Assembly: GCA_963457665.1 (NCBI GenBank)
Contig: OY735203.1
Location: 25,567,634 to 25,631,633 of the forward strand
DNA: 64,000 nt
Source: Thysanoteuthis rhombus
Lineage: Eukaryota; Mollusca; Cephalopoda; Oegopsida; Thysanoteuthidae
Direction: 5' to 3'
The position numbers were made by a program, and so were the translations under genes. Below, piece by piece: positions 1 to 64,000 of the stretch (positions are counted from its first letter, which is position 1; each line of letters opens with the position of its first letter). Under the pieces are notes generated by a model. That model saw only the letters and a program-made list of their open reading frames with translations. It was not told the DNA's origin and made no database searches.

Positions 1-275
1 TTGTAATGTCGAATAGTTGTCTGACATCCTTGTAACATGACCAGCCCAATATGCGTTTTTAATCGATTCAATGATAACTCTGATTTCTCTTTTCCCTCTT
101 ATATACGGTGTTGTTTGTAGTCATACAATATGTTGTTAAGCAATCCTTTCGTGTGCGTTATATGGTTCTCAGTTTGAGGGTCAATCTTTAGTGAAGTTCC
201 ATGTTCCAGTTTTGTTAGCGAATATCAGGAGTTTGCATTGGTTGTATATCCCTGTTTTTAGGATTAATGATGTAT
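1..275 (-). mobile_element. LINE 3'-region fragment (copy A)
   Basis: The minus strand carries the region between the RT thumb and the C-terminal GHVARM block of the window's main LINE family. On the plus strand it shares the phrases 'gtaacatgaccagcccaa', 'gttctcagtttgagggtc' and 'aggagtttgcattggttgta' with the longer minus-strand copy at 12048-13650. It is cut by the window edge and has no open frame. Decayed fragment; assignment rests on colinear similarity to the other copies. Confidence 0.7.
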
Positions 276-472
276 ATATATATGTATACATGGAAATAAT
301 AGATTTGCTATTTCGTTGATTGGCTCATTCCAGAAAACTGTTCGGTACAAAAAAAGTAAACCTTTAAATGTGGTGAAATTAAAGATTCGCTTTTGTTTCC
401 TCCTCAAAACATTTAGTTACCAAATTTATGAAATAAACCTATTACACATTGAATTACAGATTTGTACTGGAA

Positions 473-570
473 TATAGCTCTAGCCAAATCTACTGGTAGA
501 GCATTCTAACGAAATTAATTTCTACAAGCATCACAGATGGGGGGGGATTGAACATCGAATCCTAGGTATA
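473..570 (+). mobile_element. tRNA-derived SINE-like head
   Basis: A box-A-like stretch (tagctctagccaaatctact, followed by ggtagagca) is followed about 55 bases later by a box-B-like 'gaacatcgaatcc'. The spacing is right for an internal Pol III promoter of a tRNA-derived SINE. The cloverleaf is poor, so this is not called as a functional tRNA. Low confidence. Confidence 0.3.
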
Positions 571-894
571 CCTATCATAAAGAACAAAGTAGGAAACTTC
601 TTTCTATACTATCAAATTGAACAACATACATGGGAAATGCATAAGTATGAAAGGGCTTGGCTTTTTACTCAGAAAAAAATATGCACCTCCAAATAACATC
701 CTAAATAAGGAGCTAAATAAATCGAATGATTCGTCAGAAGAAGCAAAGGGTAGAAACATAAACGTGTTTTCTCTATTGTAATTAAATATTTTCATTTTGA
801 GCACTTTTATGGAATAAACCCATCATGATCGTGTATTGAATAACAAATTTTTACTTTGGTATATCGCCACAGGATTAGCCAGATTTCGTTATCA

Positions 895-1300
895 TCGGCC
901 GTGCAGAGTCAATACTTCCAGAACTTATCTAGTTAGTCTTTTCATATTGTATTTTGTTGGCCTGGGTTACGCATGTGATCTCCGGGGATCCATGCTATGG
1001 GTCGTGATAGCCATCAGTTGTCAGACATTCTTGCTACATGACCAACCCATTGCCATTTTAGTTTTTTTAGGGATTCTATGATATCTAAGACGCCAGTTTC
1101 CCCCTGATATAGTGTGCTGTTTTGTGATCTCTACATATGATGTTGAGCATGATTCTTCCAGGTGCAAATTGCATATTTCTCGGTTCGAGGGTCAGTCTCT
1201 TTGTCAGGTTATATGTTTTAGGTCCATAGGTGACTATCAGGAGAATGCATTGGTTTTATACTCTTCTTTTTAGGACAAATGGGATTCGTCTTGCCACCCT
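895..1300 (-). mobile_element. LINE 3'-region fragment (copy B)
   Basis: Second minus-strand copy of the same LINE segment. It includes the antisense of the 'GHVARM' block ('cttgctacatgaccaaccca'), the conserved 'tgtgctgttttgtgatctct' and the thumb-region tail 'aggagaatgcattggtttta'. It is colinear with 12170-12530 of the copy at 12048-13650. The GAT tail is missing and the copy is full of stops. An 81-codon open frame across it on the plus strand is antisense noise. Confidence 0.75.
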
Positions 1301-1384
1301 AGAGTGATTTTATGCTAGATTTCTTCTTCTTCTTGGGATTTCATTTATTCACTTTTTTAGCTAGATGTAGTTTACAACTATCTC

Positions 1385-1388
<4 letters not shown>

Positions 1389-1422
<34 letters not shown>

Positions 1423-1465
1423 AAACCTGCATATTTCCTCAAGTGGATTTGATATCATAAGAATG

Positions 1466-1520
<55 letters not shown>
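1389..1520. repeat. (TA)n microsatellites
   Basis: Two dinucleotide TA tracts (about 1389-1420 and 1469-1520) are separated by about 50 bases of unique sequence. The second ends in TGTGTG. Confidence 0.95.
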
Positions 1521-1527
<7 letters not shown>

Positions 1528-1656
1528 ATATTCAACGAATATTTTCATTTTATACTGTATTTCGTGTAGTACAGCATGAAATAATAAATATATTAAAGCT
1601 CTATTTTAAGAACTCCATGTAAAATATAAAGCATTCCGTATTATTGACTTATATTC

Positions 1657-1764
<108 letters not shown>

Positions 1765-1904
1765 CCGATGAAATTAATAGAATTTAGTGACATTCCTTGA
1801 TATAACAAAATTCCAGGCAAACAAAACATTCCATTCCAGCCTTACTTATTGTTTATTCTTACGTATCGTTTATCAAAAAGCCCTATAAATATTCCCTTCC
1901 TGGA

Positions 1905-2165
1905 CATCTCCAAGAAGTGGCAAGCAAAAATTGTTTGGGTAAGTTTACAAAATCCTAAATAATAGAGCTCCACCCACTTGTTTAGATGTGATTCACTTTG
2001 ACAAATAAACCAGTGTCAGAGACTTTCTGGTGGAACACCACAACAAAATGGAATAGACAAGCTTGGATGCTGCAGGGGTTTAACACAACTTTCATTTCGA
2101 CAGAAGACCATCACTGCAGCGTTTTTTATTGTATAGATAATAGAAAAAAATTAGAAAATCAATTT
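1905..2165 (+). repeat. Interspersed repeat family R1, copy 1
   Basis: It shares a core (caagcttggatgctgcaggg, then cacaactttcatttcgac, gaagaccatcactgcagc and a tail attgtatagataatagaaaa) with 5955-6075 and 7625-7735. All three are in the same orientation. The shared block is about 110 bp. No coding potential is seen. The family may be a SINE body, since copy 3 is followed by a box-B-like 'gttcgagtcctgcag'. Confidence 0.6.
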
Positions 2166-2244
2166 TTTCGTCAATATGTATATATTTATTAAAATGAATG
2201 AGCCCTTGCGTATCTGTAACATGATTTTTGCAGATATATAAAAG

Positions 2245-2575
2245 TTGTCACTTTGGCTCGGTCGGCAAGAGAGCCGTCTGAGGATCACATGGTAGTGATT
2301 TCAAATTTCGGTAGGGAAATGCTTAGTCTGTGTATAGGTCTGATTTATCATTATACGAGAGACAAACAGCAGAAGGTTTACTTCCCTAAATTTGGTGAAG
2401 ATAGCTGGTGTCGCTGTTACAATGAAGAAAAAAAAAAAAGACACAAAAAAACAAAAGCTCCAAAGTTTGACAGAACTCCAGAGTTTGGAAATTAGGTGAG
2501 GATCATTCTTGTTCCCCATGTTGTTATCGAAGGAGAAAAATCAAGTCAACTCCAAATTTGGACTGGAGTAATTCC
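2245..2575 (+). mobile_element. tRNA-derived SINE family R2, copy 1
   Basis: The head 'ttggctcggtcggcaagaga' resembles a tRNA box A and D-arm. The downstream body (ccagagtttggaaattaggt, then gttgttatcgaaggagaaaa and tcaactccaaatttggact) recurs at 7130-7225, where a similar head (ggtttagctcaatttgaaag) lies at about 6950. No protein is expected. The Pol III origin is inferred from the head only. Confidence 0.5.
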
Positions 2576-2836
2576 ATTTATCAGAATATAATAGTGTCCT
2601 GCGAGGGTTTTCTTTTTCAAATACTTTGAAAGATAAAGTATAAAACCCACGTACGTATTAAAACTGAAATAAACTTCTTTATATTTGTGAAGAGCTACAC
2701 CAATTGAAAAAAAAAAGTTACGTCAAACCAGGAAGACTTTAAAGACGTCTAGAATTCGATACAGAATTCATAGAAATTCCAAGTATTTTTTCTACCGCCG
2801 AACAATTATCAATAATATGCAATGCATTTCCCGGAA

Positions 2837-2886
2837 TATATATATATATATATATATATATACACGTACAATTTTCTTCAATTGTT

Positions 2887-2928
<42 letters not shown>
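2837..2928. repeat. (TA)n microsatellites
   Basis: Two TA tracts at about 2837-2862 and 2890-2928, followed by TACATA variants. Confidence 0.95.
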
Positions 2929-2940
<12 letters not shown>

Positions 2941-3057
2941 ACATACCATTTAAAAAATTGTTTATATATACACTGTCTACGCTAAATGATACATTCAGAG
3001 TGTATTAACGGGAGGTCATTTCAATTAGAGTTTAAAAGTAATATAACGCATTTATAA

Positions 3058-4419
<1,362 letters not shown>

Positions 4420-4760
4420 CTGAAAATCTAGACATTTACTCCCGGTTATATCCCCCCAAAAAAACTTTGAAAAAGATATGCGCTCCCCCCCTTCGATTAG
4501 GGAGTCAGTGCGTGGTATTATTTGCAACGTACGTTTATGCTAAGTGGTCCCTCAGGTCGTGTCTGACAGTATTCTCGCGTGCGGTTTTGAAAATTCCAAC
4601 TTTGTTTACTGAACGTTGTCCAACAAAGTACGTGTGAAGTAACTTATTCATTGACCATTTCTTCTTCGATTTTTTGATTGATCACCCCAATATGGTATGC
4701 TGCCAAGAGAAGTCGTTGACGTGACGGTTTCATTGAGTGACCTATCTTTGTTAAGTATCC
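4420..4760 (-). mobile_element. MITE-like family M1, minus-strand copy
   Basis: Reverse-complement copy of a family of about 400 bp also found at 8690-9110, 14445-14900, 16330-16730 and 52000-52345. The diagnostic internal phrase on its own strand is 'tgccatattggggtgatcaa'-like sequence preceded by 'gtcactcaatgaaaccgtca'. The two ends of better copies are loosely inverted (gtcac...aaaccgtca against gccgtcaacaaaaaccgtca), which suggests a non-autonomous DNA transposon. No coding capacity is present. Confidence 0.6.
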
Positions 4761-5954
4761 AATCTGATAAAAGATACTGATCTATCCATTTATATCATGT
4801 CACTGCATATATGTATATTCTTTCTTATAAGAAGATCGAACTCACTAGCAACAGCTTGCAGGTCCAATTTGATAACTATCGCCCTACTGTAGGCTGTAGT
4901 TGTAAGTATTTAGTAAGCCGTGTCTGAAACTGGACCTTAATAAAGAAGCAAACTGTGTAGGTTGAAATATGTATAATTGGCTGATTACCGCTGTACAGCA
5001 TGCACCCTATCCTTCTAATGAATGTGAGGCTGTACGTATGCATGTATGGACGCTTATTGTCATCAAACATGGAGGTAATATGAAGGCGCGGATGTCTACT
5101 GCCATAAGATATGAAAGTAACCCCGATAAATATGCTTATACATCATTTATATTTGATTAACAAGTGTCATGGTTGATTCTTGTCGATGCTCCAATCTCGT
5201 TTGCTTGGACACGTTGATTTACCTGCAAAAATTCCTTCCAAGGGTTGCTTTCGTTCATGCCTTTAACTTGTTTGATGGGTAAAGTTTTTACGGATTGGCG
5301 TAGCTACAGATATGAATAATAGAACGTATTTGGGTATCACTTGCACTATAGTTCCCTCTAAACTGCGCCTGCGCACCTATACCCATTACGTAATAAGTGC
5401 ACAAAAGATCAATGATTGTCCTTAGCGTTAGTTACCTGAAATAGCGTTGTAACTAATACTTATATTATTATACTTATAAGTATCAAAGTATCATAATGAT
5501 ATTTATTGAATACTCGTGTTTCATTTAACAGAATACCAAAAAAGGACTGGACAAAGTGGTTCAAAGTATAGTATAGAAAATTGAACTAAATATGTTAGTT
5601 CATTGAATGCAGCCATTCTTGTATCATATTAAAACATACTATTACAGTCTTATTAGTCATGAAAGATATGCCGTGCCAAAATTATCTTGAAAGAATTTCA
5701 AGTGTACATTTGCACAGGGCACTCACATTTTTTATCACGGGAAAAGATTTTCACAATATAAGAATTTTGCACTCGTTGACTACTTGAAATTAGAGGGTAC
5801 ATTGACTTGCACTACATCAGTCAACCGTCCAGGCGAAGTTATTCTTGATGCAAGCGAATATTCAATATTTTCCCGTTCCAAATCCTATTCGCAATGAATG
5901 CCGGGTAACTATAGTAGGGCAAATGTTATCAAGCATATCTTGCAGACCACTTCA
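4761..5954. other. No feature recognised
   Basis: AT-rich sequence with only short open frames in both directions. No repeat partner, RNA gene or protein motif was recognised. Confidence 0.5.
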
Positions 5955-6075
5955 CAAGTGTAAGTGAGTTCAATCCTGAACAAGCCTGGGTGGGGCAGAA
6001 TCAAACATCACTCATGTTTCTATTCCGACTGAAGATGATTACTGCAGTTTTTGTATTGTATATGAGTGGCCACCC
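5955..6075 (+). repeat. Interspersed repeat family R1, copy 2
   Basis: It matches copy 1 over 'acaagcctgggtggggcag', 'cgactgaagatgattactgc' and 'tttgtattgtatatgag'. The 3' side is truncated relative to copy 1. Confidence 0.6.
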
Positions 6076-6944
6076 ATGGTAAGTGCCTAACCAGCCATTA
6101 TGAAAAAAAAAAAGTTGAGAAAATCCTTATTAAAGTTTGAAGAACCCTTGCTGGTAATTTTTTTCCTTTTTTTAGAGCTGTATTGCTTAGGTAAAAAAAA
6201 AAAGAAAAAAATGATTTTGAAGCAAGTAAACTCAGCATTTTGATTAAGATGAATCCTGAATTTCAATTTTGTTTAAACAATCATTTATTTTGTTTTCGTT
6301 AAAACTGGTGAAAATCGCATGTGTCTCAGCCGGATAATTTCGTTATTTTTATGATTAGGATGTTTATCTCAGTCATGTTTTGGAGCTTTCATTACAGACT
6401 GTGGATTGTTCTTTGTATAACAATGTTCCTTAAATACCTATAGCGTTAATAAGCCAAAAAATGAAAGCGTGTATTTTCGTTTGTTTGAAGAGAAAACAAA
6501 AGTCTCACTTTATGCATAGTAGCATTGTGAGTATTTAAGATCTATTCAATATGCGTCAGAGTCATAATGTGGAGTGTTCAAGCCACAAAAACTACACAAA
6601 AGATAGTGAAATTTCGTCAAATTTTGATCACGATTTTCTCGAGGTTTTAGAAATTTTGTGAAGTTGCCCACTAGCTAATAGTGCTCCGAGTGCCTCGCGG
6701 TGGAACAGTATGGAGGGGTTGCTACATTACGCTGCAATGGCTTGCATGACAGTCTGTGTAACAATAAGTTACATTGGAGTACATTTTTCGCGCGACTATA
6801 AAATCTATCTTTAATGTGATAACTGACTCGGTTCTGATCGTAAATGATAAAGAAAAGGAATGAAATAGTGTTATCAAACATATCAATATCAAGCATTTTC
6901 TTTTGGGGTGATACGTTGGACACTTATCAATTCGCAGGTATACA

Positions 6945-7230
6945 GGACTTCCCGGTTTAGCTCAATTTGAAAGAGAGTCAACTTGCAGTCAATAAGTCGT
7001 GATTTCTAATCATCATAGGAAAACATTCATTTCAAATATTCAATTTATATATGCAATAACGTAATAACTCAGTCAGTGAAGAGTGACTACTGTTCATGTT
7101 GTTGTCGTTATTATGATAGAAGAAACGATTCAACTCCAGATTTGGAAAATTCGGTGAGAATCGTCCGTGTTCTTGTTGTTGTTACAACAGAAAAACAAAG
7201 TCAACTCCAAATTGGACTTTGACAAAACAA
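6945..7230 (+). mobile_element. tRNA-derived SINE family R2, copy 2
   Basis: The head 'cccggtttagctcaatttg' has a good box-A match. The body repeats copy 1 ('ccagatttggaaaattcggt', then 'gttgttgttacaacagaaaa' and 'gtcaactccaaattggact'). A further scrap of the body lies at about 7860-7945. The element is bounded downstream by purine-rich sequence. Confidence 0.55.
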
Positions 7231-7620
7231 ACAAGGTGGTAATCATAAGAAAATAGTAAAAAGTGAATGATAAACAAAAGAAAAAAAAGAAAAGAAAAAG
7301 TAATTGATTTGAGAGAGAAATTTCAAACAGACAGAAGAAAGTGTTGAGGTGGGAAAAAGTAATAATGGTGACGGATTAGAACAGAATATGACAGACCATT
7401 TTGAAAAAAAAAAGCTAAAAGAGAACGAACACATGAATAAAGAAAGAGAAAAGCGCCGGTTACATGTACTCTAAGCAGCTGGTGGCTTCGCGCCAAAATA
7501 TGCAAACCTTAGTAAAAAAAAAAAAGGGGAGAAAAACATTGGCGTTGAAGAATGACTACAGAGAAAAGAAATGCAAAAACAAATTTAGATTTAGTGCTAG
7601 AGAAAAAAACGAAGAATGAG
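7231..7620. other. Purine-rich stretch without genes
   Basis: The plus strand is dominated by A and G runs (gaaaaaaaagaaaag, ggaaaaagtaataatgg, gaggaaaggagac). Antisense open frames here are Phe/Ser/Leu-rich low-complexity artefacts. Confidence 0.6.
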
Positions 7621-7624
7621 GAAA

Positions 7625-7735
7625 GGAGACAAGCCTGGCTGCTGAAGTGTCAGCTCCATTCCTGCTTGAATTCGACTGAAGATGATTAGTGCAACTTTTA
7701 TATTGGATATATAATAGAAAAATACGTATAAGTCC
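7625..7735 (+). repeat. Interspersed repeat family R1, copy 3
   Basis: Third copy ('gacaagcctggctgctgaag', then 'cgactgaagatgattagtgc' and 'atatataatagaaaaatacg'). It is followed at about 7738 by 'tatgttcgagtcctgcagca', which resembles a tRNA T-arm/box B. This suggests the family is linked to a tRNA-derived head. Confidence 0.6.
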
Positions 7736-8689
7736 TATGTTCGAGTCCTGCAGCAGCCACGTTTTTCTTTGATTGTTATCTTTTGATTCTATTTACGTTA
7801 TCTAGGCCAAATGATTTCAAATCGGTTTGGTTAAACGTGACGGGACAGCCAAAGTAAAGAATTTGCTTTCTTTATATAAGTGGAAGCTTGTGATTGGTGT
7901 TTTTGTAGTTACGGTGGAAAAAAGTCAACTCTTGAATCGTCTGAAAAAAAAAAAAAAAGGATTATCTACTTATATGAAGAACACTGTGATGTTGTTGGTA
8001 CTCTCTCCGTAATCATAAACTCTTTCATTTGAAAAAAAAAAAAATAATGCTGATAAAAGTAACTCTTATCTGAAACAAGGGACTCTTCCACTGTAACGTA
8101 TTTACTTGTTCCTTCTTTTTTTAAAATCATGTGAAAAAATTTAGATACGTGTAGTGCTCGCCTTTCGTCACTTTTCCGCTTTTTATAGTGTTAGCAAACC
8201 CACACTCCCTGTCTTTTTTACATATCAGTCTCATGTACCTGCCACTAACACAACCTCTAATGACTCAGCCTGACATACCACCTTCACTAATTCACTGGGT
8301 TTCCCCCCCCGCTTCATATAATTCAATTGTAATTGCTTTTTCGTTTGGTGCCATTTCGGCTTTTATAAGAACGATCCACTTTCGGATAGCGAGGAGCCCC
8401 GTATACGCGTGATATATTTCTGCGGGTGTTCACTAGTGTAGTATAATGAGAACAATTGGAATAAAAAGGAGAGTAATTGACAAAAGTGTAAAATGTTTGG
8501 AAAGGAAATGAGCAAAAGGGAAAGAGAAAAAAAAGAATGAATGAATAAAGAATAGAAAAGGGAAACAACACAGTAAAAAAAGAAAGAAAAAGAATAAACC
8601 GAAAGGAGAATAAATAAGTGAATAATAAAAATATGAGATATAAAGAAAAGACAAGTCAGTTTCTCACTCAACATAAACTGGCACATAAT

Positions 8690-9110
8690 CGACATCATTT
8701 GGCAGCTTGCTATGTTGGGGGTGATCAGTGAATAAGTCACTTATCTTGACTTTTGTATTGCTGTGATCACTAGAGAAAAGTCCAAATTAAAAAAAAAAAC
8801 ACCATCAAACAAGTGTAGGTAATGCCGGGCATAAACTGGGGGATACATCTAGCATTCACTCAAATAGCTAATTGGCCCCGAGCCACTAAAGGCCTTTTTA
8901 GGGAGAGGGGTCAAAAATAAAAATAAATCGTTTTTCTTGTTGATATAGAAAGGAATAAATGTTGAAATCTTCTGTCCCCTAGCACCATTACTTTGGGTCG
9001 AAGGCGTGGTATATGCATAGATAGCCTGCCAGCCAGTCAGCCAGATCAACCTAGAAACCTAAGAGACCCATGTTGATAGTTTTAGTGACAGTTTTGGATG
9101 GAGGTTTCTT
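8690..9110 (+). mobile_element. MITE-like family M1, plus-strand copy
   Basis: It contains the family landmarks in order: 'cttgctatgttgggggtgat', 'gatcactagagaaaa', 'aatgccgggcataaactggg', 'ataaatgttgaaatcttctg', 'ccagccagtcagccaga' and 'tgttgatagttttagtgac'. The order and spacing match the copies at 14445-14900 and 16330-16730. No coding frame. Confidence 0.65.
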
Positions 9111-9399
9111 ATATATTAAGAAGAAAATGAAGAAGGACAGAAAAGCCGATAAAATACACTAATGGAAAAAAACAGAAAAAGAAAGTAAAAAAACAAAAAA
9201 AACGCTGATGAATAGAAAGGTTTCTTAGGGGAGAGAAAAAAAAAAGGTTTTGACGCATGTCAGTCGCTCTATGGCGACATCGGCTCCATTGTCTACAGAC
9301 ATGACAGCGCAACGAGCGGGAAAATAGAAGATCACGTGCCTTTCTCATCAATGTCAGGCCAACAAGAACTTGCATGAGAAGTGCAAAAACATCTTTCAG

Positions 9400-9870
9400 G
9401 TTAATGCTTGCAACATGGTTGCCATTTTGGCTAGTTTATAGCAAAATTTTAGGAGCATTTGGCCATCAACTATTTGGCTTGGTCATATTCAAATTTTTGG
9501 TCATTTTGACTTAGTTGCAGTACTGTAGTATCTTGGATATATCCTTATGTTAGGTTTGTACTCCAGTTTTGAAATACTTTATAAACAATCATTATGCTAC
9601 TATTCATCATTATTTCCTTCTTTTACAACCATGACGCCATCACCAAGATGCTGCAGCTGAAAACTCAAGATGGACGTAAATAGTGCAATTGAAAAAAGTT
9701 TTTAAAAAATTGTACTAATGACTAATAAAAAAAGAATATCAAAATAATCTTTGTGTAAACAATTTTGGCATTTGGTGATTTCAGCTTATTTTTATTTTTC
9801 CCTTTTTTTTTTTTACATGTTTATGGTCCCAAATGTTTCTAGCTATGTGGAGACCATGATTTGGAGGATG
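9400..9870 (+). mobile_element. Interspersed repeat family R3, copy 1
   Basis: It shares blocks with 20375-20620: 'tttttggtcat', 'ttgcagtactgta', 'aacaattttggcatttggtg' and 'aaatgtttctagctatgtgg'. The left end (catggttgccattttggcta) and the reverse complement of the right end (catggtctccacatagcta) look like degenerate terminal inverted repeats, which suggests a non-autonomous DNA transposon. Confidence 0.5.
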
Positions 9871-10419
9871 GTTCAAAATGGTGACCGGGACATGGAGAAC
9901 CTGGGGAGATAGGCACCCCATTACATTGGCAGCAGAGAAGCTACTAATGATATTGAGTTAACAAAATCGGTTTATTGTTGTAACATTATAAAATCCGTGT
10001 TTGTATGCTGTATCAGTGAATCAATGTAAAAAAACCCAGATAAAATCAAATTTCTATGAGATGACTTTAAAAAAAATCCTGAAACAGTTTCAGTGGAAGA
10101 GTCCATTGTTTAAAATAGTTGGTTGGCGATATGAGTCGATGCACTTGATAAGTAGCCAACGTGTAACCAATTGCCAAAAGAGTTTTGAGTTGGGTAACAC
10201 TATTCCAACATTTTTCCCGTTATTTGCGATCATAATCGGGCCAGTTAGCACTCATAAGAATCATACTAGAAAGTGATCAAGCTTAAAAAAGCGGAGCATA
10301 GTAGCTCTGAAAATGATGTAAATGTTGGTTATTCAAAGATATCGCCAATTACTATTCTCTCACGAATATAATGGGTTGATTTGCGATCTCTTCATGTAAT
10401 GTTAACAAAAGATCTAGGG

Positions 10420-11316
10420 TTTTGGTGATTCAGTAGCAGACTGGATTCAGAAGGAGCTACTCGATTACTGATAATCCTCAATCGGTGAATCAACTCAAAA
10501 GTGAAAGCAGCAGATTATAAAATGCCACTCACTACAGCATTTACAAAACTCTTCAAAAGTTTTCAACGTATTGAAAATCACTAAAGCTATTGATACAATC
10601 AAAAAACAAGGAGTAAAACCCGTACATGTCAGGGTTGCACAACATATTTACAAACTCAGTTATCAGACTACATGAAGGCTCAGATCTCTTTCAACTCGAG
10701 AAATGAGAGAGACGAGGCGACATCAGTTCCCCCAAAACTTTTCACAACTTCCCTCAAGATGATCCCCGCAAACTTGACCTGGACAAATTAAAGAATCAGA
10801 ATTGATTGCTAATACCTACATTACTTCAGGTTTGCAGACGACATCGTCATCTGTGCCTTGAACTTCCATAAACTCCAGAAAATGATAGACTAACTGAATA
10901 GAAGAAAGAAAGAAAGTTGATCTTCATATGGACTGTAAAAGCAATGTCTTGTGTTACGAATATGTTGAAGGCAAAGACACAACGATCTAAATCGAACACG
11001 CAGATCTGAAGAAAGTAAACCATTACATTCCTTGAAACACAAATATTACGCATGAATGTAACGTCACTTAATAGAATGTATTAGAAAACTTAAATGGCAA
11101 TGGGCTGGTCATGTTGCAAGAATGACAGAGAAGCGATGGACATCACGACTCACTATAAATATTCCCAGAAAACACATGCGTAACTGAGGCCGATAGAATA
11201 CAAGATAGAAAGATGAACTCGACGAATTTAGAAAATACTGGCTCTGCAACGCCCATGATAGAGAAATGTGGCGGATCCTGGCAAAGGTGTATGTTCAACG
11301 TTGAACGTTAAAAGAC

Positions 11317-11353
<37 letters not shown>
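10420..11353 (+). mobile_element. LINE copy C with FADD box and (GAT)n tail
   Basis: 5'-truncated non-LTR retrotransposon of the endonuclease/reverse-transcriptase type. Reading across frames, the order is an RT block 'QTGFRRSYSITD', a remnant of the RQGD..SPKLF region at about 10715, the catalytic box 'RFADDIVI' at 10828-10851 (FADD at 10831-10842), thumb remnants, then 'KLKWQWAGHVARMTEKRWTS' and 'YWLCNAHDREMWRILAKVY' before twelve GAT triplets at 11318-11353. The segment between about 10980 and 11070 is shortened. Frameshifts and stops make it inactive. The RT palm aspartates are retained as DD; the upstream palm aspartate block is lost with the truncation. Confidence 0.85.
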
Positions 11354-11356
<3 letters not shown>

Positions 11357-11929
11357 ATATTGGCCCTACATCGCCCACGACTGAGTCGTCTGTTAAATCC
11401 TGGGAAGATCTATGTCCTACGACGATTGCAAAAATGCTCCTGTTGCTGCTGTTACCGGGGATTATTGCAGGGATATCAGGCTCCAGAAGCGTCATTGTTT
11501 ATGATTAGAATTTGAAAGTAATCTTTTATCTAGTTACGTAGAATGTTTGACTATTCTGCATTTAGTAACCATGAGCGATAGTAACTGTAAACAAAAAAGG
11601 AAATGTAAAAAGAATTGAATGGCCGTGCCTAAAACTGCCACAATTTTAAAATTGGAATGTAAATCGGTGTCGCAACTATCAGTTAACTTCCTTTCTCCCT
11701 TTTTTGTTTATTTTAGTAACTAAGTTACAGGAAAGGAGGAAGAACATAGGAAGTGGTGGGAGCATTTCGGTATGTTCGCCAGTCAGTCAGTCATTCAGTC
11801 TCGGCCATCAACACTACAGATGCTAATATATTTAGAAAAAGTATCCCTAAATACACAGGGGCCAATTGAGCCAGTACCACATGAACCGATGTTGTAGCGT
11901 TTCGTGAGGTATTTTTCAAATAAAAGTCT

Positions 11930-12047
11930 ATTGATATAAATTTACACAAAGTGCCTCTTGGCAGTGTGTCATGTTGTGGTATGATCAATTAAAAGAATAA
12001 AAAATGTGGATAGGTTACTTCTTTTGTCAATTGCTGGGTGTTGATCA
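11930..12047 (+). mobile_element. MITE-like family M1, truncated copy
   Basis: 'cctcttggcagtgtgtcatg', 'ggtatgatcaattaaaag' and 'gctgggtgttgatcactaat' match the first about 110 bp of family M1. The similarity stops exactly where the (ATC)n of the next LINE copy starts, so the LINE probably inserted here or a deletion occurred at the junction. Confidence 0.5.
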
Positions 12048-12049
12048 CT

Positions 12050-12090
<41 letters not shown>

Positions 12091-13650
12091 GTCTTTTCAC
12101 GTCCGTCGTTGGACATACACCTTTCCCAGGATCCGCCATATTTCTCTGTCATAAGCATTGCCGAAGCAGTATTTCTGAATTTGTCTGGTTTATCTCTCCA
12201 TCTTGTATTTTGCCGGCTTCGGATTCGTATGTGGTCTCTGGAGATCCATGTTATGAGTCGTGATGTCCATCGGTTGTCTTTCATTCTTGCAACATGACCA
12301 GCCCATGGCCATCTGAGCTTTCTAATGGATTCTATGATGTCTCAGACCCCTATTTTCTTCCTGATATATTGTGCTGTCTTGTGATCTCTCCATGTGAGGT
12401 TTAGCATGATTTTCTCATGTGCACACTGCATGCTTCTCAATTTGTAGGTCTGTCTCTTGGTTAGGTTCCACGTTTCAGCCCCACAAGTGACTATCGGGAG
12501 GATGCATGGGTTTTATACCTTCTTTTTAGGATTATTGGAATCGCCTACAGGATCTACACCTTGTAGACTGATTGCCTTCATGACCATGGGAATTTCTCGT
12601 CGAATGCCTTTTTGAAGTCTATAATTGCTACAGCGGATGGCATTTTGTATCCTGCTGCTTTTCTTCCAGCTGATTTATGGAATGAAGATAGTCCATGGTC
12701 GAGTAGCTTATTCTAAATCCAGCCTGTTCACGAGGTTGGTTTTCATCTAGTGTCTTAGGGGTGATGATTTTGGTAAAACAGTTTATAGATGCAGTTGAGT
12801 AGGCTTATAGGCCTGTAGTTGTTGGGGTCTTTCGGGTTTCCTCTTTTTGTGTAGAAACATTATCATATCTGTGTTCCAGTCTTTTGGGACTCTACTCTGT
12901 TTCAGACACAAGTTGAAGAGAATAGCTAGTTTCTGTAGATGATCTTACCAGCTTTTTTGAGTAGATCGATGGTGATGTTATCTGGTCCAGGTGCTTCTCC
13001 CTTTTTTGTTTATTTGATAGCTTGTTTTACCTCACATAGTGTAACTTCTGGGAAGTCCTTGAACTGATTGTCAGCATCTTGCATATCCTGGTCGTTGTTT
13101 TGTTGCCCATGTCTCGAAGAGTAGAGTTATTGGTAGAATTCTTGGGCGCACTCGAAAATTCCGCCTCTGATGTTATATCTCCGTTTTGTTTGAGTATGCT
13201 AGTTATCTGTTTCTGTTCTATACTGAGAGCTTTGTTTATTGCTCTGAAGCCTCGCCGTTTTTCGAGAGAGGTCTTGATGATTGCTGTAGTGTACCTTCTT
13301 TTGTTTTCTCTTTGTTTCTTTTTAATCGTTTTTTTTTAATTCAGCCTACTCTATTTTCCCCTTGTTGTTGTTAGTTTGAGGTGTCTGCGCTTTTCAATGA
13401 GGTTCTTAGTTTCCTTCGAGATTTTACTAATGGTCGGTGCGTTTCTTGGTTTAAACATATTGGCAGCTTCTATAAGAGGGGTTGTTATTTTGCTATGGAG
13501 TTCGTAGATGTTTGTGTCGTTTTCATCGGTAAGGATTTTAAATCTGTTTTTCAATTTTAGGTTGAAGGGTTGAGTGAAAGTCTGTATATTCAAACTAAGG
13601 GGATAATTTAACATAAAAGTTAAAGGGCTGCTGCTGCTAAGTATTTTTGT
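12048..13650 (-). mobile_element. LINE copy D, longest, RT core deleted
   Basis: The minus strand carries the longest LINE copy in the window. From its 5' side the order is: a linker region with a 102-codon open frame (13351-13659; FNLKLKNRFKILTDEND...), the RT entry motif 'APGPDNITIDLLKKAG' near 12980, 'DMIMFLHKK' followed by a frame-shifted 'NNYRPISLLN' (about 12810), 'QAGFRISYSTMDYLHS' and the palm motif 'AIIDFKKAFD' (about 12620). It then jumps directly to the post-catalytic 'ILKRRY' region, so the YADD/FADD box and surrounding palm are missing. It continues through 'GHVARMKDNRWTSRLITW' to a (GAT)n tail (ATC at 12051-12090 on the plus strand). Non-functional. The clade is not assigned; the C-terminal layout is typical of RTE/CR1-grade animal LINEs. 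Confidence 0.85.
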
Positions 13651-13929
13651 TCTTATCACGAGTATCCATTCGTTTTATAGTCGTCTTTTTTCCAAAGTAC
13701 CATTTGGAAACGTCCCAATGATTATTCTTGAGCTCTAAATGGCCCATCAAATAGGTAAACTATCATGAGGAATTGGCTGGTGTGTCTCGTATATATATAT
13801 ATATATATTGTTTTTTACTACTATTCACCTTAATTCTCAACTTCACTCAGGCTTACATCCTACAGCAGCGAGCAAATAGCAGAAACGGTAAACAAAGAAT
13901 GATTTATCAGAGAGACTCGAAATAACAGT

Positions 13930-14035
13930 TTCACCTAATCCAGAGGGGAGCCACGTTAATGCACTGCTGCTCTTATCAACAGAGCTACGAGAACAAGCTG
14001 ACTAGCGGAGGTCTAGATCAAACCTTTAAATCTAC
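13930..14035 (-). mobile_element. tRNA-derived SINE-like head
   Basis: On the minus strand 'cgtagctctgttgataagag' gives a good box A with D-arm, followed by 'cagcagtgcattaacgtggc'. The expected box B is degenerate (ccctctggattag). Read as a SINE fragment rather than a tRNA gene. Confidence 0.35.
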
Positions 14036-14444
14036 CCCATTACACTCTGCACCATGCTTGTTTTTTGAATAGTAGAGTCAGTGTCAGTAAAGGAATTATT
14101 GTATTATTTATTTTTTTTAAAATGGAGCATTATGAATTATCATCATTATTGTTGGTTTGAGATGAAGGTAGATTGCAGTAAAAAAAAAAAAATAATAGAA
14201 ATGATTTACTCCATTTATTGAAAGAGAGATACTCTGGAGATTTATGGTTGTGGAAAAGAAACTTGAGAGTGGATATGTTTTGGAAAGTGAATTGAAGGTA
14301 AAATCAAGAGTGTATAGCGTAACGATGATGGGTGAGCAGAAAAATTAAAGTGGCTTTTGAAAGGCTGAAGTAAAAATCATAGTAGTTTAGTGGCTGTGAG
14401 ACTTCGTCAAGAATGTGTTGACAGAGAAATGGAAAGAAAAAGAC

Positions 14445-14900
14445 CCGGTGAGTCACTTGATAGAAACTGCCACAAAACTAACGTATTTTCACGTCATGTT
14501 TGGGATGATCAATCAAAAGATTCAAAAGTTGATCATTGAATGTTATTCCTCTCGCCTTTTGATGGTCAATGATCACTAAAGAATCTGAATTTTCAAAAAT
14601 AGCAAACCCCCAAACAAGTGTAAACAGTGCTGGACACAAACCAAGGGACCAATTTAGCACAATCGTACATTGCAAATTAAAACCCCCACTAAAAACTCGC
14701 TTAAAGGGTGATTTAGATAAAGATAAAGTTTTTTCCAAAGACAGTAAAGAGTAAATGTTGAAATTTTCAGCCATTGGTGTGGTCTGTACGTATGATACAA
14801 ACATAAATACATACATAATCAGCCAGCTAGCCAGACCATCTCAAGTACTGAAGAAACTTATGTTGACGGTTTTTGTTGACGGCTTCTTATATTCATAGTT
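14445..14900 (+). mobile_element. MITE-like family M1, most complete copy
   Basis: It begins near 'gagtcacttgatagaaactg' and ends near 'gttgacggtttttgttgacg'. Internal landmarks are 'gggatgatcaatcaaaagat', 'ttgatggtcaatgatcac', 'gtgctggacacaaaccaagg', 'gaccaatttagcaca' and 'agtaaatgttgaaattttca'. The 5' start and the reverse complement of the 3' end are loosely similar, supporting terminal inverted repeats. It contains a 112-codon antisense open frame judged accidental. Confidence 0.65.
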
Positions 14901-15500
14901 AAAGACAAGAATAATCATACTTTACAAAAGTGATTGGGAAGGACAATTCATGAGTTTCAACATGTTGGACATGCCTTGCTGATTGATTTCGTTAGAAATG
15001 TTTGTTTCATTCATTCATCTCTTGACGTCCGCTGCCGAGCCTTCACAGGGTTCTGGGGGTAAGGGAGAGCTTGCATTATTTGGCGTAGTATAGAGATCGG
15101 ACTCCTTTTTGGGGATGATGCAGTGATCACCACGGGAGTCTCTTTACAAGATTTAACGTTGCTTACAGCATCTGGTCTTCCCTAACTGTCACCAATCTCA
15201 CCAATGTCACCAATGGACTCGACGCTGTGCAACTAATTCAACGTGGCTCAGCCGTAACTCAGAAATGTTTTTGAAGGGTAGGAAAGATAGTTTGTTCGAA
15301 TAGTTTCGTACTTCTGATTTTGTCCGGTGAGGGTCATGGATGGATTTCAACGGGTAAAAGAAAAAAAAATCAATCATAATGAAAAGTGAAGAAAGTTCAA
15401 GATGCTGAAAAAGATATGCTAACTGAAAGATCACAGACATCAAGAAATATATACATAATCGGCCTTTCGGGGATGATAAAGATGACTTGAAAGTATGTTA

Positions 15501-15503
<3 letters not shown>

Positions 15504-15557
<54 letters not shown>
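15504..15557. repeat. (TA)n microsatellite
   Basis: A pure TA tract of about 54 bases. Confidence 0.97.
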
Positions 15558-15560
<3 letters not shown>

Positions 15561-16329
15561 ATGATGTCAAAGAAACATCTTGAAACTTTTGGCGACAAAC
15601 AAACTCCTCACGAAAGGTTTGCAAGCCTAGTGCAGTAATCATATTTCCAAGAATTCGTTTAGATAATGCTGATTAGCTAATTTCTTCAATGCAAAAATCG
15701 TTCAAAACAAGCATAACTAGAAGTCATTATTTTCAATAACTGTTAACCATAGTTCATGTAATAATAATGGCAATCCCCGAAATGCGAGGTGAATCTTTCC
15801 TTCAACAACATACAGTATTTGAAAGACATTTCAAAGTAATTTTGTAATGATATATTCATGTTAAATTTATATATTTTTGTTAATGTTAAACCCTTAGCAG
15901 TACAAGAGATTTCTATTCTCCAGAGTATACGATACTTGCATGCAGATTCAATTCGCTAAATTAACCTATGGGGTATGTTAAAAAAAATTGTTTAGTTCAG
16001 CAACGATTGAATAATTAAATTATCATCTTCTATATCAGATTTTTCGACCAAAATGTATTTCTGCTTATTTACGTTTCGAATTTCATAATCTTAAGTTTAC
16101 TGGAAGAAACATGATCATTTATAAGTTTTCCCTCATTTTCTCTTGGAATAATGTGTCAGTTGGGTTAGACCTTAATTTTCACCGTGGGGGCTAAAGGTTT
16201 TTAATTCTGAAATAGAAGAGGATAAATGATTGAAACCTTAGAGGAAGTATACAAATGGCAATGTAGTTTTACTTCAATACAGAAAACATAGTCGAAATCG
16301 GTGTAGTGATTAAATTTTAAGACGCAATT
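15558..16329. other. No feature recognised
   Basis: AT-rich sequence without recognisable motifs, splice-bounded open frames or window-internal repeat partners. Confidence 0.5.
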
Positions 16330-16730
16330 GATTAATCTCTCAATAGATACTGTAAAATGACCAACGTCTCTTACCAAGTATGCCATGTTGGGGGTGATCA
16401 ACTTAACATTCGGAAAAAGAATGATCAATCAAAAAAGTTACTTTTCTCGCCTTTTGTTGGGTGATGATCACGAAAAAATCCTGGATTTAAAAATGAAAAG
16501 CATGAACACTGCCGGACACAAACTAAAGGACCAATTTAGCATAAAACTACATATCAATTAAGCATTCTAAAAAAAAACAAAAAGACTTTTTTTCTTCACA
16601 CATAATAAGTAGTAAATATTTAGATTTTCAGCCCTCTAACTCCTTTAGAACGGCCTATACTCGCATCACAGACATAGATGGCTAGTTAGCCAGACAGTTT
16701 GCGTTGTCGGTTTCTATTAATGTTGAAACA
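16330..16730 (+). mobile_element. MITE-like family M1, plus-strand copy
   Basis: Family landmarks in order: 'caatagatactgtaaaatga', 'atgccatgttgggggtgatc', 'ttgttgggtgatgatcac', 'cactgccggacacaaactaa', 'gaccaatttagcataaa', 'agttagccagacagtttgcg' and 'ttgtcggtttctattaat'. Confidence 0.65.
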
Positions 16731-18114
16731 ATGGAAATGGTCGTTGGGAGGTTTTTTTTTTAATGATATATTGTCTTGCCGAGGGCAGGAAAAGATCTGT
16801 GATTCTTGTAGGAATTTTGGTAATGAATCAAAAGCAGACAAAGAATACAATTGCGAAAGTGGCTCAAGGATGATGCTTAAACAGAGGGAGAGTTTAGATT
16901 GTGTACTGTTGTTTGTATGTATTTAGTTGATAGCATAGAAGTTATGGAATAACGTTGTCGCCGGCGGGAGTTAAGAGTAATGAATGCACGATCATGTTAC
17001 ATCTTTCGCATCGGTTGTTTCTCTATAAATAAAAACGACTTGCATTTTTTCTCGATATTGTTTATTTATCAGTTAGTGTGAGAATGATGAAAATTTCCTA
17101 TTAAGCCAAGTCCAAACAGCACGTGTTGATGTGCTTGGATCCGGTTTCTTTCTTTTAAAACTGGAGGAGAGAAATAGTAAACGATGAGAGTAGCTGGAAA
17201 ATATATGAACATCCTACTATTATATCATAACACTAAGTTTTTCAATTGTGAATCGGAAAAACCGAAGTTATTCAGAGATAGAAATGATCAATGCAAAGGA
17301 AAACGGCGAAAAATTTGGAAAAATTTGACAATTTTACTAAAATTCAGCAAATGTCTATCCGTCATCAGGAAATTAAAGAACGGTCACAACTATAGAGACC
17401 AAATATTCTGTGGTAAATAATAGGATTCCAGAGCAAAATTCTAGCAAGTGTGTAAACAAAAGTTCTCTGCGTAAAACGCTTCTGTTGTTTGATTCATTTT
17501 CCTATGTAAATTCATCGAATATAGGTTCCCTAAATCGGTTTGTCATAACAAAACTCACGAAAGCTCAGTGTGATGATCACAAAATGATCTGATTAGGCCC
17601 CGGAGCCGGTTTTTAGAATGTTATATTCTCAAAATTTACCACTTACAATGAAAATTCATGCAAAATTCACCCCTTCGTTTGTGTTGTGAAGAATTCACGC
17701 TCTTCCAAAAATCTGCTATCTTACTATGATTCTACAAGGGTCTGTTCGTCCATTTGTGATAGCAAAACTTGAAACCATCTAAAACATAGACCACTAAATT
17801 TTCTTTTGTTACTAATGGGATCCTAAAGTAAGTTTCTAGTGAGCCAGCTTTTTAAAACCACCCACAAAATTGATTCTCGGCGGGAGGTCAGTTTATGGTA
17901 TTAATTTATGCTAAATTGGTTCTGTATGTTTAAGTTGTCGTCCATGGTCCCGTACAAGGGATAATATCCTCATCATCCTCAGTCGTCGATGGGTATATAA
18001 CTCAAAATTCACCAGATCTCTCTATTGGGGGTTTTACGGTACCAATATCGTCTGAAATTGCCAACATTGACGTACCTTTTTTTTTGCTGATAATGATTTT
18101 GCAAATGATTTTTG
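16731..18114. other. No gene recognised; faint M1 scrap
   Basis: No convincing coding or RNA feature. At about 17880-17960 the phrases 'atggtattaatttatgctaa' and 'gttgtcgtccatggtccc' resemble a minus-strand scrap of family M1, but too weakly to annotate separately. Confidence 0.4.
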
Positions 18115-18790
18115 GAGTTTTGACGACCTCCAATAGTCTGGCATGATCGCAACATGACTTTCTCACTGCCATTTAAGTTTTTTAATTGGTTCTATGATTT
18201 CTTATATAATGTGCTGTCTTTCTTGATCTCTTAATGCAATGTTAAACATGACCATTCCTTTTGCCATTTGCTTGATTCTTAGTTCAAGAGTCGACCTTTT
18301 TGGTTAGGTTCTATGTTTCTGCTCCAGAGGTGAGTATTGCAAGGGCTCATTAGTTTCATAGCCATCATATCAAAACTGATGGTATCATTTTCTGAATGCC
18401 GAGCTTGCTCTACCAAAAGCCTACCAATGTAGGGTGATTTTTCTCTTGATTTCTTCTTTTGAGGATTCCTCGGAGATTAGTTGTCCGGGTAGATGTAGTG
18501 GGTTAGATTTTTAAGAAATCTTTATGTCTTCGATTGTGATCGTTTTACAATTGTCTTTAACATATACGCACACGGCATTGGTTTTGCTGAGATTCATATG
18601 AAAAACCTACTTTCTTGCTTTCTTCACTCAGTTCTTCTAACATTAATTGTAATTCATGAAGGTTCTCGGCAGATTTTGGGTTTCTTGGGAAATATCCATC
18701 TCTTCTCATCTTTTTGTTCGTTAAATCTAAATTTTGAAAGATCATTTCATGAAGTTGTAAAGAAAAATAAATATACCATAGCTGATTAGA
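18115..18790 (-). mobile_element. LINE copy E, post-catalytic RT region
   Basis: On the minus strand the sequence 'LHEMIFQNLDLTNKKM' precedes a destroyed FADD box. It is followed by 'NLHELQLMLEELSEESKKVG', then in other frames 'NAVCVYVKDN', 'TITIEDIK', 'ISEESSKEEIKRKITL' and 'AFGRASSAFRK', and the thumb-region remnants down to 'GHVARM' antisense at about 18150. This is the RT palm-to-thumb segment of the same LINE family as the other copies, 3'-truncated before the tail. Frameshifted and inactive. Confidence 0.8.
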
Positions 18791-18849
18791 TTTTGATGAA
18801 AGGAAATGCTGTATTTTTATAATTGATTTGTTCTTGAGTCTTAGCATAT

Positions 18850-20295
18850 AATCATTTTTTTTATGTATATAGATATCAAATATTCTCTAAGAAGTATTTA
18901 TACATATATAACATTTATAGCAATGAAGTTATTTTCGTTATTCTAAAGACAGTTTCAATTATAAAAACAAAATACTTAGGAACATTGAATGGGTATCCGA
19001 TAATGGTATGTTTGGGTAATATGGATATTTTTATTGTTTGTGAATTTGCCACACCCTTCCCTCAATGTTGTTTCTGTCGGCAAATTTGTTCCCTTTGGGA
19101 ATGGATTAGATTTTTGTGTAACATATGGCCAGAATGATGACCTTCAAAGTTCTTGCGCTCACTAATTGGATCTCAAATTAGGTTTTTAGCAAGATAGTTT
19201 TTAAAAATTTCCTGCAGCTAAAAAATGGTTTGATCAGGTGTTCGATTTAACTAAGTACATAAAGACCGCTTTTGATTTGATCGTGACAGCTTACCTTAAA
19301 AAATTGTCAACATTGGCTTTTTATGTTTATTGAATCTGACTTTGGAGAGGATAGTGGTTTGCAAATCTGCACGATTCTTTTTGGTCGAATGAATAAGTTG
19401 AGATTGATAGCAATCAAATAAAGATTCAAATTGATGATTTTCAAGATTATACGATGAGTCCAATAGTTGTCATACTTGAAATATCTAAATCAAATGTTGA
19501 CAATTATCTTCATCGGTTACATGATGTTAGTCACTTTGATTTGTAGCCTCTACAGAGGTTAATAAAAAACAGCTTATATATTCCCGTACTCGAGTTCTGA
19601 TATAGCTTGTGTCTCAGTGATGAAACGTTGGTACTTTATAACTAGCCTAACAGTACCAAAACTCAGTCTCCATCCCACAATGCAATACTGTGTAAATAAT
19701 GAGGTTGAGAGAGAGTGCTTGACTACGAGCTCCTTCCGAAGAAAAAACGATCTATTCAAACAAGTGCTGTTCCCCATTACACCAATTGAATGCAGCAGTC
19801 GACAAAAGGCGCTTGGCTGGATTCAGTTACGAAAAAAAGGAGTGATATTCTATTAAGATTTCGATCGCATGCATCATCCGCGCAAAAGACAAATTTCTTC
19901 ACTGCATTGCTTGGAAGTTTTCACTCACTGTATTCAACAGATATCATTAATCTGTTTTTACAGAACTTATCGTAGTCTTCACTGAATTTTATCACTCATT
20001 CTACTTTTTATTCCTTGCAAGACTCAAAACAGCACCTAAAGCAGTTCTTTGCTGAAAAAGATAAAAAAAAAGGTCGGGGAAACTAGAATAATGAAGTTGT
20101 TTGAAAGATAAGGGTGTTGTTCAATAAAGTTAATTTCCAAAATAGAAAAAAAATGTCTCTTTTTTTTACTTGATGAATTGAATGAATTTTTCTGTGTAAC
20201 CCAATGCAATAGGATCTTAGTGAATCATTGACAACAAGCGTAGATATCTGCTTGATACATCATTTTGGCTTACAGATGGCTGTCAAAGAAGGGGT
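18850..20295. other. No feature recognised
   Basis: AT-rich sequence with short open frames only. The overlapping plus and minus frames near 19570-19860 show no known motif. Confidence 0.5.
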
Positions 20296-20693
20296 ATACA
20301 TGTCATCTGTTGGGAAAATATAAGACAAACAGCATATTTTTTTTTTATCAATGGCATGAAATGAGGCCATTTCAGGACCAAACTTGACAGATCTGGCTTG
20401 TTTGAAAAGCAACCGGCTAACAACTTTCTTATTTAGCCATGTTTCAATTTTTGGTCATATTGATGGTAGCAGTATGGTAAAATATCAAAAAAAGAATACT
20501 ACAAGTTTACAATACTTCATCTAACAAAATAATTGCTTTTGGAAATAATTTTGGCATTTGGCCATTTTTTGCATATTTTTGGCTAGAAATGCCTCAAGCT
20601 ATCTGGCAACCCTGATACACGTCATTTGTTGAAAAAAATATATGATAAACTGCATTTCTTTTGCCGATGGCATGAAATGAGGTCGTAACATGC
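20296..20693 (+). repeat. 80-bp direct repeats flanking R3 copy 2
   Basis: The block at about 20296-20375 (atacatgtcatctgttggga through caatggcatgaaatgaggcc) is repeated at about 20616-20693 (tacacgtcatttgttgaaaa through cgatggcatgaaatgaggtc). Between them lies a copy of family R3 (about 20376-20615) ending 'caagctatctggcaaccctg'. This could be an ancient tandem duplication or an element inserted between duplicated flanks. Confidence 0.6.
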
Positions 20694-21061
20694 GCTGAAA
20701 AGCTTAACTAAAAAGACAAGAAAAATAATTGAAAGTTGACAACAGCTGCAAGGATATTAACGGCTAGGAGGTTAATTTTTGCCTTTACTTTTTTTCTTAG
20801 GGTGACACTTTCTCATGCATGCATAGATTTCTTTCGGAGATAGGAAAGTTGGGCCACTTAAGTGAGAGAAAAAAGTTGGAAAATCATTTAGCTTATAAAT
20901 TTTTTCTTTGAGAAGATGGAAAAAAACTTCTGTATTGTAGTATTCATATGGAGTGGGTGCATGGGAATATTTCTGGATTTTAAGTGTAAAATATATGAAA
21001 AATATAAATAGATAGTTATTTTTTGTAGAAGTGGATATATATTCATATCCACACACACACA

Positions 21062-21064
<3 letters not shown>

Positions 21065-21107
<43 letters not shown>
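21065..21107. repeat. (TA)n microsatellite
   Basis: A TA tract of about 43 bases just after a short CA run. It abuts a ribozyme-like sequence on its right. Confidence 0.95.
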
Positions 21108-21110
<3 letters not shown>

Positions 21111-21113
21111 GAA

Positions 21114-21180
21114 TGTGGATTCGCTACACAAACAAGCTCATGTTTCTGCCCACTCCAGGCTTCATCAGGTGAATGATATT
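21114..21180 (-). ncRNA. Degenerate hammerhead-like element end
   Basis: On the minus strand CTGATGA (21168-21162) is followed by a GCC/GGC mini-stem and then GAAAC (21046+96 to 21142 on the plus strand as gtttc at 21142-21146). A short ACA...TGT arm comes next. The order matches a hammerhead core, but the base pair that should close stem II is A-A and stem I is weak, so it is probably inactive. It lies beside a (TA)n tract, as do the similar sequences near 36650 and 38901. Confidence 0.35.
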
Positions 21181-21209
21181 ATATGTTATACTGCTAGTTT
21201 GATTTGTAC

Positions 21210-21224
21210 CACACACACACACAC

Positions 21225-21312
<88 letters not shown>
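21210..21312. repeat. (CA)n(TA)n compound microsatellite
   Basis: CA repeats (one TTACA interruption) up to about 21280, then TA repeats. They produce Thr-His and Cys-Val open-frame artefacts. Confidence 0.97.
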
Positions 21313-21644
21313 TCAAAGATAATGTGTACGTTGGTAGCAATTCTTTATTTATATATATTTGATCGAAAACGACGAATAAGGAATGCTTTCTTTTTAAAAA
21401 AGATAAACTGGGAAACTTTTCTTTTTTATGTACCAGAGAACATGTTTCTGAATCTAATGAAAGTAAATATTGTCTCAAACTATTTGATAATCCATCGTTT
21501 CCAGTCGTACTTCTGGCGCTCATCAAGGCTGGGAGAGAACTAATTTTGGATACCTTTAAACTCAGCATTTTCCATTGTAGCATTGTGGTGACGCAAGCAC
21601 TCTATTGAAAGCAAAGGCAATTCTTCTCCATGCCGGTGTATGAC

Positions 21645-21880
21645 AGTTGTTGAATACGTTCGGGATTCCAGATCCTAAACTGAATAAAGTCTTGTTTACT
21701 TTGGAGTTTCCGAGAAAGATAGAATGATAGATGTTTTTTTTTAACGTTTAGTTTATCCTTACGAAAATATTTGTACTGTGAGTGAATTAAAGTGCACATA
21801 TTTATGGTAACATCCAAGTAACATTCTGGAAAACATTCAGTTTAGGATCTGGGATCCTGAACGTACTCAACAACTGACAT
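21645..21880. repeat. Inverted repeat with 46-bp arms
   Basis: The left arm begins 'cagttgttgaatacgttcgg' (about 21647) and continues through 'cagatcctaaactgaat'. The right arm at about 21834-21879 is its near-perfect reverse complement. The spacer is about 145 bp. No coding sequence is seen in the spacer. Confidence 0.75.
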
Positions 21881-22499
21881 ACTTTGGTTTGATGAAGATT
21901 TGCCTTTGATTTCATATATTTCAGATACATTGTCAAAATTAATTTCATTTTATCAAAGAAACAATTGTTGGGTAAGTCTTTATTTCCAAGATAAGCTAAC
22001 TCAAAAGTCAATAATGTTACAGAAAGGTACCGTAGCATGTTATTGATATTGTATTCTTACAAATATATTAATGGATTAAAGTAATCGTTCTGTAAAAAAA
22101 AGCAATACTTACTAACAGAGATTACCGTTAAGCAATGAAAGCAGAACTGTAAACAATGTTCTGAATTACAAACATGTCAGTTTTCCATTATGATTAATGA
22201 AAGTTTTTTTTTTTTCACTTTTAGACAGAAAATTTGACTCTTGCTCTTTGTGTGTTCCAGCGCCTATGGCCATGCCGTTTTGTTAATAGACTTGAAAATT
22301 GGTATTAGTTCTCCAATAATCCTTTTTTTTATTCTTGGAAAAAAAACCTTTTCGACCATTTTTTCGACCTTATCTTGACATGTTTATCAACAACATTCAG
22401 ATTTTCGGAACTCTAGATGTTTCTATTTTAGATGTTTTCAATGAATCAAAATTTTGACGCCATGGTTGTTCACTCATCGACTCTGGAGACGAGTCTTCG

Positions 22500-22735
22500 T
22501 CGTCTTCTTCTTTATTAATTCCATCCCCCTTTCATCTCCTGTCTCTTCTCCTTCATTGTCCTCCTGTCTCCTTCTTATCATTATTCTACTTCTTCTCATC
22601 TTCCTTCTTCTTTATCTCACCCACTCCAACTCCTTTTTTCTTAATCATCCTCCTCCCTCCACTTTCTCCCCCTCCTCCTACTCCCCTCCTATTCCTCCTC
22701 CTCATCAATTTATCCATTATTCATTGTTCATAGTT
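22500..22735. repeat. CT-rich low-complexity tract
   Basis: Plus-strand pyrimidine-rich sequence made of TCC, TTC and CTC motifs. The 95-codon Ser/Leu/Pro-rich frame across it is a composition artefact. Confidence 0.8.
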
Positions 22736-22749
22736 ACTTGACCCGAAAA

Positions 22750-23834
22750 GCCCGAAGATACGAACTCTCGGGGTGATATTCCCCAGTTCTGTCACATTGT
22801 GGATATCGCTTGGTTAGCGGTTCGAACAATTTCAAGATATCGAAAAATTCCTCGAATCAAAACTGGATTTACCTCTTTTGATGGAATGGGCGATTCACAT
22901 CATGGAATTCGGAGAAAATACTCGGTTGTGCGATGACTGAAAAATGATGCTATGAATGCAAATGAAGAAAACCTTTCCGTCAAGAAAATTCTAGAAATTT
23001 CTGCGCTTATATTTTCTAGACCAGTGATCCAGAAGTTTACTATTTGGATGACCACTGATTTGGTATTGGAATAAATATAGTTATTTATTCTCTGACATCT
23101 TCTGAGTTTGTATTTATTTATCAATTATCGACCCAGTCTCTTCTTTTTCCTTTCTGCCATCTGAATAAGCTGGAAATAAATCTTCCTTATTTGATAGAGC
23201 CATTCACCTATGAAAATAAAGCTCCTATTTTGCACAGATGTGCTCTGAGGAAATGGACAATCTACGAGCTTCGTCCAATCTGGGAACCATAACAGGTGAC
23301 GCACCTACTTTTATTTTCGAATAGGATCGTCCACATGGGGAGCGGTTGGAGTAGGAGCCACACTGTATTTGGTTTTTCAATGTCTCGCTCCTTAACTTTG
23401 TCAGTACCATATCGTAGTTTTGTTTCCTTGCAAGTCATAGACGTCAAATTCAGCCAACAAATTACAGGAATACTTTGATTAGTGAGGCTAATTAGTTGAA
23501 ACATTTCTCCGTACTGTTCAAAATCGTACTGCCAGAGGTCTTATAATTCAATGGGCTTTTTTTCCAGCTTAATACATTAATTCGTGCAGCAATAACCGTA
23601 CTACATCAAATCTGAACTAATCGCAACCGCACTAATCAAGGCATTCCCGTTTTGTAATTATATGTTTGTGGGCGTCAGTTGATAGAACTTCACACGTCCC
23701 ACAATTTCATTAAGGCTAGTTAATATAATATTGAGTAAGAAGGCTGGAATGCATAGGTCACTTTTCTAATTGGATCTGACCATTGGGACGAGTGACATGC
23801 CGGTCATTCTCAGACTTCATGAGATCTTGGGTCA
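22750..23834. other. No feature recognised
   Basis: Only short open frames. No repeat partner or motif was recognised on either strand. Confidence 0.5.
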
Positions 23835-23939
23835 GTGCTGTTTATGGCTTCACACATCACAAACAATGCAGAAAATAGAAACGTCGAAAATTTTCACTGC
23901 AATAATTTTGTCTTGGTTTTGATTTCCTATAACAATATT

Positions 23940-24530
23940 TTTTCCAACTTGCTTTCATTTCTTTTCTTTTTCTTATCGATCATCTTTCATTGTTTTTCCC
24001 TCCACTTCATTATCTGTCTTTCTTTCCTTCTTTCTTCATACTCATTATTTTTCTTTGTTTCTTTCACTTCTTCGCCCTGTCTTTTCCTTTCGTTTCTTCT
24101 TCCTTTCACCTCATTCTACCTTTTTCGTTCTCTCTTTCATGTTATCATCTTGTTTTCCTTCTTTCCCTTCATTTCCTCCCCTTCTTTTTTCGTCTCATTT
24201 TCTTTTGTTCTTTTTTCTTTCCCCTTCTTCACTTACTTTTTTATTTCCTACTTTCTTTCGCTCCATCTTATTTCTTTCTTTCTTTTACTCCATTTTCTTA
24301 TTCCCCTTCTTTGTTTGCCACGTCGTCTTTCATTCTTTCTTTCTTTTTTCCTTCTCCTTTTTGCCTCATTTTCCTTATTCCTCTTTATTTCCCTTCTTTC
24401 TTTCACCTCATCTTCTTCTCTTTCTCCTTTTTCATCTAATTTTTTCTTTTCTTTCTTTCTTTTATCTTCTTCCTTTTCTTTCATCTTCTTTCTTTTCACT
24501 TTCTATTTTCTTTTTCAATATTTCACGCAA
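23940..24530. repeat. 590-bp polypyrimidine tract
   Basis: The plus strand is almost wholly C and T (ttctttctttt, ccttctttc, tcctttt) with recurring 'ctcattttct'-like islands at irregular spacing. All three plus frames are open for 150 codons or more (Phe/Ser/Leu) and the minus strand reads Lys/Glu/Arg. These are compositional artefacts and not proteins. Homopurine-homopyrimidine tracts of this length can form triplex DNA. Confidence 0.85.
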
Positions 24531-25117
24531 TTGACTAATAAGTGTGTGACTTAAAATTTGATCCGACGATGTTCATAGAACACCAAAAAAAAAAAAAAAA
24601 CCTTTGGTCCTGGTCTTGCAGAATAATCTATATCAGTCTACCAAATATGTGTTTATATGGAAGTCGGTGTGTGTCTACTGTTCTGTCTAAAGATACCGGC
24701 ACATTCACGTGTTTGAATTACGTATGAAGCATCGAAACAGTTTCTGTCGTAATCTCCCATATCAAACTATATACCATCTCCCGGCCACACAAATATTTAA
24801 ACGCATAATTCATATTTGCACCTCCATGCGCCCACAAATGCATGTTCATTTATACACATAACTATTGATACTAGCTCATTCTATCTAATTGACTGTTACA
24901 TAAATATACAGACTCATTTTACATTTACTCAAACATAATTCATAATATACAGAAATCACACAAGCAACTAAAACTGAAGTATATGAGCCCAGAGAAAAAG
25001 TTTATCATAGGTGAGAAGATAAATATACATAAAAGGTATGAGAGAGGATTTATCTCTGAAGACCAATATACAATGAAGAGGAAACATTTATAAGTAAAGA
25101 AATACCTGGCAGAAAAA

Positions 25118-25119
<2 letters not shown>

Positions 25120-25161
<42 letters not shown>

Positions 25162-25177
25162 GAGAGAGAGAAAGAGA
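25120..25177. repeat. (GA)n microsatellite
   Basis: About 55 bases of GA with one GATA interruption. Confidence 0.95.
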
Positions 25178-25724
25178 AATCGCTCATTTCCTAATTTGTT
25201 TCATGATACATCGTTTATGATATTTGTTTGTTTTGAAAGTTTGTTTTGTTTCCAACGTGGCGGCCAGTTAATTATTGATATTCATTATGTATATCATATG
25301 ATGTCTCCCACTATTTATTGTCATTACACTCCGTATTTCCCCATTGGGAGTCCATGGGTGGTAATCTAACTTCTGACAGCAGTGCTAGTCTGTTTTATCG
25401 GAGGGTAGGGAAATGTTATGTGCAGCGTCAGTAACTTGGTTTTCATCACTGTATTATATTGAACTTCCCCTCACCCTTTCTCTTACACACACACACGCGC
25501 GCACATAAACACACACATATACATATACATGGCTTGGCCCCACGGACAGAGATCTGGGTTGAGGATTCCATATCTTTTTGGTGGATGCTCTGGCTAGATA
25601 ATGGCGTCTACTACCACTTTGCAGGAGTATTCTACATGGCTAACCTTGGTAGTAATACCATAGAACGTGGACTCTTCACAGTTATCGGTTGCTGCATGAG
25701 CTGGCTGTAAATTACTACCGTCTT

Positions 25725-25890
25725 TTGAATTGAATTGAATTGAATTGAATTGAGAACTTTTGGAGATATTGTAAAAAAAGACAGGAGTGAATATGAAAAA
25801 AAAAAAGCGCAAAAATATATCCCTCCGTTTTTTTATATTTCTCTCACGGGCGTCTTTCCACACAATTTCTCTATTAGTTCTCAATGAATT
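25725..25890. repeat. (TTGAA)n and foldback repeat copy 1
   Basis: About five TTGAA pentamers (25725-25752) run into 'gagaacttttggagatattg'. At about 25845-25890 the complement of a similar arm appears (cacaatttctctattagttc, then tcaatgaatttcaatga). The unit is therefore a foldback of the family also seen at 43455-43945 and 47885-48360. No coding potential. Confidence 0.6.
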
Positions 25891-26340
25891 TCAATGAATA
25901 TTTGTGCGTGGTGGGCGATAAGCTACGGAAAACGTAATCAAATTTTATGAAGAATTCATACACAATGAATCAGTGATGATTAGGAAAAAATTACATTACG
26001 AGTCCTCCTTTGAATTTCAAAATGGCTGCACTTGAAGATCCTAGAAAAATCGACGCCATAATCCTTCTTAATCTATTGCTCATGAGCTTTTAAATGATGT
26101 ATGGTGCAAAAACCTGAATTTGAACGGTATTTCACAAGCCTCTGCACTGTAATACTAAAATTATGAACCTTTGAATATCAAAAACGGCACACAGCAGCCA
26201 GATTTATTGAATTGAAGCAACCTTAAAATGAGCTGACTTGCAGAAAACAAAGATCTCATAAATTTTCATAATATTGCAAAAAATGAGCAGAATAGCCCGC
26301 TGTGCAAGTCTATTTTAATGCTATATTAATGATAATGATA
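25890..26340. other. No feature recognised
   Basis: AT-rich sequence without recognisable motifs between the foldback repeat and the protein-family fossil. Confidence 0.5.
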
Positions 26341-26349
26341 ATTATTATA

Positions 26350-28000
26350 ACGTAACAGATGACAAAACAGAAGCACAGCAAAGTGCACCGGGATGCAGTT
26401 TTGGCACACTTGCATCAGCTGCTGCACCCTTTTTCACTGTGACAGTGGATCAGTTCAAAGCATGATTCTCCGGACAGAGTGTTCCGAGGCAGCTACTGGC
26501 CAGTAGTTTCCTCTGTCAAGTCTCGGACAGATAGTTCTGGCATATATGCACCGAGGACCAATTACTACTTCCATCATCCTGGTAGCAAATGCGCTTGATG
26601 TGTTGCTTGAATGCTACCTTAGGTTGGAGGGATGTTTTCCGGGGTTCTACACTGCGTGGAAAGCAGTTTCGAGGAATCGTTCACTTCTATCATTGTAAAA
26701 CCACCCTTTTTCTGGCTCCCTATCCACTCTTCCGTCTAAGGCTTTCTCACTGGTATCCCAGACAAGATTGATGCGGTTGCTTTCCTCAAGTTGAGGAAAG
26801 ATAAATGTTTCAAATACTTTTCCCCCATACATTTGAAATGTTCTTGATGTTCTAGGATTTAGCATAGCATTTGAAATACAGCTGCACTATCAAGCATTGT
26901 TGCATTAACCACGGATACAGTATTGTTTTCTAGCTGATCTGATTCTAGACAGCGAAATAGATCCACTTTTAGCACAATTCAAATTTTTCCTCCAGTTGGC
27001 AAGAGCTGATGGGGCTGCCTGGTTTCGCGTTAGCAGAAATTGTCTCGTGTTCTAAAGGAAATATCCCGAAAACAAATCAGCACTCAGTTCTGCGAGCTGT
27101 GCTTTCTGTCTTGATTTACTTTTGACCAGTGGCCTACTGGATAGTGGCAACTTGTTATTTGGAAGTGTTTCAATGCTGTTTCAGTTGTCTTGGCTGTGTT
27201 CTAGAAATAGATTCCCAATCTCCTCCATCACTGACACAAGTACCGTGACTTTCTCCAGGAATGCTGCTTGCTCTCCAGGTTGATGGTCATGGTAATTGTA
27301 TCTAGTGTCACTTACACCATATTGTTACTTCATGGCGTGTTGCTCAAATTCTGTAGGGACCCTGGCAATTTTTAACCATGCTACCAACAAGCGTGCCCCT
27401 GGGTTACCAGTCAAGCCAATTCATCTCATCAGAGGGTTTCACCATTGCATTGCTCTGTTCATGGCATTGGTTGAGTGCCACGGCCGAGAACTTGCGGATA
27501 GTTTTGTGCACCATGAAATCTCCAGTCTTGAATTCCATGTCATGAAATCTAAATACAGCTGGAAATTTCATTGACAAAGTGACTTGGTGTACCGCAGCAA
27601 GAGAATCTCCAATTACAGGGTCCTAAGCCAGTTGTCGAAGTGGACACTGGTCTTTCCTCCTTCCAAGTACCACTCCTCACTATCAGGTTACATTGCATCG
27701 ATAATAGGATATATCTTGGTCTTGATGATATGGCTGGTGTGTATGATGGAATTTGCTGTTCCGGAGCTTGCAATGTCAGGTAAACCAGGGCTTTCGTTCC
27801 AGCCACTATCTTCTAGCCAGTCTCCCAGCGGACTTCAACATGATCATCTCGGTGTGTAGAACACCTGATATAATCGCAGAGTGATCGTCCTTTTAAGTGT
27901 CCAGTCACTCAGGTCCTCAGAGCATTAGTTGATCATCAACAAGGACAGGATTCTAACCAGGGTTCACATCCTTATCTGCTGCCTTAACGATGTTCTATGG
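26350..28000 (-). pseudogene. Fossil of a multicopy invertebrate protein family
   Basis: The minus strand keeps a colinear but shattered coding sequence. From the N-terminal side the pieces are 'LGDWLEDSGWNES' and 'ASSGTANSIIHTSHI' (about 27870-27730), 'VHFDNWLRTL' (about 27640), 'MVHKTIRKFSAVALNQCHEQ' (about 27510-27450), 'ATRHEV'/'FLEKVTVLVSVMEEIGN' (about 27260-27210), a Lys-rich linker, then 'RTFQMYGGKVFETFIFPQLE' and 'NRINLVWDT' (26850-26750). From family memory the last block is followed by a basic patch and a Pro-Arg-Asn (IPGNW-like) segment, which can be seen here in another frame as 'GARKRVVLQ' and 'TIPRN'. I recognise this as a repeated, transposon-associated protein family common in cnidarians, molluscs and crustaceans (often labelled CXC-domain-containing-like). 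Its function is unknown to me. Many stops and frameshifts; dead copy. Possible N-terminal extension to about 28350 is unproven. Confidence 0.6.
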
Positions 28001-28639
28001 AGTGATATATATCATTGCAACTGAGTGTGTTAGTTGTCAAGGCAGCGAAAGCCAGCTATCAATAGTTAACTTTGAAACGGTTATCTTGACTTTGCTGGGC
28101 CATGCATATTCATTTTCTGTTGCAATTGCAATTTCTTTGTCTAGGGCGTTTTCATCATAATTGCATTTGGCCTGAAAGGCACGTGATCAAACTGCAAAAC
28201 ATTCATGTGTTCTGTTCATGCAACCTTTCATCTTGTATCCTTAACCGTGAAAAAGCACTCAACAATGTAAACCAGAGTACCGGGAACAAACAAAAAGGCA
28301 AAATCAAGTTTCAGATAGTGATTTGTAATGGACGGCACATTTGACTTGATATCACTTTCAGTCAAAAATTTCAATGATAGTCCGTTTCTTTGATTCTCCA
28401 TTTTCTGCTTGTTTTTTTATTTTTTATTTTTTTATCTTTATTTGTAATGTATTTTCCTCCATTGTCTCAAAATGAAAATTACCGGCATACGATTCCTTCA
28501 ATTTTCTCTTTTGATACAGATTTCCAAATAGTGCAGAACCTTTGATTGTTAGAAGTTCCTTTATTTTATATCGTAAATGTGTAATTGCCAACTTGTAATC
28601 GTAATTACTTGTCTAGATCGAATAATGAACGGGTACTGT

Positions 28640-29235
28640 GCATTGAATGATTTAGCCAGTCATCTTGAACGTCACCTTAAAAATTATATTTTCCCAGTTG
28701 CTAGACAGTGATGAGATTTGAATTCGTTATTTAAACGTACTATAGTTGGCAGAAAACTTATCTAGAATGATCTATAAAGGAGTAATTAACGTTTTGAGAA
28801 GTTTGTGGCCATCTTGGATGTCATTCTAAGATTATACCTTTCCTGTGGTCGGACTGTCGTAGACTTCGAGTACGTCATTGATACTAAGAATGGCCGTTGA
28901 GAAACCTTTTGCAGTGATTTTAATGAGGGTTGAGTAAATTTATTTTACAACTGACTGGGTCTCTTAAGAATTATACCTCCCTTATGTTCAAACTGGGGTA
29001 AGATTTCGATATGTTCTCAAGCACCCTCGATATACTTGAGAAAAAACTTGTATTAAGTGAATGATAAACAAAAAATGAGCATTTTGAAGATTTGGCGGTC
29101 ATCTTCGACACAGTCTTGAGATTCATAACTTTCCAGAGACCAGACTTTGGCTCAAGTTTAGTATGCTACTAAGACTACCTAATACCGTAGAAAAGCCCGT
29201 CGGGAAAATCTTTTGGGTGTGATTTTTCATGAATA
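28640..29235. repeat. Four-unit tandem repeat, about 146-bp period
   Basis: The motif 'ccatcttggatgtcattcta' followed by 'agattatacctttcc' recurs in diverged form with aligned 'attatacc' positions at about 28683, 28831, 28970 and 29121, giving steps of 148, 139 and 151 bases. The units share further landmarks (for example 'agtgattttaatgagggttg'-type ends). No open frame runs through the array. Confidence 0.65.
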
Positions 29236-29302
29236 GACTTTCTTGTGTGATAAATATGAGAAATTACTCCAAATGATGACGTCATAAATTCTGATCTGTA
29301 AA

Positions 29303-29900
29303 TTACCTCTTGCATTTTTGAAAAAAGTGGCAACATGTTCCCACATCTACTATACTCTTACTTTGATATTTCAGTGTAATATTGCATATAGCATTATCGT
29401 CGTGCTGCTCAGTACTAAATGTATTAACGAAATAATGTCTTTTTAACGTTTTTCTTATCTTTTCTAAATGCATTTCCTTGGGTTCTGTTGATCTCAAATG
29501 TATCACCAAATGAATGGCCATTCCCATCTTAGTTAGAAATGTCACCTTAAATATTTTTCTACACCATTTGATCCCCAAATCAATGCTACCTAGAAGTGTT
29601 CCATGCTCGGTTTTAATGGTTTGCTGCTGATCAAATTTAAGTTTTATTTCAGCATCGTTGCATCTAATGCACAACAGCTCAAGGAATAAAGAATAACTGT
29701 CAAATGAATTTGTAATTGCTCCATCTCTTGTAATCTAGTCAATAGCTGTTTTGCTTGTAACTTGTTCAGGTTTTTAATTTCGAGAGTGTGAACGCTTACA
29801 TCAATTTTCATTTACAGTCAATCGAATCTGTTTTCCTGGTTTCAGGCTAACGAATTGATTTTTCTCGCTATAATTCACTTTCAAGCGACTTGCATGAAAT
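29303..29900 (-). pseudogene. Unrecognised decayed coding-like region
   Basis: Three consecutive minus-strand open stretches in different frames look protein-like rather than compositional. About 29885-29805 reads 'VSLKPGKQIRLTVNEN', about 29810-29652 reads 'EIKNLNKLQAKQLLTRLQEM' and onward, and 29674-29303 gives 123 codons including 'TEHGTLLGSIDLGIKWCRKI' and 'MGMAIHLVIHLRSTEP'. The middle piece is Leu/Gln-rich and could be helical. The last piece has splice-like borders (an acceptor ending gtgcattag before 29663 and a donor GTAAGAGT after 29362), so a 302-bp exon is an alternative reading. I do not recognise the family. It might be a frameshifted pseudogene, an old transposon ORF, or exons whose introns I cannot place. 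Confidence 0.35.
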
Positions 29901-30239
29901 AAAATGATCACTCAGTCAAAATAACTCATGATAAGATACTGAAATGCACATACATCGAGACTGGTATCTCTTTTAGAGATGAATAACGACAGCCCCTTAC
30001 ACGAGCGTGAAAACACGTAGTATCAAATATCTTAGAAACCAAAACCTACTCTGGTTGATCGCAAAGTTATCAAAACAAAAATGTCATAAAACAAATTCAC
30101 TCCTATCTTTGATTTATGAAGAACACCACAATGAAAAATGAATATTTCGTTGTTAATAGAGTTGACATGAACGCTGCTACGATTGTAAAAGTTGTAATAA
30201 TATACGCATCGAGTAGTAATACGAATAAGAGTGAGAAAT

Positions 30240-30318
30240 ACAGTTCATAGAACGGCCATGATATAGAATTGTGGCAAATCCTGGGGAAGGTCGATGTCCA
30301 ACGACCGACGTTAAGAGA

Positions 30319-30352
<34 letters not shown>
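30240..30352 (+). mobile_element. LINE 3' end (copy F) with (GAT)n tail
   Basis: A very short copy: 'cggccatgatatagaattgt', 'cctggggaaggtcgatgtcc' and 'aacgaccgacgttaagagaa' precede GAT triplets ending about 30352. The antisense frame reads as a poly-His tract, which is an artefact of the tail. Confidence 0.8.
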
Positions 30353-30353
<1 letters not shown>

Positions 30354-31384
30354 GAATGTTGTAAAAAAAATAACCACACACAAATCCATATGAATGTGCA
30401 AAGCTATGTATTTGATCATAATCTGGTACCTGACGAAGCGTGGGGATCAGGGATAGCAGATCTGTGTCACACCAAACCACGAAATCTTTAATGTTTTGAT
30501 GCGTGCTCGAGCAATTAACACTTACACCTGTAGTGAATGTGCAACCAGTCAGGGTTGCTTTTAGCGATTTGGATTCCTTGAGCAACGGAAAACACACAAA
30601 TGTGATATTTTAACCGATTGAATATATCTTATAAATTTAGGAAAGACTATTAAAAAGTTCAAGGGAAGCAAAGAAAAGTATTCTATTTAAAATAAACATG
30701 AAATAAAATAAATATTTACAAATAAGAAAGCAGAACTATAGAGTTAGTCACAGAAAAAAGACAGAAGAAAAGTCTGAAAGCTTTACAGGCACTGGAAAAA
30801 TAAATAATCAATTCTACAGACATTAATCATCTGCTGTGGGAGGCTCAGTAGAGCTTTTCTACGGGTCTGTTTCACCTTTAAATCTATAATTCACTGTGCT
30901 GCTGAATGAACAAAGGGCATTTGAAGCTAGAAATTGGAGCTTGAGATCTCACTAAGGAAAAAATAATAAAAATGAATAAAAAAAAGTTGCACAGAACTTT
31001 TCTTAACAATGTCCAGTGAGATAAAAGGAACACAGAAAAGATGTGAACACGGACAACCTGCTGTTTCAGCCTTAAGCAACAGTCAGTGATTAGAATACCT
31101 GCAAACAAATTTGGCAACATTAGCATAGCATTAGTGTTGAGCCATCATTCCTCTCGGTTTTTCAACATTTTTTGTTGATGAAGTTATGGTTTTTGTTAGT
31201 GGTGCTTTGTCTGTTTAGCCATAATGGCTATCACTGCTCATGTTAATTACTCAGCTCTTCTTATTTTCATTCAAAACAAACTGCTGTATCTGCTCCAAGA
31301 AACCGGAGTAGCAAAGGGATTTTCATGAATGATCGCAATATCTAATAGAAAATAGCTGTCTAATCGTTAATTAGAACATCATAT

Positions 31385-32070
31385 GACAGCTTTTGATTAA
31401 GTCCTGCATTGGTGTTGATGGCAAAAGATCCTGTGACATCGATGAACGCAGAAATGTTTTGACGAGTTAAAGTTTGGAAAAACTTTACTCAATAGAGGCA
31501 ACAGTAACGAGGATAGTTAATGCAATCCTCAAAGTAATAAAAAGTTCAGGTATAAGTTGGTCTTCATATCAGCATCTACAGGATAGTTATCGGTGGTGAT
31601 AGTTGTGATAGGTTCGTGATTTTCTGTTCTATTTCAACATTATCATTTCTCTTTGCAAATAAGCTTTGGTCATTCCATGAACTTTGCTGAACTTTAGCTG
31701 CACTCCAGATCAGTCTTTGACTTTATGAGTTTCTCAAACTTCTCTGGCAATGGCATCAAAGCAGTGACTACAATACTTTTGAAAAGATATCCCAAGCCTT
31801 GCTGAGAGGTTCGACTGTAGTTTCATATGCAAACAGCCGTGTAGTGCTCCAGAGCCTTTTCTCCTTCAGCTCAGCTCTATGTTCATGGCGTGACAGAGTC
31901 CTTGGCAGCTGGCACGGCCTCAGTAAACCAAATGTCTGTATTTGAAGAGGGAGCTTTATGCAGTCTCAATGAGCCTGACGACAATATTATTCTACATAGT
32001 ACTTGACTGAAGAAGCTTGTTCACGTAGTTTGTGATGATAACCATGTCGCCCCATACATTGGAGCATATC
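31385..32070 (-). pseudogene. Decayed hAT-superfamily transposase
   Basis: The minus strand encodes the C-terminal part of a hAT transposase. Its dimerisation domain is clear in one frame at about 31535-31419: 'LRIALTILVTVASIE', a stop, 'SFSKL', a stop, then 'LVKTFLRSSMSQDL', matching the family pattern LRI.LT.PVTVAS.E.SFSKLKL.K..LRS.M. Upstream are 'YETTVEPLSKAWDIFSKV' and 'LMPLPEKFEKLIKSKTDLEC' (about 31840-31700), and at about 32070-31985 'NYVNKLLQSSTM' followed by 'NIVVRLIETA', which fits the insertion/helical region of zinc-finger MYM-like (TTF-type) hAT proteins. Catalytic-domain N-terminal parts are absent. Multiple stops and frameshifts; inactive. Confidence 0.75.
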
Positions 32071-32099
32071 GAGAATCTGAATGAGGCCATTTTTTCAGC

Positions 32100-33760
32100 A
32101 AAAAGCAACTGTGATATGGTTTGAGTTCAAATGTAGAAATTACAAAACAGCCACAAATAAGACCATTAAAACTTTGTGACAAGTCAATTCATCATTAAAA
32201 CCTTTTCCGTAATTTAATCAATCTTATTAAACTATTTAACATTAACAAACATTTAAGATGTAAATTGCAAAAAAATGTGATCAAACGGATCGCTTGAGAA
32301 AGGCTAGCAGCTGGTTGGTAAGTAGTTAGCTGATGGATATTTGGCTAGGTAGTAATTGACAATTTACTAAAACATTGATAATTTTTTATTCATAGCCTAA
32401 AGGAAAAAGGGGCATTGTCATAGGTCGGTCGTTACACTTGACCCCACTACTGTCAGCACAGAGAAACCTCTTTGAGCTAGTATAGGACAGTAAAGTTTTA
32501 GCATGTCAGTCACATTAGTTAAGAAAATAGGCATCGACATGATATGACTTTCGGTTCATGGGCACGAAAACACAGGGTAATCGTTAAAAAATTCGGAAAA
32601 TTAGGAATGTTGCTTTCTTAATCTCAAATGGACTTTTAGTCATGAAATCTGACGAGCTGATTTTGTTTAAGTGAAATTGGGCCCTTTTCCTTGGCCTTGT
32701 GTCATTTTTGACACTACTCTCGCCTCAACGAAAACAGAACTCAAAAAAGATTGAATCCGTTTCTGAAAACTGATCCCAGAACGCTATAGAACGAAGTCAA
32801 ATATGTTAATGTTCATTGGATTTACCTATTTTAGTTTGCTTGGATTTGGAAAAAAAATGTATATGTGGAATCCCATTTAACGTTATCTTTAGTTCAGAAG
32901 AAGAGAGAAGCATTGTGCAGTAGAATACTAGTTTGAACGTTTATTTTATATTAGTTGTGAGTATGTTCCTCACTGAGAGCTACAGTATTTTGGCTTTTTG
33001 CTGGCATACTGTAGGAAGGGTTTTCTATTCAGGAGATGGGACCCTGATCCATTGATCATTCACCAGATGAGGATGATACTCAATAGAAAAAAATAATTTC
33101 TTGAAAACACCGTAGATTCTGAAAGGTAACTGAAGAAAAGCTGCATTAAATTTTTAACCTCCCCGAATGATATTAGAATATAGCTGTTACCTTTCCAATG
33201 AACGTTGAAAGCTTGCTTCTGGTGTGAGATACTACATACTTGAAAATTGATATCATCAATAAATATCTCGCTTCGGGGCGAGCAATCAGTCGACAAATGA
33301 AAGAAATAATTTGAAGACGTTGAAACAATTGTATCAACGACTGTTTGGGGTACAGATCAACTGAAATATCCCCCTGATTCGCCAGTTATTTTACAACCTT
33401 CATGGTTTGCAAGGCTGCGTTCCTCGTCAATCATTTTCCATCTCGATGTTCTCTTGCTTTGAAGGAGATTTAGATGTCTCTGTAAAACTTTTAAAAAACT
33501 TTTTCTATTTCTGAGCAATGAGTATTTTTTTCTGAATATGTTCAAAAAGTATACAAAATGTCAACTATTCTATCCTGCTTTTGTGATCTGGACAGTGATA
33601 ATTTGAAGTCTACATATTTCCTACTAGAAAACGCGAGAATTTTCACATTTTATCAATTATACAAAAATCAGTTACATATGTCCTCGTCACAAAAGCAACG
33701 TTTGAGGGGAATGGTATAGTTTTACTATACTTACACATAGTCAAGTGATACCAAAAAAAT
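32100..33760. other. No feature recognised
   Basis: Intergenic-looking AT-rich sequence with short open frames on both strands and no identified motif. Confidence 0.5.
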
Positions 33761-34030
33761 TAATAATAAAGAAAGGAAAGTAGGGGTTATCACAACAAAA
33801 GTTAATGGGAATGTTAGTTCTTATGGTAACATGTTCTTTTTTAGTAGCTCTAGCGGTAAAACTACAGTCATATATGAATAGGCATACTAAGGTAAAAGGG
33901 TATGCGAATCTGAGTCTCGGTGAGGGCTAGTTCTTTTCTTCCGACCTGCGTTGTTTGCTAGCACTGCCTGTAGAATGGCGATCAAAATAGTTGTGATGAA
34001 AAGTAACTGATATTGAGATGGAAGAAATAC
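33761..34030 (+). mobile_element. tRNA-derived SINE family R4, copy 1
   Basis: The head 'gtagctctagcggtaaaact' (33843) gives a box A; 'gggtatgcgaatctgagtct' gives a degenerate box B. The tail 'agttgtgatgaaaagtaact' is shared with 44820-45010 ('cgttgtgataaaaagcaact') and related to 45095-45300. The 78 bp to its left (33761-33838) is repeated at 34679-34760, suggesting that a longer unit is involved. Confidence 0.5.
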
Positions 34031-34678
34031 TTGTCAATAATCAGAAAAGGACACTTACTACCCAGGAACGAAAACCGCGTTGCACATTGGCTATTTTTAC
34101 CTGCTAGATGTTCTCTTTAATTTTTGGTGAAGAATACCCCCACCTTCGATAGCTGGCCCCGAATTCCACTTTTACTCTGCCTGCCTTTGCTACTACTCTT
34201 CACAGACAGCAATAATTTAAATCTGCTTGCGGTTCTCGTGGAAATACGGCGGATATCATCAAACATCCAAGATTCTGTTCCTTTCACTCTTCCTTCTTTT
34301 TCTTCCTAATTCACCTATCATAGTCTTACCTTCTTCCTTGTCCACTATAATAACAGCCGCTTTCTCTACCCTACACATATTTTCCTTCCCTGCCTCCTAG
34401 AGATGCAATTCAGTCTAATATACCCATCGTCTATCCATTCCTTGTTTCTCTTATTTCAACTATTAAAGGTTGTTTTCGTCAATTGGGCTAACATCCCGGA
34501 AGCCTACTCCACATGCAACCGCAAAAGAGGAGAACAGGTCTAAAAAAAAAAAAAGAAAAAAAAAAGCCAGCTGCTTATTGTTGCATGAACGAGCGTAGCA
34601 GGGTGTCTTTGTTGATTTACTTTGATTACCTCAAAATCTGTCCTAGGAATTATTGGAATAACCGAATGAAACGAAAAA

Positions 34679-34760
34679 AGTTAATAAAAAGGGAGAGGAA
34701 GTATTGGGTCATCACAATAAGGATTCGGAAGGATGTTAGTGCTTATAGTAAAATATCTCA
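34679..34760 (+). repeat. Direct repeat partner of 33761-33838
   Basis: 'gttaataaaaagggagagga' through 'ggatgttagtgcttatagta' matches 'attaataataaagaaaggaa' through 'gaatgttagttcttatggta' 0.9 kb upstream, in the same orientation. Confidence 0.55.
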
Positions 34761-34797
34761 TGTGTAAGGTAGTATTAGATATGAGACAATGATGTGT

Positions 34798-34802
<5 letters not shown>

Positions 34803-34838
<36 letters not shown>

Positions 34839-34895
34839 GCAAACAAACAAACGAACAAACAAACAAACACAAACACACAAACATACATATATATA
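34803..34895. repeat. (CA)n with (CAAA)n extension
   Basis: About 34 bases of CA, then CGCG and CAAACAAACAAA tetramers to about 34890. Confidence 0.95.
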
Positions 34896-35298
34896 ATTAC
34901 ACTTTTCTATTACTATACGTGTTTCGGTTACTAGGAGCCTCCTTGGGTAGTTTTTCAATTTTTTTAAGCTGCGTCCATATTTGTATGTTGAATGAACTTA
35001 TCTACCAGTTCATATGTATGAGTGTGCGAATTTTTGTTTGGATTTGTGGGAATGCTTTTTCTACAGTGGTCTTATGTTATATGATTTTTGGAGAGTCTTT
35101 TAATTTAGAAACAGAATTTCATGCAAGATCTTTGCTCCCTAATATGCTTTATTGTTCAACTTCGGGGAAAAAACTAGGCATAGTTCAACTTCAGTACGAG
35201 TAGATTGGAAACTAACCAACATAACACGATGTACACTTTTTTATACAAAAAGGAGAGGTCACAGCTACTGAACATCCTAGTTACAAGCACTCTGAAAC

Positions 35299-35338
35299 GT
35301 TTCCTTCGTGCACTGTTTTAAAAGTTCGTTCTCTTCAG
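35299..35338 (-). ncRNA. Very degenerate hammerhead-like core
   Basis: On the minus strand CTGAAGA (35338-35332) is followed 28 bases later by GAAACGTTTC. The stem II region does not pair convincingly. Listed only as a possible relic of the same element ends as at 40703-40744. Confidence 0.2.
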
Positions 35339-35379
35339 GGACAGACCTCATACATATAAGTATGAATTATACACCACAA

Positions 35380-36452
35380 ATCGTATATACTTATCTTAAA
35401 ATCCTTATTTCAACAATGGTCAATACTTACAGTAGAGATTATCGATAAAATTCATACATTTTGTCAATGACAATGGCATACCATCGTTTCGCTATACTAA
35501 GTCCATCATACACACAGTTTGACTCGGACATATCGTTGTGTATATACTCAGAAGATAACTTCAACTATGATTTGAAATGTGCCGGTTTGAGTGAGTTTTG
35601 ATTATTTACCCTACAAGCATCATAAAATATGGTTTCATTATTCGACAATTAGCTGTTTTTCACTTTTTGTGTATACATAGTTTATGTTTATCAAATCAAA
35701 ATGAATGTTTTGTTTAAATAATTTTTATCTTTAACGTAGATTTTTTGCCTACTTTCCAGTACGTTTTTAAATTTTCATTATTTTGTTCCTTTTTACAATA
35801 AAATGTCCTCTAATTTTTTGTTGTTGTTCTGGTGTTGTGGAGGTTTGTTTTACTTTATACCACCAATTTTTTTTTTCCTATCTGCTCGAAAAGTTTTTTT
35901 TTACATCACTTTGAGCAGAACGTATTTCTTAGTTGGGAAATTTTTCGTTTAATTCCTCTCACCTGTTATTTTCCAAATTTTTTTATTCACATTTTCTCAT
36001 TTCATTTTTTTACGGTTTCTATGTTTTTTTCTGAAAGTTTTAATGAGGTGTTTATTACATTTTCAATTTTTATAATTTTTTTCCAGAGTAATCTTCTTCC
36101 AGTGACGACATTTAACACCAATCACTGACCTAGACTGAATTAATTCGTTTTTATCCCAAAATTTAGAAATGTGAAGTTTTCTTTGAATTAAAGTTTGTGC
36201 ACATTTTTTATTTAAACAATGGCAACCCATTTTTAGCAATATCTATCCCTTTTGACCAAAACAACTCCTAAAACATTCATTGAAAGGTCCTACCAAACTA
36301 CCATATTCCTTCACAAAACAGTCCTGATACCTAACAGACACACAACAGCATCCTATGGATTTTCTGTATTCTCAGCAGTGTGCTATTAGATCATTATGAA
36401 GCAACCAGTGAACTTGACCCGGAGCAAAAGGAAAACCTTCCATTTCAAAATG

Positions 36453-36455
<3 letters not shown>
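35380..36455. other. AT-rich, no feature recognised
   Basis: T-rich sequence. The 98-codon Phe-rich frame at 35832-36128 lies in T runs and is judged compositional. Confidence 0.5.

Positions 36456-36456
<1 letters not shown>

Positions 36457-36504
<48 letters not shown>
36457..36504. repeat. (TA)n microsatellite
   Basis: A TA tract of about 48 bases at the outer edge of the minus-strand element copy that follows. Confidence 0.95.
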
Positions 36505-36507
<3 letters not shown>

Positions 36508-36619
36508 CGAATCAGAAATACAATATACTCTAATAAAATATCCAACGGGTAATAGGTTCATTTTAGAAAGTGCTTGATACTTTAAACATTAAACATTAAG
36601 TTGACAGAGTAGAAATTAA

Positions 36620-36985
36620 GATATGATGAAGTGAAGATTTTCTACCCAAACACATTTATGTTTCCGTCCTGTTTTGGCTTCTTTAAGCGAATGGTTCAGT
36701 TCATTTTTGATACTTATTCAGGACACTTTTTTGGTTATAAGCGTGTATTTAAACTATCAGTTCTTTGTGGTATGTTTCCTATCTGTGGGTATTTTATCCT
36801 CATTTGAATCCGTTTTCCTGTGTTAGGGTTCTCTTTTGTATGGTCTTAGTTGTTAATTTTATTATTGTGGGTTTAGTATGTTTCTACACGCCCGAGATGA
36901 TAATGGTGATCGGATTGTTCTTTGAAGTGGATTGAGGTATAAAATAATAGTGATGTTCATGGTAATAACAAGGGGAATGAGATAT
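36620..36985 (-). mobile_element. Ribozyme-ended element, minus-strand copy
   Basis: Reading the minus strand from 36985, a block of about 230 bp (ttgttattaccatgaacatc, ... tacccacagataggaaacat, ... ccacaaagaactgatagttt) leads to a hammerhead-like sequence (aagaagccaaaacagg, ggaaacataaatgtg; about 36690-36650). It then reaches 'cttcacttcatcatat' and the (TA)n at 36457-36504 further on. The same order occurs in plus orientation at 38098-38960. No convincing long frame is present, so the element is a 3' remnant. A Penelope-like or retrozyme-like origin is inferred from the ribozyme-like end. Confidence 0.5.
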
Positions 36986-36989
36986 TTAT

Positions 36990-38039
36990 GGTGGTTAATT
37001 TTTAGTATATCTATGTGTGGGTCATTGAGTTATATTTGTTAATAGAAATTTAGAGCAATGCCGGCATTCTAACGCTACGTCATTTTTTCTTTTCGATCCT
37101 GCTTTTTTTTAATTTTCGTTCTTTCGCTTTGTTGACAAAAGTGAGGATTTCAAATTTCTCATTTAGACACAAGTACTATGGAGTTTCAGTACTCTGGCAT
37201 ATGTGTGTTTGTTTTAAGATTATCATTTTTTAGGTTTGAGTTTGCTATCTGTCTCCAATGATATGTCGACTGTGATGAACTTTTTATATATTTTCAGTTT
37301 GTTAATAATGATATATGGTTGCCTAATCTTAGTTTGAAGGGTGTTTTCGATATTCCTATATGATATTTTACTTATAAGGTTTTTTCTTTGATTGATATTC
37401 CAGCATGGTATATAGTATTCGATTTAAGACATTTGTTTTGTAAAGAACATCTGTTTTTATAATTGCAATATGGTTTATTTATGCTTTCTCTGTTAGTATT
37501 ATTTCTGATTATTTTATTGTAATATTCTATCATGAATTTATTGAAATTATCTGGACAACTATAGTTTGTTCTGGTTAAATATTTGATTCGGTGAGTTGCT
37601 CAGTGGGGGGGGGGGTGTCTATGAATTTGATGAATATCCCCGTCAAGTTGCTAGTAAGTTTAATGGCGCTATATAGCAGGTGCTTTCCATACCTTAACAT
37701 TTCAAAGAATCATTCAAACGACTGAATTCCCTTCTGTTGTATTGAGCAGGTAACAGTTTTCCTAATTCCTGCAACTTGCAACCCCCAAAATACCCCACCC
37801 AACAACAGGAAAAAAATATAGTAAAAATATTTCCATCTCCAAATACCCTTCATATTGCATTTTTGAAGGCTTTATTGTATCAAGCCGTGATTTGTTTCAT
37901 AAAGAAACTTTAATATGAATTCTCTTCTGCTCAACTATGTATGCTTCCTAGAGCTCATGTCAAACTTATTTTTCTAGCTTCTGAATTTCCCTGAGGTCTC
38001 CAAACCACAAAGCACATGTAAATGATTTTACTTTTTCAT
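36990..38039. other. Spacer between inverted element copies
   Basis: T-rich, then mixed sequence with a G10-13 run near 37604. No coding motif is recognised on either strand. Confidence 0.45.
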
Positions 38040-38483
38040 CATATTTAAATCTAGTTTCGATAAAACCTCTGTCTTTTGGAGCTTTAGTATATTTATTCAA
38101 AACATCATTCCCCTCGTGATTACCATGAACAACATCACTATTTTATATCTCTACCCACTTAAAAGAACGACCAAATCACCTTAATTATCTTAGACGTGTA
38201 CAGACGGACCAAACCCATGATAATTAAATTAACAACAAAGGCCGTACAAAGGGGAACCCTAAGTCTGCAAAACAGATATAAGTGAGAATAAAGTACCCAC
38301 AGAAGGGAAACATAACACAAAGAACTGATGGTTAACTACGTACTGATAACAAAGATGCCTGCAACACATCCTCCGAATTTATAATTCATAACAAACAACA
38401 AGCAGAGCATCCCCTCAAAATAAAGCATAAAAAAATATAACAAGCAATCATCAACAACTAAACAATGTATATATGAATATATA

Positions 38484-38549
<66 letters not shown>

Positions 38550-38744
38550 CATGTATATATACATACATACTTATATATATACATACATACTTATATATAT
38601 ACATACATACTTATATATATACATACATACATATATATATACATACATATATATATATACATACATACATATATATATACATACATACATATATATATAC
38701 ATACATATATATATATACATACATATATACATACATATATATAT

Positions 38745-38810
<66 letters not shown>

Positions 38811-38954
38811 AATAAAAGGAAGATCATATAACCTACAAAAAATCCCCCCCCCCACAAAAAAATGTCCCGATAGGAATCTAAAATAAACCAAATCTTACGC
38901 CTGAAGAAGCTCCCAAAAGGCAGAAACATAAACGCATGTATTGAATATTTACTT

Positions 38955-38960
<6 letters not shown>
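38040..38960 (+). mobile_element. Ribozyme-ended element, plus-strand copy
   Basis: The block at 38098-38335 (gtgattaccatgaacaacat, ... gtacccacagaagggaaaca, ... cacaaagaactgatggttaa) is the inverse of 36755-36985. After an expanded TA/TACA tract the copy ends with a hammerhead-like sequence at 38901-38940 (CTGAAGA, a GC..GGC arm, GAAAC, then an ACA...TGT arm) and 'atttacttcatcat' immediately before a (TA)n tract. A C-run and poly-A-like stretches lie between. Stem II is imperfect, so cleavage activity is doubtful. Confidence 0.5.
38489..38815. repeat. (TA)n and 20-bp TATA/TACA minisatellite
   Basis: A TA tract (about 38489-38540) grades into an array of roughly 20-bp units (ttatatatatacatacatac) repeated with variation to about 38770, then pure TA and a short GT run. 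Confidence 0.95.

Positions 38961-39042
<82 letters not shown>
38957..39042. repeat. (TA)n microsatellite
   Basis: About 85 bases of TA directly after the ribozyme-like end of the plus-strand element. Confidence 0.97.
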
Positions 39043-39044
<2 letters not shown>

Positions 39045-39947
39045 CTCATAAGTATTCGGACGAACAACTTGGCTTGATTTTAAAACAGTGACTTCATGCA
39101 AGAAAAACCAAATTTCATAGCACAACAAGACATGCATTTAGGCATGTTTTGTGGTTCTCATTGCCGAATCTCTCTTAGTTCAAATACTCATTAGGAGTTC
39201 TCCAAATTCCAAACACACGAACACACAAACTTTCACACATACAATCATAAACGCATTCTGCACTTATGCATACGTGTGGCTGAGAATGAAACATGTGTTT
39301 CAATAGATATGAATATGTCAAAAAAAAAATATATATGTTCGAGAAGTACATCTCACAGTTTTGCACTTGTTTGAACTTGAACGACCTCAAAGAAACTGAT
39401 ATTTTCTCCCTCCTAATTCAATTGATTCATACATTGAAGTGTTTTCCCCAACTGAATCAATTTTTGTAAATGCACCAATAGCAGCAACATTGGTGTTTCT
39501 TTCTAAACTTAACCACGCGAAACCTTGTTATTTTTATAGATATTTTGTCCTTTTCAGTAGAATTTGAGTAATGACTTTTCAAATCAAGAAGTAGCTCCTG
39601 ATTTCTTGTCATATTTTGTCAAAATTCGAGTCTCTAATTAAAATGTCATTGAAACAAAGTTGGCAGTGGATTTTTTAAAAACGTATTCAAGTTTTAAGGG
39701 TTTTAAAAAAGGTGAAAGAATTTCCGAAAGGCAAAATCATCTTCCTCATTGCCAACACCCCCTACCAGTGTACGTGATTTTTGTGGAATACAAGGGAGGT
39801 AACCAAGTGTTTGATTCCGATTAAAGAATATTTGAAGATGCTGCTAAATCAATGTTTACATAATTGTTTCTCCAAATGTGCGATTGGATCAAAACATGTG
39901 AAACACTCATAGATTCTTTGATTTTATCGCAAAACACACACACACGC

Positions 39948-40030
<83 letters not shown>
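39948..40030. repeat. (TA)n microsatellite
   Basis: About 82 bases of TA following a short CA/CG run. Confidence 0.97.
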
Positions 40031-40036
<6 letters not shown>

Positions 40037-40630
40037 CATAGCGTTGTTTGTTACGGAGTATGTTGTTACAGCTGAACGTTGAAACATTTTGAGCTATAAA
40101 CCATCTTGGAACATTTAAATTTATACTCTTGAGTAACAAGAGAAGTTTGCTTCTCTCTGATATTACCCATTTCCGAGATTCCATCTCATACTTATCGATG
40201 TATACAGTTCTGCCTATCTCCTCCTCGTTTTCTATTGCCGGGAGGCAATTTCAATATCTTAAATGTATTCGTTAAATTATGTGTGTATTGTTATGCGATG
40301 CTTCATCCGTTGATACACAGCTTTTACGATTTATCATAAAATAAGATTTACACGGGAAAGAGACGAGTTCAGTCGGTCTCTAACAATGGACAGTGAAATA
40401 GAAAATAATTTTACGGGTCATTCTCGTATATTCCTGGATGCGTCAACTTTGTATCTGGAGATCGTTAAAAGTGTAGTCGGAAACAAGAGAAATCAAACGT
40501 GAAATGCACAGGAAAATAGAGGTGTCTTGTTGTTCGAGGTTGCGTGTAATAAAATATCAGTAATAGTTAGCAAGGTCTACAAACGGAACGATATCTGATA
40601 ATTCAACTGCGTACACTGACACAGTCATAT

Positions 40631-40633
<3 letters not shown>

Positions 40634-40672
<39 letters not shown>

Positions 40673-40690
40673 AATATATACATATATATA
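40634..40690. repeat. (CA)n with TA extension
   Basis: A CA run of about 36 bases and a short TATATACATATA stretch lying directly 3' (on the minus strand) of the hammerhead ribozyme. Confidence 0.95.
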
Positions 40691-40702
40691 TTATTGCGTC
40701 AT

Positions 40703-40744
40703 CCACAGACAGCTGTTTCGATGTATTACATCTCTTCAGTGTGG
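40703..40744 (-). ncRNA. Minimal type I hammerhead ribozyme
   Basis: Read on the minus strand from 40744. CCACA (stem I, 5' strand) is followed by the core CTGAAGA at 40739-40733. Stem II is the perfect hairpin GATGT-AAT-ACATC (40732-40720). Core GAAA follows at 40719-40716. A two-base-pair stem III (A-C with G-T, loop AGCT) leads to a GUC cleavage triplet ending at 40708. TGTGG (40707-40703) then closes stem I with CCACA. Every conserved core base of a hammerhead is present. Beyond stem I, GTC (5' side) and GAC (3' side) can pair again across an internal loop. Very short stem III is the hallmark of hammerheads in Penelope-like elements and metazoan retrozymes, which act as dimers. No element body could be delimited around it. 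Cleavage would fall just 3' of position 40708 on the minus strand. Confidence 0.8.
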
Positions 40745-40749
40745 CTATA

Positions 40750-42059
40750 GACTTTCCATTATCCCGTCCAGTACCGCGAGATGTTTTCACAAACTTATGC
40801 AAAACAATACTCGCAATCATAAATAGATGTGATGTGGAGATCTAAGACTCAGAAATACTAGTATACTTCTACACCAAAAAATACTGACGGGGTTATGCGT
40901 TTCATATCTACTTGAATAAGCATATCGATACATACACGCACAAATGCAGATCAAACACTAGATATAAGTTGGTATATAAATTCCACTGCCTAAGCCTGGG
41001 ATTGAAAAACGATCACCAGATAACCTGATTACACTCAATACACACAAATACCCACGTGTGGTGATTAGGGAGAAGAAATGTTGGAACCTTAAGCAAAATG
41101 TCTATTGTTCCCTTCATTTTAGGCCAAGTCAACTGGGAGGTTATCAGAGTCTTTGATAAGTTCTAATCTTCTTAATTTCATCCTCTAACATTGTTGCCCC
41201 TCTATTATTTTCACTTTATTCCACTGGACCTGTGAACTCCCTTTCCCTCTACAAATGATCAGCAATACTTAATTTCATACTCTCTTTGTGGACAACGCCT
41301 TTTTGATGTCCTTTAAGCCTTACCTTTGGAGGACCGTTGCTCTCGGCTTTATATTCCAAGCCACAACCGTATGAAATGGTATACACAGTTATTGGTTATA
41401 TTTTTATCTGATGTAAAGTCAACTTCGCTGAAGTATCTCCAAAAGGTGGAACTGCTTTTGAAAACTGTCCTGATTTATACAGATCGTAAAAATCATTTCT
41501 GATACGCTCCTGATATAAGGAACGCAGGCTACAGCAGTTTTCACTCATTTTTGCACCTCTGTCGGTTGATGTTTTACAGTTATAGAGCACCTGTTACTCC
41601 GATACTTGTTCTTTATACTGATTATTTCCTGTTAGTTTGAGTGTTGGTTACCACGTATCAGTTTTGCTCGATGTCGTAGATAACACACGACACATTTTTT
41701 CATATGTCATGAGTGATAGAATTCGTTAAGTTAAGATATTGTCCGGTAAATATTGGCTTATGATATTCGAATGTCCTACTCCGTGTATGTTATTGTTACA
41801 TCGAGATGGTCAGTATTTCTATCGTTAATTATATTGAAGGTTGCATTTTGTTCACGTGGTCTAGTGGTACTTGCATCTGTTCTTGGTGATGTCAGGGTAT
41901 GAGGGTATCATTGATTTTTTGCTAGACTTGAACCTTATATTATACCTTTACATCAAGAAAGAACAGTCATTTGGTATAACGTTCCGAATTTTAACCACCT
42001 GATATCCTGATGTCCTGCGGGACAATGGATTGGTATATATAAGAGTCAATTAGAGAAAA
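40750..42059. other. No feature recognised
   Basis: No motif, repeat partner or RNA gene was recognised apart from short open frames. Confidence 0.5.
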
Positions 42060-42285
42060 GTCGGAGATATCATGAAAACTGAAATGGCAATGGACAGGCT
42101 ATGTTGCAAGAATACCAGACAACTACCGGACACCACGACTCATAACGTGGAGACCTAGAGATCATATGACAAATTGTGATCAACGGGAACATTGGTGCCG
42201 TGACGTCCACGATCGAAAGGTCAGGCTAATCCTCGGGAAGGTCTATGTCCAACGACAGACGTTGAAAGGCTGCTTATGCATTTGA
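42060..42285 (+). mobile_element. LINE 3' end (copy G)
   Basis: Translation in one frame gives 'NWQWTGYVARIPDNYRTPRL', 'RPRDHM' and 'ILGKVYVQRQTLKG', the conserved LINE C-terminus. Similarity stops at 'aaaggctgcttatg', where other copies have the GAT tail, so the tail has been lost or replaced. Confidence 0.8.
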
Positions 42286-42289
42286 TCAG

Positions 42290-43454
42290 GCAGTGGAATT
42301 CATATTCTCTGCTTCAATGGAACTGGTGACAACGGAATTACATGGGATTACATAACTAAGAAGAAATATGAGATATTCATTTGCATAGACAGCAAATGCA
42401 AAAAGTCTACTCCTGTAGATTCAATAAAGGGCTTAGTTCGAATTTATCGGGACTGAAAAAAGCAGCGGGATAAGATGACTGAAACATTACGAGGACACCG
42501 GTACAAATGAATCAGCATGAATTAATGATAATTCCTTATTAAAGAAATTCAGACAGAAATATTGTCCTCTCTTGAATAGTTCTTTCGTGAAATACTGAAT
42601 TGCTGTTTGTTGCTGCATCAACTGAACCATGCTTTCATTTCAAAGTTATTGAAAAGAAATAAGCGTTTAATAGCGTTTTATTCAACTCCGAATAATATAG
42701 GTTTATAATGATCAAATCATCTGGAAAGTTAGATACAACAGTAGAATATCAAGATTTACAACGCCAAATGAAACTGTACACGTCGGTTTCGTTGGCAAAC
42801 CATTAATTGTGATTAATCCGACACCTCAAGTAGTATAATCAATAATTGTAAAGGAATTTGATTCAGAGTTTTATGGCAAATTTATTGTACAGTAGAATTA
42901 GGAACGATTAAACCACAACACTGGGCCTCTGTCGATGTCACTGCTTTACACTGAGATTTTACTCAATTTCGTAATATGGTATCTGAGTCAGCTTTACATT
43001 GAATCGTATTTTTAAACAAGAGATAATCTTTTCCTCATTCGACTCGATGTGAAATCTAATAAACCGAGATAACGTTTATTATCATAATACGAAAGTTTCA
43101 AAATAGAATGCTTTTAAAACTATGCTCGAATATTTTATCTGGTTTCCGATATCACATTCATATCAGGTTTCCTTCTTGTTTTTTGTTTTATTAGTTTTAT
43201 TCACACTCTGCTAGTTGGAAAAGATAGGCCCAGATTATGCTTAATAGGAGACTGGACCATCGGTCAGTTTGGGGCCCCTCTATCAAGAACAAAACAAAAA
43301 CTAAATTGTTGATATTTACTCTAAAACCTGGTGTATAAGCCGAGAATTTGGGTCTAATATTTAGTCTTCAGACGTTCCTGAAGATTTAATACCAGTGGAT
43401 GGTTTAGGAGTACAGCTGAATTTTGCATTGATCTGCAAGGCAGTTCAATTTTGG
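42290..43454. other. No feature recognised
   Basis: AT-rich unique-looking sequence. No coding or RNA feature is supported. Confidence 0.5.
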
Positions 43455-43945
43455 TCTCATTGAGAACTTTTGGAGATATCGTGTTCACAAACAGGAATGG
43501 ATACAAAAATTGATGCGATCAAAAAACACAAAATATCTCCCAATCCAGAATTCCTGGATTCAACCCAAAATTTAATCGAGTATTCCTTACAACGTGCCCT
43601 ACACTTCCACAAACTCCACAGGAATTCTTAGAGAACTTTTGAAAAAATCAGACAGGTGCAAACACAGAAATGTATGAAATATCAAAACGGGAGATTACCT
43701 GTCGATCAGAAAAAAATTTTTTGATCCGCTCAAAAATTCAATCAATTCTCCATTACAATATGTTTTATTTTTTCATTGAAATTATTTCATAATTTTCTGA
43801 TGTGTTGTAGAGAGAGACAGGAGCAGACATAAAACCTATTAAAAAAAACAAAACAACAACAATTTCCCCGTTTTTTGTACATTCCTGTATTCGTTTATGT
43901 CTCTCGATATCATATCCTTTGAACTTCTCTCAATTATTTCTAAAA
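43455..43945. repeat. Foldback repeat family, copy 2
   Basis: Plus-strand core 'gagaacttttggagatatcg' with 'acaaacaggaatgg' (43461) recurs imperfectly at about 43630 (gagaacttttgaaaaaatca, gacaggtgcaaacac) and 43790 (ttctgatgtgttgtagagag). At about 43880-43935 the reverse complement appears (cattcctgtattcgtttatg, then tcgatatcatatcctttgaa). The unit is a palindromic cluster of one core motif. Confidence 0.6.
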
Positions 43946-44819
43946 GAATTTTGCAGAAAACTGGGCCACAAAATAGAAAATAGTGATAAAATTTGTGCTT
44001 TATTGGGAGATGTTAATAGACTTCATAGGCTGGGAATATTGCCTATCCAAAGAAAGTCTGTTTCAGACAATTTCCATGTCTGAAATTGTTTAGTACACCC
44101 CCAAATATCACTACGCCAAGTGTTATCCTTTTATCACAAAGGAAACAATTTTAACCAAATTCTGCACTGAGCGCCTGGACTATACGCTATAATTGCAAGA
44201 GACAGTACAATTTCAGTTATTTAAACTGAAATCGTGTTCGTATTATGGTTGCCGAACTTTATCTCTGAGACTTACACCAAACAAGCATGGAATAGTGTTG
44301 AATTTGCGAATTGAGGCGAGTCTGGATGTAGAGCTTCAATACCAGCCAAATTTGACAACCATGTTTCGTATATTTGGAAGGAGGTTTAAGGTTTCGCTCT
44401 CAAGTGCAAATGGGATGATATAAATAATGACGGTAAAAACTGTCGAGTCAACAATTACTTTCACCAGGTCAGTCTTGAAATATCTCGAGTACAGAATGGA
44501 TGTTGAAGTTAGTAAATGTGTGATTATGTATCAAGTGAATTTCCAAATAAAGTTGGGATTATTCTCTTCAACTGATTAAAATACGTCCCAGAAGTCCTCC
44601 CCTGTACAATAATGGATTTCATTGTTATTCTGAAAAATAATAATAGAAAAAAAAACGCTATAAGTTATGAGTATAAATCGATTTTGTGGAATTAAATGAT
44701 TGGTCCAAAATACACGTTCATTTTGCAAGATGTTGCCTTGAGAAAAGAGAAGTCACAAGCAGAGAGCTTTTATTTTTCTAAAGAATTCTATTACACGACT
44801 AATAATGGCGAGTAAACAA

Positions 44820-45010
44820 ATAAGTCCCTGTTGCTAAATGGTTGAAAGCGGTCAAGCGTATGCTGGAACTCTTCTGGCGAGAAAGTGTGGGTTTGATTCT
44901 CATTGTGGGCTTCCTATTAACTTTGCACTGTTTAATAATCGTCGAAGGATGATGGTCCGATTCAACGTTGTGATAAAAAGCAACTGAAAGTTAGGTTGAA
45001 AGTAACAAGC
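44820..45010 (+). mobile_element. tRNA-derived SINE family R4, copy 2
   Basis: Head 'aatggttgaaagcggtcaag', box-B-like 'gggtttgattctcattgtgg', then 'tccgattcaacgttgtgata' and 'aaaagcaactgaaagttagg'. It is colinear with the copy at 45095-45300. Confidence 0.6.
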
Positions 45011-45094
45011 TAGTAAATTTTCTCAATTGGACTCATCAATGAACGTGGAACATCGGTTGTAAGGTGGTGCGTTTAAAGTATACAATCGGCATCC

Positions 45095-45300
45095 GTTTAA
45101 CAATAAAGTCTTCGTGGTTGAATGCTTAAAAGCAACCAGGCGTGTACAGGGCCCCCTTCTGGACAGAGGGTGTGAATCTGATTCCCACCGCAGGCTCGCT
45201 CTTCACCTCCAAATTGCGTTGTGTAATCATTGAATCGGACAGTGACCCTACGGCAAAGTCGTGATAAGCTAAATTAATGATGAGGTGGATAGTTCATTGG
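45095..45300 (+). mobile_element. tRNA-derived SINE family R4, copy 3
   Basis: Head 'cgtggttgaatgcttaaaag', box-B-like 'ggtgtgaatctgattcccac', body 'attgaatcggacagtgaccc' and tail 'gataagctaaattaatgatg'. It lies 90 bases downstream of copy 2 in the same orientation. Confidence 0.6.
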
Positions 45301-46389
45301 GAGAAGACTTTAGTCCTATTAAAGGAAAAGAGGGCATCCTCAATGACTTGCTACTATTTTGAAACCAATTACTGTAATGTTTTTATAGGCTGTAGAATAT
45401 ACCGTGGCTAGTTATGGATACTAGCATCGGCATCCGATGCCACGCTTTAAGCAGCGGGAAACAAAATGATACATCAAAAGGGTGAGAAGGACCAAAAATG
45501 CATAGTCCAAAAGAATAATACTTTCTATCTCATATTGATTGATTTAGTCGTGTTTACATAAAACAATTGTACAGCACAATTATCCTTTATGGACTAAAAG
45601 GTTCAAACCACCAATCCCCTTGGCGCCCCATCCTGAGGACGTCCACGGATAGAAGTCAAAAAGTGGTTTATAAATGGATGACTGCACTCATCTCCATTTT
45701 ACTTTATCTAATCTATCACTATCAATCTAACGATATCAAAAACAGAACATTTACTCCGTAAAAAATTATCATGAAAAAGGCATTGTTTTAAATAAAAGTG
45801 TAGGTTTGCAAAATATAACCTTTTTTCGAGGATAATCTAATCAGCCCACTTATATTAAACAAATGATTAAATAACAAGTTTAAAGCCATGAATTCGTTCA
45901 TATTAAAAGTTCAAGCCTCCCATCTTCAAAGACTGATAGTACCACAAAAAACTATGTATCGAATTGCACATTTTCTTGATCTTTGAAGCCGAACGGACCT
46001 TAGCAACAATCGATATCTTGTATTAGCATATTCAGGCATAGTTTGTACATTTTCGAAGGATGTCAATCCGCCACTTTTAGATGCGCTAGGATCTCTAGCA
46101 TTGGTTGCCATCACTGTCTGACTTACCGAAAACTTAGTCACGTCTCTTGCTCAGCGTTGCCAATTCAGAATATTTTTCATCGACTTCTGAATGATTTTTT
46201 GATGAGGAATATTCTATTCAATTCATAGTGACAAAAAAGTAATAAAAAAAAATCGGCTAATCTATTCATATGAAAAAGCCTTCCGTCAAGTTGGTTTGGC
46301 AAATAAAAATATCTATGAGGATTTCGAAATGGTTCTAAGTACACGTAAGTATAATACAAAGTCGACCTATTTTTTCCGTTAAATATACA
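45301..46389. other. No feature recognised
   Basis: Only short open frames. No recognised motif. Confidence 0.5.
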
Positions 46390-46883
46390 TCCATTCTATC
46401 GTTCGATTATCTATTCATACAACACACATGTCTCTGTCTGTCTTCTCCCACCCCTTACGGATGGGTTGAACGTTAATGCAGCTTGACCAAACTTCATATG
46501 CATACTTAGTGGAATTAGAGGAATGATTTAGAGTATTTGGCTTCAAGAAAAGACATTTTTCAAGGTTTTTAGAAAGGGGAACTATCTTCATGTTAGTATG
46601 ATACCAAATCCTTACTTCCTGTTCGATATACATACATAAGATCTATTATTCTGTTATCTATTTATACAAAACAGCTGGCTCTGTTCTTCTGTCCGTCTGC
46701 TTGTCTTTCCCGCCGTAGAAAATGGCTTAAACATTACTGCAACTCCAGCAGATTTGCTATATATACTTAGTGGGGAGGATTTAGATTATTTGCATAAGAA
46801 GATGCCTTTAAAGAGGGTTTTAGAGAGGATCTATATTTATTTGTAAATATGATGCTTATCTGAACCCATATTTTCAGTCCATA

Positions 46884-46947
<64 letters not shown>

Positions 46948-47290
46948 TATTATTTATTCATATAAAATGACTGGCTCAGTTTGCTTCTCTTTAAAAATTG
47001 GTTGAACATTGACTCAGTTGAACCAAACCTGCTACGTTTACTCTATTGACCCCGAGGAAGGCATCGGACTATTTACTTTAGCAGAATAAGTTTTTAATGA
47101 GATTTTAGGTTGATTCCTATCTAAATGCAAATATAATTCCAAACTGAACCCTCATTTTCTTTATACATGCATACATTCAATTATTCTATTGTTTATTATA
47201 AAACAACAGTCGGTAACTTTGTTCCCCCTCAAACATTGACGCAGTTCAAACAATCTTTTCATACGTACTAAATGGTAGCCCTGGTGCTGT
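46390..47290. repeat. Four-unit tandem repeat, about 245-bp period
   Basis: Each unit has 'attatctattcatacaa'-like sequence, a CTGTCTGTC-type pyrimidine stretch, 'gggttgaacgttaatgcag', 'gaccaaacttcatatgcata' and 'cttagtgga', then 'aatatgataccaaatc' near its end. Unit starts align at about 46411, 46658, 46952 and 47192. The step between units 2 and 3 is enlarged by a (TA)n tract of about 58 bases (46887-46945) that grew at the junction from an 'atacatata' seed also visible at the other junctions. Confidence 0.75.
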
Positions 47291-47884
47291 GATAAAGCCC
47301 CTTATGAATTTTTGAGTTGGAACCAAGTGTACATGCTAGAGGAACCTTGTGAGAGTGAGAATATTCTCGTAGACATTTAGATCAGTCGCAAAAAGCTATT
47401 AGCACCATTTTTCATCATAGTGGATATATAATATATTCTCATCAGAAATGGGCATATTATATATCGTTGGAGGAGAAAAATTATGCTGACTACAGTCTAC
47501 AATAGAACCATTCCTTGAAATAAGTCCTTTCCGGTTATTCACGATCAAAGGTCTTGAACCCTTGTTTTAAAATTAAAAAATCTCCATGGATTGATACTTA
47601 TGACGTAAGGGAGGTAATTACTGATACTGATACTAATACCGCTCCAAAATCTCATCTCATTACATCATTCGTAATCAAATTCCCATCCTTACACAAAATT
47701 TTAAATAACACGAAAATTGTTTTAGAATTTCGGGGAATATCATGTGGATATACAAAGAAATACTTGAGCTATTGTGTGGTGCAGACTGTTTAGTTGGGGT
47801 GCAGGGAAGTTATTTTACATCAATCTACACCAAATAATTCTGCTCTAATCTATTTCCAACTTTTTTACAAAATTTAATCGCCAT

Positions 47885-48360
47885 TCATTAGGAACTTTCG
47901 GAGATATTGTGTGAACTGAGCAGGAATTCTTTTTAGATATGTGATTGACAGTAGTTAGCTGGGAAGTAGGAGGAATGATCCTGTACAGATCTGCACCAAA
48001 ATGGCCCCTTCTCCCCTCGCAGAGTAGTATTCACCCTTCACAAAATTTCAGTAAAATTCATTCGAAACGTCCAAAAACAGACGGACGAAGAGAACAGCAA
48101 GGAGTATATAAAATGCCCCGATTTAAAACTGATATTGTTTCCGTGCATTTGTTCACACAATATCTCCAAAAGTTCACTATAAATTTCAATGAAATTTTAT
48201 AGAAGTGCAGGTCATAGGTTACGAAATAAGTGATGAAAGTTGGATTGGATCCATGCACAGTTATCTCCCCTATCTCCAAGTTAACTTTCGGCGACTGCAA
48301 AATATCTCTGAACATTAACTGTTCATACTGTAAAGAAATTTCAATGAATTTCAATGAGAT
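47885..48360. repeat. Foldback repeat family, copy 3
   Basis: Plus-strand 'aggaactttcggagatattg' with 'tgtgaactgagcaggaat' (47889) is mirrored by 'tgttcacacaatatctccaa' then 'aagttcactataaatttcaa' at about 48150-48195. A further partial unit runs to about 48360 (tttcaatgaatttcaatgag). Confidence 0.6.
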
Positions 48361-48671
48361 TTAGTAAAAAAAGTAAACAATAGATTAGCAGAGATGAGCT
48401 TACAATTGCCGATTTTATTACAAATCATCTAGTTTTGTTTGATTCTTTCTAAACTGGAAAAATTAGTATATCTAAAATAACCATGAAAATTGTCATATAA
48501 CACCACCAAAACATAATGACGCCGCATGATCCCCATGACGACGATGGAAACAACACTAATTTGAATTTATTTGCTATTTCTAATCTGATGGAGATATCGG
48601 AAACGAGATATATCAAAATAATCCTATTTGTCAATTGAAATAATTTATATACTGGTAATAGTATTCCAGTA

Positions 48672-48683
48672 ATATATATATAT

Positions 48684-48757
<74 letters not shown>

Positions 48758-48854
48758 AGTTCTGATTTAAATACTGTTATAAGTGTATATTATTATTATT
48801 ATCATTATAATTATTATTATTATGATGATGATGTTGATGATGATGATGATGATC
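48672..48854. repeat. (TA)n then (TTA)n/(GAT)n microsatellites
   Basis: TA tract at about 48672-48754. Then 48789-48854 is TTA repeats passing into GAT repeats. No LINE similarity precedes this GAT run, so it is probably independent of the LINE tails. Confidence 0.9.
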
Positions 48855-49789
48855 CAATGTGATTAAGAAAATATAGTGATTAACTACGTAATGGGGTGAT
48901 AGAATTAAAGAATCGGCCTTCATTAGGCTGGTCATCAACTCTTCTGCTATTTACTACTCAAACCACTTCAGATCAGTAGGTTATATATGATACTCAAAAG
49001 AGATTCACTGAACAACTGGCTATCAGATACGTACAGCGGCTGTACTTGAGCATTGTCATTAAAGCTGTTACAAACATGATCCAGAGAAATCTTTTAAGAA
49101 AGCAGGAAGTCATGCCTAGAGATGTGAATATTTTACTCAAGTCTGTATCTCTGATGATCAAAAGTGAACTTCGACTACGTCCTCATCATCTTAGAACTAA
49201 TTGAACATATGCTAACCCCATCTCTGATGATAATCAAAATTGTTGCTTCAACGGTACGCCGGCAGTGGTCACAAGAGAATTTTTTCCACTGAGAAAATGA
49301 TAGAGCTCGTGCTCATGGTTCCAAGGGAGCACCCCAAGTCATTTATCAAGTTTAATAAGGTCGCAATCCCCCTTCAGTCATGTTGTGATGGAGAATGAGT
49401 AACGAAATTGTTACTCAGATTTATTTTTGAGAGACGGGTAAGAAAAGTGCACGTCACTGATTTACTCACCGGTCAAGTTAAGCATCTTAATGAGACCGTC
49501 CTATGGAGAGAATTCTGGAGTTCCAGCAAGACCCCATTCCAGCTCACAAAGCATGGGTGACTCAACGACAATACCCCAGAAATCATCACACTCCGATTCA
49601 GAACGTCGCTAACTTCCTCTGTTGAAAGCAGCCACCAATTTTCCAATGGAAATCGTGTGAACTTCAGTTGAAGAATCTCCTGATGATTTGGAGCTGTATA
49701 TAAAAGCAAACAGGAAAGCATTTCGGATAACTTGTTCATTATTATAGTATTTGGAGGAAAATCTCCATAGCCTGCCTCGAGATGATCTT

Positions 49790-50515
49790 CAGAAACCTAG
49801 ACGGGGAGAATGAAGGAATCTGAGCAACCTCAGGTTCGCAGACGACATTGCCTTTTCAGAGAAAACCAACACGAGCTCCAACTTATGCTAGATGGAGTAA
49901 ATAAAGACAGCAAGAAAGTTGGCCTACATGAATTTCAACAAAACAAAGGTCATGTGCAACGATCACGTCGGAAATGAGAGAATAACAATCAGAATCGATT
50001 GTGCAAAACTAGGGAGAGGAGACCACTTTATCTACCAAGGACAACGAATCTCACTGATACCATCAAAAGATGAAGTCAAGTGAAGAATCACTCTAGGATG
50101 GCAAGCCTTCGTTAGAGCAAGCTCAAATCTAAAAAACAAGGAGATCTCATCAATCCTAAAAAGAAGGGTATAGTACCAATGCATCCTCCTGAAAGTCACA
50201 TAAGGAGCCAAAACATATAACCTGACCAAGAGACTGGCCTACAGACTGAGAAGCATGCAATGTGTACGTGGAATAATCATGCCCAACCTCACGTGTAGAG
50301 GTCACAAGACAGCTCAATATATCAGGGAGAGAAGAGGACAAGTGCGATCACATTAGCAACCGAGGTCGGCAGAATACAAGATGGAGAGACGAACCAAGCA
50401 AATTAGAAAGTAATGGCTCTGCGATGCCCACGATAGAGAGGTGTAGCGAATCCAGGGGAAAGTTTATGTCCAACGACGGATGATGAAAGACCAATGATGA
50501 TGATGATAATAAATC
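49790..50515 (+). mobile_element. LINE copy H with FADD box
   Basis: Starts just before the catalytic box 'LRFADDIAF' (FADD codons at 49835-49846). In largely one register it continues 'KTKVMCNDHV', 'ITIRIDCAKLG', 'AFVRASSNLKNKEISSILKR' and 'LTKRLAYRLRSMQCVRGIIM', then 'RGHKTAQYIRER'. The GHVARM/RDH block is deleted. It resumes with 'WLCDAHDREV' and 'GKVYVQRRMMKD' before a short GAT tail. Several stops. Upstream sequence (49000-49790) is not recognisably LINE. Confidence 0.85.
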
Positions 50516-50589
50516 CACCAAATCTTACTTTGATTTATTATTTGGTCTTCTTTTGAACAACGATTGCGTTTTAACACTGTTTATGACAT

Positions 50590-50680
50590 TCTTATTCTTC
50601 TTATTATTATTATTATTGCCACTATTATTATTGTCGTTGTTATCATTATTGCCACGATTATCATTATTCACATTATCATT
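50590..50680. repeat. TTA-rich simple repeat
   Basis: Imperfect TTA and TTG trinucleotides with GCCACTA interruptions, followed by a CA-rich stretch to about 50775. Confidence 0.85.
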
Positions 50681-50759
50681 AAGAAATAGATATGTAATCC
50701 AACATATATATTTATATACATGCACACACACATGCAATCATACAAGGAAACACACAAAT

Positions 50760-51052
50760 ACACACACATACATATACGGCAATTCAACGTCAGACCAAAT
50801 AACTTTGAGCACAGAATCAAAACACCAAATTATCCCAACTTACTCCCAGTAGAACTATACTTCCCCACCCCCAGCCGAAATTTTGGCACGGACGCGAGAT
50901 TCACACTCATTGAAATAATCGAAAAGTATTCGACTCCAAACACGACTGAAATCCTAGAAATACTTGAAGATATATCGATTAACACCCCTAAAACTTTCTC
51001 CCGTGACAGACTCAGCTCTAAACTTAACAACCCTAACCACACCGATCTCTAA
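50760..51052 (+). pseudogene. GIY-YIG endonuclease C-terminal remnant (PLE-like)
   Basis: One open plus-strand frame contains 'NFGTDARFTLIE', 'EILEILEDISIN' and 'KTFSRDRLSSKLNNPN'. This fits the tail of the GIY-YIG domain that ends Penelope-like retroelement proteins. There a conserved 'FTIIE' strand is followed by a helix and an 'FWI..L.T..P.GLN..L' motif; here FWI has become ISI and PxGLN has become SRDRLS. The catalytic GIY-YIG core would lie upstream but is replaced by CA-rich repeat sequence. Family assignment is from memory of the motif. If right, the host genome carries endonuclease-bearing PLEs, consistent with the ribozyme at 40703-40744. Confidence 0.5.
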
Positions 51053-51779
51053 CACCAAAAATCTTTTCACTCATATTTACTCTGTACTCACAAACTCACT
51101 ATTCTTCTACCAAGGTCCAAACATCCCTCAATATTCATATTCTCTTAGTTCCCACAAAACCCCACATCCACACCCGATCCCCTTTATGTATATTCAACAT
51201 TGGGAAATTCACAGTCACACAGTCTCCAACCCACAGAAATCCATGTATGATATTTCATAAGTACAACTCAAAGCCATCAGACTTTTCAGAACATACATAA
51301 CAAAGACCCCCAACTCCTCAATCTGAATTAACTCTAGAGATAACCTCATCCCCGACTTACCAAGTACCCAAACCGTCTAACACTAAACTACTAACCAGCT
51401 CCTCAGTATCCCTCATAACAATTACTGAAGAATGCTCACCCTCTCTGACCAGCACAACCGATAAAGTACCCATAACTGCTGCTACTACTCCCAACAGAAT
51501 ATCCAATAATACCTGGCATCACCATTATGACTCACAAAGAATTGTTTCTTGATTTCCATTTTTGCTTCCAAAACAAAACATCTTATGCTAGATTTATTTT
51601 CCACGGAAACCTTCCAACCATTGAAATATATACATATGTTACTGAAGATGCAAACCCCTCACGATACATATTTAGTATACTAATTAATTCATGTAAGAAT
51701 TAAATAACAAATTAAGTCTACATATACTTTTACTCCTGAGTCTGTCTCATTCCCTATTGTTCACACACACACACACATG

Positions 51780-51832
<53 letters not shown>

Positions 51833-51999
51833 ACCCATGTCATCTTATATAACGACTGTTCTATTAATTATGGATGATTATGTCATTTTTGATGCGACAT
51901 TAGTTCAATATTTGGGAAAAGGAGACTTCGATTTGGACGTAATGTTCTGATAGTACGTGCATTCACAGGAGTCTCAAGAGTGTTTGTTAGAAACCGTCA
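51053..51999. other. C/A-rich tail and (TA)n, no gene
   Basis: About 51053-51570 is C- and A-rich with many stops and may be the 3' part of the element upstream. A CA/TA microsatellite lies at 51762-51828. Nothing else is recognised. Confidence 0.5.
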
Positions 52000-52345
52000 A
52001 CTAAGTCTGTCAACATAGAATTCTTTAGTTCTTAGTTACTTTGATTGGTTGGCTATCTAAGTATCGCGACTATAGGCCGCCCGAATTGAGTTAGAGGGCT
52101 GAAAATCAACCTTCTCCAAAAATGTATGTAGTTTTGGGTTCAGTTCGCAATGTACGTTTACGTTGAACCTGTCTTCAGTCATGGTTGCTTTTGAAAAGTT
52201 AGTCATTTTCTACTAATCACAAAAGGCAAGAGAAGTGACATATTTTTTAACCCCCTTTTTCCCGATGTTTGAATTTCTCACCCCAACACAGCATGGTGCC
52301 AAAAGATGTTAGTCACATGACAGTCCCTATTGAGTGACTAACCAA
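52000..52345 (-). mobile_element. MITE-like family M1, minus-strand copy
   Basis: The minus strand reads 'agtcactcaatagggactgt', 'tggcaccatgctgtgttggg', ... and ends near 'tgttgacagacttagttgac' with 'ggtttcta', giving the family's two ends. It corresponds to the plus-strand copies at 14445 and 16330. Confidence 0.6.
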
Positions 52346-52426
52346 GCCCGTGTTATTATTACTATTCGATCTCGCACCGTTAGTGGCAGTGTTTGTGCAA
52401 GGCAGACGATGGGGGTAATGGTCGGT

Positions 52427-52453
52427 GGGGGTGGGGGTTGAGGGGGGACAGGG
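52427..52453 (+). other. G-quadruplex-forming motif
   Basis: Four G runs (GGGGG, GGGGG, GGGGGG, GGG) with loops T, TTGA and ACA in a local GC-rich island. It stands out in the surrounding AT-rich sequence. Confidence 0.7.
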
Positions 52454-52599
52454 AATGTGACGTTAGTAGCAGTCCGGGGAAAGTGAATGCAGATCGGTTG
52501 AGGAAGGTTGGAGGTTGTCTTTCTTCTCTCCTTTAGTCTCAGCTTTCTTCGTGACGGACGAAACAAACCACCAGTACAAGCTGTGTACCATATAATTTA

Positions 52600-52655
52600 G
52601 ATATATATAGAGAGGGAGAAAGACAGAGAAAGAGAGAGAGAGGAGGGGGAGATAT
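52600..52655. repeat. GA-rich simple repeat
   Basis: Short interrupted GA tract (gagagggagaaagacagaga and onward). Confidence 0.85.
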
Positions 52656-53272
52656 TTTAAATATTCAGTCTTAAAAGAGGTATGTGTGAGTATGTTTGTG
52701 ATTCTTTATGTGTGTATGTGTGTGTGAATGCTGGCTGTTATTTCTTGCAGTGAGGAACCAAGTGAAATGATTTGGACGCACGAAGCCTTCTATTTACACT
52801 AATCAGTAGGTATTGTTCTTCATGAAAACAACATTGCAAAAGAGTATATAATAACAAGATGGGCGAACTGCTTCGCTAATTTTTTTTTAGTGTTGCACAA
52901 AACCCATACACAAAACGGCTGGTCACGTGAGAAAAAAAATAAAAATACGGACCAAAAAGACATTGCAGCTCCTGATTCTTTCATTTCCCATCACTTATTT
53001 TTTCATTATTCCTCATGAATTTTCACACTAGTAACTCTAGCGAAAGATCGAGTGACAGCAAGTATACCCAGTACTCCAGCGTTCTCCTTCCTACTCTTTC
53101 TATGCTGTAGCCTAGATAGTTTCTTTTCTTCATCAGATCTCTGATTCTTCCAGATTTTTTGCGAGGGCCATTGTTCTTATCCTTTTAACCAGAATGGGCA
53201 CAATTGTTACATTACACAATCGTTTATATTACACAATATGTTAATTCTCAATCTTTTTCACTTTTACTCTGG

Positions 53273-53500
53273 TCTTATGGAATGGTGACATACGAATTTC
53301 TAGCAAAAAGTCTAATGGAACATTGACGTACGAAGTTCTACCAAAAAGTCTGATGGAATGGTGACATACGAATTTCTAGCAAAAAATAAGATGGAATGGT
53401 AGCATGCGAAGTTCTACCAAAAAGTCTGATGGAATCGTAACATACGAACTTCTACCAAAAAGTCTGATGGAATGGTGACATACTAAGTTCTACCGGAAAG
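53273..53500 (+). repeat. 38-bp minisatellite, six units
   Basis: 'atggaa' anchors recur at 53277, 53315, 53353, 53391, 53429 and 53467, exactly 38 bases apart. Units 1 and 3 carry 'aatttctagc', and units 2 and 4 carry 'aagttctacc', so the array looks like it grew partly as 76-bp dimers. Confidence 0.9.
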
Positions 53501-54539
53501 ATGAAGTAGTATACGCCATCATCGTTGTCGGCTAATACGTTTATCGGGAGTGTAGCAGTTAGCAATTATTAGTTGAGACAGAATTCCAGTTCACTAACCC
53601 TGTCAAAACTTCGCTCTGCTTACGACACCAGGTAATCCTAAATTGCTTCCCACCTGGGAACTGACGAGGCTTAACGTCGCTTAACATCGTTGATCAGGAC
53701 TGGTGTATCTAACAGGATTTGGACGTAGCTGATGTTTGATTTGAATTCGGCTGTGCATTTTTTGTCAAAAAGGATAAAAAAAAAGTTGGAGCTGACTCCC
53801 TAAAACAGTTGTTAGGATTGGCGAAATCTCTGGCCTTATATCTGCCAATCGAGGACACATTAAGACCCAACAAATTACGGTTAAGCCTCCTTGCAACGGT
53901 TCTCATTATAACGGCACTATTTAGTGACACATGCATTTTAACAGCATGTTTGGTTTATGCTTCTGCAAGACTATTGTCGGAAACTATACTTCTTCCCACG
54001 CAAACTAAAAAGTAAATAATATGCTTATCATTTTTAAAAAATCTACGTGCACTATCTATGCTTTTGATAATTTGCATGTTTTATTTTTTATCGTTATGAT
54101 GACACTTCTTGGGGGTTCCTTATTAACGGGACCTTAATGAAATATATAATAGACAGGCGTTGTACAATCAAGGGAAGGTATTCGGGCCTGTCGTAAGACT
54201 AGAAAATGAGTAAAAAAATGCAAATAAACTCGCCAGGGAAGCAAAAGGCTGCTATGACACTAGCTCGGCTGTCCATGGAAATAAGCCAAACACGAAGAGA
54301 GGATGCACAAACAAGTCCACAGCAACCGACTTGACTTCACCATGGGCAAAGCAAGAACCTATAAAGTTGGTACACCGTTAAGTTGCAAGTACAAGGATTA
54401 TATCAGATATTGAATTGAAAATCATTCCTTCGGTAATTGGGTAAATAGCATCAAGGGTAATTTCCCTTGTGGCATTGAACACTAGGACCAGAAATCTGGT
54501 CAGTGCTAACAGACAAGAAGCCTTAATGGCTAATGAGGT

Positions 54540-54932
54540 TCAAGCGAGACATCTGGTCATGAGAAGCTGTGGCACTTGGGACATCTCGCTCCTCAATGGA
54601 AAATTATATCGAGAAATAGTGGGCACTGAGATTAGAGCCAGGACGCATTCATGGAACGTTGTATGATGATTGTGACGTTGTACGGTGTCCCAATGGATAT
54701 CAGCGAGAGCCATGAACAGGAATATTTCACCTTTTTCGGGAATGCAGAGGAGGTTCGGTCTGTTGTCGGCTGCAATGGAGATTTTAACGTCTCCCTTACG
54801 TAAAAGGTCTTCAATGTGATCCCGGATGTCATTATATGCTGCAAGGGAAATCTGTAAGCGGTTCTTAACATCTGACGACCTCACCCCTGGCTCTGAAAAT
54901 CGGCCGTACAACTTGTTGCAGCGTGTCCCCAA
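54540..54932 (-). CDS. Unrecognised 130-codon open frame
   Basis: This is the longest open frame in the window that is neither low complexity nor antisense to a known repeat. It contains 'NRLQISLAAYNDIRDHIEDL', 'GDVKISIAADNRPNLLCIPE' and 'HWDTVQRHNHH'. Local GC content is higher than in the flanks. No signal peptide, membrane segment or known motif is visible, and no clear splice sites were found at its ends. A plus-strand frame overlaps it. It may be a fragment of a transposon ORF or an accidental frame; no function is proposed. Confidence 0.25.
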   Translation of the reverse strand: MGTRCNKLYGRFSEPGVRSSDVKNRLQISLAAYNDIRDHIEDLLRKGDVKISIAADNRPNLLCIPEKGEIFLFMALADIHWDTVQRHNHHTTFHECVLALISVPTISRYNFPLRSEMSQVPQLLMTRCLA

Positions 54933-54999
54933 ATTCCTGCAAACATGGACATAACTTGCTCCCTGGTTCAGAAAGCGCTGTCACACAAAAGTTTGGTTT

Positions 55000-57100
55000 T
55001 CAAAGCAGATTTTGATGATTTTTTAGATTGTAAACATTGTCGTGCAATCCATCCATTTTAGGATTCGAGTTGACGGATAAAATCGGCTTCGAGTTTGGAT
55101 ACTGCGTACTTCTCTAAAAATATGTCCTCCCCGTGGATTTGGTTGAAACGAATGGTGTTTGTGACGCCTCTAGCTCTAGCTAGAATGGTGATATGGGTCA
55201 CATAAGTTTAAAGGGGAATCTAAAAGGATTAATCCTTTTCTCATAACAGTCTAATTCCTTTCTCACACATCAGGTCAAAATGAACATTACAAGTGATTAG
55301 GAAAGATTGAATTCGGTAAATTTCGGCGGAAAATTAGCGTGCATAATGTGCGTGGAAGACACCAGATTATGTGACGCAGGGGTGGAAGGTTACGTACTGA
55401 ATCCACCCCAGATTAGGCAAGTAGGATGGGTGCAGCATCCGATCCCAGTCTTTTGAGGTTTTCACGAACCCCCACCACATTTTCCTTCTCACCATACCTG
55501 CTTGTATTTGTCTGCTCTAGAGCCCACCTAATTACCCCCCCCATTCATTTTGTCCACTTTCCCTTTCATTATGGGGACTCCCTGATTGTTTCTGGTAGAA
55601 CGAGTTAGGCAGATAAGAGCACAGAAAGAAGGTATAGTACCTAATCCCCAGGAAAAAGTACGCTTTCTATATCTTAATTGAAAAGAAGAAAAAAAGAAAA
55701 AAAAAAACAAGTAAAAATTTTCTTGACAAAAACTATTTCAGCTTTATTGCTGTTTTTTTTTTTTTCTAATTTCGGGCATATTCAAAAGACTTATGTTGCA
55801 GTTTCAAAAAAGATTTCAGCTGGTTTCACTTCTCTAGGGATCTAATCTTCATAGAAAAATATGAATATTTTTTGTAAGGGAAAGAGATTCCATTGAACTA
55901 AAAAAAAAGGGGGGGTATTGACTTTTCTTTCTCATAACGCTCTCTTACAAAATACCTTTTTCATGAAAAAAAAAAAAATCATTCATAAATGAATAAATAC
56001 CGGAACTTTTATTGAAATCGCCTCATTAGGTGATTTTTTTTTTTTTTGTAAATTTTAAAAATCCGTGTGTGTTTTCGGCTAAAATGTTCTAATGCAAATT
56101 ATTCCGCTGCACCGGTTTTCTCAGCGTAAACAACCTATCAAATGCAAATATCTCCGGGTTTATATGATGATGACAACGATTATCAAGGATGAAAAAAAAA
56201 TTAATTTTTAATTCTTAAAACGTTTACGTAGCGAAAAAAAAAAAAAATGAAAATGTATAAGTAGGGATTCGAGGAGCCAAATATGAAAATGTCTTGTGTT
56301 TACCACAACCCAAGGGAACGACAACCATTTCTAGCCTCTCGATGCGTTGCTCCTTGACATAAAAAAAAATAATTGAACTGGTTACAACCCAACCTCCTGC
56401 TGTGCTGATGCAAAAAAAAAAAAAACCACCCGTCCGCCTACCAACCATCCTATCAGTCACATGTATGCAATCCTGGCATCCCATGTCGACATTTCTGTTA
56501 AGATCCCTTTTCTTTTCCCTTCACTCTCTCTCCATTCATTCGCCCTTACTTGGGCTCACACAGATCTGTTGTGAACTGACACAGTGGGAGTTTCTTGAAC
56601 ACTGGCTTGAATCTACGTAATGCTACTGCTGAGTGAGGAAGGCAGTGTGCGTGTGGAATGGAACAACCACACACAGATGCATGCATGAGAAGGTACATAC
56701 GTTTCACCCAAGCTTTCACACACACACACGCACACACAAATATAGAGATAAAACCCTTACACACACATGCACTGAAATGGGCTTCCGCAAACGCAAGCAT
56801 GCTTAGAAATCCCTCGATTTCTCTTCACCCGCATACGAGACCCCTCAATATCGTACGCACTCATAAAGATACCGTCTCCACGTATACGAAGTTTACTCAT
56901 ACACAAACAAACGCACTCAAACTCACACGCGTACATCATCAAAAGTGAACCCGTATGTATATTCCCATCATCTTAATTTCTTATACTGACGCACAGGAAT
57001 GCATGCATGTATGCACCCAAAATTTCATGCTCGCGCCGACTTTCTGGTCAAGATCGGACGCAATGAATTCTCTACCCAATTCGCCCGAAGTCGTATCCCA
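55000..57100. other. No gene recognised; poly-A/T and CA-rich tracts
   Basis: Many A and T homopolymers (55690-56420), then CA-rich sequence (56650-56940). Short open frames here follow base composition and show no motif. Confidence 0.5.
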
Positions 57101-57117
57101 AGGACTAAGAACGTACG

Positions 57118-57235
57118 TTATCTCACAATTACTGCTATATTTCCAGGTCTAAGGGTCACTTTCAGGCGAAACTAATGTTTCGCCTGTAAATGCCCCTTAG
57201 TCTTGGAAACATTGCAGTAATTGAGGGATGAGTTA
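57118..57235. repeat. Near-perfect 55-bp-arm palindrome
   Basis: Arms are separated by only TAAT (57173-57176). The inner stem is 'aggcgaaac' against 'gtttcgcct'. Pairing continues outward through 'ggtctaagggtcac'/'tgccccttagtctt' and 'acaattactgctatatttcc'/'ggaaacattgcagtaattga'. It could extrude as a cruciform or encode a hairpin RNA. Confidence 0.8.
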
Positions 57236-57469
57236 TGTTCTATGATTCAGAGAAGAATCATGATCATAGATAAGAGGTTTTGGGGAATATTGAAGTCATT
57301 CTTTCGAGATGATAAACTTATCAAACAGAGTACCATCGTAGAAAGCTTTGCTTATCGTATCAGACAATTTGAACAACGACTGAAGAAATAACTTATAGAA
57401 GATGTCAAGTTGGCCTTCCCATGGAGTTCAATCAAACACGTTAGGAACAAAGACAACGATCGAAGTCAA

Positions 57470-58032
57470 TATCGCAGTAGTGGAGAAAGTATCACCTAAC
57501 TAGAACAACGAATACTGATGAAATCCTCAAAAAAAGAAGAAGAAAAAGTGAAGAATCATATTAGGCTGGGAAGCTTTCGGTAGAAAAAGCTCAACTTTCA
57601 GGAACACAAGAATCCCACTAGTCCTCGAAAGAAGGGTATAAAACCAATGCATCCTCTCAATAGTCACCTATGGAGCTGAAACATGAAATTTAATCGAAAT
57701 TTTGACTCCCGAACTGAGAACTATGCAATATGCACATGAGAGAATCGTGCTCAACCCTTCCATAGGAAGATCATGAGACAAAACAGAAAAGACAGTCGTC
57801 CGAGATATAGAAGCATTTAGAAAACTCAAATGGCAATGGGTCAGTGATATTGCAAAAATATCAGACAACCCCTGGATATCATGTCTCACAACATGGATCT
57901 TAACAGATCATATGCAAAATTGTGGCCTGCAGAAAATAGATAACTAGAAAAATTCGAAAAGTACTAGCTTCATAACGCACAAGATAGGTCTTGCGATTTC
58001 TAGAGGTCTATGTCCAAAGAAGGACTCTAAAG

Positions 58033-58065
<33 letters not shown>

Positions 58066-58066
58066 C
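57470..58066 (+). mobile_element. LINE copy I with (GAT)n tail
   Basis: Frames give 'LGWEAFGRKSSTFRNTRIPL', 'QCILSIVTYGAET', 'LRTMQYAHERIVLNPS', 'AFRKLKWQWVSDIAKISDNP' and a degraded 'VYVQR' equivalent, then GAT repeats at about 58036-58066. No FADD box is present. Weak coding-like similarity may begin as early as 57300. Inactive. Confidence 0.8.
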
Positions 58067-58069
58067 GAA

Positions 58070-59220
58070 TGTTTTCTGTATGGATAACAAACTTTTCGTT
58101 TTGGCCCAATATACCTATGGGGTCTGCACTTTCCCCTGTGACTTCTAACCTTACATGGAGTCCATTGAGGAGCTGGCCTTACGTTCTACTGTGTTAAAAC
58201 CATTTACTTTACCAGATACTTTATACATTAGCCTAATCAGGAATACTTATAAGTGTGTAGGATTCGAACGTTGATTCAGTTAACAATGCAAAAAAGAACT
58301 ATCATAATTTCGATTTAAGATGTCCAAGTAACTCAAGTTGAATGTTGTTCTTGAAGTTGCGATGATAGAAAAACAACACACATAGCTATATCTTAATTCA
58401 TACTTTCTGTGCTAAGAAAGGGATAATTTGTTGCTGTCAGCATCAAGCAAGGGTCATCGAGCAAAATGAGCCCCGAAATCTAAAGAAAGAATTGAGGTAT
58501 ATAAGTACCATCCTCAAATACGAATCCAAAAGTTTTGTGAATATCATGATATCAGGGGTGGTTTTCAATTGTGGAACTACTTTTCGAAACTTTGTTTCTA
58601 GAGTTAGTCAATTGAAAGAGGGGCAATTTAAAAATATTACATGTACCTGGAAAGTGGGGGAAAAGAATGCAAAGTAGAAACTAGCCGACCCTAGAAATCT
58701 CGAAGAATGTTTTTCGATTGACAGGTATTTTTCATACTCATACTATTAATAGTTATGCATCGTAGCTGAATATGAACTGATTTTCGTACAGTTCTCAGTT
58801 ATTTTATGATGTTGGCAGAGATATGCGCCCTCGGAGTTCTTTCTAGTTTTACTCGCTGATTCATACTATATATCATCTATAAATAACAGAAATATGCTAA
58901 GCTTTTTCTTTTCTTTCCCTATCTTTTTTCTGCCTTTGTCTCTACAGCCGATACCTATACAGTAATTTCTATAGTCTGCTGAAACTTCAAGCATTCTCGC
59001 TCAGTCAAGTAGACTAAAACATCAATCATCAAATTCTTGAGAACTACTATCTTTCATACCTCTTGGATCTACGGCCAGGATGGCTATCCGGATGTTTTCT
59101 CTTTGCTTTCATCTTTGACCACTTGTCTCCTCTTCAATTTGATTTATCTTTACTCCTAATTATATCCAGCATCCGTTTGCAAACTTGGCCTTTATATTTG
59201 ATTCAATTTATTTTCTAATT
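58070..59220. other. No feature recognised
   Basis: Unique-looking sequence with a 61-codon plus frame at 58492-58677 that shows no known motif. Confidence 0.45.
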
Positions 59221-59239
59221 TTGCATGTCGGTACTCCTC

Positions 59240-59530
59240 CCAAACCGATCACCGCAGCCAAGTGGTAGAGTGCTGGCTTCTGGTTCGGTAGGTAGAGGTT
59301 CAATCTATGGCCAAGTCAAGGCAAAGACTTTAAAACTGATATTTATTGGCTCTCTACTAAACACAAAGCAGAAAGAGTTGGATTGTGGCGGCTTTGAAAC
59401 TGGTGAGCTCAGTCAGGGTCAGGGTCCATCCATGATGGTTTCCCCAAGGACAAAGTACAGGGGAAGAAAATCTTGTACTGTATTACGCGATCAAGAACAA
59501 GGGACTCCTACGAATTGACATGGGAATAAA
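59240..59530 (+). mobile_element. tRNA-derived SINE
   Basis: Head 'gcagccaagtggtagagtgc' (box A region) and 'gtagaggttcaatctatggc' (perfect box-B core GGTTCAATC at about 59297) are spaced as in a tRNA. A body of about 200 bp follows, ending near 'ggactcctacgaattgaca'. The anticodon arm does not fold well, so this is a SINE and not a tRNA gene. A 97-codon frame across it is accidental. Confidence 0.6.
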
Positions 59531-60925
59531 CTTTCGTTCATAAGGCTATTAGGGTGGCGTATGCGGTTAAATCAATAGGTCCATAGCCTAATAGTGAAAA
59601 AAGCATTTTTCAACATAATCTCTTTTCTTGTGAATGCACTTGATTCTGTGAGGAATATTACTCACCTAGATCGAACATTATACAGTAAAAATTTCAGATC
59701 ACAATTTAGCTAACCTAAGTAAACATTGAAATATCAGAATCATCAACGGCTTCCTTAAATCATATATCGATTATCTGCGAGTATACTTCGAAGTCGATGT
59801 GACAATAATTTATCTATATAAAGAAATAACTTCTGGTTGTTAGTCTCCTTCCCGTCTCTCTCAATCACCATAAATGGAGCACTTGTAGTAATGTGTGATC
59901 CGAAGCTTTCCCTGACAAGGCATTCACAGTGACTTCAATTCTCACTGGTCGCTGCCAAATTTTGGCTTTAGCAAAATAAGGCTCGACATATCGAATAACT
60001 GCTTGCTACGATATTCGTATGATAGTAGACATTTGTTATACTATTTGTTCTCAATTAACTGAATCCTCCATCTTTGCTTCCAAGTCAGTATGAGAAATAA
60101 TTCATCGCCAAATTTATTTAATGAAAAATAATCAACTATATTTTATGTGTCACAGGGTAGAAAATCGTGAAAGAGGATTCTCATATTACTAGTACAGTAC
60201 TTGTCAAAAATGATGGGTAGCCTTTTACTGTATTAAGGTAATAGACCAAAAATATGCAGAATGTGGATCTTGAGGCAAATTTTAATCGAAAGTTTCTGAG
60301 CAAATGCAAAAACCTTGCCAGTTTGGAGTTTACAAATTTGTAGGAATGAAACTATAAAATTTATTGCTGATTTCTACCGACAAAATCAAATTCGTATTGC
60401 ACACGAGTAAAGCAGTGGTAAATATTGGATATGAATTATTGAGCTTAGATACTCAATTAGTAAACATTTGGTAATTGTTGCGCATTGTATACTCTTTGTA
60501 TCCACCCGTGAGATTTATGATTTCCGGTGACAATTTTTTTTTTCAAATTACTACGTCTGTCTCGTGACTTTAGCCGATTTTTATATCCACTTCCCTCTAC
60601 CTAGTCTGACTTACTGATAATACTTGCAGCTTGAAATCCAGACACTCTCTGTAGCACTAACTCGCGTGCATGACATCAGTTTACTAAGTTTTACGTTAGG
60701 CGATCGATTCGCAGTCGCGGTATTGTGTCTCAATTCTTTGTATCGGTTCAGAATAGCTCGGAAAACGAACAGACATCAACAAAAAAAAAGAAAGAAATTA
60801 TAATGATATTTATATAGTTAGATTTATGTACAATTAAAAAAAAGAAAACGGGTGTAAGACGCTTAATCTTTTAGCCAATTTATGATGCAGACAGGTCGTA
60901 ATTCATTCGCTACTTATACTTTGCG

Positions 60926-61024
60926 AATCATAACAGGCAGGAATATGCAAGATTTGTGTAAGTTGTGGACGAGATTCAACAGCAAATTTAATCATTCACC
61001 GACATCATATTCCATGAAACCCTC
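60926..61024 (+). repeat. 99-bp direct repeat, left copy
   Basis: From 'aatcataacaggcaggaata' to 'ccatgaaaccctc'. An equally long copy lies at 62828-62926 with six substitutions by my count. A GA tract begins 10 bases after this copy. Confidence 0.85.
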
Positions 61025-61034
61025 CATCCGACCC

Positions 61035-61040
61035 AGAGAG

Positions 61041-61071
<31 letters not shown>

Positions 61072-61122
61072 GAGAAAGAGAGAGAGAGGAGGGGGAGAGA
61101 GAAGGGGGAGGGAGAGAGCGAG
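61035..61122. repeat. (GA)n microsatellite, interrupted
   Basis: GA repeats with AAAA and GGGG interruptions. Confidence 0.95.
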
Positions 61123-61696
61123 AATGAAAAGATTTGAGTAATTGAAATAATCATGAAAGTAACATCAAATGCAAGGAGAGTGTCTGAGTCAAAGTAATTG
61201 TTTTCAGCAAATTCACCATAAACTAGAAGCTGGGATACGAAAACATATTTTTTATTCCAAAGCTTGTGTTACTAGTGGGTCTCTACATTCGAAGACGGAA
61301 ATCCAATATGGCAATGTATGTTATTCAGCCTCGTCTCGGACGTATTTGCATAAATCTCAGTGCATGTATGGCGTGTGGGAAATTGGAATCAAGGTTCAGG
61401 GTGGTAATTTACAGGGTATCACCAATATTAGCTTTATTCTATGGACTTTTCTATAAACAGATAGGCGACGATATGCGGGGATAGTATAATCAAATTTTAC
61501 GGGACCAAGGGAAGATGGAAAATGCATCTGTGTATACTTATTCACTTTTCCTCTTCTGGCAGACATTTTCCCCAACAAATCTCTACAATATCTTTCGCAG
61601 TCGACATGGATATTTTCGAGTACACGGATTCATAACAGTTTCTACATAAATAATTTTTTACCCATTACAAATAGCTACACTGGGGAAATTCAGGCG

Positions 61697-61936
61697 TTAA
61701 CTTTTTGATAAAATTTCCCCAGCAACTTTTGTTAATCCATAAAGTTCCACATCAGTAATATTAAGTGATTTTAGCAAGAGATCAAATGACAACAAGTCTA
61801 GAACACTCTCAATAGTATTCGTATCGGTTCCAAAAGATCTATTGTCTGAATAGTTCCAGTTTTTACTCAGATTTTCGATTCCAGTCATTTTCAAAGATTC
61901 TTTGGGATTTGAGTTGCAAGATAATTTGAGACCTTC
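61697..61936 (-). CDS. Candidate terminal exon, unknown protein
   Basis: On the minus strand a strong 3' splice site (branch-like gctcac, a long T/C tract, then cttcttacag) ends at 61937. It is followed in phase 0 by 79 codons and a TAA at 61697-61699. The peptide begins 'EGLKLSCNSNPKES' and includes 'NWNYSDNRSFGTDTNTIES' and 'DLLSFDLLLKSLNITDVE'. Two NxS/T-type sites are visible (NYS, NIT). Composition is ordinary and not repeat-like. I do not recognise the family. No upstream partner exon was identified, and the frame also stays open 24 codons upstream into the tract, so an accidental frame remains possible. Confidence 0.4.
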   Translation of the reverse strand, partial: EGLKLSCNSNPKESLKMTGIENLSKNWNYSDNRSFGTDTNTIESVLDLLSFDLLLKSLNITDVELYGLTKVAGEILSKS

Positions 61937-62328
61937 CTGTAAGAAGGAAAAAAAAAACACAAAAAGTGAGCAAAAATGGCCAAACTTCAATATCGCTGAT
62001 AAAAGCAATTATGTTTTATTTTATTTCATATTAAATGAAGTACTGTAAATCATTAAAAATAATCTAAAAATAATTTTTCTCAATACTGCTTAACTCAATT
62101 TTCCAGTTTTTTTTTAATGTCACTTTATTATGACCTGAGTGTTGCGATTACATGGCAAGTGAAAGGTTTGGATGAAGATAAATAGTATAATGAAACAGGA
62201 CTATTATGATTGATTGTAAAACACTGCAATGCTGAAGAAAAACATATCAAATCAAAGAAAATACTGCAAGAGTGTCAAAATGAAGTCAAAATGATCAGAA
62301 AATTTAATATGCCCTAACGAAAAAGTTC

Positions 62329-62835
62329 GTGGCCAGACGTATCTCAAAAAGACCAAATTTGTCAAACTTGACGATAAATGGACCAAACGGTCAAAATGGC
62401 GACTGTGTCCAAATAAGTACTTACATACGTCTACATAACCATAATCTTCATTTCTGTCTGAATTTTGTTAGACAGGGTGTTATAATAATCATGTATAATA
62501 TGGTCGGACAATTTTCCTCACGTTCATTTGTTCACAGAGTTTCGGTAGTGTTATCTCACACATCATACATAATCATCATTTTCGTGTTTAACTCTTTTTC
62601 AAAATTATTTATTAAGTTTAAGATATTTTTTCTTATTTTTTTCACTCTTTCGGTTCCAGTCTGTGCTTTTTGGGAACGGCTACATCTGCAATCTGAGAGA
62701 TTTTTTAAAAGATTTGTTTTTAATGGCGACATCTTATTTCCTGGCCTGGATAATATGATCGGTTTGAATTTCATAGTTCAAAAGTTTCTGAAAGTTTCTT
62801 TATATTTCTGTTCCCCGGGACTCTGTAAATCATAA
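62329..62835 (+). CDS. Open frame of 168 codons, doubtful
   Basis: This ATG-started frame is the longest plus-strand frame outside the polypyrimidine tract. The middle is very hydrophobic (runs of I, F, L around residues 75-110), following local T-richness. The last codons overlap the right copy of the 99-bp direct repeat at 62828. No recognised domain and no splice evidence. Probably fortuitous. Confidence 0.15.
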   Translation: MARRISKRPNLSNLTINGPNGQNGDCVQISTYIRLHNHNLHFCLNFVRQGVIIIMYNMVGQFSSRSFVHRVSVVLSHTSYIIIIFVFNSFSKLFIKFKIFFLIFFTLSVPVCAFWERLHLQSERFFKRFVFNGDILFPGLDNMIGLNFIVQKFLKVSLYFCSPGLCKS

Positions 62836-62926
62836 CAGGCAGTGATATGCAGGATTTGTGTGAGTTGTAGACGAGATTTAACAGCAAATTTAATCATTCA
62901 CCGACATCATATTCCATGAAACCCTC
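62828..62926 (+). repeat. 99-bp direct repeat, right copy
   Basis: Partner of 60926-61024, same orientation, 1.9 kb apart. The flanks diverge immediately on both sides. Confidence 0.85.
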
Positions 62927-63489
62927 ATTTGTTTTTTTTTGTTTTTGTTTTGTATCGTTTCACGCACCAAGGTTATTTATAAATAAAAATTCATAATGGA
63001 TTGAGAGAAATCTTAAAACATTCGGTTAGCGTCATCTATGGTACAAAGTTTGAGAACTCTTAAAAGTGTCTTTGGGGGTCTGTCCAGCTCCTTATTTCTT
63101 TTGCATTCAATCAACAGTAGTAATTCTTGTATAAACCTTAAGAAAAAAGCGTTCCACGTAAATCTACGGAAAAGAACATTGATAACCTTTAAACTTCCTA
63201 CTATTGCTTGAAAGAAGATAAAGTTCTTTGACCACAGTCAATGACATCCGTCTCTTATCTCCTGCGATGGAAAATGGATCAATTACAAAGATGTAAAACG
63301 AACAAAATCCTTTCTATATCTAAGCCCTATATATATATATCTTGTCCTCGACAACGTAAAAATAATAAACAATCAAAGAATCTCCAGCAGGAACTCCATT
63401 TTCAATTATTGCTAACTTCATTTCGACCGTAACAAGAACAAGAACGTTGAAATATAAGGTCGAATTGATACGTGAAATTCACATCCTGT

Positions 63490-63560
63490 AACTTGATTCG
63501 AACTCTCAACCAACTACTAGGAGACGGTCTCACTTATTGAGCTAAATTGACAACTCTCAA
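63490..63560 (-). mobile_element. tRNA-derived SINE head
   Basis: The minus strand reads 'caatttagctcaataagtga' (box A and D-arm with a GCTC/GAG stem) and, 30 bases on, 'gagagttcgaatcaagttac' (box B GTTCGAATC). It lies back-to-back with the LINE tail that starts at 63567. Acceptor-stem pairing is poor, so a SINE head is preferred over a tRNA gene. Confidence 0.5.
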
Positions 63561-63566
63561 GTATTA

Positions 63567-63622
63567 TCCTGGGGAAGGTCTATGTCCAACGACGGACGTT
63601 AAAAGACTGATGATGATGAAGT
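63567..63622 (+). mobile_element. LINE 3' tip (copy J)
   Basis: Only the last about 45 bp of the LINE ('cctggggaaggtctatgtcc', then 'aacgacggacgttaaaagac') and three GAT triplets remain: an extreme 5' truncation, or use of the LINE tail by the adjacent SINE. Confidence 0.8.
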
Positions 63623-64000
63623 ATTATCAAATATGTATCACATAGATATGCAATGGCTCTTTTATTCTAATAAATATATCAGAGCTAGTTGGTGCATTTT
63701 AACTCAGATTGTAGGAATATAATGGATTAATCAGTGCTTTTAGTTTTTCCTTCTCTTCTGTTTCTGGTTCCTTTCCCACTCTTCTTTCTTTCTCCTCTGA
63801 ATACTTTTTGACATGTTTAAAGTCTGTTTTTTTTCTCAGTTTAATTCTTCTCTAGCCTCAATTGCATATTGCATATTACTGCGCTATCATCAACCGCACA
63901 TTACAGTATGAACTATGCACTTGTTTGTGAAACTGAAAATGTTATTTACTCAGATGGAAAAAGATTTTCATGCAAAACCTTTCGTGCTTAAAACACACAC

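Follow-up and report, generated by a model that had tools for sequence, protein, structure and literature searches.

The 64-kb stretch of squid DNA analysed here (the window) contains a complete minimal type I hammerhead ribozyme (HHR) on its minus strand. This motif is probably the ribozyme of a 5'-truncated copy of a retroelement of about 290-330 nt, which combines a retrozyme-like build with SINE-like dispersal and would depend on a reverse transcriptase (RT) acting in trans, most likely that of a Penelope-like element (PLE).

The hammerhead motif and its stem II lineages

When the minus strand was read, every element of the HHR named in an earlier note on this DNA was found (Table 1). The window copy has the features of a type I HHR, namely a CUGANGA/GAAA core, three stems, an open end in stem I and UH before the cleavage site. 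Two details of the earlier description were borne out in part. The two-base-pair stem III with its AGCT loop is present but belongs to the self-complementary sequence ACAGCTGT. The letters of a distal GTC/GAC pairing beyond an internal loop are also present, but this pairing exhibited no covariation beyond shuffles in 100 distinct copies (87.7% paired versus 87.0%), and a register slid by 3 was paired more often (93.7% versus 87.7%).

Table 1. Positions of the hammerhead elements and of the surrounding repeat copy in the window
Feature	Position	Strand	Basis or remark
Minimal type I hammerhead ribozyme	40703..40744	-	sequence reading and structural scan; sister copies match RF00163, three under its cut-off and one over it
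Stem I, 5' strand CCACA	40740..40744	-	partner is 40703-40707
Catalytic core CTGAAGA	40733..40739	-	sequence reading
Stem II GATGT/ACATC, loop AAT	40720..40732	-	pair 10.2/11.2 is A-T here, T-A in the apparently older subfamily
Core GAAA	40716..40719	-	sequence reading
C AGCT G, stem III region	40710..40715	-	sequence reading; T C next, before cleavage
ACAGCTGT palindrome	40709..40716	-	stem III of 2 bp in the monomer, 8 bp between two copies
Presumed cleavage site, between GTC and TGTGG	40707..40708	-	predicted from the HHR consensus
Stem I, 3' strand TGTGG	40703..40707	-	sequence reading
Possible distal stem I, GTC	40750..40752	-	TATAG between GTC and stem I CCACA
Possible distal stem I, GAC	40698..40700	-	AT between stem I TGTGG and GAC
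GACGCAATAA tail	40691..40700	-	many copies have GACACAATAA or GACGCAATAA; the 3' boundary recurs here, ahead of the TA repeat
5'-truncated copy (about 95 bp) of dispersed HHR-bearing repeat	about 40685-40782	-	genome matches

A structural scan (CTGANGA, stem II of at least 4 bp, GAAA, one stem III pair, UH and stem I of at least 5 bp) detected exactly one match on both strands of the window. The same scan of 1.88 Gb of first-order Markov sequence of equal composition gave 40 matches, corresponding to 0.0014 per 64 kb. This expectation, together with about 12,000 intact-core matches across the genome, contradicts the reading of the motif as a product of chance; we regard that reading as having a negligible probability, even though the window copy scores under the Rfam cut-offs.

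The covariance-model search proposed in the earlier note gave a divided result. There were no matches in the window at Rfam gathering scores, and in a relaxed search of 40500-40950 the sole HHR match was to the RAGATH-1 hammerhead (16.6 bits, E 3.7). Three sister copies, searched as short stretches, matched Hammerhead_1 (RF00163) at 23.4, 21.7 and 23.9 bits (gathering score 34), and a Rfam scan of five whole loci together, with E up to 5, returned no hammerhead. The divergent copy L001 scored 35.6 bits and was the sole match over the cut-off among the 73 candidates scored of 299,496 in the genome.

Copies of the ribozyme fall into lineages that differ in stem II, which is GATGT/ACATC in the window type and mainly GTTGT/ACAAC in the others. 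Between these two forms, both bases of pair 10.2/11.2 are different. Among exact 32-mers genome-wide, A-T was found 2,992 times and T-A 2,495 times, with 50 cases of T.T and 57 of A.A; the pair was thus kept in 5,487 of 5,594, and the broken intermediates each account for about 1%. An ungapped comparison showed the pair kept in 29/29 A-type copies and 70/73 others. Outside the core, the GATGT/ACATC copies differed from the majority by a median of 3.8% (n = 29, mostly picked by similarity to the window copy), and the copies with other stems II by 20.8% (n = 73), a value that indels inflate because the divergence script, like that for covariation, was ungapped. Within this sample, the window-type lineage looks young and the GTTGT/ACAAC type older, to judge from the sequences.

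In 100 distinct copies, stem II was paired in 93.6% of cases compared with 85.4% in shuffles, and 31 cells were changed on both sides compared with 10.0; neither value was reached by any of 500 shuffles. The number of stem II pairs changed on both sides (3) was reached by 77/500 shuffles and the number of pair types (8) by 55/500. Stem I exhibited no covariation beyond shuffles in the same copies (89.2% versus 88.9%). Further, L001 carries C-G at the next stem II pair, followed by a G.A mismatch. The earlier note had staked its reading on the existence of other copies with a conserved core and compensatory change, and the reading survives this comparison: the compensatory evidence consists of one ancestral double change in stem II, plus the L001 variant.

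Because the copies used for covariation were chosen for an intact core, conservation of the core in them is not in itself evidence. The core was intact in 27/30 copies chosen by overall similarity to that of the window (the latter included), and, by reading, in 7-8 of 17 tandem upstream units of the sample chosen by a 5' marker. These sequences fit selection on active source copies with neutral decay of their insertions, which the one ancestral double change may reflect but does not prove.

The dispersed repeat around the ribozyme

The earlier note recognised no surrounding element. However, the window copy can be aligned with many others, and a 3' boundary recurs among them. When 40690-40900 was searched against the genome (2.73 Gb, in which the window is C6:25567634-25631633), 42 places were found, including the window itself. 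Identity was 96-99% over about 40690-40782 (query roughly 119-211) in 39 of these; of the two remaining places, one matched at 87% over part of this interval and one was short and weak. None of the 41 non-window matches extended upstream of 40782. As the shared piece starts near this position, the window copy lacks the 5' part of the unit: it opens with CTCGCGG... at an internal point of the unit, and at its 3' end it enters TA/TG repeats.

The full repeat is dispersed and about 300 bp long, with units of about 290-330 nt (297 nt in L050) that carry the HHR close to their 3' end. Upstream of the part present in the window, other copies extend to TTAATGCTCC; this region comprises a head, in which stretches resemble an A box and a B box, an inverted-repeat module (TGCTCTTCCATAGGAATAGAGCA) and one more module. 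The pattern CTGANGANBN{5,20}GAAACAGCTGTC gave 6,450 genome matches, a variant of it with A in position 2 of stem II gave 5,605, and the reversed-pattern control of each gave 0. A marker for the 5' part of the unit was found 4,257 times when up to 2 mismatches were allowed. Such genome counts of repeats may be lower bounds. Of the 17 window ORFs of at least 100 aa, none overlaps the HHR-bearing copy, and Pfam, applied to 6 of them, assigned no family at E up to 0.01.

Five copies (L002, which is that of the window, L003, L004, L005 and L015) share the 5' end CTCGCGG at unit position 244 and have different flanks. A fixed stop of reverse transcription and a short sub-element are alternative explanations of this shared start.

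The head resembles a tRNA in its motifs. Among 107 copies, which are related to each other, A-box-like stretches were found in 24, B-box-like stretches in 30 (with a pattern that includes the repeat's own GGTTTCRAYCC) and both at suitable spacing in 7, compared with 3.8, 0.05 and 0 in mononucleotide shuffles. The tRNA model matched L022 only (12.7 bits, E 6.5) among the Rfam scans of copies and loci. ARAGORN detected no tRNA genes in 15 loci, and at relaxed settings its counts were little above those of shuffles (12 to 5, 36 to 29 and 53 to 46). Neither Rfam nor ARAGORN confirmed a true tRNA head, and the resemblance stays at the level of motifs. Near AGAGCATCTGCC or a variant of it, L045, L048, L084 and L096 carry a different head fragment. 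To the eye it looks closer to a tRNA, as though one head had replaced another; in L048 and L096, this alternative head gave no match to the tRNA model.

Copy ends, tandem units and the predicted dimer

The ends of the repeat were examined in 107 HHR-anchored copies representing 101 loci; L009, L018, L019 and L021, which are without the exact core pattern, were dropped. A TA run begins within 45 nt past the cleavage site in 80/107 copies, and 65 of those runs start 10-23 nt past the site. Of the 10 bases that follow the site, TGTGGATGAC, 103/107 copies keep 7 or more, indicating that the copies cross it. These positions place the 3' boundary near GACACAATAA, where the TA repeat begins about 17 nt past the cleavage site. 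Neither a TA run nor a next unit was found in 17/107.

The 5' ends are scattered, with recurrent sites at unit positions 92-99 (14/107) and at 244, that of the window copy (5/107), and TA repeats lie on the 5' side in 37/107. Note that these ends were taken from local alignment to two real copies, which may break in the variable head, so that some are not true insertion ends. Only L050 starts exactly at the cleavage site; L065, which aligned there, is a tandem junction.

We also read a set of 40 loci, the first perfect matches of the 5' marker on C1 and C2 (L122 and L123 overlap, and L110 and L113 repeat earlier loci). Ends inside the marker are invisible in this set, because the marker itself starts at TTAATGC. 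Another unit or a remnant lies directly upstream in 17 of the 40. Among those that follow TA repeats, about ten begin at TTAATGC and five somewhere between this motif and the cleavage site; five more, with flanks of other kinds, begin close to TTAATGC. Two have their starts at about the cleavage site (L113, which is the L050 locus, and roughly L141); L133 is odd. The copies thus have a recurrent 5' boundary near TTAATGC that, in multimers, meets the 3' boundary some 17 nt past the ribozyme junction. The L122/L123 locus (C1:46629304-46629413) is an inverted pair, in which two units on either side of a TA repeat point outwards.

The exact start of L050 at the cleavage site had raised the possibility that 5' ends mark HHR cleavage, which was rejected when the wider samples showed no pile-up there. 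As 103/107 copies run across the site, the RNA that was reverse-transcribed appears to have been uncleaved or re-ligated. Target-site duplications (TSDs) were not in excess: 3/52 copies share a word of at least 8 nt, compared with 2.8 expected, with low-complexity flanks, in which TSDs are invisible, excluded.

The tandem copies that the earlier note suggested looking for do occur, some as head-to-tail units at similar spacing, mostly 289-332 bp. Among the first 100 matches listed for each stem II pattern, same-strand HHR-to-HHR spacings were 289, 305, 294, 311, 310, 316 and 332. There are also shorter spacings, of 185 (L024) and 231 (L065), and a pair at 637 bp in L064 represents two separate insertions. 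Continuation into a next unit was found in 10/107 HHR-anchored copies, and since the downstream continuation re-enters the repeat unit, the elements can be tandem.

In the energy model, the HHR fold of the monomer has -4.9 kcal/mol and its best alternative, a CTG/CAG mispairing, -10.0 kcal/mol; the two-strand double hammerhead has -25.7 kcal/mol and the best dimer -28.4 kcal/mol. The self-complementary ACAGCTGT is thus predicted to favour a dimeric HHR, and both the palindrome and the modelled energies speak for the dimer-type minimal HHR proposed in the earlier note. The minimal HHRs of PLEs (Cervera and de la Pena 2014, Lunse 2017) reportedly have a very short stem III and were proposed to act as dimers; the squid ribozyme is alike in stem III, but its unit is of about 300 nt without a coding region. 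Dimer action is described for type I HHRs of viroids, newts and amphibians in the cited passages of PMC6155905 and PMC7761336. A stable circular fold was rejected for the one real unit folded: as a circle, this 297-nt unit was no more stable than 100 shuffles (z 0.8).

Mobilization and relation to known elements

PLE-like sequences are abundant in this genome. The L109 locus encodes a GIY-YIG fragment that matches PF01541 (Pfam) at 31.3 bits and has at least 150 related genome places (150 of 2,439 candidates scored). We take the endonuclease fragments of L109 and L153 to be PLE-like. Many of these fragments and of the related places contain internal stops, and some have open frames of more than 200 codons. 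No PLE with a ACAGCTGT-type HHR or tail was detected in L106-L109 by a strict motif scan or in L150-L153 by a looser scan. A ribozyme or tail common to PLE and repeat was thus rejected in these eight GIY-YIG loci, which are seven distinct places (L150 and L109 coincide); in L153, a separate copy of the HHR repeat lies about 1 kb off on the opposite strand.

A second minimal-HHR-like family, CTGAAGATGG...CCGAAACATGTC, has 1,266 genome matches (control 0); it contains the palindrome ACATGT, and its stem II has a bulged T. An example lies in L031 at about 1202-1231 (numbered on the strand of the main HHR), with the motif on the other strand. From its sequence, this family may be the ribozyme of a PLE.

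According to the cited part of PMC11167929, PLE reverse transcription starts internally in an AC-rich stem-loop at AT-rich targets; mutation of the HHR left insertion in vitro unblocked, and reads starting at the HHR site were absent. The squid repeat is similar to the PLE described there in the position of its tail and in its AT-rich targets. The link between PLEs and the HHR repeat is circumstantial.

In the mechanism that we propose, RNAs transcribed from tandem copies, or two transcripts together, would form a double hammerhead by way of ACAGCTGT and would be cut between GTC and TGTGG, giving unit-length RNA. The template would be an RNA that is uncleaved or re-ligated, in the latter case a circle as in known retrozymes. 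An RT supplied in trans, most likely by a PLE, would begin synthesis at AT-rich targets from within the AC-rich tail, often stopping early. The window copy would be such a truncated insertion, a dead descendant in which the HHR is still intact. A more specific version, which we hold to be possible but doubtful, is that the retrozyme is also a Pol III-type SINE, whose circles, made by the dimeric HHR, are copied by a PLE-like RT from a start in the tail and for at most one turn. Copying of this kind would explain both the boundaries abutting 17 nt beyond the junction and the 103/107 copies that cross the cleavage site.

Two other origins have to be weighed against the proposed retroelement. The repeat could be an ordinary SINE in which an HHR-like stretch, for example from a PLE 3' tail, is a passenger with no present role, and the tandems could be adjacent insertions. 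Single, 5'-truncated copies beside TA repeats do prevail among the 107, their 5' ends do not mark the cleavage site, 103/107 cross that site uncut and the core decays; the independence of PLE insertion from HHR cleavage in vitro, with no reads from the HHR site (in the cited part of PMC11167929), points in the same direction. However, two successful lineages have kept a full stem II through a double substitution, with intermediates at about 1% each, and the tandem units lie mostly at similar spacing, which makes a mere passenger rather unlikely in our judgement. The repeat could also be a diverged non-autonomous PLE, that is, the pseudo-LTR region left after loss of the coding part. The cited parts of PMC11167929 and PMC7761336 give minimal HHRs, tandems and RT starts at internal sites in AT-rich DNA as traits of PLEs, and both the abundant PLE-like endonuclease fragments and the second minimal-HHR family (ACATGT, 1,266 matches) accord with such an origin. 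In contrast, the unit of about 300 nt is too short to encode an RT together with a GIY-YIG endonuclease, A-box-like and B-box-like motifs occur in 24 and 30 of 107 copies, and this HHR was no part of the PLE in the eight GIY-YIG loci (seven places). We therefore consider a PLE remnant improbable, less likely than the passenger.

The proposed retroelement would belong to a kind that has been described. In the cited passages of Cervera and de la Pena (2020, PMC7229834), metazoan non-LTR retrozymes are tandem repeats of 150-450 bp with type I HHRs and give linear and circular RNAs of about 170-400 nt. The squid repeat is like them in its type I HHR, its non-coding unit of a size within about 150-450 bp, its tandem dimers and longer arrays, its low GC content and its thousands of copies, and like amphibian retrozymes in a weak helix III favouring dimers (PMC7229834, same passages). 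Unlike them, the squid copies sampled are mostly single and 5'-truncated beside TA repeats, with no excess of TSDs, and unlike the published circles, which tend to be highly self-paired although this is no strict criterion, one squid unit lies at z 0.8 (PMC7229834, same passages). Further, the squid repeat has an uncertain tRNA-like head. Thus, the suggestion of a new retrozyme-type family holds in that the repeat is retrozyme-like, with thousands of copies, some of them tandem; it is new only as a member of a described kind. The retrozyme authors themselves state, in the cited passages of PMC7761336, that retrozymes may be viewed as a new family of SINEs, with PLEs/Terminons as likely candidates for completing their mobilization.

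SMalpha of Schistosoma mansoni is likewise a SINE-like repeat with a type I HHR (Ferbeyre 1998; PMC8490949, in the passage cited). The squid repeat is like it in this description; the animals are unrelated, and the squid stem III is minimal and lies within a palindrome. The tRNA-derived SINEs of octopus (Ohshima and Okada 1994) are possibly alike, being short and dispersed with A-box- and B-box-like motifs. HHRs in a cephalopod have been counted before: 235 hammerhead 1 ribozymes were assigned by Rfam in the giant squid genome (PMC6962438, in the passage cited). A search for literature joining the hammerhead ribozyme and octopus, which lay mostly outside subscription literature, found only a co-mention in a reference list; we do not assert that the family has gone unreported.

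The templates from which Penelope-like machinery inserts retrozymes could be HHR-processed circles or uncleaved RNAs. The abundance of the squid repeat, its two compensated lineages and its thousands of insertions make it a natural record for deciding between them, and the question is made testable by boundaries that meet 17 nt beyond the cleavage site.
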